DNA from: an uncultured Rubritalea sp.
GTDB taxonomy: Bacteria; Verrucomicrobiota; Verrucomicrobiia; Verrucomicrobiales; Akkermansiaceae
DNA: 44,392 nt
Direction: 5' to 3'
Assembly (NCBI GenBank): GCA_937981665.1
Contig: CALJOJ010000005.1
Location: 1-44,392, forward strand
In this document: positions 1 to 44,392 of the stretch, in pieces
How positions within the stretch are numbered: the first letter of the stretch is position 1
Layout of the letters: every line of letters begins with the position of its first letter
Translations under genes and position numbers: made by a program
Notes under the pieces: generated by a model
Told to the model about the DNA's origin: nothing
Databases searched by the model: none
The model's input: only the letters and a program-made list of their open reading frames with translations

Positions 1-29
1 TTTTACTTAAATATTAAAGGAAAATCATC

Positions 30-269
30 ATGAAAAAATTACTATTAGTATCAATCCTTGGCTTTGTATCTCTTAACGTATTAGCAGAATCTGAAGTAAT
101 GATTACTCACCCTTTAGATGCTGACAAAGACGGTTTGATCAGTGTTGACGAAGCTCAGCAAGATTCAACTTTAACAGCTATTTTCACTGACTTAGATATT
201 AACCAAGATGGCTTTTTATCTAGACTGGAACTAGAAGTAAAAGCTGAAGATGAAGACCAAACTAACTAG
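30..269 (+). CDS. Small secreted EF-hand protein
   Basis: A 79-residue protein with a signal peptide (hydrophobic residues 4-18, likely cut after Ala19 in VLA-E) and two EF-hand calcium loops. Loop 1 spans D30-E41 with D30, D32, D34, S38 and E41 at the chelating positions. Loop 2 spans D56-E67 with D56, N58, D60, S64 and E67. It is probably a periplasmic calcium-binding protein; partner and role are unknown. The start is well supported by an AAAGGA Shine-Dalgarno sequence at about 16-21, and a strong terminator follows. Codon use is much more AT-rich than in the genes after position 1200, and the strong ribosome binding site is unlike them. Short two-EF-hand secreted proteins of this kind are familiar from marine gammaproteobacteria, so the gene may not belong to the same genome as the rest (inference). 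Confidence 0.8.
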   Translation: MKKLLLVSILGFVSLNVLAESEVMITHPLDADKDGLISVDEAQQDSTLTAIFTDLDINQDGFLSRLELEVKAEDEDQTN

Positions 270-292
270 AGTCTATAACTCTAATTTAAAAT

Positions 293-336
293 AAAAAAGC
301 CCGACTAAAATATCTATATTTTAGTCGGGCTTTTTT
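293..336 (+). terminator. Rho-independent terminator, probably bidirectional
   Basis: A perfect 14-bp stem (299-312 GCCCGACTAAAATA with 317-330) closes a TCTA loop and is followed by six T (331-336) and preceded by six A (293-298). It lies 24 bases after the EF-hand stop codon. The flanking A and T tracts let it work on both strands. Confidence 0.93.
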
Positions 337-417
337 ATGATTTTATTCAAATGACTTTTGTATCTAAACCTTGATTACAAAGGAAGCTATATCCACAAAG
401 AATAATTTTTAAAGTAA
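337..417. other. AT-rich spacer with no recognisable gene
   Basis: About 80 AT-rich bases separate the terminator from the GC-rich block. I see no gene, promoter or repeat in it. The switch in composition falls at about 418-430, where the bases read TTACAG then GCACC. This resembles a eukaryotic splice acceptor but could equally be a chimeric join. Confidence 0.5.
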
Positions 418-1063
418 TGTTACAGGCACCGACCCGGGCTTTGCCAGCCACCACCACGTGCCGCGGGGCGGCGGCGGCAGCGGCATCCCCCACCGCCCGA
501 GCGAGCTGGCGGTGTTGGACCCTGCGTCCTCTCCGACTTCGGCCGCCGGGTCGAGGTTCGACACTTCCTCCCCCGGGTCCGCCGCGACGTTCGCGTCGAG
601 GGTGGGCTTCGGGTCGCCGACGGGGGCGGCGGCGAGAGGGACGGCGGGGGCGCGCGGCGGCGGGGGTGCGAGGGGAGGCGGCGGCGGTATGGCCGCGCCT
701 CTTACGGGAAGGTCGATGGCCAGCTCCATGAGGTCGGACGGCGACTCGTCCTTCTTTATTGCGAGCGCGGGCGGCTCTCAGAGGAGTGCGGACTCCCGCG
801 GTGGTGGCGGAGGGGGGGGGATGGGCCCGGGCTCGGTTAGCTCCTGGGACGAGGAGGACCTGCAGAACATGGGGACCAGGTGGCTGGCAGATCGCGCGTA
901 CAACCAGCAGTTTGATGAGCAAAAGTAGACGTTTACTGCGTTGGTTGGGTCGTGGGTTGTCTTCGATTTTGTTTTCTCGAGTCGCCCCGGGGGGGGGCTT
1001 GGTCGTATCTGGCATGGGCTGGGTTGGCAGTTTTTTATGGGAGAAGGGGGGGAAGGGGGGGGG
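418..1063 (+). other. GC-extreme block, eukaryote-like coding sequence; probable foreign insert or chimera
   Basis: From about 426 to 890 the sequence is overwhelmingly G and C, in sharp contrast to both flanks. One plus-strand frame is open from 422 to the TAG ending at 928 with no convincing bacterial start. It encodes low-complexity protein rich in Gly, Ser, Ala and Arg, including Gly runs and a closing segment SSWDEEDLQNMGTRWLADRA. This open frame reads like an internal exon of a GC-rich eukaryote such as a brown alga (inference, low certainty). After about 905 it becomes G/T-rich, as an intron might be, and it carries 9-base G runs at 812-820, 989-997 and 1055-1063. Other long frames on both strands here are products of the composition. 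No domain is recognised. An assembly chimera is the leading explanation; a real horizontal insertion is the alternative. Confidence 0.6.
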
Positions 1064-1190
1064 CGTGTCACGTTTCTTCTTCAACTCCAAAGAACAAGCT
1101 CTTGAATTCCTAAAGAAACATTCCGACACGCGTAAGAAACCTCTCACTAACTCTAGGCGCAACTCCCAGCGACCGACTATCGATTGGTAG
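1064..1190 (+). pseudogene. 3' fragment of a host gene, possibly batC-like
   Basis: Normal host composition resumes here. The frame ending with TAG at 1188-1190 reads FFFNSKEQALEFLKKHSDTR and finishes in PTIDW. A helical segment followed by a basic, Pro-containing tail ending in Asp-Trp resembles the C-terminus of BatC-type TPR proteins, which normally lie just upstream of batD. That fits, because the BatD-like gene starts only 19 bases later. The 5' part of the gene is missing and replaced by the GC-rich block. A 91-codon frame from ATG 915 runs through the block into this tail, but its first part is Gly-rich translation of foreign-looking DNA. I therefore treat only the tail as host sequence. 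The BatC assignment is an inference from context and a short motif. Confidence 0.45.
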
Positions 1191-1209
1191 CTTCTAAACA
1201 TCATCACAT

Positions 1210-3579
1210 ATGCGCTCTTTTTCATTCATCCTGATCACCATGCTCTGCTGTCTAACAGCAGGTGCACGAGTTATCACGCAGCCATCCTCTACCCACTTAG
1301 TCACGGGTGAGAACTGCTATATTGTTTACACTATAGACACAGCGTCTGGTGAGCCTCCCTCATTACCAAAGATTCTCGTTCCTGGGGCTACGCTAAGACC
1401 AGAATCTACCGATGTGATCGCTAGCCAAAATAAACGCTACTATCAAATTGTTTACAGCTTTATTTCAGACACCGCTGGAACATTTAACATACCAGCTACT
1501 GCTTTCACAAGTGACTCAAACGATGCTAAATCAGAGTCAATCAGTCTAACTGTTAGAGATCTTAGCACACTTAAAAAGCAAGAGGTCCAAGCCACCACAC
1601 TCAACCACACCAGTGGCTCTAACAAGCCACGTGAAACCTACACTTACTACACTCAACTAGCAGTAGAAAAAAGCTCACTGTTCCCCAATGAGGCAACCAA
1701 CTTAGAATATAAAATTTACCTCCCTAAATCTATCTCTGTCGCTCAATGGGGACTCCCCACTGGTGAGAAAAAAAATGCCACTGCTTGGAGATTTGAAACT
1801 CCTGATCCACGCGAACGCTTAGGTTCAGTCACTGTTGATGGCGTCAGATATCAAGCCGCTAGATTTCAAACTACAGTCTCTGGCATCAAGGCTGGTATAG
1901 CAACTATCGGGCCATTTAAAAATAGAGTCGTTCATAATCCAGCGGTCATGACGGCTCGAGGGATGATGAGAGAAATACAACAGATGCATCTCATCTCTCA
2001 TTTCATTAACCTAGACATTCTAAATCTCCCACCTAATCCCCCGTCTGATTTCCGCGGAGACGTTGGTCAATTTTCCATGCGCGTGGACCTTGAATCTAAA
2101 TCTAACATCTCTTCTTCGGAGTCTATCAGAGCTAAAGCCACCCTCTCTGGTAGGGGTAAGTTCTCTCAGATTTCAGCTCCTGTTCTAACTGGATCACAGA
2201 ACTGGAAACTCATTTCAGAAACAAAGCGTGAAATGGGTGATAGCAGAAAAAAAATCACAGGATCTGCTGAGTTTGACTACCTCATTCAGCCAAAAAACAC
2301 TGGCCCTGCGACACACACACCTGGCTTTAGCTTCAGCTATCTAGATCCTGACTTAAAGGCGTACTCCAGCTTAAGCTACCCAGGAGTTCCTATCAAAGTA
2401 AGCCTTACTTCTCATGCAGAAAACTCTAGCTCCGCGGGCTTTCATAGTAACCAGATATCAGGTATCATCGAAGAGATAAGACCCGTGGAAAAACATTGGT
2501 ATAAAAACCTTCCCATCTCACTCATACATATCATCCCTGCTAGTATTTGTTTCATTTTACTCGGGCTGCTTGGTAAGCGTAAATACACAGCCCATCGCAT
2601 GAACCAGTCTCACAAGATCATCCAGAACCAATCACTCAATGAGCTGCAGAATAAAGATAACGAAGATTTCCTGAAAACTGCGAGTAATTATATCCAGCGC
2701 TGGGTCGATACCGACAAACACACAGAGATAAAAAAGATATTACAATTCAGAGATGACCATTGCTACAAGCCTGACTCACCAGTCAGACTATCAAGCAAAC
2801 GAAAGCAAAGTATCATCGATAGTTTGAAGAAGCTTATTATCATACTCCTCTGCTTCAGCCCTCAGCTTATAGAGGCATCTAACATCAGCTTAGCTAAAAA
2901 ACACTATCAAAACGGAAAATACGAACGTGCTCTAACAGAATATAAATCCGCCTATGAAGCTCAGCTAACCGACATATCTGCTGACCTACTCTACAACATA
3001 GGTAACTGTCATCAGATACTCGAAGAACCTGCTCAATCAGCAATCCATTACCACCGCGCACTTCGTATCGCCCCCTATCATGATAGAGCTCAGAACAATC
3101 TCACCATTATTCAAAATCAATACAACAGTATGAAGCATACCACGTATCTGAACCCAAATTCACTAGACTATTGGATCAGCTTTCTACCGCGCACTATTTA
3201 CTACATTCTAATGAGCATCTCATTCTGGTTCATTATAATCGCTGTCCTCTGGATCTCTATTTACAAACCTAACAATAAGAGAACAACCATCATCATTGCC
3301 GTTTCTTTAGTTGCCCTATGTACCGCATCACTTGGATGTTACGCTTACTCTATCCACCCTAGTAAGGACATCATACCGAGCTCCGAATTCGCCATCATTG
3401 CTAAGCCTAGTGAACTACTAGAGCAACCGGTAGATGGAAGCCAGAGTCTAACAACGGTTAATATTGCATCAGAATGTAGCATCTTAACGACACGAGGAAC
3501 CTATAGCTACATCAGGCTCCCTGATAACATGACTGGCTGGATAAAAACCGCAGACATTCTCCAGCTCATTGAAAAGTAA
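1210..3579 (+). CDS. batD: BatD-like oxygen-tolerance protein fused to a BatE-like TPR/SH3 module
   Basis: A 789-residue membrane protein. Residues 1-19 form a signal peptide, and 20-400 are a beta-rich periplasmic region typical of BatD (oxygen tolerance family). Residues 436-454 are a membrane helix followed by a charged cytoplasmic stretch (456-535). A second hydrophobic segment at 540-556 looks like a signal peptide embedded in the chain. It is followed by TPR repeats (557-632), two further membrane helices (about 661-683 and 692-713) and an SH3-like C-terminal domain (722-788, with GTYSYIRLPDNMTGWI). The second half matches the architecture of BatE, so this is a BatD-BatE fusion. Bat proteins act with VWA proteins and a MoxR ATPase in envelope stress or aerotolerance, though the mechanism is poorly known. 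There is no Shine-Dalgarno sequence before ATG 1210. It converges on the kinase gene with a 15-base gap. Confidence 0.75.
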   Translation: MRSFSFILITMLCCLTAGARVITQPSSTHLVTGENCYIVYTIDTASGEPPSLPKILVPGATLRPESTDVIASQNKRYYQIVYSFISDTAGTFNIPATAFTSDSNDAKSESISLTVRDLSTLKKQEVQATTLNHTSGSNKPRETYTYYTQLAVEKSSLFPNEATNLEYKIYLPKSISVAQWGLPTGEKKNATAWRFETPDPRERLGSVTVDGVRYQAARFQTTVSGIKAGIATIGPFKNRVVHNPAVMTARGMMREIQQMHLISHFINLDILNLPPNPPSDFRGDVGQFSMRVDLESKSNISSSESIRAKATLSGRGKFSQISAPVLTGSQNWKLISETKREMGDSRKKITGSAEFDYLIQPKNTGPATHTPGFSFSYLDPDLKAYSSLSYPGVPIKVSLTSHAENSSSAGFHSNQISGIIEEIRPVEKHWYKNLPISLIHIIPASICFILLGLLGKRKYTAHRMNQSHKIIQNQSLNELQNKDNEDFLKTASNYIQRWVDTDKHTEIKKILQFRDDHCYKPDSPVRLSSKRKQSIIDSLKKLIIILLCFSPQLIEASNISLAKKHYQNGKYERALTEYKSAYEAQLTDISADLLYNIGNCHQILEEPAQSAIHYHRALRIAPYHDRAQNNLTIIQNQYNSMKHTTYLNPNSLDYWISFLPRTIYYILMSISFWFIIIAVLWISIYKPNNKRTTIIIAVSLVALCTASLGCYAYSIHPSKDIIPSSEFAIIAKPSELLEQPVDGSQSLTTVNIASECSILTTRGTYSYIRLPDNMTGWIKTADILQLIEK

Positions 3580-3594
3580 CAGAATAGTGATCAG

Positions 3595-6036
3595 CTAGTT
3601 TTCTAGAACGCGTCTACACTCAGACCAGAGTTTTTTAAACTTAAGGTTTGATTTACCTAAGCTCTCAGCTCCAGCTCCGGCCTTTTCTTTCTCACCACCC
3701 AAGTATGCATAGGCAATGGCCTGCTCTAGTCTTTTATTTTTTTCAAACTCATTGAGACCTTCTTTGGTAAGACTAACCTTCACAAGATCAATCATACTCA
3801 ATGTAGTTACCTCTCCCCACCTCACATCGAGCATAGTATTTCCATCCTTCACCGTAATTCCATATCTATTCACGCCTGTAAAGTTCTTGAAACTCTTACC
3901 GTTCTTAAGATTAATCGGGGCAGAAACCACACCGTTACCGAGACTTTTGTTCAGTGTCTTCTTGTATTCATCAGCCTGCTCAAATAAATACATCATCATC
4001 TTCTGCTTATTTTTCTCTGAAGATTTTTTAAAATTCTTAGAACCTAATATTGTGAGAGCCTTCCGAAACTTAGCTGCGTCTATGTCAGGCTGAATGGCAT
4101 CATTAACAGTATTCCAATCATCGAACTTTACCCCAGATTCAGGCGGAACTACATCTGTACTCTTTTCGAGATCCTGCTTAGAAATGTATGCCAGTCTGTT
4201 CTTGTGGATGCCTAACTGTACCAACCATTCATTAAAGTTATCTACCGCTCTACCTTTGGATTGTAATTTACCTTTAGACAGTTTCAACTCACCTTGCCTC
4301 GTTTCTATCTGACTCTTATCACTGGGAGTATAGCGCTCTAAAAATGGCTTCATCAGGTCATAATCCCCTTTATAATTAGGAATCAATGAGGAATAGAAAA
4401 TAAATTCTTCAGACATCGCCTGACCACTCTCACTTACATAAGCTTCCACCTTATGAAAAATGCTCATTGCTTCGGGTAAATAACCTTCCTCCCAGTTTTT
4501 CAATGCCGCACAATAAGCTACCATGGCCACTGGTTCAGAAGGAATTACTTCAAAGTTGCTTGGGTCTATATGTTGCATTTTCAACAACGGACTTAAAGCC
4601 TTAGAAAACTGATTAGTCAGTTCATTCGCGCTCTTAACCTGACCTTTACTCTCCATATCCTCATAGAGTTTACCCAACGCTAGAACAACTGAACGAGAGT
4701 TAGCTGATTCACCATTTATTCTATATAAAATCGATGACTGAAGCCCACCCCACATAATAGAATCAATCGAAAATCGGCGGTCTCTAGAAATCACTCCGTA
4801 ATAACCCGCAGCACTAGACAAATCACCTTCCTTCAGACTCTTACGAGCTACATCAATCTTACTGCTCAGCCTTTTCCCAACTTCGCCACCGTCATTACTA
4901 CCTCCTATACCGCCTAATGCATCTAGTTCAGGGGCGGAAGTATCCACCTCATTCACCTTTTTATTATTCAAATAAGTCATCGCTCCTAATCCACCTCCGA
5001 TCATTAAAAAGGCAACAGCTGCCGCTCCGTAGACTCCTCCATTACTCTTCTGCACTTTAACAGGCGCACTTCTATCGGCTATGAATCTTGCTTCATCACC
5101 ACTACCGCTTGCTATCAATTCTGCTTCATGCAGGTCTGAGATGAGTTGTGTATAACAGCTGTACCTATCATTACGATCGAACGCCATTGCTTTATCGATC
5201 ACGATACATGTTGCATCACCCACGTGAGGCGCCAATTCTTTCAGTGACGGTAGGTTACTCTTGATTGCCTTTAATTCACTGACCGAGCGTGATTCCGTAT
5301 CAAAAGGAGGCTTCCCACTGAGAGCATGAAATAAACTAGCTCCCAGAGCATAAATATCACTACGGAAATCTTCCTCTAACACATCAAGTGTCTCTGGTGG
5401 CACGTAGTAGGGTGTTGCCCAGATTTCCTCAGCTTGAACTTTTCCTCCCTGAGTCATTAGTGCGAGACCGAAGTCGACAATTTTAACATGCCCCTCAGCA
5501 TCTAACAAAATATTTCCTGGCTTAATGTCACGGTGAATCAAACCAGCTTCATTCGCCGCATTTAGTCCCTCACACACTTCACGCCCCCAGCGCAAGACAT
5601 CAGTTTCCTGTAAAGCGCCTTCATCGGCCATCTTCTGCTCCAGACTATCGCCCGGCACGAGTTCCATCGCAATATAAAACCTCTGATACGCCTGCCCCAC
5701 AGTATAGACGCGGACTACGTTTGGATGACTAATGGCTGCCGTGATCTGAGCTTCTTTTTCAAACTGCTCAATCCTCTTAGCATCCATTGAGTAACTCTCG
5801 TTTAAGATCTTAATGGCGATCTCACGACCGAGCGTGCTATCCATAGCACGAAAGACGAGACTCATCCCTCCTACCCCTTGGCTCTGAGTTAAAACATAAT
5901 TACCAACGTTAACATTCGCTCTAGTAAGAGCTTGGCACTCTGGACACTCGACATTCGTGAATGGTGCTATCATAGTCACATCCATCACACAGCTGCATGC
6001 TTCACATTGTGCTATATTTTCGTCAGTCCAGCTCAT
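3595..6036 (-). CDS. Membrane-anchored Ser/Thr protein kinase with N-terminal zinc ribbon
   Basis: An 813-residue Hanks-type kinase. Residues 11-34 hold two CxxC pairs (C11, C14, C31, C34), a probable zinc ribbon. The kinase domain covers about 46-305: glycine loop QGVGGMS (53-59), ATP-binding Lys76, catalytic HRDIKPGN (168-175), DFG (188-190) and PPE (213-215). All catalytic residues are present, so it should be active. A single membrane helix lies at about 335-354, leaving the kinase in the cytoplasm. The 450-residue outer part (about 360-813) is helical and partly repeat-like, perhaps TPR-type, and I recognise no sensor domain in it. It is divergent from rluD, with a 107-base shared upstream region. 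Substrates are unknown. Confidence 0.88.
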   Translation of the reverse strand: MSWTDENIAQCEACSCVMDVTMIAPFTNVECPECQALTRANVNVGNYVLTQSQGVGGMSLVFRAMDSTLGREIAIKILNESYSMDAKRIEQFEKEAQITAAISHPNVVRVYTVGQAYQRFYIAMELVPGDSLEQKMADEGALQETDVLRWGREVCEGLNAANEAGLIHRDIKPGNILLDAEGHVKIVDFGLALMTQGGKVQAEEIWATPYYVPPETLDVLEEDFRSDIYALGASLFHALSGKPPFDTESRSVSELKAIKSNLPSLKELAPHVGDATCIVIDKAMAFDRNDRYSCYTQLISDLHEAELIASGSGDEARFIADRSAPVKVQKSNGGVYGAAAVAFLMIGGGLGAMTYLNNKKVNEVDTSAPELDALGGIGGSNDGGEVGKRLSSKIDVARKSLKEGDLSSAAGYYGVISRDRRFSIDSIMWGGLQSSILYRINGESANSRSVVLALGKLYEDMESKGQVKSANELTNQFSKALSPLLKMQHIDPSNFEVIPSEPVAMVAYCAALKNWEEGYLPEAMSIFHKVEAYVSESGQAMSEEFIFYSSLIPNYKGDYDLMKPFLERYTPSDKSQIETRQGELKLSKGKLQSKGRAVDNFNEWLVQLGIHKNRLAYISKQDLEKSTDVVPPESGVKFDDWNTVNDAIQPDIDAAKFRKALTILGSKNFKKSSEKNKQKMMMYLFEQADEYKKTLNKSLGNGVVSAPINLKNGKSFKNFTGVNRYGITVKDGNTMLDVRWGEVTTLSMIDLVKVSLTKEGLNEFEKNKRLEQAIAYAYLGGEKEKAGAGAESLGKSNLKFKKLWSECRRVLEN

Positions 6037-6143
6037 ATTTATAACTCTACAAAAAAAAGCGGCGGCATGGCACGGAAAATTAAAAAAAAATCACGATATC
6101 CTATCACAACCATTTCATATTCAATTCATATTCAATTCAAACC

Positions 6144-7073
6144 ATGGAAATCACCGTATCTGACACCTCCAAACCAAGACTAGATAAATACCTCTGCGCA
6201 GAACTACCAGAGCTCACGCGTGCTCAGATCCAGAACCTTCTTAAGTCCGGTGACATCCTCGTAAATGACAAGCCTGCCAAACCGAAAACTACAGCACTCA
6301 CTGGTGATATCATTTCCATCCACATCCCTGAGCCGACATCTAATGAAGCTCAGTCTGAAGACATCCCATTAGAAATCCTCTACGAAGACGAAGAACTCAT
6401 CGTCCTCAATAAGAACTCCGGCATGGTCGTCCACCCAGCTGCAGGAAATCAAACCGGCACTCTCGTCAACGCCCTACTTCATCACTGCCATGGAAAACTC
6501 GCGCCAGAAGGCGGAGAAGGTCGACCAGGCATCGTTCACCGGCTCGATAAAGACACTTCTGGCTGCATCGTCGTCGCCAAAACAAACTTCAGCCACAGAG
6601 CAATTGTCGCTCAGTTCAAAGAACGCAGTACCAAGAAACAATACCTCTGCGTAGTCCAAGGCTGTCCAAGTAAACCACACGACCAGGTATTCACCAACAT
6701 CAGCCGCCACCCTGTGAATCGTAAAAAAATGGCAATTGCTCCACCGGGATCTGGGAAAAGTGCCATCACCGACTACCACGTACTCGGCACAGACACGGAA
6801 ACCGACAGCTCTCTCATCCTCTGTGATTTACATACTGGAAGAACCCATCAGATTCGGGTTCACATGCTTCACATCGGCAACCCCATTCTAGCTGACCCTA
6901 TCTACGCCAAGGCTAACCGCCAAAAGAGCCAACCAGGCAGGCTCATGCTACATGCATACAGGCTCAGCATCACCCACCCAGTCACAGAAAAACGCCTTCA
7001 CTTTAGCGCTCCAGTTCCAGCAGAATTCATCCCATGGACAGAGAAATTTGGCACGAGCGTTATTGATTCATAA
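6144..7073 (+). CDS. rluD: Ribosomal large-subunit pseudouridine synthase, RluD family
   Basis: A 309-residue RluA/RluD-family enzyme that isomerises uridine to pseudouridine in 23S rRNA. An S4 RNA-binding domain occupies about residues 10-60 (RLDKYLCAELPELTRAQIQ). The catalytic motif GIVHRLDKDTSG lies at 129-140 with D135 as the catalytic aspartate. The second signature, GRTHQIRVHMLHIGNPILAD, is in the C-terminal half. Length is normal. RluD acts in the helix 69 region of 23S rRNA in well-studied bacteria; paralogues such as RluC differ only subtly, so the exact target is inferred. No Shine-Dalgarno sequence precedes the start. It opens a run of plus-strand genes for envelope and RNA functions. 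Confidence 0.9.
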   Translation: MEITVSDTSKPRLDKYLCAELPELTRAQIQNLLKSGDILVNDKPAKPKTTALTGDIISIHIPEPTSNEAQSEDIPLEILYEDEELIVLNKNSGMVVHPAAGNQTGTLVNALLHHCHGKLAPEGGEGRPGIVHRLDKDTSGCIVVAKTNFSHRAIVAQFKERSTKKQYLCVVQGCPSKPHDQVFTNISRHPVNRKKMAIAPPGSGKSAITDYHVLGTDTETDSSLILCDLHTGRTHQIRVHMLHIGNPILADPIYAKANRQKSQPGRLMLHAYRLSITHPVTEKRLHFSAPVPAEFIPWTEKFGTSVIDS

Positions 7074-7124
7074 CGTATATCGTTTTTCATTGGCAAAATA
7101 ACATCGCGAGCCTAGCTTATAGCC

Positions 7125-8081
7125 ATGAAAATGAAGTCATCGCTCAACTATCTCACTATCACCTGCTCTGCTATTCTCATGGCAGCTACAAGCTCATGTA
7201 CTACGAGTAAAATAAACGACCCATTGATAGCCGATGGCACTGCCCAAGGAATAAATTCTTCATCAGCGAACCAGCTACTCATCCAAGCAAAGCAATTCAG
7301 CACAAAGGGAAATGCTAAGCAAGCACTCAAGAGTTATCAGAAAATAGCAAATCTATATCCATTATCTGAGCACGCAGCTGAAGCTCGTTACCAAGAAGCC
7401 TCTATCCTCTTCGCTTCTGGTGAGGTGCTAATATCATTTAACACCTATCAGGACTTCATTGATAAATACACATCCAGCCCGCTATACAGCTCAGCTATCA
7501 AGAAGCAGTCAGATGTCGCATTCGGAGCTGCTAGTGGAGACATAAAGCATAACTTCATGGGACTAAAATCTAAGCTCACTGGGCAGACTATCGTGAAGAT
7601 GCTTACCCAAGTACGCGACAATGCACCCTTCTCAGAAAATGCTGTTAAAGCCCAGTACCTCATCGGAGCAGTCTGGGAAGACCGTGGTGATGTGGAGCGT
7701 GCTATCTTAGGATATAAGGACGTCCAGAAGCGATACCCAGACAGCAAACTCACACCAGAGGCTCTCTACAAAACGGGTACCATCCTCTTAGCTCAGTCAA
7801 ATAAAAGTAACCGTAACAAAGCGAACCTAGACAACGCAAAAAATATTTTCCAAGACCTCATCCAGCAGTTCCCTACTCACAAGAGAGCTAAAGATGCCAA
7901 GGCGCAACTCACTCAACTCAGCTCCACAGACGTTCAGCGCAGCTACAATATCGCTGAGTTTTACCGAGCTAAAGAACAATATGCATCCGCTGCATTCTAT
8001 TATCGTGAAGTCATGCGCCTCTCAAAATCTGGTGACCTACACGAGAAATCAAAGCTGGCACTAGCTGAAATCGGACAATAG
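7125..8081 (+). CDS. bamD: BamD-like TPR lipoprotein (outer-membrane assembly)
   Basis: A 318-residue lipoprotein with a lipobox ending at Cys25 (ATSSC). The mature part is a series of TPR repeats starting at about residue 45 (AKQFSTKGNAKQALKSYQKI), with recurring YP and A-x-x-A positions and further repeats around 175-300. This matches BamD/YfiO-type periplasmic lipoproteins that work with BamA in inserting outer-membrane beta-barrels. Known BamD proteins are somewhat shorter (about 240-290 residues), so this is a long member, and the name is a family-level call. The next gene is another outer-membrane biogenesis lipoprotein (LptE-like) only 12 bases on, which supports an envelope-assembly role. 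A second Met at residue 3 is an alternative start. Confidence 0.7.
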   Translation: MKMKSSLNYLTITCSAILMAATSSCTTSKINDPLIADGTAQGINSSSANQLLIQAKQFSTKGNAKQALKSYQKIANLYPLSEHAAEARYQEASILFASGEVLISFNTYQDFIDKYTSSPLYSSAIKKQSDVAFGAASGDIKHNFMGLKSKLTGQTIVKMLTQVRDNAPFSENAVKAQYLIGAVWEDRGDVERAILGYKDVQKRYPDSKLTPEALYKTGTILLAQSNKSNRNKANLDNAKNIFQDLIQQFPTHKRAKDAKAQLTQLSSTDVQRSYNIAEFYRAKEQYASAAFYYREVMRLSKSGDLHEKSKLALAEIGQ

Positions 8082-8093
8082 CATTCATACATC

Positions 8094-8615
8094 ATGCGGC
8101 TCACTCTCAACGTTCTATTCTCAGTCATCATCACAGCACTGACTCTTGGTCTTACTTCCTGTGCTGGCTATCAGCTCGGAGGCTCTAAGCCTACCGTCCT
8201 GCAAGATATAGACTCTATCTACGTCGCTATGGCAGAGAATAAAACGCAAGAAATCAAGCTCGCCCCACAGCTCACTAACAGACTCATCTCCTTCATCAAT
8301 AATGATGGTACATACAGCGTGACTAACCTAGATCAGTCACAAGCTATCTTAAGCATCGTTATTAATAATATCACCTATGATGAATTCAGATCTTCCCGCC
8401 TCGACACCCTCTTAGCGGAAGAACTCACCGCCACTATCTCCACGTCTTGGCAGCTCAAGGACCATCATTCAAAAGTCTTACTCAAAGGAAAGTCTAGCGG
8501 TAAAACAAGATTCTTCGTAGAAGGCAACCAGCGCTTAGCGCGGGATAACTCACTCTACGATGCCATTGATAACCTCTCTAGAAACATCACCTCTAGAATC
8601 TCTAATGGACTCTAA
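8094..8615 (+). CDS. lptE: LptE-like lipoprotein (LPS assembly)
   Basis: A 173-residue lipoprotein with lipobox LTSC at Cys23, followed at once by AGYQLGG, the typical opening of the LptE/RlpB family. LptE plugs and stabilises the LptD barrel that delivers lipopolysaccharide to the outer leaflet. The sequence continues with the expected beta-alpha-beta pattern (DSIYVAMAENKT, then PQLTNRLISFI). Family members are divergent, so the assignment rests on the N-terminal signature, length and position 12 bases after the BamD-like gene. It is probably co-transcribed with that gene and with rsmI, which begins 34 bases later. Confidence 0.72.
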   Translation: MRLTLNVLFSVIITALTLGLTSCAGYQLGGSKPTVLQDIDSIYVAMAENKTQEIKLAPQLTNRLISFINNDGTYSVTNLDQSQAILSIVINNITYDEFRSSRLDTLLAEELTATISTSWQLKDHHSKVLLKGKSSGKTRFFVEGNQRLARDNSLYDAIDNLSRNITSRISNGL

Positions 8616-8649
8616 CCTAACAAAATCTAACAATACTTAGATTCCCATT

Positions 8650-9333
8650 ATGATTTATTTTGTCCCCACTCCCATCGGCAATCGTCAAGACATGACCTTG
8701 CGAGCCATCGAAGTTTTAAAAGAAGTAGACATCATCACCTGTGAAGACACCCGTCACTCGCGCCCGCTCTTAGAGCACTACGGAGTATCTAAGCCAGTCA
8801 TCGCCCTCCATGATCACAATGAAGCGAAGAAGGTTCCTGAACTCATTGAAAGAGTAAAAAATGGTAGTCAGATAGCCGTCATCACTGACGCTGGAATGCC
8901 AGCAGTCTCAGACCCTGGCTATCGTCTACTCCGCTCCTGTATAGAAAATGAGATAGAATACACAGTCCTCCCCGGACCATCAGCAGTACTTACTGCACTC
9001 GTTGGTTCGGGCTTTCCCGTTCACGCATTTTACTATGGTGGCTTCTTATCAGTAAAGAAAGGTAAGCGAGGTAAAGCGCTCTTCAAGGCTGCCCAGTCTG
9101 AGGACACATCCATCTTCTTCGAGTCCCCTCACCGCATTCTCTCTACTCTAGAAATCCTATCCACAGAGTACCCTGACCAGCCAGTCTGCGTAGCCCGTGA
9201 GCTGACTAAGAAATTCGAAACCTACCACCGAGGCACTGCTAAAGAAATGTTCGAACATTTCTCCGTGCATAAAGCAAAAGGTGAGATCGTATTCCTCATC
9301 GCTCCTGCTGACTTCGGCTCCTTACATTCATAA
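8650..9333 (+). CDS. rsmI: 16S rRNA (cytidine-1402 2'-O)-methyltransferase RsmI
   Basis: A 227-residue tetrapyrrole-methylase-fold enzyme that methylates C1402 of 16S rRNA using S-adenosylmethionine. It opens with YFVPTPIGNRQDMTLRAIEV, the RsmI start signature. This is followed by DIITCEDTRHSRPLL (about residues 27-41), the SAM-site segment VITDAGMPAVSDPGYRL (about 78-94) and LPGPSAVLTALVGSG. It lacks the extra C-terminal domain found in longer homologues (about 280 residues), so it is a short form. No Shine-Dalgarno sequence is seen. It belongs to the plus-strand run that starts with rluD. Confidence 0.92.
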   Translation: MIYFVPTPIGNRQDMTLRAIEVLKEVDIITCEDTRHSRPLLEHYGVSKPVIALHDHNEAKKVPELIERVKNGSQIAVITDAGMPAVSDPGYRLLRSCIENEIEYTVLPGPSAVLTALVGSGFPVHAFYYGGFLSVKKGKRGKALFKAAQSEDTSIFFESPHRILSTLEILSTEYPDQPVCVARELTKKFETYHRGTAKEMFEHFSVHKAKGEIVFLIAPADFGSLHS

Positions 9334-9358
9334 ACCACCCTCCGAATAAAAAAACATA

Positions 9359-10291
9359 ATGTTAAGCTTTTCTACCTGTTGGAATAACTCACGCCACATT
9401 GATGGCGAACCCATGATCGATGAGATCGTCGAGATGGGGTTCAGTAACATCGAGCTCAGCCACGGCATGATGATCACTAAGCTACCAGGTATCCAGAAAG
9501 CCTACAAAGCTGGTAAATTTAACTGTGTGGGCGTGCATAATTTTTTCCCGTCACCAGTCGAAGTCATGATCGATGCACCAGATGCATTCGAGTACACATC
9601 ACACCGCTCCTATGACAGAAAGCGCGCGATGGATATGACGCTCAAGACACTCGATATAGCTGCACAGTTCGAGGCAGACTACATGGTGCTCCACATGGGA
9701 TCCGTCCCAATGAACCCTAAGAAATGGACTAAGAAAATTACCCAGATGGTGGAAGACAAAGTCGATATCGATGCGCCAAAGAAATACGATAAGTTCAAAG
9801 AGAAATTCATCAAGAAACGCCGTAAGATCGCCAAGCTCTACTACGCTCGCGCCATCGAAGCTCTCGAGCAGATCGCAGAGAAAGCCGCCGAGCTAGATGT
9901 CAAACTAGCCGTCGAGTCTAGAAGCAGGTTTGAGGACATGCCAAACGAGGAAGAAATGATCACACTCCAAGAACACTTCAAAGACAACAAGCATGTAGGA
10001 TACTGGCATGACTTCGGCCACGTCCAGCTCAAGCATAACATCCACATACTTAAACATGAAGAATGGCTTGCCAGCATGTCCCCATATCTCTTAGGGTCAC
10101 ACGTCCATGATGTGTATTGGCCGAAGCTCGATCATCGAGTCCCACTCACCGGTGAACTAGATTTTCAAGCACTACTAAAGCACATCGACCCTACACTTCC
10201 TCACACCTGGGAGCTCAGCCCCACACGTAAGAGAGAAGAAATTCTACAAGCAAAAAAAGTCTGGGAACTCGCATTCCCCCAGACTCTCTAA
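9359..10291 (+). CDS. Sugar phosphate isomerase/epimerase family protein (TIM barrel)
   Basis: A 310-residue AP-endonuclease-2/xylose-isomerase-like TIM barrel. The N-terminal strand MLSFSTCWNNSRH and the segment EIVEMGFSNIELS are typical. Likely metal ligands are the Glu in LAVES (around residue 185), the Asp and His in WHDFGH (around 220), the His residues in GSHVHDV (around 245) and the Glu in HTWELSP (around 281). Such enzymes isomerise or epimerise sugars or sugar phosphates, or act on related cyclic polyols. The substrate cannot be told from the sequence. The starting region lacks a signal peptide, so it should be cytoplasmic. It follows rsmI by 25 bases and precedes the VWA genes. Confidence 0.75.
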   Translation: MLSFSTCWNNSRHIDGEPMIDEIVEMGFSNIELSHGMMITKLPGIQKAYKAGKFNCVGVHNFFPSPVEVMIDAPDAFEYTSHRSYDRKRAMDMTLKTLDIAAQFEADYMVLHMGSVPMNPKKWTKKITQMVEDKVDIDAPKKYDKFKEKFIKKRRKIAKLYYARAIEALEQIAEKAAELDVKLAVESRSRFEDMPNEEEMITLQEHFKDNKHVGYWHDFGHVQLKHNIHILKHEEWLASMSPYLLGSHVHDVYWPKLDHRVPLTGELDFQALLKHIDPTLPHTWELSPTRKREEILQAKKVWELAFPQTL

Positions 10292-10347
10292 TTTCATCCC
10301 ACCCGAGCTAAGCTCGCAGCCCAGTCGTCTACGCCTACAGTCTATCA

Positions 10348-12156
10348 ATGATTTTATCTAACCCATTAGGTTTGCTCGCGCTCATCGCTATTCCCATAGT
10401 GATCGCCATTCATTATCTACAGAGACGCGCCCAGGTGCTACCTTCATCCACCCTCTTCTTACTCCAGAAGACCCAGAAGGAATCTGCTAGCGGCAGGAAA
10501 TTTGACCGCCTGATGAACTCCATCTCACTATGGCTTCAGCTCCTCACCGTCATCCTCATCACCTGGATCATCTGCCAGCCAAGATTTCTTAAGACAAACA
10601 GTACACAGAGAATAGCCATCGTGCTCGACAGCTCGGCATCCATGTCAGTATTCACCGAGGAAACGAAAGTAAAACTAGAAGAAACCTTACCAGAACTACT
10701 CAATAATGCCGAGCAAGCAGAGTACTGGTTACACGAGTCAAACCCATCAAAACCTCGCCTCTATCATGGAAATTCTCTCGAAGACCTGATCAAAACAATT
10801 GATAACTGGGTGCCCTTAGACGGAGCTAGCGACCCCACCCACGCATTACGTATTTCTAGATCACTCACCGGTAAAGAAGGTGCCCTCGTTTATCTAACAG
10901 ACACGCCTAAAAAATCGATCGCCTATAATGCCTTTGTACACTCCATTGGCACCCCCACAGCTAACTGTGGCTTCACCGGCATCAGCTTCGAGACCCGCGA
11001 TGACCAGCCTACCTGGAAGACACTTGTTAGAAATTACTCTGACACATCCCAGACCCGCACTTGGTATTTAGAAAATGATAAAGGCCAGCGCACACCTGAA
11101 AGAACTGTCACTATCGAGCCTAGTAAGATCATCTCACTCAGTGGAGCTATCCCGAAAGACTCACTCACTGCAAAGCTCGTACTATCAGCGGATAAATTCA
11201 CCCTAGATGACACTCTACCACTCATCATCCCTCAACCCAAGAATCTCCTACTCCACTCCTCATCCTACCCACCATTTACAGCACTCACCACCAGCATCAC
11301 ATCGGGATTTACTAATACCACAACAGCTCCTACTGCCGAGCAAGCAGACATCCAGCTCATCACTCAGTCAGAGCTACCGCTCCTCACGAACAATGCCATC
11401 TGCTTTAATAACTCAGCAGTGAGAGACTCCACATACCTCAGAGCAAACATCATCGCTGAGAAGCATGAACTAGTAGCAGATCTGAACTGGCAGTCACTCC
11501 TCATCCGTGATGTACCGTCTATCCCACATACAGAAAGTGACCAGGTCTTGCTCTGGCAAGGAACACGCTCACTCATCTTCCTCCGCCCTATCGCACCAGA
11601 TAAACAATGCCTCATTTTCAACTTCGACATCACCCTCTCTAACATTGATAAATCTGAGTCCTCAGTAGTCCTCCTCTACCGCTTCCTCAATGGCATCCGT
11701 AATGCCAAGCCGACCCACGAGCAAAGCATCACCGAGACCGGCCAGCCACTCGACATCGCTACTCAGTCTATCACACCAGAGAATCCACTCACCATAGAGA
11801 TCCACCCCATTTCTAACCTACCAAAAAGTGAGCAAAAAATAATCACCAAGACCTACACCGGACCGTTCACTCTCAAGGCTCCAGCCCAGCCCAGTTACTT
11901 CTTCATCTCTCAAGGTGACACCAAAATACTCTCTGCAGCGAACTACTTCGCAGACACACGTGAAGCTGACTTCTCCGAGTGTGACACCGACTACCTGCCA
12001 GCGAGTAACACTGCCACAGCAGTATATAACCACACCAGCGATGACCCATACTGGCGATACTGGATACTACTCATCCTAGCCGCTCTCGCAGCAGCTTGGC
12101 ACTACACCAACAAGCACGCCGATAAGAAACCTGAAAAAACTAAAGTAATATACTAG
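10348..12156 (+). CDS. BatA-type membrane protein with VWA domain
   Basis: A 602-residue protein beginning with the BatA N-terminal double-helix domain: a membrane segment at 5-22 (SNPLGLLALIAIPIVIAIHY), an LPSS motif at 31-34, and a second helix at about 58-77. The VWA domain starts with VLDSSASMS, in which D94, S96 and S98 form a complete MIDAS metal site. Residues around 200-560 are a beta-rich outer region with no recognised family. A C-terminal helix lies at about 567-587 (YWRYWILLILAALAAAWHY). The next gene starts 39 bases later and encodes a related VWA protein, so the two probably form a complex. They lie 7 kb from the BatD-like gene rather than next to it. Confidence 0.75.
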   Translation: MILSNPLGLLALIAIPIVIAIHYLQRRAQVLPSSTLFLLQKTQKESASGRKFDRLMNSISLWLQLLTVILITWIICQPRFLKTNSTQRIAIVLDSSASMSVFTEETKVKLEETLPELLNNAEQAEYWLHESNPSKPRLYHGNSLEDLIKTIDNWVPLDGASDPTHALRISRSLTGKEGALVYLTDTPKKSIAYNAFVHSIGTPTANCGFTGISFETRDDQPTWKTLVRNYSDTSQTRTWYLENDKGQRTPERTVTIEPSKIISLSGAIPKDSLTAKLVLSADKFTLDDTLPLIIPQPKNLLLHSSSYPPFTALTTSITSGFTNTTTAPTAEQADIQLITQSELPLLTNNAICFNNSAVRDSTYLRANIIAEKHELVADLNWQSLLIRDVPSIPHTESDQVLLWQGTRSLIFLRPIAPDKQCLIFNFDITLSNIDKSESSVVLLYRFLNGIRNAKPTHEQSITETGQPLDIATQSITPENPLTIEIHPISNLPKSEQKIITKTYTGPFTLKAPAQPSYFFISQGDTKILSAANYFADTREADFSECDTDYLPASNTATAVYNHTSDDPYWRYWILLILAALAAAWHYTNKHADKKPEKTKVIY

Positions 12157-12195
12157 TAACGCTCCATTTATAGCCTCCTAACAAGAACACCCACC

Positions 12196-14991
12196 ATGCA
12201 CTTCATTCATCCACACTGGCTCTATATCATCCCCGCATTCCTGCTCATAGGGGTAGTCTGGAAACGTGCGCAGTTCTTTAAGCCACTTCGTATCATCGCC
12301 GCGCTACTCTTAGTACTCATCCTCGCTCAGCCTACATTTCAGAAACAACAAGACAGCCTAGACCTATGGGTCCTCCTAGATAGATCAGAGTCCACCGAAG
12401 GTCTCATCACTCAGAACTTCCAAGAATGGGACAAGCTTCTCAAGGAAGGCCAGTCACGTAATGACACCCTCCGCTACATCGACTACGCCGCAGAAGTAGT
12501 CGAGCAGATCCCCAATTCAGAAACTGCAAACTACACAGGTAACAGGAAACTCACCCGTACCGCACTCGCTCTTGAAAATGTCTTAGCACTCGCCGCAGAA
12601 GACCGCCCATCTCGCGTACTCATCTTCTCTGACGGCTACTCCACTGAGCCTTTCGAAGACCTCGCAGATAAATTCAATCAAGCCGGTATCCCAGTCGACC
12701 ACAGACTCGTCCGTGAAGAGACAACCGATGACTTCCGCATCGCTAAAATCCAGCTCCCGACCAGAGCCCAGACCTTAGAGCCATTCCTTCTGGGCATCAC
12801 TGTCAGAGGACATGAAGACGGTAATGTACCTATCTTCATCCTCAGAAACGGTGAAGAAGTCAGCTCAGAGAACACCACCGTCGAGCTCATCAATGGAGTC
12901 GGAAAGCTAGAATTCCAAACCAACATCAACAAACCTGGCAGCTATGCATTCTCTGCAAAAATCCTGCCACAAAATGATGCTCACTCAGGTAATAACGAGT
13001 CTAGTAAATGGATAGAAATCACCGGCGGCCCACGTGTCGTCATCGTTACTAAATACACTAATGACCCACTAGTCGCCTCACTCAGAACACAAGGCATCAA
13101 TGTAGAAACAGTCAGTGACCCATCCACACTCAAGGTCGGCATTCTCTCCGGCACAAAAGCTGTCATTATAAATAACATCCCAGCCCATGAAATACCCGGA
13201 CCATTCTTAGACTCACTGAACTTCTACGTCCGTGAGCAAGGTGGTGGCCTCATGATGGTAGGTGGCCAGTTCTCCTTTGGCTCCGGCGGTTACTCCCAGT
13301 CCGCCATAGACGAGCTCCTCCCCATCTCGATGGAGCTTAAGAACGACCACCGCAAGCTCGCGGTCTCCATGGCCATCGTCATGGATCGCTCAGGCTCTAT
13401 GTCCATGACTGTCCCTGGCGCAGCCGGTAAGCCTATCTCTAAAATGCAGCTCGCTAACAATGGCGCGGCCAAAGCCATCGAACTCCTCGGCATGATGGAC
13501 TCCATCGGAGTCTACGCAGTCGATTCCGAGCCGGAGACCATCGTCAAGCAGCAGCAGATCAAAAATAATAAACAACAGCTCATGAACAAAGCAATGAAAG
13601 TGCAGTCCATGGGTGGCGGCATCTACGTTTATACCGGACTCCATTACGCATGGGACAGACTAAAAAAATCCGGCATCGGCACCAAGCACATCATCCTCTT
13701 CACCGATGCAAGTGACTCAGAAGAACCAGGGCACTACAAAGCACTAATCAAGGAAATGACCGATGCTGGAGCCACCATATCCGTCATCGGCCTAGGCTCT
13801 GCCAAAGACTCAGATGCTAAATTCATCGAAGACATCGCCAAGCGTGGAAAAGGCCGCATGTTCTACACTGAGCGTGCAATAGACATCCCCACCCTCTTCG
13901 CGCAGGAAACTGTCACACTAGCTAGATCAGCCTTCATTGAAGAACCAGTCACCACACTAGCTACTGGTCACTGGGCTGAAATATCACCTACACCTGTGAC
14001 CTGGATGACACAAGTCGATGGCTATAATCTCTCCTACGCCAAAGAAGAAGCCACCACCTCACTCATCTCCACAGATGAATACCGAGCACCACTCGTAGCC
14101 CACACCAGACGCGGACTAGGACGCACCGCTGCTATTTCCTTCCCACTGGGTGGTGAGCACTCCAGCACAGTCAGAAACTGGGAACAATACGGAGACTTCG
14201 CCCAGACCATCACCCGCTGGATCATGGGTGATAAGCTCCCACCTGGACTAGGACTCAGACACGAGCTAGAAGGCACCCGTCTCAACATCGACCTCCTCTA
14301 TGATACTGACGAGTGGGCGAATAAATTAGCCAACAGCCCACCCGAAATAAAAATTCTAGAAGGTGAGCACGGCGGAGAATCCTACGACGTCCCATGGAGA
14401 CGCATCGCACCTGGACAGTTCTCACTCACCAGAGACCTCGAAGAAGGCACCCTCATCCGTGGCTCAGTTCGCGCAGGAAATAATGCCATCCCCTTTGGTC
14501 CTATCATCGTAGGCTCCAGCACCGAGTGGGCCTTCGACACTGAGCGCCTCGCCGAGCTCCGCACGCTCTCACAGCAGACCAATGGCAGACACCTAACAGA
14601 TCTCTCTAAAGCATGGGTCAGACCACCAGTTCTTCACTTCGCAGACCTACGCATCCCACTCGCTATCGCCCTCCTCATCACCGTCCTGTTAGACGCACTC
14701 ATCACCCGCATCGGCTGGAACTTCCCAGAACTAGCTATCGTTGAGAAATGGCAGAACATGAAGAAGCAACGTGAACTAGCAACAGAGCCAGCCACGCACA
14801 TCCCAAATGCATCTAACAACGATAACGCCGAATACACATCCACCGTTACAGGAATGCATGCTTCTAAGAAATCTAAGCCTGCTAAGAACAAGCAGTCTAC
14901 ACCAACAGCTCAGCCTGAAGAAACAAATCCGAACATTCCAGCCAACGACCGTGAATCAAGATTCGCCAGAGCAAAGAAAGGCCGTAAATAA
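12196..14991 (+). CDS. VWA / GATase1-like / VWA membrane protein
   Basis: A 931-residue protein. Two membrane helices sit at about 8-22 and 32-48. The first VWA domain has MIDAS residues D62, S64 and S66 (LLDRSESTE). A GATase1-like domain follows (about 275-375, with PRVVIVTKYTNDPLVASL and EQGGGLMMVGGQFSFGSGGY). A second VWA domain starts at IVMDRSGSMS with D397, S399 and S401. A membrane helix lies at about 812-832, and the tail is charged and Lys/Pro-rich. This VWA-GATase-VWA order is known in planctomycete-verrucomicrobia-type and related genomes, but no biochemical function is established. The usual catalytic Cys of glutamine amidotransferases is not obvious, so the GATase-like part is probably structural or ligand-binding. 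It is likely partnered with the upstream BatA-type protein. Confidence 0.78.
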   Translation: MHFIHPHWLYIIPAFLLIGVVWKRAQFFKPLRIIAALLLVLILAQPTFQKQQDSLDLWVLLDRSESTEGLITQNFQEWDKLLKEGQSRNDTLRYIDYAAEVVEQIPNSETANYTGNRKLTRTALALENVLALAAEDRPSRVLIFSDGYSTEPFEDLADKFNQAGIPVDHRLVREETTDDFRIAKIQLPTRAQTLEPFLLGITVRGHEDGNVPIFILRNGEEVSSENTTVELINGVGKLEFQTNINKPGSYAFSAKILPQNDAHSGNNESSKWIEITGGPRVVIVTKYTNDPLVASLRTQGINVETVSDPSTLKVGILSGTKAVIINNIPAHEIPGPFLDSLNFYVREQGGGLMMVGGQFSFGSGGYSQSAIDELLPISMELKNDHRKLAVSMAIVMDRSGSMSMTVPGAAGKPISKMQLANNGAAKAIELLGMMDSIGVYAVDSEPETIVKQQQIKNNKQQLMNKAMKVQSMGGGIYVYTGLHYAWDRLKKSGIGTKHIILFTDASDSEEPGHYKALIKEMTDAGATISVIGLGSAKDSDAKFIEDIAKRGKGRMFYTERAIDIPTLFAQETVTLARSAFIEEPVTTLATGHWAEISPTPVTWMTQVDGYNLSYAKEEATTSLISTDEYRAPLVAHTRRGLGRTAAISFPLGGEHSSTVRNWEQYGDFAQTITRWIMGDKLPPGLGLRHELEGTRLNIDLLYDTDEWANKLANSPPEIKILEGEHGGESYDVPWRRIAPGQFSLTRDLEEGTLIRGSVRAGNNAIPFGPIIVGSSTEWAFDTERLAELRTLSQQTNGRHLTDLSKAWVRPPVLHFADLRIPLAIALLITVLLDALITRIGWNFPELAIVEKWQNMKKQRELATEPATHIPNASNNDNAEYTSTVTGMHASKKSKPAKNKQSTPTAQPEETNPNIPANDRESRFARAKKGRK

Positions 14992-15479
14992 AGCCACTTC
15001 TGGAAACTAGCGATGTTGTGAGTTACTCAAACTGGGAAATAACCTCTCAATACCTAGGTCTAGGACTCCGTGAGCTTCAAAAACAATGGTTCGTCCAGCA
15101 TGGCTATAAACCCATAGTCGCTGAAAGCTTCAGTGATCATTCCAGCCACAGAGAAGAAAGAAAACAGCGAAGTATCCCAAGCCCGAAAACTGCTCAAAGA
15201 CCCCTCTCTAAACCTAGTAAACAAAACCATAACACTCGCCCCCATGCACAACAAGCACGAGACCCTAGACACCATCACCAAAAAAAAAGGTGGAGACTAC
15301 ATAGTTCGCACAAAAGAAAACACTACGAAGCGGCTCGCTTGCGCGAAGAGAGTCTACTAGCGATCATCCCGTTTGATGAAGCTCAAAGCCACAATGGTCT
15401 TCTAGACACTTACGTTCGTCAACCTCAGCAAGCCATTCGTCTAATAAAAAAGCACCCCCATGCTAAATCCTCAAGCTAA
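14992..15479 (+). pseudogene. Decayed transposase (DUF4338 / ISAs1-like)
   Basis: Two plus-strand frames carry pieces of what seems to be one broken gene. Frame A, readable from 14991 without a start, contains QYLGLGLRELQKQWFVQHGY then KPIVAESFSD, which resembles the DUF4338 segment of transposase-like proteins. Frame B (about 15133-15360) reads KTITLAPMHNKHETLDTITK then KKGGDYIVRTKEN. This matches the pattern of ISAs1/IS4-type DDE transposases (TLDALH..KE....GGDY...KGN). Frame A then resumes with IIPFDEAQSHNGLLDTYVR to the stop at 15479. At least two frameshifts and no intact ends are visible. I found no terminal inverted repeats or target duplication. It is an insertion-sequence relic behind the VWA gene and is unlikely to encode a product. 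Confidence 0.6.
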
Positions 15480-15551
15480 TTGCCCTTATGCGAACCTCAA
15501 TATCCCATGAAACACCTTGTCGTCTCTCACGAAAAATCCTAAGATCTTAAC

Positions 15552-17807
15552 ATGAAGAAAATCTTTGTTCCTTTGCTAATTGTCTCATGTGTCATCGCAA
15601 TATCATCATGTAAAAAACATTCTAACAGTTACACATACATACACACTAGCAACAATCGCCAAGAAATGGCACCCGCTAAAACTGCCGTCGAATGGCTCCA
15701 AAGACTAAAGAAAGATTACACAACCGATCACTATCGCTCTGACTTAATCAGCAGACTCTACTCTGAGCTCCCGCCCCTTGATCAGTGGCCAGCCATCAAC
15801 ACCCAGCTCAAGGAAATAACCAAAGACTCAGCTGCTTTTGAAAACTTCTCAGAAGGCCGCCAGCCCAACTTCCACAACAACGGGCTACTTCAGCTTAAGC
15901 TCTTCGCCAACCTTTTAACAGAAGACTCCACAAATGCAGAAATCACCTACCGTGAGCTGCTCCAAAAAGAACCGTCTATCTCATACTATGAATACGATCG
16001 TACGCTGAACAACCTCTTACTCCTCAGTGGCAACACAGAAGAAAGCCTCGCGTGGTATAAGGCTAACATTACCAAACACGACAATCACTCTTCCAGTTAC
16101 AGTAAAGACAAGAAAACCCCATCAGAAAAAGCTCTAGCAGCCAATCGTATAGATGAAGGAATCAAACTCCTCATAGAAGAAATCGACAGTGCTGAAATTG
16201 CCAACAAGGCTTCACTCATCTCAAAGCTCGCTAAAATTGCCTACCTACTAGACAAACCAAAACTAGGCGAGCAAGCCATGATCATGCTGGAAACAATCAT
16301 CATCGATTGTAAGAAGAATGGTAAGCATCTCTCCAGCTACTCATACACAGGCTCACTAGATTACCTGATCCAAACTTCACAGTATCAACGTGCCATAGAC
16401 CTCTGTGATAAATTTCAAGCTACAGAAGCAGAAAAGAAGAGCAACCGATTTTCTAGTTCTACCTTCGACCTAAACGAGCAAAAGCTCACTGCACTTCATA
16501 AACTAGGCAAAACAGAATTATTCGAAAGAGAAATCAATAAACTCTTCGAAAAACACAAGAAGAACCCCAAGACTTTTTTTAACATACTCGACGAGAAAGT
16601 CGCCTCAGAACCCACCATTGGATCATTCTACATCGAGCTTCTAACCAATAAGCCAGAAGCCAAAAACAAACAAAAAGCTTTCAACATTTGCGCTCACCTA
16701 CTCGCTAGAAATCAAGGTACAGATGCCTACTATAAACAACTCATCGCACTAGACCCAAAAGCCGCAACCGCACTAATAGCATCTCTTCGCGTTTATGATC
16801 CATTTGAGGAACGCCCCCTCATTTGGCAAGCTGAAATGGCACTCTCAGCAGGAAATATAGACGAGGCTGAAACACTCATTAACCAAGCCATCGCTCTAGA
16901 CCCATCAGACGGTGACCACGGGAAATTCACCCGCATGCATTGCTATGACGTTCTCGCTAGAATCTGTACACTGCAAGGAAACACAGAAAAAGCCACATTT
17001 CTAAATGAAGTGGTCATTTCGATCCGCCAAGGAGAAGCCGCAGATGATTATCTCTATGCTGGCCTCACGCAAGAAGCTACGGAACGTTATAAAAAAGCTC
17101 TCGGGCACTTTAATGATGCATACTGCCTACAGTCTCGACTTGCCAAGACTCTCATGGAATCAGGTAAGTTTGATGAAGCCATCCCGCACTTCAAAAAAGC
17201 GTTCGAGCTCATGCCCATCAGCTTCGGACCCAGAGAAAGCCATTGCTTCGGTTGCGAAGGACTTTTTGATGATGTCCGCGTTCAAAATCTTGCCCTCCCA
17301 CTACTCAAGGCATTCCTAGAAAAAGAACCTGAGAACCCACGCACTCCATATCTTCTCGGTCTCCTATTCGAAGATATGAAAAAAACACCAGAAGCTATTG
17401 CCGCCTATCAAAAAGCAATCGAGATAGACCCTCAATATTATAACGCTGGCAAGAGGCTCATCAAGCTACTCAAGAAAGACCCAACTAACTTTGCTAAGAC
17501 CCAAGCTCTCAATAAGAAATTATTCGAAATAGCTCCATACGCAAACAAGCCTGAGTACATAACAACCCCCCACCTACTCAAGACTTACTGGCAAGCAGCC
17601 GAGAACTTCCCCCCATCACCCATCACCATCGCTCCTATCTCGGAGCTAGGCTTTACCTCCACTTCTCTTAGTGACAAGCAATACAAAAAGGTAAAATCAA
17701 ATAGTCACTCATATAGCAGCTACTATAGCTCAAGTGCAGCCCTAGACGGCTGGTCTCCAAAAGAACTGCTCCGCAAAAACAAATTCATCAACGACGCCAT
17801 TGAGTAA
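15552..17807 (+). CDS. TPR-repeat lipoprotein
   Basis: A 751-residue protein with a lipobox ISSC at Cys20 after a hydrophobic signal. It is rich in tetratricopeptide repeats. The clearest are in the C-terminal half: LSAGNIDEAETLINQAIALD (around 430), ESGKFDEAIPHFKKAFELMP (around 545) and KTPEAIAAYQKAIEIDP (around 616). The rest is helical and probably carries degenerate repeats. The tail is Ser/Tyr-rich (SNSHSYSSYYSSS). It is presumably a periplasm-facing scaffold on the inner or outer membrane; no enzymatic domain is seen. It stands alone after the transposase relic and ends 222 bases before icd. Confidence 0.75.
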   Translation: MKKIFVPLLIVSCVIAISSCKKHSNSYTYIHTSNNRQEMAPAKTAVEWLQRLKKDYTTDHYRSDLISRLYSELPPLDQWPAINTQLKEITKDSAAFENFSEGRQPNFHNNGLLQLKLFANLLTEDSTNAEITYRELLQKEPSISYYEYDRTLNNLLLLSGNTEESLAWYKANITKHDNHSSSYSKDKKTPSEKALAANRIDEGIKLLIEEIDSAEIANKASLISKLAKIAYLLDKPKLGEQAMIMLETIIIDCKKNGKHLSSYSYTGSLDYLIQTSQYQRAIDLCDKFQATEAEKKSNRFSSSTFDLNEQKLTALHKLGKTELFEREINKLFEKHKKNPKTFFNILDEKVASEPTIGSFYIELLTNKPEAKNKQKAFNICAHLLARNQGTDAYYKQLIALDPKAATALIASLRVYDPFEERPLIWQAEMALSAGNIDEAETLINQAIALDPSDGDHGKFTRMHCYDVLARICTLQGNTEKATFLNEVVISIRQGEAADDYLYAGLTQEATERYKKALGHFNDAYCLQSRLAKTLMESGKFDEAIPHFKKAFELMPISFGPRESHCFGCEGLFDDVRVQNLALPLLKAFLEKEPENPRTPYLLGLLFEDMKKTPEAIAAYQKAIEIDPQYYNAGKRLIKLLKKDPTNFAKTQALNKKLFEIAPYANKPEYITTPHLLKTYWQAAENFPPSPITIAPISELGFTSTSLSDKQYKKVKSNSHSYSSYYSSSAALDGWSPKELLRKNKFINDAIE

Positions 17808-20225
<2,418 letters not shown>

Positions 20226-20278
20226 TAATAGATACCTAGCTGACATTAGGTAACACACAACTCATACTATCATTCATC

Positions 20279-20311
20279 ACCTCACTAGAAGTAATTCTAG
20301 TGAGGTTTTTT
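20279..20311 (+). terminator. Rho-independent terminator after icd
   Basis: A perfect 12-bp stem (20279-20290 ACCTCACTAGAA with 20295-20306) closes a GTAA loop and runs into six T (20306-20311). It lies between the converging icd and E2 genes. An A-tract on the other side is lacking, so it serves mainly the plus strand. Confidence 0.88.
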
Positions 20312-20355
20312 ACGTCTTGCCGGTAGACTTTTCCAATGTAAGCCAGCTCTATAAG

Positions 20356-21591
20356 CTATAAATCCTCAGGCTTACTCAGCAGCTCAGCTACCCTCTTAAG
20401 CAGTCTGCCTGCATCACCACCATCGATCACGCGGTGGTCGAATGTTAGAGCTAGTTCTGCTTCGGTGACTGGGATGAAGGCATTCACTTCGTCTGACCAG
20501 ACTGGCCGCTTAACACCGGCGCTGATGCCGAGAATGAGAGTTTCATTAGGTAATGGGATAGGTGTTCCCCACGTGAGACCAAAGGTTCCAAAATTTGTTA
20601 CCGTAGCAATACCTCCCTTCGTAGCTGCTTCTGGAAGTCTACGATCACGGGATTGATCGACAAGCTCAGAATATTCTTCACTGAGTTCGCTCACGGACTT
20701 CGTATCAACATGACGGATGACTGGCACCATAACTCCATCTTCGACTTGAACCGCACAGCCGATGTCGAAACTTCTCGGATGAACAATTTTCTCACCGATG
20801 AGGAATCCAGCTGCCGATGGATGCTCCGCCAGAGCTAAGGCAAAGGCACGTAGCACATAGAGCGTGAGTCCCGGCTTGGGGTACTGTTCTCGGCGGTGGT
20901 CTAACAGCTTATCCATCACCACTGGGTGCCCCACTGTGGCTAATGGTCGTGTCCATGATCTACGCATGGCATCCGCTACCGCAAGTCGCATCGGTGAAGC
21001 CGGTGACGCTGGCCACTCACTGATATACTCAAGGAATCCTTCTAAATCTTCTACCGTGACTCTACCTCCGCCACCACTTCCAGCTATCGCTGAAATATCT
21101 GCAGCTCTGAGCCCCAGCTCATTCATGCGTGCACGCATCCTAGGAGAAATATAATGCGCACCAGCCTTCCCAGTTGGTACAGGTAATCCCTGAACAGTAG
21201 GTGAAACATTTTTAGGCTCAAAGTAACCACCATCTTCTGTCTTGAAATGCAGATTAGCTTCGTCCTCTTCTACTTGTCGTTCCTGCTCCTCCTTCGCATC
21301 ACTCACTCCTTGGCTGACTGTTGAGACACCGGTACGCTCTATCTCTTCTTCGCTAGCTTCCACGGTTCCTAAGATAGAACCCACAGCATAACTCACGCCT
21401 TCTTTTGCCAGTATTTCCTGTACTACCCCCCCGCAGAGTGTGGTCACACCCATCGTCGCTTTATTCGTTTCCACTTCGATGATTTCTTGGTCTGCTTCAA
21501 CAGTATCACCCACTGCTACATTGAAACGTAGGATAGTGGCTTCTGCGATGGATTCACCGAGTTGTGGCATGACGATTGGTATTTTGGGCAT
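20356..21591 (-). CDS. 2-oxo acid dehydrogenase E2 (dihydrolipoyl acyltransferase)
   Basis: A 411-residue E2 subunit that passes acyl groups from lipoamide to CoA. The lipoyl domain is at 1-80 with the lipoylated lysine K44 in VETNKATMG. An acidic linker (80-140) follows, then a peripheral subunit-binding domain at about 145-187 (ISPRMRARMNELGL). The catalytic domain ends with TFDHRVIDGGDAG, where H386 and D390 are the catalytic pair. There is a single lipoyl domain. It is the last gene of the E1alpha-E1beta-E2 operon, 23 bases after E1beta. No E3 lipoamide dehydrogenase gene is in the window. Sequence alone does not settle whether the substrate is pyruvate, branched-chain 2-oxo acids or acetoin. 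Confidence 0.9.
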   Translation of the reverse strand: MPKIPIVMPQLGESIAEATILRFNVAVGDTVEADQEIIEVETNKATMGVTTLCGGVVQEILAKEGVSYAVGSILGTVEASEEEIERTGVSTVSQGVSDAKEEQERQVEEDEANLHFKTEDGGYFEPKNVSPTVQGLPVPTGKAGAHYISPRMRARMNELGLRAADISAIAGSGGGGRVTVEDLEGFLEYISEWPASPASPMRLAVADAMRRSWTRPLATVGHPVVMDKLLDHRREQYPKPGLTLYVLRAFALALAEHPSAAGFLIGEKIVHPRSFDIGCAVQVEDGVMVPVIRHVDTKSVSELSEEYSELVDQSRDRRLPEAATKGGIATVTNFGTFGLTWGTPIPLPNETLILGISAGVKRPVWSDEVNAFIPVTEAELALTFDHRVIDGGDAGRLLKRVAELLSKPEDL

Positions 21592-21614
21592 GGTGATGTT
21601 AGGTTTTAAAATTA

Positions 21615-22580
21615 TTAGTAAGCGAGTAGCTCCTTTAGTGCGTGACTAATGGATTCTGGAGTAGGTCGATGTGCTGCCCAGAGCTTAGGATGATAAGGTA
21701 TAGGTGTGTCTTTAGCATTCAGACGCATCGGTGGAGCGTCTAACAGATGGAATGCTTCCTTCACTACGCGAGACACTATTTCCGCAGTCACTCCTCCCCA
21801 TGGAAAAGCCTCTCCGACGGCTAGGAGTCTACCGGTTCTGGCTACTGAGGCAATGACTGTATCAGTATCCAGAGGCTTGACCGAGCGCAGGTCTACTACT
21901 TCTATTTCCCAACCTTCGGACTGAAGCATCTCGGCTGCTCTAACCGCCTCATGCACCATCGCGCTATACGCTACTACTGTTGCATGCTTCCCTGGTCTAG
22001 TGATTCTCGCTTTACCAATAGGTAAGCCGTCGCCTTCGAAGTCATCGCTCTTGAGCCATCTGTAGAGTAACTTATGTTCACAGTAGATGACTGGATCATC
22101 CAGAGCTATACCTTCTAACAGCATGTGATAGGCATCTGAAACTGTCGCTGGTGTGAGGACGATACATCCTGGGTAGTGACTATAAATAGCCTCAATACTC
22201 TGAGAGTGAAATGGCCCAGAACCCGGCGTCCCACCAGATGGCATACGCACAGTGATAGGAATAGGCACTCCTGTTCTATAATAGTGCGTGGCCGCATTAT
22301 TAACGATCTGGTTAAAACCAACAGATGAGAAATCGGCAAACTGCATTTCCACGACGGGTCGCATTCCTTCTATTGCAGCTCCCACAGCCATACCTATCAT
22401 AGCATCTTCACTGATAGGTGCGTCCATCACGCGGTCTGGCCACTTTTCTTTTAGCCCCTTGGTAGCCTTGAACGCACCACCAAACTCTCCAATATCTTGG
22501 CCATAGAGAAAGACTCGCTCATCAGTCTCTAGCGCTTTGTACTGAGCTTCTCTGATGGCTTCAATGTAGGTTACTGACAT
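21615..22580 (-). CDS. 2-oxo acid dehydrogenase E1 component, beta subunit
   Basis: A 321-residue transketolase-like beta subunit that pairs with E1alpha to decarboxylate a 2-oxo acid using thiamine diphosphate. Typical segments are TYIEAIREAQYKALETDERV at the start, GQDIGEFGGAFKATKGL (about 27-43), DAPISEDAMIGMAVGAAIEG (53-72, with the Glu that activates the cofactor) and PSGGTPGSGPFHSQSIEA (around 114-131). The C-terminus PYHPKLWAAHRPTPESI fits the branched-chain/pyruvate type of two-subunit E1. Length is normal. It lies 46 bases after the E1alpha stop and 23 bases before E2. Confidence 0.92.
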   Translation of the reverse strand: MSVTYIEAIREAQYKALETDERVFLYGQDIGEFGGAFKATKGLKEKWPDRVMDAPISEDAMIGMAVGAAIEGMRPVVEMQFADFSSVGFNQIVNNAATHYYRTGVPIPITVRMPSGGTPGSGPFHSQSIEAIYSHYPGCIVLTPATVSDAYHMLLEGIALDDPVIYCEHKLLYRWLKSDDFEGDGLPIGKARITRPGKHATVVAYSAMVHEAVRAAEMLQSEGWEIEVVDLRSVKPLDTDTVIASVARTGRLLAVGEAFPWGGVTAEIVSRVVKEAFHLLDAPPMRLNAKDTPIPYHPKLWAAHRPTPESISHALKELLAY

Positions 22581-22626
22581 ATTCGTTTTCTCTAATCTCT
22601 AAAAATTTATCTAACTAGCGAACTAA

Positions 22627-23742
22627 CTACGTGTGCGCCTCTTTGAACCTGCTTTCAGCAAGCGCGCTCCAGTCTTCATTATACGGATTAGGTCCAGCCT
22701 CTTTCTGGGCAGTCTTAACAGCTTCCTGCACTTCCATCTTAGCTGCTTCTTGCCACTCAGTCAGTTCCTCTTCTGATAGCCATCCTTTTTCTAACAACTG
22801 CTGTTTCCCTACCTCAATACAGTCACGACCATAGGTGCTATTACGAATCTCTTCCGGAATATATGAACCATCGTCATGCTCCCCGTGACCACCAAGACGG
22901 AGTAATTTAGCCACCACCATCTGTGGACCGCCACCCGCTCTTGCTGTGTCCACTGCCTTCGCAATGGTCTCCGCACAAGCCAGCATGTCTGTCCCATCCA
23001 CAGAATGTCCAGCCACTCCATAACCCTGCGCTCTATCGATCAGATCAACACAGGCATATTGTTTCGAATTAGGAGTTGAGTAGGCAAATTGATTATTCGC
23101 AACTACGACGACAACAGGAAGTTTCTCCACAGCTACATAGTTGAGACCTTCATGAAATGATCCAGTAGAGGTAGCCCCATCGCCTATACAAGTTGCCCCC
23201 ACACAGCCAGCTAACTTCCCCTGAATCTCACGTGCCTTGAGCATCCCACCAACTACCGACAATGAGCTACCTAAATGACTAATCATCGCGACCACTCCCT
23301 CTGATGGTCTCCCTCGGTGAATGTTTCCATCACGTGCTTTCATCGGCCCTTGAGCAGATCCTAGATAAGTCCGTGTGGCATCTAACATATCCTCACCAAA
23401 GGCAGTACGGCCCGCCTGATCTCGGATCAGCGGAGCAAATATATCTTTGCCTGGCTCAAGTCTGGCACCTACTGAGGCACTGACAGCCTCTTGCCCCTTA
23501 CCTAAATACACGCCGCCTACTATCTGGCCAGCTTTGTAGAGTGAACTAAACTTCATCTCTAACAATCTGGAACGAACCATTGCTTGGTAAACCTTACGTG
23601 CGTGTTCTTTAGTCTGACCCATAGTAAAAATCACAGTCAAATAAGCATCTCTGTACTTCATCTCAACTGACTGCGGAGCCAACCTACTACGTTCCTTCAC
23701 AGTTCCGCAAACATTTTTCTCATTCATAAGTAGTCCATTCAT
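22627..23742 (-). CDS. 2-oxo acid dehydrogenase E1 component, alpha subunit
   Basis: Up to 371 residues. The thiamine-diphosphate/Mg motif is GDGATSTGSFHEGLNYVAVE followed by VVVVVANN, with further family segments GQIVGGVYLGKGQEAVSASVG and RDGNIHRGRPSEGVVAMIS. It decarboxylates the 2-oxo acid together with E1beta and transfers the acyl group to E2. The first 40 residues are poorly conserved in character. Met41 (ATG at 23622-23620, MGQTKEHARKVYQ) is a good alternative start that would give a 331-residue protein nearer the family norm. No ribosome binding site separates the two. It is the first gene of the operon and is divergent from the nucleotidyltransferase, with about 96 bases between starts. 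Confidence 0.9.
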   Translation of the reverse strand: MNGLLMNEKNVCGTVKERSRLAPQSVEMKYRDAYLTVIFTMGQTKEHARKVYQAMVRSRLLEMKFSSLYKAGQIVGGVYLGKGQEAVSASVGARLEPGKDIFAPLIRDQAGRTAFGEDMLDATRTYLGSAQGPMKARDGNIHRGRPSEGVVAMISHLGSSLSVVGGMLKAREIQGKLAGCVGATCIGDGATSTGSFHEGLNYVAVEKLPVVVVVANNQFAYSTPNSKQYACVDLIDRAQGYGVAGHSVDGTDMLACAETIAKAVDTARAGGGPQMVVAKLLRLGGHGEHDDGSYIPEEIRNSTYGRDCIEVGKQQLLEKGWLSEEELTEWQEAAKMEVQEAVKTAQKEAGPNPYNEDWSALAESRFKEAHT

Positions 23743-23838
23743 CTTAAATATCTCTAAATGGTAATTAAAGATTGCCTAAAGAGCTCGTTTTGAAGCATAA
23801 AGAGTCCATTAAAGACAACTAGCTACAGCCAATTTTTT

Positions 23839-24753
23839 ATGAAACCTACACTCTTAGTACTCGCAGCAGGAATGGGCAGCCGATACGGCGGCCTCAAGCA
23901 AATGGACCCAATGGGACCAAACGGCGAGAGCGTACTAGACTACTCTGTCTATGATGCTATCCGTGCCGGCTTCAAGCGCGTGGTTTTCATCATCCGTGAA
24001 GACTTCGCTGATAATTTTAAAGCTAACATTGGTGATAAATTTTCCCAAAAAATAGAAATTGAATACTGCTACCAAGATCTCAACGACCTACCAGAAGGCT
24101 TTTCTCTTCCAGAAGGCAGAGTCAAGCCATGGGGAACGACCCATGCTATCCTAGCGGCTAGAAACCTCATTGATTCTCATTTTGCAGTTATCAATGCTGA
24201 CGACTTCTACGGCAAGGATTCATTCCAGCAGATCATTTCCTATTTCAATAAGCCTGAGTCTAACAATCCTGAAAAAGAAAGCTACTGCATGGTAGGCTAT
24301 AAGCTTAGCAACACACTATCTGACCACGGTGATGTCAACCGTGGTGTCTGTCAGGGAACTAATGGATTCCTAAATAACATCGAGGAGCATACAGAAATAC
24401 TCGAAGAAGCAGACGCAATATGCAGAGGCAACAATCTCGCAGGTGAACGCGTAGAAATCTCACCATCGGCTCTTGTTTCTATGAACTTCTGGGGATTCTC
24501 AGCATCACTCATGACACATCTCGCGAGCCAGTTCGAAACCTTCCTTGCTGAACATGGCAATGAGATGAAATCTGAGTGCTACATCCCAACCGTAGTTGAT
24601 GACCTCATCAAGTCTGAACAAGCGGAATGCTATATTTTAGAAACAAGCAGTTCATGGTTCGGCGTCACCTACCCACAAGATAAAGATGCTTGTGTAGCTA
24701 GTATTCAACAGCTAGTTGATGCTGGTGAATACCCTGCTAAACTCTGGGAATAA
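23839..24753 (+). CDS. Sugar-1-phosphate nucleotidyltransferase family protein
   Basis: A 304-residue protein with the nucleotidyltransferase signature LVLAAGMGSRYGGLKQMDPM (residues 6-25), where the GxGSRYGG loop binds the nucleotide and the Lys contacts phosphate. An FAVINADDFYG motif around residues 119-129 supplies the metal-binding Asp residues. Such enzymes join a sugar-1-phosphate to a nucleoside triphosphate. The sugar and nucleotide are not clear. UTP-glucose-1-phosphate-type activity is one possibility, and choline/polyol-type transferases are another. No sugar-pathway neighbour narrows it. It converges on nirD with a 6-base gap. Confidence 0.78.
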   Translation: MKPTLLVLAAGMGSRYGGLKQMDPMGPNGESVLDYSVYDAIRAGFKRVVFIIREDFADNFKANIGDKFSQKIEIEYCYQDLNDLPEGFSLPEGRVKPWGTTHAILAARNLIDSHFAVINADDFYGKDSFQQIISYFNKPESNNPEKESYCMVGYKLSNTLSDHGDVNRGVCQGTNGFLNNIEEHTEILEEADAICRGNNLAGERVEISPSALVSMNFWGFSASLMTHLASQFETFLAEHGNEMKSECYIPTVVDDLIKSEQAECYILETSSSWFGVTYPQDKDACVASIQQLVDAGEYPAKLWE

Positions 24754-24771
24754 AAAAGGCTAACTCGCCTT
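24752..24771 (-). terminator. Possible short terminator overlapping the nirD stop
   Basis: AAGGC at 24756-24760 pairs with GCCTT at 24767-24771 around a 6-base loop. On the minus strand the hairpin is followed by six T (24757-24752). The stem is only 5 bp and includes the nirD stop codon, so this is a weak candidate for the end of the nirBD transcript. Confidence 0.4.
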
Positions 24772-25092
24772 AACAAGAAGCTCTCCCGCTTCTTCTCTGA
24801 CCTCAAAAACCTTGAGACTATACTGCTCGTCAGTGAAGCACTTGCCATCCTTCAGCGAATAGCGGTACTTATGCAGCGGGCAAATGATGATAGGAGTCCC
24901 CTTCTCGTCACCCACTATTCCTCTGGAAAGAACCATACGTTCATTCTGAGGATTATAGTTCTGCACCGCGTACCACCTCTGCTCATCTGCTAGGTGAAAT
25001 ACAGCCACCTGTACATCGCCCACTAGTACACAGCTACCTAAGTCCTGCGGGTACAGGTCTACTGAGCCAATATTTGTCCAATTAGTATCCAT
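24760..25092 (-). CDS. nirD: Nitrite reductase (NAD(P)H) small subunit NirD
   Basis: A 110-residue Rieske-fold protein of the NirD type, the partner of NirB in cytoplasmic reduction of nitrite to ammonium. It aligns by eye with enterobacterial NirD: WTNIGSVDLYPQDLGSCVLV at the start, ERMVLSRGIVGDEKG in the middle, and SLKDGKCFTDEQYSLKVFEV near the end. The first iron-ligand pair (CxH) is replaced by NYNPQ, while a CPLH is kept where other NirD proteins have lost it. As in its relatives, no complete Rieske cluster can form. It begins 12 bases after nirB and is surely co-transcribed with it. Confidence 0.9.
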   Translation of the reverse strand: MDTNWTNIGSVDLYPQDLGSCVLVGDVQVAVFHLADEQRWYAVQNYNPQNERMVLSRGIVGDEKGTPIIICPLHKYRYSLKDGKCFTDEQYSLKVFEVREEAGELLVKAS

Positions 25093-25104
25093 TGATTTAT
25101 CTTG

Positions 25105-27615
25105 TTAGAGATTGATTGAGAAATTTCTCTCCTGTAAAGTGGCTGGTCGGATCTGGTCACGCTCCTGCACGAACTGGACGCTCTTATCTTTCTCATCACT
25201 ATTCGTGAAGTGACGGAATCTCTTGAGCTTCTCAGGGTCATTAATAGCATCTTTCCACTCACATTCATAAGTATCTACGAGGTGTTTCATCTGCTCATCA
25301 AGTTCATCACAGATACCAAGTGAGTCTTCGATCACTACTGCTTTGAGCTTATCCAGACCACCCTCTAGCTTAGTAAGCCAGACAGAAGTTCTCTCAAGAC
25401 GCTCGGCTGTCTTGATATAGTACATGAGAAATCTGTCAGTATACTTGATCAATGTCTCACGGTCTATATCCGAAGCAAATAGATCTGCATGGCGTGGAGT
25501 CATCCCACCATTTCCTCCCACGTAGAGATTCCAGCCTTTCTCAGTAGCAATGATACCAAAGTCCTTACTACGAGCCTCAGCACATTCACGTGCACAGCCA
25601 CTCACTCCAGACTTAAATTTATGCGGAGAACGGATACCACGATAGCGCTTCTCAAGATCAATAGCGAGGGTAGTACTATCCTGCACACCGAAGCGGCACC
25701 AAGCAGACCCCACACAGGACTTCACTGTTCTCAGAGACTTACCATAGGCATGACCTGACTCGAATCCAGCATCAATGAGTTCTTTCCAGATCACTGGAAG
25801 CTGGTCGACACGAGCACCGAACAGATCGATCCGCTGACCACCTGTGATCTTCGTATAGAGGCTATATTTCTTAGCCACCTCCCCGAGAACGATAAGTTTA
25901 TCTGGAGTGATCTCACCACCTGGAATGCGCGGCACAATAGAGTAAGTTCCGTCCTGCTGCATATTCGCAAGAAACGCATCATTGGTGTCTTGTAGCTTCT
26001 TCTGCTCAAGGATAGGCTTATTCCAAATGGAAGCAAATATAGAACCTGCTGTCGGCTTACAGATTTCACAGCCGACGCCTTTACCATGCTTCTCTAACAG
26101 TTCATCAAAAGTCTTAATCCCTGACACCTTCACCACATCATACATCTCAGAACGTGAGAGGTCAAAGTGTTCACAAAGTCGACTACTCACCACCACTCCG
26201 GACTCGGCCATCTTGGCTTTAAAGAGATCTGTCATCAGTGGCACACAGCCACCGCAGCCAGTACCAGCCTTAGTACATGCCTTCAGATCACCTACTGAGC
26301 TAGCTCCGTCATCGATAGCTGAGCAAAGCGTTCCTTTCGTAACCGCTTCACATGAACAAATCTGTGCAGAATCCGGCAGATCCATCACACTCGTTCCAAC
26401 CTGAGAATCATCTCCTGCTGGAGAAATAAGCTGAATCGGCTCAGGCGGTAGAGCCATTTTGTTTTGGTAAATCTGGAGCAAGCCACCGTAAGCGTCAGCA
26501 TCTCCTACGAGAATACCACCTAACAGAAGCTTACCATCAGCTGATATAACGAGTTTCTTATAAATCTTTTTGAAGTCATCATTGATCACTATTTCACGAT
26601 CTCCTTCCTTCGCTTCTATCTCCCCGAAGCTCGCTACATCTGTTCCAATGAGCTTCAGCTTAGTAGACATATCTGCACCTTCGAAGGTCTCTTCGACGCC
26701 ACATAGAAGACCAGCCGCCACATCAGCCATCTTGTAACCTGGAGCCACTAGACCATAAATCATACCTTCATAGAGGGCACATTCACCGATCGCGAAAATA
26801 TTAGGATCAGAGGTAAGCATGTATTTATCAACCTTGATACCACCGCGCTCACCAACCTCTAAACCACATTCTTTAGCCAGTTCATCACGTGGACGAATAC
26901 CTGCAGAGATGATGATCATATCTACATCTAGCTCAGAGTCATCTGCAAATACCATTTTACTCACAGCTCCATCACCAGCGATGTCTTTCGTATTCTTATT
27001 AAGATGGACTGAAATATCTCTACTCTCAATAACACTCTTAAGAAGTAAGCCACCAGCGGTATCTAGCTGACGAGGCATCAGACGTGGAGCAAATTCTACC
27101 ACATGAGTTTTCATACCAAGATCCTGCGCAGCTTTTGCAGCCTCGAGACCTAACAGACCACCACCGATCACAGCACAAGTCTTAGCCTGCTTAGCGTAAT
27201 CCTTCATTAAGTCTAAATCTTCAATGGTACGATAGACGAACACGCCAGCTTTATCCGCTCCAGGAACTGGCGGAACAAAGGGTGCTGAGCCAGTAGCCAT
27301 GACTAGCTTATCATATTCTAAAACCTTACCTTTGCAAGATGTAACCGTTTTATGCTCACGGTCTATCTCCACGACCTTCTCACCGATGTATAGCTCAATG
27401 TCATTCTCAGAATACCAGCTAAGCTTATTCATGTAGAGGTCTTCAGCAGACTTACCGCTGAAATACTCTGAGAGATGAACACGGTCATATGCAGGACGAG
27501 GCTCTTCACAAAAAGTGACTAACTGGTACTTAGATGCGGTATCTTTCTCGAGAAATTTCTCACAGAACTTATAACCCACCATTCCGTTTCCGACTACGAT
27601 GATTCTTGGCTTCAT
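25105..27615 (-). CDS. nirB: Nitrite reductase (NAD(P)H) large subunit NirB
   Basis: A cytoplasmic enzyme reducing nitrite to ammonium with NAD(P)H. Numbered from an upstream in-frame ATG (27639-27637), the features are: FAD-binding VVGNGMVG (15-22), NAD-binding VIGGGLLG (157-164), a BFD-type 2Fe-2S domain (C428, C430, C462, C465), a second Cys-rich segment around 540, and the siroheme/4Fe-4S domain with C642, C648, C682 and C686. GGQRIDLFG is also typical. I prefer the start at residue 9 of the long form (ATG 27615-27613), because family members open with MKPRIIVVGNG-like sequence and because a promoter-like element at 27628-27643 lies in the codons before it. The protein is then 836 residues. 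It forms an operon with nirD. Confidence 0.93.
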   Translation of the reverse strand: MKPRIIVVGNGMVGYKFCEKFLEKDTASKYQLVTFCEEPRPAYDRVHLSEYFSGKSAEDLYMNKLSWYSENDIELYIGEKVVEIDREHKTVTSCKGKVLEYDKLVMATGSAPFVPPVPGADKAGVFVYRTIEDLDLMKDYAKQAKTCAVIGGGLLGLEAAKAAQDLGMKTHVVEFAPRLMPRQLDTAGGLLLKSVIESRDISVHLNKNTKDIAGDGAVSKMVFADDSELDVDMIIISAGIRPRDELAKECGLEVGERGGIKVDKYMLTSDPNIFAIGECALYEGMIYGLVAPGYKMADVAAGLLCGVEETFEGADMSTKLKLIGTDVASFGEIEAKEGDREIVINDDFKKIYKKLVISADGKLLLGGILVGDADAYGGLLQIYQNKMALPPEPIQLISPAGDDSQVGTSVMDLPDSAQICSCEAVTKGTLCSAIDDGASSVGDLKACTKAGTGCGGCVPLMTDLFKAKMAESGVVVSSRLCEHFDLSRSEMYDVVKVSGIKTFDELLEKHGKGVGCEICKPTAGSIFASIWNKPILEQKKLQDTNDAFLANMQQDGTYSIVPRIPGGEITPDKLIVLGEVAKKYSLYTKITGGQRIDLFGARVDQLPVIWKELIDAGFESGHAYGKSLRTVKSCVGSAWCRFGVQDSTTLAIDLEKRYRGIRSPHKFKSGVSGCARECAEARSKDFGIIATEKGWNLYVGGNGGMTPRHADLFASDIDRETLIKYTDRFLMYYIKTAERLERTSVWLTKLEGGLDKLKAVVIEDSLGICDELDEQMKHLVDTYECEWKDAINDPEKLKRFRHFTNSDEKDKSVQFVQERDQIRPATLQERNFSINL

Positions 27616-27627
27616 GACTAAATGAAT

Positions 27628-27643
27628 AGCAACCATCACACCA
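27628..27643 (-). promoter_or_regulatory. Candidate sigma-54 promoter of nirBD
   Basis: On the minus strand the bases read TGGTGTGATGGTTGCT: the GG-N10-GC spacing of -24/-12 promoters with a perfect TTGCT -12 box and three mismatches in the -24 box. It shares TGG-N9-TGCT with four other sites in this island. The predicted start of transcription is about 27617, two bases before the preferred nirB start codon. Confidence 0.55.
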
Positions 27644-27708
27644 AGTACAATGAACTTAGCGCAACAATCAATGAATATATTTAATGCGTAGAATGAAATA
27701 CAATACTA

Positions 27709-29385
27709 CTAGTAGACATCCCTAGCATAACGCTTGCTAGACTTTAGCTCTGCAACGTAGGATACTGCCTCATCTACAGACTTATCGCCAAATTTCTCAA
27801 CCACTTTATGCAGTGCCGTGTCGACATCTTTTGCCATCCGTGAAGCATCACCACAGACATAAAAGTGTCCACCCTCTTCGAGCCATTGATAAAGAGCCTC
27901 ACCATCCTCTAGCATTTTATCCTGAACGTAAATTTTCTCTTCCTGGTCACGTGAGAACGCTAGACTGATCTTCTCAAGGTAGCCCTTCTCAGCCATCCCC
28001 TCTAACTGCTCACGGTAAAGGTAATCTAACTTCTCATGAGGATTCCCAAAGAACAGCCAGTTTTTACCAGGTGCTTTAGTAGCTTCACGCTCTTCTAAGA
28101 ATGCTCTAAATGGTGCTATTCCTGTACCTGGCCCAACCATGATCATAGGCACGCTAGGATCTACAGGCGGACGAAACGCTTTATTAGTATGGACAAACAC
28201 ACGCGGCTTAGTGACATCTGACCGCTCAGTGAAGTAAGTAGAACATACTCCCTTACGCTCGAATCCAGCTGACTCATACTTCACTACTCCCACTGTTAGA
28301 TGCACCACGTCTGGATGCGCTTTCGGACTAGATGCTATCGAGTAGAGCCGAGGGGCAAGCGGCTTCAGCATACCGAGAAATTCCTCAGCATCGGCAAATT
28401 TAATAGGATGCTCAATCACTAAGTCTATGATCTCACGTCCCCAGAGATAATCATTCAGCGCGCTCCTGTCCTCAGCGTTCGTCAGCTCTAACAACACCTC
28501 ACTACCCGACTTTTCAGCCCAAGCCTTCACTAGAGGTAATGTAATGTTTCGGATTTCATAATCCTCAGTAAGGACAGGCTTTAAACCATCATCATAGCCG
28601 AGTTCCGAGATCAGTCTCTCCACCAGTTCCGCATCATTGATCGGGTAAACTCCTAAAGCATCACCCGCTTCGTAACTGACACCAGAACCCTTGAGGTCTA
28701 TTTCCACATGAGTAGTCTCGCGTGCACTCTCAGCTGCATTGAGATTATCCAGCTTAGTGATCTCAACAGTACATGGGTTCTTCTTAGTCACCCCGCACTC
28801 ATCATCATCGTCATCGGATGCAGCCGAGACCGTTCCCAAAATAGCTAATAGATCAGTAGTCCACTTTGCATAGTCGTCATCGTAATCCACGTCCATATCG
28901 ACACGTGAAATAAGCTGAGTGGCACCGAGTTCCTTAAGCTTATCATCAAACTCGATCCCGCACTGGCAGAAATCTGGGTAAGATGAGTCACCTAGTGAGA
29001 GCACCGAGTACTTGAGCTTATCGAGCTTAGGCACATCTGCACTGTGAAGGTAGTCATGGAAAGCCTGCGCATTATCAGGTGGATCACCCTCTCCATAAGT
29101 AGAAGTAATGATAATAAGGTTTTTTAGCTCAGCCAACGCCGCGTGATCAAAGCTCGATAGATCTACAACAGTAGGATCCACTCCCGATTTAGAAGCAAGC
29201 TTACTAAATTTCTTAGCTAAAGTCTCAGACGTCCCTGTCTGAGAACCCCAAACGATCGTAACCGGAACTCCTGGTGCTGCATCTTCACCTTCATAAGGCG
29301 CAAGTAATGCTGTTAGGTATCCATTGAGCCATTCTTTCTGCTCTGGTGAAAATGGGGCATCATCTGGTAATAGAATCTGATTCAT
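27709..29385 (-). CDS. Diflavin reductase (sulfite reductase flavoprotein alpha-like)
   Basis: A 558-residue NADPH-dependent flavoprotein of the CysJ type. The flavodoxin domain (about 42-190) has the FMN phosphate loop SQTGTSET (48-55) and STYGEGDPPDNAQAFHDY. A short acidic linker DDDDDE follows at about 193. The FAD domain has YSIASSPKAHPDVVHLTVGV and GVCSTYFTER. The NADPH part has MIMVGPGTGIAPFRAFLEER and ends in the typical Tyr (RDVY). It moves electrons from NADPH through FAD and FMN to a haemoprotein. It starts 31 bases after the stop of the NirA-type reductase gene, and there is no CysI-like sulfite reductase in the window. Its partner is therefore probably that nitrite-type enzyme (inference). 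A sulfite reductase role with an unlinked partner cannot be excluded. Confidence 0.85.
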   Translation of the reverse strand: MNQILLPDDAPFSPEQKEWLNGYLTALLAPYEGEDAAPGVPVTIVWGSQTGTSETLAKKFSKLASKSGVDPTVVDLSSFDHAALAELKNLIIITSTYGEGDPPDNAQAFHDYLHSADVPKLDKLKYSVLSLGDSSYPDFCQCGIEFDDKLKELGATQLISRVDMDVDYDDDYAKWTTDLLAILGTVSAASDDDDDECGVTKKNPCTVEITKLDNLNAAESARETTHVEIDLKGSGVSYEAGDALGVYPINDAELVERLISELGYDDGLKPVLTEDYEIRNITLPLVKAWAEKSGSEVLLELTNAEDRSALNDYLWGREIIDLVIEHPIKFADAEEFLGMLKPLAPRLYSIASSPKAHPDVVHLTVGVVKYESAGFERKGVCSTYFTERSDVTKPRVFVHTNKAFRPPVDPSVPMIMVGPGTGIAPFRAFLEEREATKAPGKNWLFFGNPHEKLDYLYREQLEGMAEKGYLEKISLAFSRDQEEKIYVQDKMLEDGEALYQWLEEGGHFYVCGDASRMAKDVDTALHKVVEKFGDKSVDEAVSYVAELKSSKRYARDVY

Positions 29386-29416
29386 AAAATTATTAGGTCT
29401 AGTATTCGCTTAATCT

Positions 29417-31141
29417 TTAAGCTGCTGGGTTGGTAAATAGTTCTTTAAGCTCTTCGCTGCTATGCTTACGGGTGAAACTCGCAAAGTCTTCACCTTCATC
29501 ACGTTTCTGCATGTAAACTGTGAGCATATAAACGATGAGGTCTGGAACTTCAGTAAACGGGATAGACTCAAAAACATCTTGAGCGATAGCTCTGTTGTCA
29601 TCCACTCCCCCCCCCAGCACGATGTCGTAACCTTCCACAGTTTCCCCATTCACTTTACAAGGTGTCCCCTGAAGACCAATGTCACCAATATAGTGCTGAG
29701 CACAACTATTAGCACAGCCTGTCACGTGGATATTCAGAGGTGTGTCTAGCTCCACTTTCTCTTCGAGATACTTCGTAAGAACACTTGCATTTGCCTTAGT
29801 ATTCGCCGCAGCGAATTTACAACCAACACTACCAGTGCAAGCCACTAAGCCACTAGAAACATTCGTAGTCGTATGACTAAGTCCTGATTCCTTTACTCCC
29901 TCCAGCACAGCACTCACGTCCTCATCTTTCACATGTGGGATAATAAAATTATGCCAAGTTGTCAGGCGTATATCGGCCTTGCCAAACTTATCAGCAAGAG
30001 CAGACATCTGACGCATTTGCTCAGGAAGCACTCTACCAACGGGGGTCACCACTCCTATATAATTCAAACCTTCTTGAGACTGCTGATGGACACCGAAGTG
30101 CCCCTTCTTATCCTTGGCAGGTACTGGCTCACAGTCATCGAGTGGAACATAGCGTAATGAGAATGCCAACTTCTCCTGAACCTTTTCTAAATACTTAGCA
30201 TGCCCCCAATCATCGATAATATACTTCATTCTCGCGCGCTTACGGTTCGTTCTATCACCATGTTCGATGAAGACCCTTAAAATAGCGGCAGCCACAGCCA
30301 CACATTCATCAGGCTTCAATAGTAAGCCACAGTCACTCGCTAGTTGCTTATGCCCAGTGATACCACAGAGCTGCACACGGAAATAAACACCAGATTCAAG
30401 ATCCGCAGACCCTTTGTGCTCGATCGCGTAGAAGCCAATGTCATTAGTATCAGCACAAGTGGAAACTGCACCACCGCTATCAAAGCTAATATTAAACTTA
30501 CGCGGCATCCCATAAAGATCTCTGTTATTTAAGATATAATGATGCATCGACTTAGCGAGTGGCACGACATCGATAAGCTCCTGCTTATCAAAGCCAGAAG
30601 TCGGTGTACCAGTCACATTTCTAACATTATCTGCCCCAGCACCTTTAGATGTTAGACCCAGTTCAGTAAGCTTCTCTAACACCTTTACCACATTGCGTGG
30701 CCTGATCTCTCTGATCTGTAAATTCCCCCTATTGGTTAAATCAATGTAATTCCCACCCCAGTCTTCAGCTATCTCCGCAAGGCCACAGAACTGATGAGAA
30801 CTTAACACTCCAGCAGGAATACGGCATCTGAGCATGAACGAGTCTTGCGCAGGCTTCACATGAAACATCCCGTAGAATTTATAACGAAAGACATCACCTG
30901 CTTCTGGAAAGATATCTTCCCCCGCATTTTTCAAGATCGCATCCCAACAGTCTAAGCCATTACGCTCATACTTAATCGTCTCTTCTTTACAGAGTTCATC
31001 GACTGGTGTTCCGAATATTGATTCTTCGGGGTCATTTGTAAACTGCCCGGAGGCGTTTTGTCCCAAGAAAGGATACGCTTCTTTTATTCTACTAGCGAGA
31101 TACGCTTTTTGATCATCAGAGAAGGCACCAGTGTATTGCAT
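29417..31141 (-). CDS. nirA: NirA-type siroheme nitrite reductase (copy 1)
   Basis: A 574-residue siroheme/4Fe-4S reductase with the two-fold repeated nitrite/sulfite reductase architecture. The cluster ligands are C435, C441, C476 and C480 (CTGSVGC and CANSC). The N-terminal substrate-side motif reads [10 protein letters not shown] (137-146). The Gln-Ile-Arg form is typical of ferredoxin-nitrite reductases, whereas sulfite reductases have Q-[YL]-H there, so nitrite is the likelier substrate. It would reduce nitrite to ammonium in six electrons. The diflavin reductase encoded next may be its electron donor, which would be unusual because NirA normally uses ferredoxin. It is transcribed from its own upstream region, which has both a -24/-12 element and a 15-base dyad. 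Confidence 0.85.
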
Positions 31142-31153
31142 AATACTAGATTC

Positions 31154-31169
31154 AGCACCTCATGTGCCA
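31154..31169 (-). promoter_or_regulatory. Candidate sigma-54 promoter of nirA copy 1
   Basis: Minus strand reads TGGCACATGAGGTGCT: a perfect -24 TGGCAC and a -12 with one mismatch (GTGCT for TTGCT), in GG-N10-GC spacing. The predicted transcription start is about 31143, leaving only two bases before the ATG, which is a caveat. It shares TGG-N9-TGCT with the other sites of the island. Confidence 0.55.
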
Positions 31170-31208
31170 AAGCTGATCACTCACCCACGTTTTAAATGAA
31201 TTCAAATA

Positions 31209-31223
31209 ATGAGCAACATTCAT
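31209..31223 (-). promoter_or_regulatory. 15-base dyad operator upstream of nirA copy 1
   Basis: Read towards the gene, the bases are ATGAATGTTGCTCAT: an ATGA-N7-TCAT dyad that also fits the LysR T-N11-A rule. It lies 67 bases before the start codon. The same box (ATGAAT-N4-CTCAT, followed by TA) occurs 68 bases before nirA copy 2 in the same orientation. It is probably the binding site of a common regulator. Confidence 0.6.
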
Positions 31224-31257
31224 ACATGTCACAATGCGTTTTTAATCAGAACGACCT

Positions 31258-31307
31258 AAAAAAAAGATAATCGCCCACCGTAAAGACAAAGGAAACGGCA
31301 GGCGATT
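31258..31307 (-). terminator. Terminator after the porin gene
   Basis: AATCGCC (31269-31275) pairs with GGCGATT (31301-31307), with possible further inner pairing of CCGT and ACGG. On the minus strand the hairpin leads, after a few bases, into eight T (31265-31258). It starts 29 bases after the porin stop codon. The loop is long, so the folding is less certain than for the other terminators. Confidence 0.55.
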
Positions 31308-31335
31308 TAAATAAATAACTCAACCTCTATTCCAT

Positions 31336-32601
31336 CTAGAAGCTATAGTCTAATTGGACTGAAAACTGACCAATGTCAGTGCTAACTGCGCTATCATCAT
31401 CTCCGAAGAAGTAAGCAAACTTAGCTAATGCTTTAGCATTCGCATTAATAGGCTTCACAAGCACAAGGTCAGCTTCCCAACCATACGCTTCTGAAAACGA
31501 CTGGTCTCTGAAATGATGAACAGCAGCTTTCACAACAACACCAGCCACCTTAGTAGACGCCTTAAGATGAATATCACTTAGTCCATCAATTCTTGTATTA
31601 TTAAGTCCAAGCCTATCACCGATGAACTGATCAGCGTAACCATTAAAAGCGTGGACAGTTGCTAATGGCGTTCTAAAGTCATTACCTAGATACTCAACAC
31701 CAGCAGCATAAGTTACAGATCCCACTTTCTTTGAGAAATTAGTATGGGCATAAAATGCTGAATGATCAGCAGCAGAGCCAGCATCAGTCTGGTAAGCACC
31801 TTCTAGATAGAAAGAACCATAAGATTCTTTAAGATTGGCATAAGCTCCATAAGTATTATTACTTAGACCACCACCACGAGCTGCTTCGAAATCAATTAAG
31901 TAAGCGTAAGCCCCATATTTGTCATCACCTCGCGCAAGTGATCCATCCAAGATGTGTATATTACCGTCCCAAGCCTGAATTCCTCCAGTACCATCAGTAC
32001 CAAAAATTCGGTTTACTCTGTTAGCGTATGCATAGAAGAGAGAAAGATCATCTTTTTTGTATTCTACTGAAACAGCATCATATGTCTGCTCATTTTGTCT
32101 CCAAACTACGTTACCAACAAAAGCGGCATTATTTCTAATGATTCTCTGACGACCTATTTTAGCCGTAATCCCATTAGATGAGTACTTAACAAATGCTTGA
32201 TTAAGCTCGTGGTTTTCAGGATCAGCGATCGCTGTGTTACCTGCCACGAATGGACTAAAGTTTGCAGACTGCCCCGTTCCTACTTGATAGTCACGAACAG
32301 CAGCAAGAGTATGCTCAGACTGAACGAAAAAACTCAAAGGCTTATCACCGAAAAACTCCAAACCAGGCCTAAATCTAAACGTACCTGCATGAGAAGCATC
32401 AAAGCTCTGTTGATTTCTGAATTCATACCTAACGCGTGCATCAAGACTGAATTTAATAAAATCTAGCCCACTCGCCAACTCTGGCAATATTAGATTAGTA
32501 GGTTCAATAGGCTGAGTAAAATCTCCAGCTGTAGAAATTTCAGATAGAGCTCCTGTGGTCGCAAGTACACACAATGTTGATTTAGTTATTCTCTTATACA
32601 T
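31336..32601 (-). CDS. Outer-membrane porin, alginate-export-like beta-barrel
   Basis: A 421-residue protein with a signal peptide (MYKRITKSTLCVLATTGALS, cut near residue 24). It has alternating aromatic and polar strands throughout and a C-terminal Phe (QLDYSF), the hallmark of outer-membrane barrels. Segments such as FRFRPGLEFFGDKPLSFFVQ, VKYSSNGITAKIGRQRI and RQNEQTYDAVSVEY resemble the alginate-export/porin family. In this island it probably provides a pore for nitrate or nitrite rather than alginate (inference). It has its own promoter region and terminator, so it is a single-gene unit lying between the nirA copy 1 operon and lysR. Confidence 0.78.
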   Translation of the reverse strand: MYKRITKSTLCVLATTGALSEISTAGDFTQPIEPTNLILPELASGLDFIKFSLDARVRYEFRNQQSFDASHAGTFRFRPGLEFFGDKPLSFFVQSEHTLAAVRDYQVGTGQSANFSPFVAGNTAIADPENHELNQAFVKYSSNGITAKIGRQRIIRNNAAFVGNVVWRQNEQTYDAVSVEYKKDDLSLFYAYANRVNRIFGTDGTGGIQAWDGNIHILDGSLARGDDKYGAYAYLIDFEAARGGGLSNNTYGAYANLKESYGSFYLEGAYQTDAGSAADHSAFYAHTNFSKKVGSVTYAAGVEYLGNDFRTPLATVHAFNGYADQFIGDRLGLNNTRIDGLSDIHLKASTKVAGVVVKAAVHHFRDQSFSEAYGWEADLVLVKPINANAKALAKFAYFFGDDDSAVSTDIGQFSVQLDYSF

Positions 32602-32615
32602 AGTATAATAACTTA

Positions 32616-32631
32616 AGCAATGAGCATACCA
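32616..32631 (-). promoter_or_regulatory. Candidate sigma-54 promoter of the porin gene
   Basis: Minus strand reads TGGTATGCTCATTGCT: GG-N10-GC spacing, a perfect TTGCT -12 box, and two mismatches in the -24 box (TGGTAT for TGGCAC). The predicted start is about 32605, four bases before the ATG. It is one of five matching sites in the island. Confidence 0.55.
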
Positions 32632-32985
32632 ACAAACAAAAATCTACCTCATGTTAAATATTAAATAGACTCATAAAAAGATCTGCATCGAGTTTTCACT
32701 CAAAACAGATTTTCTAAAACTAATGAAGCTACTATCAAGGGAAATTCTGGAAACTAGCGATCTTGATGCAAAAAGAATAAAACAAGTAGAGCAAGGCACA
32801 TATTTGAAAGGGATAAGTACCCCTTTCAAATATGGAACGAAGCTATTCGTAGGTTTATGCTTTTGCCCAAAGCGACGTATTTTCAAGATACAAGCTTTGC
32901 TTGCAAACTTTCAAATCTAATAACAGAATCAGCAATATCGGGAGTTTTCAGAAGTTCCCTCTAGTTATAAATATTTTTTAATACC
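32632..32985. other. Intergenic region between lysR and porin, with a hairpin and small open frames
   Basis: About 350 bases with no gene I can support. Two overlapping open frames exist (65 codons plus strand at 32723-32920, 71 codons minus strand at 32886-32671). Neither has a recognisable domain or ribosome binding site. The region must hold the end of the lysR transcript. It contains the hairpin at 32800-32833 and a 17-base word shared with the transposase relic at 15 kb, so it may include insertion-sequence debris. Confidence 0.45.
32800..32833. repeat. Perfect inverted repeat (13-bp arms, 8-base loop)
   Basis: ATATTTGAAAGGG (32800-32812) and its exact complement (32821-32833) flank ATAAGTAC. 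No T-tract follows on either strand, so it is not a standard terminator. It could be an operator, an mRNA-end structure for lysR, or the remains of a mobile element. Confidence 0.75.
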
Positions 32986-33900
32986 TTAATCCAGCTTGAG
33001 TAACCCCTCAATACTCAACGCAAAGAACTTCAAGAAATTCTCCTCAATTAGAGATAAACTTTTTGATTTAGAAATATAATACCCCCACTCACGTAAAGGT
33101 GCTGGCGTTATTTCATGCTTAACAAGAGTTCCTCTCTCAAACTCATCGCGCGCTAGCCACTCAGTGACGATACCCACCCCTAGATCCAGTGCTACCATCT
33201 CCTTGATAGCTACCATACTACTCATCGTTAGTGTAGACCGCTGCTTGATCCCTATCCCAGGTAGATGCCTTTTTAGAATAGAATTAGTCACACTATCACC
33301 CCCATAAGTAATAAATTTTTCCTTGGCATAATCTTCAGCACAATCTGGTTTACTATCACACCATGCATGGTCAGGAGCAGTAATGAAACAAAGCTCATCT
33401 TCTGCAAGTTTTACAAATGGATGCATCGAAGTATGCAATTTAGAATAAAGACCAAAAGCCATATCCAACTCACCTTCATCTAACTTCTTGAGCTGATCTA
33501 CCGTATCACCCACTGTGATAAACACTTCACATTTCGCTTCTTTTTCGTAAAACGCCTTCAGAGCTTTCGGCAACACATGCTGACACAGCGTATCACTCAC
33601 TCCAATTTTGAGCGAGCTATACCCCCAGTCATTCAATGTATTTATTTTCGTAGCTGCGTTATCTAACTGCTGTATCGCCTTCTTAGCGTGATAAAGAAAG
33701 ACCTCACCGTGCGGTGTTAAAATACACTTTTTACCTAATCTCTCAATCAACTGACAACCGAGTATAGTCTCTAGTGTTTTCAAAGAGTGACTCACTGCTG
33801 ACTGAGTGAGATTGAGCACATTAGCAGTGGCTGTGAAGGAGCGAGTCTCTTCTAGAACTATAAAAGCTCTTAGCTGGCGAATTTCAGGAAGTTGGGTCAT
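32986..33900 (-). CDS. LysR-family transcriptional regulator
   Basis: A 304-residue LysR protein. The winged helix-turn-helix is at about 5-65 (LRAFIVLEETRSFTATANVL, then NLTQSAVSHSLKTLE). The effector-binding domain (about 90-300) includes LKIGVSDTLCQHVLPKALKAF. It is divergent from the nirA copy 2-dmsBC-nasA operon, the normal place for the activator of that operon. The 183-base intergenic region contains two candidate LysR-type boxes and a promoter-like element on each strand. It probably controls nitrate/nitrite assimilation in response to a nitrogen metabolite. CysB-like control of sulfur genes is a less likely alternative given the neighbours. Confidence 0.88.
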   Translation of the reverse strand: MTQLPEIRQLRAFIVLEETRSFTATANVLNLTQSAVSHSLKTLETILGCQLIERLGKKCILTPHGEVFLYHAKKAIQQLDNAATKINTLNDWGYSSLKIGVSDTLCQHVLPKALKAFYEKEAKCEVFITVGDTVDQLKKLDEGELDMAFGLYSKLHTSMHPFVKLAEDELCFITAPDHAWCDSKPDCAEDYAKEKFITYGGDSVTNSILKRHLPGIGIKQRSTLTMSSMVAIKEMVALDLGVGIVTEWLARDEFERGTLVKHEITPAPLREWGYYISKSKSLSLIEENFLKFFALSIEGLLKLD

Positions 33901-33944
33901 TATCTTAAGATATCTAACTAATATAATTTAATTATTACAATTAA

Positions 33945-33960
33945 CTACTTCTGAAAGTAG
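33945..33960. promoter_or_regulatory. Dyad overlapping the lysR promoter (possible autoregulatory operator)
   Basis: CTACTT (33945-33950) and AAGTAG (33955-33960) form a perfect 6-bp dyad around CTGA. It covers the predicted lysR transcription start (about 33948) and touches the -12 box. A regulator bound here would block lysR, which is typical of LysR autoregulation (inference). Confidence 0.4.
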
Positions 33961-33974
33961 CAACTACTATGCCA
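33959..33974 (-). promoter_or_regulatory. Candidate sigma-54 promoter of lysR
   Basis: Minus strand reads TGGCATAGTAGTTGCT: one mismatch in the -24 box, a perfect TTGCT -12 box and GG-N10-GC spacing. The predicted start is about 33948, giving a 48-base leader. This is the best overall match of the five. Confidence 0.6.
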
Positions 33975-34000
33975 AATAAAAAAACACACTTGTTTTAACC

Positions 34001-34015
34001 ATGAATAACACTCAT
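34001..34015. promoter_or_regulatory. 15-base dyad operator midway between the lysR and nirA2 promoters
   Basis: ATGAATAACACTCAT: ATGA-N7-TCAT with T-N11-A spacing. It is 26 bases from the lysR -24 box and 25 bases from the nirA copy 2 -24 box, so a bound regulator could serve both. It shares ATGAAT-N4-CTCATTA with the site upstream of nirA copy 1, at the same distance from the start codon (68 and 67 bases). Confidence 0.62.
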
Positions 34016-34040
34016 TAAAATTACCAACAATCTTCAAAAC

Positions 34041-34056
34041 TGGCATTCTAAATGCT
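34041..34056 (+). promoter_or_regulatory. Candidate sigma-54 promoter of the nirA2-dmsBC-nasA operon
   Basis: TGGCATTCTAAATGCT: one mismatch in the -24 box and one in the -12 box (ATGCT for TTGCT), with GG-N10-GC spacing. The predicted start is about 34067, giving a 17-base leader. The -12 half also forms one arm of an AATGCT-N11-AGCATT dyad (34051-34073). Confidence 0.55.
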
Positions 34057-34083
34057 CATCAATCATTAGCATTACACCACTTC

Positions 34084-35610
34084 ATGGAACCAACAGGCAA
34101 TAGTTCAACAATTACCAATATCGGTCAAGACGACCTAGATTGGAAAAAAATATCACCTTTCCTAAACAAAGGTGACGACCCAGAACTACTCTACTTCCTC
34201 TACAAAGGACTCATTTTCCCAAAGGAGGATACCCTTATGCTTCGCTGCAGAATGACCGGCGCTGAGCTAGACAGTAAACAGTTAATAGCTCTCGCGGAAA
34301 TAGCAGAAACCCACGGTGGTGGATATGCAGATATCACCACCCGTGCTAACTTCCAGATTAGAGAAATCCCATTTAAAGACGCCATCATCATCCTGAAGAA
34401 GCTCCTAGAGCTAGGTATCGCACCACCCATCACTGGATTAAACAACCTCAGAAACGTCACAGTCACCCCCACCACAGGATTTGACCCCGTAGAGCTTACC
34501 GACATCTCATCTATTGCTAAAGAAATCTACCAGCAAATGCTCTATAATGAAGAGCTTCAAGGTCTACCAGGTAAGTTCAACATCGCGCTCGATAGTGGTG
34601 GTAAAATTTCAGTTTCATCAGAGGCCAATGATCTAGGTATCAAAGCAGTTTCTTTAGACGGCAAAGTTTACTTCCGTCTAACAGCGGCAGACCTACATGG
34701 TGAAGACACCATCGCCAATGACCTTAACTGGCTCATCCTCCCAGAAAACATCGTCCACGTCGTCGCTACTATTATTAAGACTTACCTTCAGCTAGGTGAC
34801 TTCTCCAAGCGGCTCCGGTCTCGTATTAAATTCCTCATTAAGCAGATTGGTATAGAAACCTTTAAAGAGAAAGTTCTCGCTCAGCTTGAATGTGAAGTCA
34901 TTAATGACAGTAGTGTCACATTCACTAACCATGCCGAACCTGATGCCCATCTAGGTATTCAGCCACAGCGACAAGAAGACCTCTGCTACATTGGCGTCAA
35001 TGGCTCAGCCGGTAGATACACAAGCCAGCAGCTTAAACTTATTGCCTCTGTAGCGAACACCCACGGCAATGACACCATCCGTCTAACAACGCTACAGAAC
35101 TGCCTCATTCCATTTCTTAATCGATCCATCATTCCAGAAATTGTCGAAACGATTCAGGCAACAAAACTCACTGTAAACTCGAAGATAGCCGGCAGCATCA
35201 TTGCCTGCACAGGTAGTGCAGGTTGCTCATTTTCTGCCTCAGCGACTAAGGCTCACTCTCTTGCTCTGTCGCAGTATTTAGATGCTAATGGTGACTATAA
35301 TGAACCGATCAATATCCACTTTACTGGTTGTAGCTTCAGCTGCGCACAGCCATACATTGGTGACATCGGCCTCATTGGGACTAAGTCAAAAGGCGAAGAA
35401 TGCTACCACATCTTTCTCGGTGGCGGCGCTGAGTCTAACACCTCATCTGTACGAGTCTGGAAAGCAGTGCCTCACAACATCGTCCCACAGCACGTCAAAG
35501 CCATCTTAGACTTCTACGCTCAGCAAAAACAGTGCGGTGAAGACTTTAATCAATTCGTCCATCGTTACGGTGCTGAAAACTTTAACCAATCCATCGAGCC
35601 CTCAGGATAA
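34084..35610 (+). CDS. nirA: NirA-type siroheme nitrite reductase (copy 2)
   Basis: A 508-residue siroheme/4Fe-4S reductase, clearly related to copy 1 but shorter at the N-terminus by about 60 residues and divergent in sequence. Cluster ligands are C375, C381, C416 and C420 (CTGSAGC and CSFSC). The substrate-side motif TTRANFQIREI carries the Gln-Ile-Arg form found in nitrite reductases. It should reduce nitrite to ammonium. No flavoprotein or ferredoxin gene is adjacent; the gene is followed five bases later by the iron-sulfur/membrane anchor fusion and then nasA. This suggests that it works with that nitrate reductase module. Whether it draws electrons from the iron-sulfur subunit or from soluble ferredoxin is unknown. 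Confidence 0.85.
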   Translation: MEPTGNSSTITNIGQDDLDWKKISPFLNKGDDPELLYFLYKGLIFPKEDTLMLRCRMTGAELDSKQLIALAEIAETHGGGYADITTRANFQIREIPFKDAIIILKKLLELGIAPPITGLNNLRNVTVTPTTGFDPVELTDISSIAKEIYQQMLYNEELQGLPGKFNIALDSGGKISVSSEANDLGIKAVSLDGKVYFRLTAADLHGEDTIANDLNWLILPENIVHVVATIIKTYLQLGDFSKRLRSRIKFLIKQIGIETFKEKVLAQLECEVINDSSVTFTNHAEPDAHLGIQPQRQEDLCYIGVNGSAGRYTSQQLKLIASVANTHGNDTIRLTTLQNCLIPFLNRSIIPEIVETIQATKLTVNSKIAGSIIACTGSAGCSFSASATKAHSLALSQYLDANGDYNEPINIHFTGCSFSCAQPYIGDIGLIGTKSKGEECYHIFLGGGAESNTSSVRVWKAVPHNIVPQHVKAILDFYAQQKQCGEDFNQFVHRYGAENFNQSIEPSG

Positions 35611-35615
35611 TAACT

Positions 35616-37256
35616 ATGCTAACTCTAGAAGATCCCAAAAAAGCAACCGCTAGTGAAGCCACCTTGATTGACTCACTGCTTGCCGAACAGAAACAACTCA
35701 CCGCTGTTGAGCGCTTCAGCCAGCAGCACGAGAACAGCTCTCAGATTCTTCAAGAGAAAAGCTACAAAGACCTTATTCCTATCAGAAAACCCTCTACGGG
35801 CGAGCAGTACAGCTTCGCCGTAGATCTAGATAAATGTACAGGATGTAAGACCTGCGTTGTCGCCTGTCACAGTCTCAATGGACTCGATAAAAACGAATCA
35901 TGGCGTGACATCGGTGAGCTAGTCAGCCTAGATTCTCCAGATCAGCAGACTGTCACCAGCGCTTGCCACCACTGTGCTGATCCTGCTTGTCTCAATGGCT
36001 GTCCAGTCGGGGCTTATGAGAAGATGGAAGACACCGGTGTGGTCAAGCACCTCGATGACCAATGTATCGGCTGCTCATACTGTGAGCTAAAATGCCCTTA
36101 CGGTGTCCCCAAGTATAACAAGGATCTCGGCATTGTTAGAAAATGTGACATGTGCCACGAACGCCTCGCAGAAGGTGAAGCACCTGCTTGTGTGCAGTCT
36201 TGTCCTAGTGGAGCCATTTCTATCCAGCTCATCACCACAGACGAGATCCGAGCAAATGCAGCTAAGCAAGAATCCATTATCAAAGGAGCATTCCGCTCAG
36301 ACTATACCCTTCCATCTTCTACTTACACAAGCTCTCGTAAGCTCAGTGAGTCAATGGTTCCAGGAGATGAACATTCTATAAAGCCATCTCACGCGCACAC
36401 ACCACTCAGCATCATGCTGACGCTGACCCAGCTTTCTGTAGGCGTCTCAGCAGCTGACCTTATGACTCGTTGGTTAGCTTCAGAGTGGTCACTTTCTTTA
36501 CAAATACCACTTTGCGTTCTAGCCGTCATACTAGGTCTAACAGGTCTAGCATCTAGTATCCTTCACCTCGGTAGCCCTAAAGGAGCATGGAGAGTATTCC
36601 TCGGTCTCAAGAAATCTTGGCTCAGCAGAGAAATCATCCTCTTCGGTATGTGGATGCCGGTCTTGCTTGGTCACACCGCACTCACCATCGCAGGACAAAA
36701 CCCCAGCTCACTACCTGACTGGCTTCCAACTATCACTCCAGAGATCCTGAACCTCAGCGCTATTTCTACAGTAGTACTAGGCCTCATCTCCGTCTTCTGC
36801 TCCATCATGGTGTATGTAGATACCATGAGAGAATTCTGGTCACTCGGTAAGACGACTTCTAAGTTCATGGGAACCACAGCACTCGGAGGTGCTATCTCCT
36901 TGTTAGCATTATCGCTCCTCTTTTCAGACAGTTCTCCTTTCATCATTTGGTTCACAGCTATTCTCAGTGTGATCGGTAAGATATACGCTGACACTATTTC
37001 TCTCAAAGCCGCGAAAGACAGCGAGTGGTCATTTGCTAAAAGAAGCGCACTTATCCAGCTGCGTAGCCTTCGCCCCACAATGATTATTCGCTGGGTAATG
37101 ATGACTCTCACTATCATCAGTACCCTCATCGCCGTCTTCATTCCACTCTTCGCTATCATTGCTATCCTCAGTTTACTTGCTGGTGAGTTCTTCCAACGTC
37201 AGATTTTCTTCCAAGCAGTAGTCACTCTCAAAATGCCAGGCCACCTAGAACGATGA
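35616..37256 (+). CDS. DmsB-DmsC fusion: four-cluster ferredoxin subunit with quinol-oxidising membrane anchor
   Basis: A 546-residue fusion. After a 65-residue extension, the DmsB-like part has all sixteen Cys for four 4Fe-4S clusters: C74/C77/C80/C84, C117/C120/C125/C129, C150/C153/C156/C160 and C177/C180/C192/C196. From about residue 265 it is a DmsC-type anchor with about eight membrane helices. This part includes the family motif [20 protein letters not shown] followed by SREI, and the closing [18 protein letters not shown]. DmsC anchors take electrons from menaquinol or ubiquinol. There is no Tat signal, so the cluster domain faces the cytoplasm, as required to feed NasA. AGGA stands 10 bases before the ATG, one of the few ribosome-binding-like sites here. 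It overlaps nasA by four bases (ATGA), so the two are translationally coupled. Confidence 0.85.
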
Positions 37257-39475
37257 AATTGAAATCAAAATTACTCAAAAAAATCCCATCTATCGTAGAA
37301 CACAGCGGTCCTAAAACTCGCCAGCTTCTGCGTACTCCAGGTAAGTTCGGATTAGGTCAGGTTCCTAGATCTATCACACCAGACTACACCACAACAATGG
37401 TCTGTGGCTTCTGCTCCACGGGTTGCAGCCTAAACATTCACATGAAGGACGGTCAGCCGGTAAACCTTACCCCTGACTCTAATTATCCAGTTAACCTAGG
37501 CATGGCATGCCCTAAAGGCTGGGAAGCACTTGAGCCCCTAAAGGCTAAAGACCGCGCCACCACACCATTACTCAGAAATAAGCAGACTGGTGAACTCGAA
37601 GAAGTGAGCTGGCAGACCGCCATGCATACGTTCACAGACAAATTTAAAGCAGTCCAAGAAGAACATGGTAAAGAGTCGGTCGCCTTCATTAGCACAGGGC
37701 AGATAGTCACAGAGGAAATGGCCTTCCTCGGCTCGCTCACCAAGTTCGGAATGGGGATAAAACACGGCGACGGTAATACCCGCCAATGCATGGCTACTGC
37801 TGTAGTTTCATATAAGCAGAGTTTTGGCTTCGATGCTCCACCCTACTCTTATCAAGATTTTGAGCAGTCAGATGTCATCATTCTTATCGGCTCGAACCTC
37901 TGCATCGCCCACCCTATCATGTGGCAGCGCATCGAGCAAAATAAGCTCAACCCTAAGATCATCGTCATTGATCCTCGCACCACTGAAACCGCTATCGCAG
38001 GAACCCAGCACTACCCGATCATGCCGAAGTCTGACCTAACATTCTTCTACGGCATCGCACACATTCTCATCAAAAATGGCTGGATAGATAATGACTTCAT
38101 CAAATCTAACACAAATGAATATGATGACTTTGCTACTCACGTAGAGAAATTCACGCCCGAACTTGTAGAGAAGGAATCTGGCATTTCTATCGAGCAGTTA
38201 GAAAACCTCGCTCGTACTATTCACGAAGGTAAAAATGTTTCCTTCTGGTGGACCATGGGAGTGAATCAAGGTCATGAAGCCGTGCGAACCGCACAGTCTA
38301 TTATAAACCTAGCCTTGATGACTGGTAACATAGGCAGACCTGGCACAGGAGCGAACTCCATCACAGGTCAATGTAATGCGATGGGATCACGACTCTTCAG
38401 TAACACCACCAATCTATTAGGTGGTCATGCATTTGACGATCCAGCAGCAAGAACTAAAGTGGCAAACGTCTTAGAGATAGATGAAACTTGTATCCCAGAA
38501 GAAACAGGTCTAGCGTACGATCAAATCATCGATGGCATCCACAATGGGACAATCAAAGGCCTCTGGGTGATAGCTACCAATGGCTCTCACTCATGGATTC
38601 ACCAAGACAGATACAACAAAGCGATGAAGAAGCTAGACTTCCTCGTCGTCCAAGACATGTACTCTAGTATCGAGAATGCAGAGCTCGCAGACCTTGTACT
38701 CCCCGCCGCTGGCTGGGCAGAGAAAGATGGTGTATTTATCAACTCTGAACGCCGTATCGGTCTGGTGAAGAAACTAGCAACCGCCCCTGGCCAAGCTCTA
38801 TCAGACTTCAATATTTTCAAGCTAGTCGCTCAGTACTGGGGCTGTGGAGAAATGTTTAAAAAGTGGAGTTCACCTGAAGCTGCTTTTAAAATTCTTTCTG
38901 AACTAAGCTCTGGCCAGCCTTGCGACTTCTCGGGCATCCAGGATTACGACTTGTTAGAATCTAACAGAGGCATCCAGTGGCCGTGCACAAAAGACGATAT
39001 CGCTGGTCTAACAACGAATAACGAAAGACGGCTTTTCGCAGATGGTAAATTCTATCACCAAGACAGCAAAGCTAAATTCATCTTCAGCGACCCCGTCCCA
39101 GTAGCCGAACCTACCAGCAACAGCTTCCCACTCATCCTTCTTACAGGCAGAGGAACCTCCGCGCAATGGCACACTCAGTCCCGTACCGGAAAATCAGAGA
39201 TCCTCAAAAAACTCTACCCAGAGTCAGTCTACATAGAAATCAATCCAAGCGATGCTGCCAAGCTCAACATCGAACCAAATCAAATGGTAAAAATCAGCTC
39301 CAGCCGAGCATCAGTCCAAGCTACAGCTTACCTCTCGAACTCCGTCCAAGAAGGCCAGACATTCATGCCAATGCATTACGCAAAAGTGAATCGCCTCACC
39401 CAAGCATCCTTCGACCCATACTCAAGACAACCAAGCTACAAGTTCTGCGCAGTAAACATCTCAACCACACTCTAG
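37253..39475 (+). CDS. nasA: Assimilatory nitrate reductase catalytic subunit, NasA/NarB type
   Basis: A 740-residue molybdopterin oxidoreductase reducing nitrate to nitrite. The 4Fe-4S cluster is bound by C51, C54, C58 and C86 (CGFCSTGC ... CPKG). The molybdenum ligand is probably C179 in [20 protein letters not shown], the position used by NasA/NarB/NapA enzymes. Other family segments are [29 protein letters not shown] and [20 protein letters not shown]. The C-terminal domain ends without the extra BFD cluster found in many NasA proteins. The N-terminus has no twin-arginine signal, so it is cytoplasmic. The four-base overlap with the DmsBC fusion argues that the fusion is its electron donor. 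A formate dehydrogenase-like activity is unlikely given the nitrite reductase gene in the same operon. Confidence 0.87.
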
Positions 39476-39536
39476 AGCGTCCTCATAGAGAACACGTTTC
39501 TCATTGGGGATATTTTCAGCAGCTGGAATTAATCCT

Positions 39537-41231
39537 CTACTTCCAGTTATCTCTCAGCCCTGCTGTCTTATTAAACACTAGCTTACCGTCTACTCCGTGG
39601 TCTACAGAGTCTGTACAGAAATAGCCTACACGCTCGAACTGGCAGATGTAACCTGCTCCCACGTCTGTTAATATTGGCTCCAGTTTAGCGCCTTCGATTA
39701 AGCTCAGTGAGTCCTCATTCAGACAGCTCATAAAGCCACCTTCAGCGGCATCCGGATTCTCTTCTTTGAAAAGTCTATCATAGACGCGGACTTCGGCATC
39801 TACAGCATACTTGGCACTTACCCAATGGATCGCTGCCTTGCACTTGATTCCCTCTGGGGCGTTCTGACCGATCGTATCTGGAATGTACTCGACCTGAACT
39901 TCAGAAACATTACCTTCAGCGTCATTACTATGGCTCACGTATTTAATGATGTATCCACCACGTAGTCTAACAGCACGCTCAGGTCCTAGTCTAAAATACT
40001 TCTTCGGCGGATCTTCCATGAAGTCATCTTGCTCGATGTAGAGCTCTTTTGTTAGAGGCACTTCACGCGTTCCCGCAGCTTTATCTTCTGGGTTATTATT
40101 GCACACCATCATTTCCTCGCGCGCATCATCCCAGTTCGTGATCACTACTTTGAGTGGCTCCATCACAGCCATTCTACGGTCGGCTATCTTGTTCAGATCA
40201 TTTCTGATCTCAGCCTCAAGGATAGAAAAGTCAGTCACTGAGTTCACCTTGGTCACACCACCGCGTGCGATGAATGATTTCACCCCAGCTGCTGTGTAGC
40301 CACGTCTTCTCATCCCGGAGAGAGTAGGCATTCTAGGATCATCCCAGCCGTTCACTACATTTTCTTCCACTAATTGCAGCAGCTTACGCTTACTCATCAC
40401 TGTGTAGGATAAATTTAATCGAGAGAATTCAATCTGTCTAGGAACCGCAGCCACAGGACAGTTAGTCACTACCCACTCGTAGAGCGGTCTGTGATCTTCA
40501 AATTCTAATGAACAAAGTGAGTGCGTCACTTTCTCCTTTGCGTCTTCTAACGGATGAGCAAAGTCATACATTGGGTAGATTTTCCACGTATCACCCGTAT
40601 TATGATGCTCTGCGTGAAGAATACGATAAATCGCAGGGTCACGCATGTTCATGTTAGGTGACGCCATGTCTATCTTAGCGCGGAGTACAGCCTCACCCTC
40701 GCCAATCTCGCCATCGCGCATCTGCTTAAATAGAGCGAGATTTTCCTCCACGGAAGTCTCACGGAATGGGCTATCCACACCAGCCTCATAGACCTTACCT
40801 CTGCCTTCACGCATCTCCTCAGGGCTCTGTCTGTCCACATAGGCCAGTCCCTTTTCTATCAGATTCACTGCGCAGTCATAAAAGTATTCAAAGTAATCAC
40901 TCGCAAAATACAAGTCATCACCCCACTCAAAACCTAACCACTTCACGTCAGCCTGGATGCTCTCCACGTACTTCGTATCTTCCTTCACAGGGTTCGTGTC
41001 ATCAAATCTCAAATGGCATTTTGCACCAGATCCAGCATTCTCTTCAGCCAGTCCGAAGTTTAGACACAGCGCCTTAGCGTGACCGATGTGGAGAAATCCA
41101 TTCGGCTCAGGCGGGAAACGTGTCACCGTAGTCTCATGCTTCCCGGATGCTAGATCTTCAGCAATAATTGTTCTGATAAAATCTTTACTCTCTACGGTAT
41201 CCTTGCCCTTATTATTTGCTTGATTACTCAT
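39537..41231 (-). CDS. glnS: Glutaminyl-tRNA synthetase
   Basis: A 564-residue class I aminoacyl-tRNA synthetase charging tRNA-Gln. The HIGH motif is at 48-51 in PPEPNGFLHIGHAKALCLNF, and the KMSKS-type motif appears as VMSKRKL around residue 278. The GlnRS-specific RFDDTNPVKEDTKYVESI follows the first motif, and the C-terminal beta-barrel anticodon-binding region includes VRLRGGYIIKYV. Length is close to the family norm of about 554. It converges on nasA with a 61-base gap in which I see no strong terminator. It is divergent from yaaA with about 105 bases between starts. Confidence 0.95.
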   Translation of the reverse strand: MSNQANNKGKDTVESKDFIRTIIAEDLASGKHETTVTRFPPEPNGFLHIGHAKALCLNFGLAEENAGSGAKCHLRFDDTNPVKEDTKYVESIQADVKWLGFEWGDDLYFASDYFEYFYDCAVNLIEKGLAYVDRQSPEEMREGRGKVYEAGVDSPFRETSVEENLALFKQMRDGEIGEGEAVLRAKIDMASPNMNMRDPAIYRILHAEHHNTGDTWKIYPMYDFAHPLEDAKEKVTHSLCSLEFEDHRPLYEWVVTNCPVAAVPRQIEFSRLNLSYTVMSKRKLLQLVEENVVNGWDDPRMPTLSGMRRRGYTAAGVKSFIARGGVTKVNSVTDFSILEAEIRNDLNKIADRRMAVMEPLKVVITNWDDAREEMMVCNNNPEDKAAGTREVPLTKELYIEQDDFMEDPPKKYFRLGPERAVRLRGGYIIKYVSHSNDAEGNVSEVQVEYIPDTIGQNAPEGIKCKAAIHWVSAKYAVDAEVRVYDRLFKEENPDAAEGGFMSCLNEDSLSLIEGAKLEPILTDVGAGYICQFERVGYFCTDSVDHGVDGKLVFNKTAGLRDNWK

Positions 41232-41336
41232 CTGGAAAATCTTGGTAAAATTTAGTTACACATTCATGCGGTATATCCACCTAGCATGCAACTCTAATTC
41301 ACTTGCAAAATTCCTAACCTACGCTTCACTACAGCT

Positions 41337-42116
41337 ATGATTATTCTCCTTTCACCCGCCAAGTCGCTAGACTACGAATCACCACTACCTACCAAGAAAA
41401 ACACCCAGCCTCGCTTCATCGAGGACTCAGAAATCCTCGTAAAGCAACTGCGAGCAATGACACCTGCTGACATCGGTAAGCTCATGTCCATCAGCGAAAA
41501 ACTTGCGAACATCAATGCGGAGCGCTTCACTACCTGGGAAACAGACTTCACCACAGACAACAGCCGCCAGGCCATCTTCGCCTTCACTGGTGATGTCTAC
41601 CAAGGTATGGAGCTTAGTGACTGGAGTACTGCAGACTTCAGCCTCGCGCAGAAACAAATCCGTATTCTCTCTGGACTCTATGGACTCCTTCGCCCGCTGG
41701 ACCTCATGCAGCCCTACCGCCTAGAAATGGGGACCAAGTTAGATAATGCACGTGGTAAGAACCTCTATGAGTTCTGGGGAGAGAAAATCACAGACCTCAT
41801 CAATGCAGACCTTAAGAAGAGCGGATCTAGCTTCATCGTAAACCTTGCCTCTAATGAGTACTTCTCATCTGTGAAAAAGAAATCCCTCGCTGGAGACCTC
41901 ATCACCCCAGTCTTCAAAGACGAGAAGAACGGTAAATACAAAATCATCTCGTTCTACGCTAAAAAAGCACGCGGCATGATGGCTGACTACATTGTCCGAA
42001 ATAATATCACCGACGTTGCTGGGCTAAAGAAATTTAAATCAGCGGGCTATAAATTTAGCAACACTGAAAGTACCGATGATCAGCTCATCTTCATGCGTGA
42101 AGAGCTGAAGAAATAA
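41337..42116 (+). CDS. yaaA: YaaA family peroxide-stress protein
   Basis: A 259-residue member of the YaaA/DUF328 family. It has the conserved opening MIILLSPAKSLDYESPLPTK, then FTGDVYQGMELSDWSTADF, LSGLYGLLRPLDLMQPYRLE and NLASNEYFSSVKKKSL. In E. coli, YaaA limits free iron and DNA damage during hydrogen peroxide stress. The biochemical activity is uncertain, though a DNA-binding role has been proposed. It has no signal peptide. It is followed by priA 21 bases later, a plausible DNA-maintenance pair. Confidence 0.93.
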   Translation: MIILLSPAKSLDYESPLPTKKNTQPRFIEDSEILVKQLRAMTPADIGKLMSISEKLANINAERFTTWETDFTTDNSRQAIFAFTGDVYQGMELSDWSTADFSLAQKQIRILSGLYGLLRPLDLMQPYRLEMGTKLDNARGKNLYEFWGEKITDLINADLKKSGSSFIVNLASNEYFSSVKKKSLAGDLITPVFKDEKNGKYKIISFYAKKARGMMADYIVRNNITDVAGLKKFKSAGYKFSNTESTDDQLIFMREELKK

Positions 42117-42137
42117 AGATCATCTATCTAATTCTAG

Positions 42138-44392
42138 ATGAGCGACGACGATCTAACAGCCCCCAAAGTAGCCAGTAAATCAGCCAAAGTCCTTATTGAT
42201 GGACCTTCTGAGCTGATCTTTGACTACGCCATTCCTGACGAGCTCAGTAATGTAGCAATAGGCTGCCGTGTCCGTATTCCTCTTAGAAATAGAAATTCCA
42301 CCGGTACGGTATTAGATATAGTCCCGCAGCCTCAGACGAGTTTCTCACTGCGACCACTGCACTCACTCATCGACCCTGACCCGCTGATCACACCTAGTCT
42401 AATGAAGCTCGGTAAATGGCTAGCTGACTACTACGGTAGCCCGATGGAGCAGGTCATGCGCGCTCTTCTTCCTGAGTCAGTCCGCCAAGATGCGCACTCA
42501 GAGAAGACGCAGAAAATTGTCATTCTAGAAAACTTCCCAGAACCTGATGAACTAGAAAAGCTAGCCAAGCGTGCACCAAAGCAGCACATCATACTCACCC
42601 TGCTAAAGGCAAACTCTGGGCAACTTTCGCTCAAGGATCTCGGTGGTGCATCCATCACCGCTTCTGTGAAATCACTGGAGAAAAAAGAATACGTCAGCCT
42701 CAAGCACCAAGCTGTCCGCCGCGACCCCGATGCTGATCAAGAATTTCTAGAATCCAAGCCGCTCAAGCTAAACGATGAACAAGAAGTCGCTCTCGCTGAC
42801 GTCCTAAGACCAGCAGCAGAAGGCGAAGTTAAGAAACCTATCTTACTCCACGGTGTCACCGGCTCAGGTAAGACAGAAGTTTACCTACAGGCAGTCCAGA
42901 GCCATCTCGATGCCGGCCAGACAGCCCTCATCCTGATCCCAGAGATCTCTCTCACTCCGCAGACCGTACAGCGTTTCAAATCCAGATTCGCCTCACTCCA
43001 GGATCAGGTAGCAGTTCTCCACTCTCACCTCTCACAAGGCGAGAGATTTGACGAATGGCATCGGATAAGAAAAGGCAAAGCACGCATCGTCATCGGTGCT
43101 CGCTCAGCCGTCTTTGCTCCTCTAACAAACCTCGGAATCATCATCGTGGATGAAGAGCACGAGAATACCTATAAACAAGAAACTAGCCCTCGTTATCACG
43201 GTCGAGACATCGCAGTCCTTCGAGCGCATATGGAGAATGCTACCATCGTACTCGGTTCAGCCACACCATCTCTAGAGACCTTCCATAACACCCAGACAGG
43301 TAAATACCAGCTAGTCAGGCTACTCAAGCGTGCAGACCATCAGTCCATGCCCATCATCCGAGTGCTAGACATGAAGCTAGAAGCGCAGAAGCAGAAAGGC
43401 CGTGACCCCATCCTCTCAGATAAGCTCCGCACCTCGATGGAGAACAAGCTTAAGAACAGTGAGCAGATCATCCTCTTTCTCAATCGCCGTGGCTTCGCAC
43501 GCTCACTTCAGTGCCCGCCCTGTGGTCACGTCTGCGAGTGCCAGCACTGCGCTATCCCGCTCACTTACCACAAGGGAGAAGAACGCCTCGTCTGCCACAT
43601 GTGTGGCTACCAGACCATCACACCTAGAAAATGCCCAGAGTGCGGTGATAAGGCTATCCGACTCCAAGGATTCGGCACAGAAAAGGTAGAGAATATCATT
43701 CATAAAGTTTTCCCGCAGGCTCGTATTACAAGGATTGATGCCGACACCATGCGTCGTAAAAACGCCCTGCGTGACACGCTGGCGAAATTTAAAGCACATA
43801 AGATCGACATCATCATCGGAACTCAGATGATAGCCAAAGGACTCCACTTTCCTAACGTTACTCTGGTAGGTATCCTCAATGCTGACCTAGGTCTCCACGT
43901 CCCTGACTTCCGAGCTGGCGAGCGTACCTTCCAGCTCATCACTCAGGTAGCTGGTCGTGCTGGCCGTGGTGAGCTAGAGGGAGAAGTCATCATCCAGACA
44001 TTTACCCCGCATTCACCCTCTATCCAGTTCGCCCGGCATCATGACTTCGATGGTTACGCTGAGCAAGAACTCCAGTTTCGTAATCAATTTTCCTTCCCAC
44101 CATTCTCCCACGTTGCCCTCATTGGAACCCGCTCTACTCATGAACGCCGGGCAGAATTCACCCTCCAGAATATCCACAAGCGACTCCAGAAAAACCTACC
44201 TCCACACATTGAACTAGGTGAACCACTACCGTCACCCCTGACAAGAGCCCACGGCCAGTTCCGCTACCAGCTCATGCTGAAGTCCACCTCAGCGCGCCAG
44301 CTATCCATCTACATCAAGAATATTCTCAAGCAGACACCCCCACCAGAAGACGTCGTCATCATCTTCGACATGGATGCCCTCAGCTTTTTCTA
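42138..44392 (+). CDS. priA: Primosomal protein N' (replication-restart helicase PriA), cut at the window edge
   Basis: The reading frame starts at ATG 42138 (MSDDDLTAPK) and is open for 751 codons to the window end, where the last two bases, TA, are probably the first two of the stop codon. It is therefore essentially complete. The N-terminal 3'BD domain includes KVLIDGPSELIFDYAIPDEL. Walker A GVTGSGKT is at 239-246 and the DEEH box at 338-341. The eight-Cys zinc region begins at about C459 (CPPCGHVCECQHC) and continues to CPECGD. PriA unwinds and reloads DnaB at stalled forks. The end IIFDMDALSFF matches the usual PriA C-terminus. Confidence 0.93.
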   Translation, partial: MSDDDLTAPKVASKSAKVLIDGPSELIFDYAIPDELSNVAIGCRVRIPLRNRNSTGTVLDIVPQPQTSFSLRPLHSLIDPDPLITPSLMKLGKWLADYYGSPMEQVMRALLPESVRQDAHSEKTQKIVILENFPEPDELEKLAKRAPKQHIILTLLKANSGQLSLKDLGGASITASVKSLEKKEYVSLKHQAVRRDPDADQEFLESKPLKLNDEQEVALADVLRPAAEGEVKKPILLHGVTGSGKTEVYLQAVQSHLDAGQTALILIPEISLTPQTVQRFKSRFASLQDQVAVLHSHLSQGERFDEWHRIRKGKARIVIGARSAVFAPLTNLGIIIVDEEHENTYKQETSPRYHGRDIAVLRAHMENATIVLGSATPSLETFHNTQTGKYQLVRLLKRADHQSMPIIRVLDMKLEAQKQKGRDPILSDKLRTSMENKLKNSEQIILFLNRRGFARSLQCPPCGHVCECQHCAIPLTYHKGEERLVCHMCGYQTITPRKCPECGDKAIRLQGFGTEKVENIIHKVFPQARITRIDADTMRRKNALRDTLAKFKAHKIDIIIGTQMIAKGLHFPNVTLVGILNADLGLHVPDFRAGERTFQLITQVAGRAGRGELEGEVIIQTFTPHSPSIQFARHHDFDGYAEQELQFRNQFSFPPFSHVALIGTRSTHERRAEFTLQNIHKRLQKNLPPHIELGEPLPSPLTRAHGQFRYQLMLKSTSARQLSIYIKNILKQTPPPEDVVIIFDMDALSFF

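What the first reader, a model, noticed from the sequence alone, without database searches (positions are those of the whole stretch)
27628..34056. Five matching sigma-54-like promoters define a nitrogen regulon
Every transcription unit of the nitrogen island has the same element upstream in the right orientation: TGGTGTGATGGTTGCT (nirB), TGGCACATGAGGTGCT (nirA1), TGGTATGCTCATTGCT (porin), TGGCATAGTAGTTGCT (lysR) and TGGCATTCTAAATGCT (nirA2-dmsBC-nasA). All fit TGG-N9-TGCT, i.e. the GG-N10-GC spacing of RpoN promoters. With equal base frequencies, seven fixed bases are expected about 0.05 times on one strand in the roughly 850 intergenic bases concerned, yet five are seen. I did not find the element in the other intergenic gaps I checked (before icd, E1alpha, the nucleotidyltransferase, rluD and yaaA). 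It would tie the porin and regulator to nitrate/nitrite assimilation.
Basis: partly seen in the sequence, partly recalled or inferred. Interest (0 to 1): 0.85.

Follow-up and report, generated by a model that had tools for sequence, protein, structure and literature searches.

The report
Nitrogen promoters with phased LysR-type operator

Summary
The five TGG-N9-TGCT sites are where stated, each upstream of a nitrate/nitrite gene in the right orientation; the other 8 window matches lie inside ORFs. The genome has rpoN and three GAFTGA-type activators, and like sites precede glutamine synthetase, amtB, P-II, rpoN and an nrtA-like gene. Orthologous promoters keep the element. The sigma-54 reading is supported.

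The larger finding is a second element, the dyad ATGA-N7-TCAT (T-N11-A, the LysR-operator form), upstream of the -24 box of all five promoters (exact at three, one mismatch at nirB and porin). Family-wide, 225 dyad+sigma-54 composites were listed in 260 genomes against 1 reversed-pattern hit. Spacings cluster at 3-8, 16, 25-29, 38-39 and 47-50 bp, whole helical turns, and nearly stop beyond 51. lysR tracks the composite, and a genus without a close full-length LysR encodes a conserved 95-residue HTH-only version behind a sigma-54 site in 8 of 8 genomes searched.

Best reading: a Nac-like, sigma-54-driven LysR protein acts directly on sigma-54 promoters. Activation or anti-activation is untested.

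The parts
27628..27643 (-). sigma-54 (-24/-12) element of nirBD: TGGTGTGATGGTTGCT; 12 bp before the ATG at 27615
   Evidence: similar element at the same place in relative L072 (TGGCGCATGTATTGCT)
27671..27685 (-). dyad ATTAAATATATTCAT (1 mismatch to ATGA-N7-TCAT), 27 bp upstream of the nirB TGG
31154..31169 (-). sigma-54 element of nirA1-cysJ: TGGCACATGAGGTGCT; 12 bp before ATG
   Evidence: orthologous nirA1 promoters
31209..31223 (-). dyad ATGAATGTTGCTCAT (exact), 39 bp upstream of the nirA1 TGG
31196..31210 (-). second dyad-like ATTATTTGAATTCAT (1 mismatch), 26 bp upstream of the nirA1 TGG
32616..32631 (-). sigma-54 element of the porin gene: TGGTATGCTCATTGCT; 14 bp before ATG
32660..32674 (-). 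dyad ATGAGTCTATTTAAT (1 mismatch), 28 bp upstream of the porin TGG
33959..33974 (-). sigma-54 element of lysR: TGGCATAGTAGTTGCT; 58 bp before ATG
   Evidence: sigma-54-like site at 29 of 30 lysR loci
34001..34015 (.). dyad ATGAATAACACTCAT (exact) centred between the two divergent sigma-54 promoters: 26 bp from the lysR TGG, 25 bp from the nirA2 TGG
34041..34056 (+). sigma-54 element of nirA2-dmsBC-nasA: TGGCATTCTAAATGCT; 27 bp before ATG
   Evidence: similar element before dmsBC in L071, L073
24760..25092 (-). nirD, nitrite reductase small subunit
   Evidence: TIGR02378 113.7 bits, cut-off 74.65
25105..27615 (-). nirB, nitrite reductase large subunit
   Evidence: TIGR02374 1101.9 bits, cut-off 578.35
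27709..29385 (-). CysJ-like flavoprotein reductase
   Evidence: TIGR01931 592.9 bits (below cut-off 668.15); NF004859 449.6 (cut-off 432)
29417..31141 (-). nirA1, NirA-family siroheme reductase
   Evidence: NF007126 815.3 bits, cut-off 523
31336..32601 (-). outer-membrane porin-like protein (Alginate_exp)
   Evidence: PF13372 35.4 bits, cut-off 25.2
32986..33900 (-). lysR: LysR-type regulator, proposed binder of the dyad
   Evidence: PF00126, PF03466
34084..35610 (+). nirA2, second NirA-like siroheme protein
   Evidence: NF007126 435.8 bits (below cut-off 523)
35616..37256 (+). DmsB-DmsC-like fusion (Fe-S plus membrane anchor)
   Evidence: PF13247 and PF04976
37253..39475 (+). nasA-like molybdopterin nitrate reductase
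   Evidence: NasC/NasA models 434-447 bits, below their cut-offs; Fdh-alpha 497.9 also below its cut-off

Best explanation
The five elements are -24/-12 promoters for RNA polymerase with sigma-54, part of the cell's general nitrogen regulon (also glnII, amtB, P-II, rpoN, nrtA-like genes). On top of this, the nitrate/nitrite promoters are composite: 25 to 39 bp upstream of the -24 box in the window (3 to 51 bp in the family, in whole helical turns) lies a 15-bp dyad, ATGA-N7-TCAT, which I propose is the operator of the island's own LysR regulator. Nitrogen limitation would switch on a sigma-54 activator (one of three NtrC-like proteins); this transcribes lysR along with the structural genes; LysR then binds beside the same promoters on a fixed face of the helix and contacts the transcription machinery, tuning the nitrate genes (and in other genera amtB) and in several genera probably repressing its own gene. 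SHOWN by sequence: the sites, their conservation, rpoN and activators, dyad, spacing periodicity, lysR co-occurrence, HTH-only variant. INFERRED: that sigma-54 uses the sites, that LysR binds the dyad, that the contact is with RNA polymerase, sigma-54 or the activator, and the sign of the effect.
For: Sigma-54. nirA1 orthologues have the element 8-26 bp before the expected start in 9 of 23 loci by the criteria (one of them CGG), with the base before GC variable and GG/GC kept; in L075 and L077, where nirA1 lies downstream of dmsBC-nasA, the element is before dmsBC. 29 of the 30 lysR loci returned (of 50 genomes with lysR) have a co-directional sigma-54-like site within 400 bp. Dyad: one search put ATGA-N7-TCAT first among 4-mer dyads (5 of 12 upstream regions, 0.21 expected; two share one dyad). 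225 composites listed in 260 genomes, reversed control 1. Spacing: 84 unique genus-by-gap values give R=0.43 at 10.5 bp and 0.47 at 11; 0 of 5000 uniform draws match. Same gene at different turns: nirA1 at 16, 27, 38-39, 48-49; dmsBC at 15, 28, 37, 49, the last in Cerasicoccus, another class. LysR as binder: T-N11-A form; lysR in 33 of 35 nirA1-bearing genomes against 17 of 62 others; composites in 44 of 50 lysR+ against 9 of 47 lysR- genomes; exact dyad within 400 bp upstream of lysR in 20 of 30, directly before the ATG in 11. A genus without a close full-length LysR has a 95-aa HTH-only protein with the same recognition helix (8 of 8 genomes searched), sigma-54 site 31-37 bp upstream in 8 of 8, and a dyad at amtB in the two loci inspected.
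Against: No binding, expression or start-site data. Own glnII, amtB, P-II, rpoN and omp sites lack the dyad within 300 bp even with one mismatch, so it is not needed for sigma-54 use. Two window promoters (nirB, porin) have only 1-mismatch dyads. 14 of 23 nirA1 loci have no sigma-54-like site near the start by the criteria. 6 of 50 lysR+ genomes show no strict composite and 9 of 47 lysR- genomes do. Cerasicoccus loci carry composites with no LysR hit in the ~21 kb held; the rest of those genomes was not searched. The HTH-only genes show no dyad at their own promoter, and the gap-3 composite was found in 4 of the 10 genomes of that genus. Persicirhabdus nirA1 has the sigma-54 site but no dyad. 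All 9 g7 nirA1 loci shown have lost the -25 G. Two genomes 96-98% complete (G045, G010) gave no rpoN hit, yet G045 has composites and G010 the HTH-only gene with its site: assembly gaps or a problem for the model.
Confidence: 0.74

Rival explanations
1. The dyad is the enhancer (UAS) of the sigma-54 activator itself, e.g. the NtrC-like protein of L003, and LysR merely lives in the same clusters.
For: All sigma-54 promoters need an AAA+ activator (established knowledge); the dyad is also before amtB in two genera and glnII in one genome, i.e. not only at nitrate genes; helical phasing is also possible for enhancers. Cerasicoccus stretches have composites but no LysR.
Against: Own amtB, glnII, P-II and rpoN sites lack the dyad within 300 bp. 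Gaps of 3-16 bp put the dyad against the polymerase footprint, too near for a looping hexamer, and hits nearly stop beyond 51 bp, where enhancers usually begin (both recalled). Genus g3: rpoN in 10 of 10, no LysR at E 1e-30 in those 10, and composites in 4 of 76 genomes, two of them one identical sequence. The HTH-only LysR is kept where the dyad is kept.
Confidence: 0.17
2. LysR binds the dyad but acts only as a repressor/anti-activator (as recalled for Nac at the nac promoter and described for AtzR), limiting expression, not helping it. This is a variant of the best explanation, so the odds overlap with it.
For: Dyad directly before the lysR ATG, downstream of the sigma-54 site, in 11 of 30 loci is a repressing position; gap 3-7 at amtB is very close to the polymerase. 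Precedent: passage in PMC5263251 on a LysR protein repressing sigma-54-dependent transcription of its own gene.
Against: Simple steric repression needs no helical phasing over five turns, though anti-activation by blocking a loop could. The dyads sit at structural nitrate genes in the clusters examined, which suggests a positive or inducer-gated role.
Confidence: 0.35
3. The five sites are chance matches or sigma-70 features and there is no common regulon.
For: The bare pattern is not significantly enriched in the window as a whole, and many of the 81 genome-wide matches lie inside ORFs.
Against: Intergenic placement, P about 5e-7; spacing specificity; same element before glnII, amtB, P-II; conservation across genera.
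Confidence: 0.02

Closest known systems
NtrC/sigma-54 nitrogen regulons of Proteobacteria (Ntr system; recalled)
   Same: -24/-12 promoters before glutamine synthetase, ammonium transporter, P-II and nitrate assimilation genes; rpoN and NtrC-like response regulators present.
   Different: Activator not identified: the three candidates score below the NtrC equivalog cut-off (TIGR01818 393-420 bits against 558.6). Nitrate promoters carry a proximal phased dyad. NasT/NasS-type antitermination, described for Paracoccus in PMC5424462 (passages), was not searched for here.
Nac of Klebsiella/E. coli (LysR family, transcribed from a sigma-54 promoter; recalled)
   Same: LysR protein under sigma-54 control linking nitrogen limitation to further genes; an N-terminal ~100-residue piece of Nac is recalled to keep its known activities (Muse and Bender 1999, not read), echoed by the natural 95-aa form.
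   Different: Nac couples sigma-54 to sigma-70 promoters (recalled); here the dyads lie beside sigma-54 promoters of the target genes. No Nac model is among the 25 shown of 56 NCBIfam families for the window LysR.
AtzR of Pseudomonas sp. ADP (spelled AtrZ in PMC5263251, passages read)
   Same: sigma-54-dependent lysR gene divergent from its target, one recognition site serving both directions, own gene repressed.
   Different: There one divergent operon is activated; here many sigma-54 promoters across the genome and family carry the dyad at phased distances.

Membership tests
sigma-54 (RpoN) promoter | GG-N10-GC with consensus TGGCAC-N5-TTGC, upstream of and co-directional with a gene (consensus recalled) | tested here: met
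sigma-54 (RpoN) promoter | rpoN in the genome | tested here: met
   TIGR02395 401.3 bits over 277.35; RpoN-box-like ARRTIAKYR in the translation (box recalled)
sigma-54 (RpoN) promoter | AAA+ activator with GAFTGA | tested here: met
   three full-strength PF00158 matches; GSFTGA, GAFTGA, GAFTGA
sigma-54 (RpoN) promoter | transcription start ~12 nt after the GC, dependent on rpoN and activator | not testable with these tools
   needs RNA 5' ends and mutants
NtrC-activated promoter | NtrC-type upstream sites and an NtrC orthologue | tested here: inconclusive
   only ATGA-N7-TCAT stood out clearly among 4-mer dyads in 12 upstream regions of 250 bp; two others occurred in 3 regions each; candidates below the NtrC cut-off
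LysR-type regulator | N-terminal HTH_1 and C-terminal LysR_substrate domains | tested here: met
   PF00126 69.5 bits and PF03466 124.3 bits
LysR-type operator | 15-bp dyad with T-N11-A near the regulator's own gene (rule recalled) | tested here: met
   ATGA-N7-TCAT has T-N11-A; within 400 bp upstream of lysR in 20 of 30 loci
LysR-type operator | bound by the LysR protein | not testable with these tools
   needs EMSA/footprint
Nac | Nac orthology | tested here: inconclusive
   best NCBIfam matches are other LysR subfamilies, all below their cut-offs; no Nac model among the 25 shown of 56; no direct comparison with Nac was made

The most novel reading that the evidence does not exclude
Verrucomicrobiota have a class of sigma-54 promoters with two inputs: besides the AAA+ activator, a sigma-54-driven LysR protein binds 3-51 bp upstream of the -24 box in helical register and gates the promoter by direct contact; in one genus this has been reduced to a 95-residue, ligand-blind HTH-only regulator. 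Some mRNAs from these promoters (nirA1, nirB, porin) would start 2-4 nt before the ATG, i.e. be practically leaderless.
Probability: 0.45. Interest if true: 0.75.

Novelty: new variant of a known kind. Interest (0 to 1): 0.62.

Why it matters
Sigma-54 promoters are usually described as switches thrown by one distant AAA+ activator. A phylum where a LysR-type operator is kept in helical register beside them across many genes and genera would be a natural two-input design, testable by spacing mutants. The HTH-only LysR shows which part of the protein evolution kept. It also gives a motif-level map of nitrogen control in Verrucomicrobiota; two library searches naming that phylum with RpoN/nitrogen/regulon (6 papers) and with nitrate assimilation/LysR/promoter/sigma-54 (3 papers) showed none on it by title and start of abstract.

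Tried and rejected
Rejected or inconclusive: (1) Chance: see observation check. (2) rpoN-lacking family members as a negative control: 91 of 97 have rpoN; of the 6 without a hit four are under 90% complete, but G010 (98%) and G045 (96%) are not, and both still show more TGGCAY-N6-TGCT than reversed pattern (27 to 5 and 36 to 9). No clean test. (3) The sigma-54 element as itself a palindromic NtrC-like site (GCAC-N5-GTGC in some nirA1 sites): fails for nirB, porin, lysR, nirA2 (by eye). (4) A changed RpoN specificity in genus g7, where nirA1 reads NNGCAY...TGCT: lysR and nrtA-like sites there keep TGGCA, so not general; left unexplained. (5) A distal common activator site: none clear with 4-mer dyads, gaps 3-13. 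(6) TGGCAY-N6-TGCT counts in g7 are not above control, but the pattern misses the NGCT variants used there, so they say little. (7) Nac/AtzR originals: library searches and two look-ups gave none held.

Corrections: my notebook says 21 of 30 lysR loci have a near dyad; the output gives 20. Note 4 gives two HTH-only sigma-54 sites read by eye; one search has the right letters. Caveats on counts: the 225 composites include some in coding sequence (e.g. the identical pair in G107/G113) and some sharing one sigma-54 site; orthologous promoters are not independent, hence the genus-by-gap collapse, which corrects only in part; the uniform null ignores the tree. The dyad pattern was chosen on 12 own-genome upstream regions and seen in relatives' nirA1 regions before the family-wide test, which includes those genomes. 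Of the 81 genome-wide TGGYRY-N6-TGCT sites I classified 58 (30 loci and 22 in further stretches; 6); 23 were not looked at.

Full report
WHAT IS THERE. The window is contig C5 of a 2.71-Mb, 107-contig genome, 92.9% complete. Its nearest named relatives by NirA1 are uncultured Rubritalea and Akkermansiaceae MAGs and Persicirhabdus (74-78% identity), so Verrucomicrobiota. The island reads nirD-nirB (-), cysJ-like and nirA1 (-), porin (-), lysR (-), then nirA2-dmsBC-nasA (+).

THE OBSERVATION. All five elements are present and correctly placed. The 8 other window matches to TGG-N9-TGCT fall inside ORFs. In 444 kb of the genome, intergenic hits followed by a same-strand start within 200 bp peak at N9: 9, against 1-4 at each of the ten other spacings from 4 to 14. 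Ten intergenic hits outside the island predict 0.15 in its 854 intergenic bp; P for 5 or more is 5e-7.

SIGMA-54. rpoN is present with a site TGGCACAAATATTGCT 38 bp before its own start. Three activators carry GSFTGA/GAFTGA. I classified 58 of the 81 whole-genome TGGYRY-N6-TGCT sites; many lie inside ORFs, as chance predicts (81 against 43 reversed). Outside the island, intergenic co-directional ones lead into a GlnII-type glutamine synthetase, amtB, a P-II protein, rpoN, an SsuA/urea-type ABC binding protein, a thioesterase, an unassigned 108-aa ORF and an unassigned 256-aa protein with a signal-like start (by eye). At the nrtA-like NMT1_2 gene the site overlaps an upstream extension of the ORF and the next ATG is 33 bp after it. 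The second amtB copy (C21:54553) showed no such site. This is largely the gene set of a nitrogen regulon.

CONSERVATION. nirA1 orthologues in 23 named loci: a sigma-54-like site lies 8-15 bp (eight, one of them CGG) or 26 bp (one) before the expected start. In the other 14 none met the criteria there; in some nirA1 follows dmsBC-nasA, and in Cerasicoccus frondis and maritimus dmsBC has the site. The base before GC varies (TGCT, AGCT, GGCT, CGCT) while GG and GC stay, as expected for sigma-54. lysR: 29 of the 30 loci returned (50 of 97 family genomes had a match) have a co-directional site within 400 bp; the exception L138 is the same gene as L071, where saw TGGTCTGAATATTGCT.

THE SECOND ELEMENT. 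A count of all 4-mer dyads (gaps 3-13) in the 250 bp upstream of 12 own-genome sites put ATGA-N7-TCAT first (5 regions, 0.21 expected from 335 other upstream regions; two of the five share one dyad). In the window it is exact between lysR and nirA2 (one dyad, 26 and 25 bp from the two TGGs) and at nirA1 (39 bp), and has one mismatch at nirB (27) and porin (28); nirA1 has a second, 1-mismatch copy at 26. It is also at the SsuA/urea-type gene (39) and the nrtA-like gene (6), and not found at glnII, amtB, P-II, rpoN and omp. Background: 13 exact copies in 400 kb.

FAMILY-WIDE TEST. The pattern dyad + 0-61 bp + TGGCAY-N7-GCT has 225 listed hits in 260 genomes; the reversed pattern has one. The gap histogram has peaks at 3-8, 15-17, 25-29, 37-40 and 46-51, sparse stretches between (9-14: 6 hits; 18-24: 3; 30-36: 4; 41-45: 1), and 5 hits at 52-61. 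After collapsing to 84 genus-by-gap values the mean vector length is 0.43 at 10.5 bp and largest (0.47) at 11; none of 5000 uniform samples reached it over periods 9-12. The peaks at 3 and 7 come mostly from genus g9, where the two loci inspected (L167, L170) are divergent amtB genes. The same gene appears whole turns apart in different genomes: nirA1 16 / 27 / 38-39 / 48-49 and dmsBC 15 / 28 / 37 / 49. Outside the class (Cerasicoccus is in Opitutia), loci titled Cerasicoccus, Puniceicoccaceae and Opitutales have it at 49-50, some with one mismatch; L088, L089, L091 and L092 show none.

WHO BINDS. I favour the LysR protein. (a) The dyad has the T-N11-A form of LysR operators (rule recalled). 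(b) lysR is in 33 of 35 nirA1-bearing genomes and 17 of 62 others; composites are in 44 of 50 lysR+ and 9 of 47 lysR- genomes. Of the nine exceptions three are 72-84% complete, five belong to genus g10, one is G080. (c) The exact dyad lies within 400 bp upstream of lysR in 20 of 30 loci, in 11 directly before its ATG, between the lysR promoter and the start codon, while about 47-50 bp from a divergent nrtA-like promoter in the four such loci inspected (L173, L174, L177, L184). (d) In genus g10, 8 genomes searched (of 10) had no LysR at E 1e-30 but encode a protein of exactly 95 aa matching LysR residues 3 to 89-104 (45-53% identity), with the recognition helix LNLTQSA[IV]SHSL unchanged, HTH_1 and no LysR_substrate in the three scanned, third-position-biased substitutions (568, 354, 1484), and a sigma-54 site 31-37 bp before the ATG in 8 of 8. 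They also have more distant LysR proteins (22-30%). Four of ten g10 genomes show the gap-3 composite, and the two inspected lead into an amtB-like gene. G074 of this genus has a full-length hit (36%) and was not searched for the short form. (e) Among the stretches held, activator hits were only in L074, L092 and, weakly, L089, none of which has a composite.

MECHANISM. Shown by sequence: sites, conservation, phasing, co-occurrence. Inferred: nitrogen limitation activates a sigma-54 activator, which transcribes lysR and the structural genes; LysR then binds in register with the polymerase and adjusts output. Sign unknown. Precedents for LysR genes under sigma-54 that repress themselves: Nac (recalled; a paper on repression of the nac promoter is in the reference list of PMC5263251) and AtzR (passage in PMC5263251). 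Nitrate regulation by NtrC plus NasTS in Paracoccus (passages of PMC5424462) is a different solution.

LEADERS. If sigma-54 starts ~12 nt after the GC (recalled), nirB and nirA1 mRNAs would have 2-nt and porin 4-nt leaders. The sampled genes show no Shine-Dalgarno signal (20 of 350 against 30 of 350 in a control interval) and a modest TA-N3-T peak at -12 (23 of 228 genes with 50 bp or more upstream, at most 17 at any other position from -50), so leaderless starts are plausible. PMC10783764 (passages) lists Akkermansia muciniphila among SD-scarce organisms.

AGAINST. Two nearly complete genomes without an rpoN hit (G010, G045) still carry such sites; g7 nirA1 sites lack the -25 G (9 of 9 loci); Cerasicoccus stretches have composites without LysR; own amtB and glnII lack the dyad; no experiment was possible.

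VERDICT. The finding is right and the interpretation good; the phased LysR-type operator and its HTH-only offshoot are the new part.

Noticed in passing
L187-L194 (genus g10): A conserved 95-aa LysR HTH-only protein without effector domain, sigma-54 site 31-37 bp upstream in 8 of 8 genomes searched.
   Followed up: yes
window 35616-39475; L092: nasA-like nitrate reductase is joined to a DmsB-DmsC-like fusion (Fe-S plus membrane anchor), also in Cerasicoccus and Rhodopirellula loci: possibly a membrane/quinol-linked assimilatory nitrate reductase.
   Followed up: no
window 27709-31141: NirA1 is paired with a CysJ-like flavoprotein, a possible NADPH donor to a NirA-type reductase; the island has three nitrite-reductase-like enzymes (NirBD, NirA1, NirA2).
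   Followed up: no
350 genes sampled from G000: No Shine-Dalgarno signal and a modest TA-N3-T peak at -12 of ATG: many genes may be leaderless.
   Followed up: partly
L022, L023, L028, L029, L030, L032, L033, L036, L037 (genus g7), nirA1 upstream: The sigma-54-like element has lost the -25 G (e.g. TCGCATGCCAGCTGCT) in 9 of 9 loci while an exact or near dyad stays about 48-49 bp away in most.
   Followed up: partly
genus g3 genomes: A divergent pair of near-identical sites (TGGCACGCTTCTTGCT / TGGCACGGTTTTTGCT or similar) about 320 bp apart in 7 of the 10 g3 genomes listed: an unassigned divergent sigma-54-like promoter pair.
   Followed up: no
L119/L186 (C84:8721-8767, -): Own-genome composite (gap 16) with only an unassigned 108-aa ORF 104 bp downstream.
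   Followed up: partly
G010 and G045: Genomes 96-98% complete with no Sigma54_DBD hit that nevertheless carry sigma-54-like sites: missing contig or rpoN loss.
   Followed up: no
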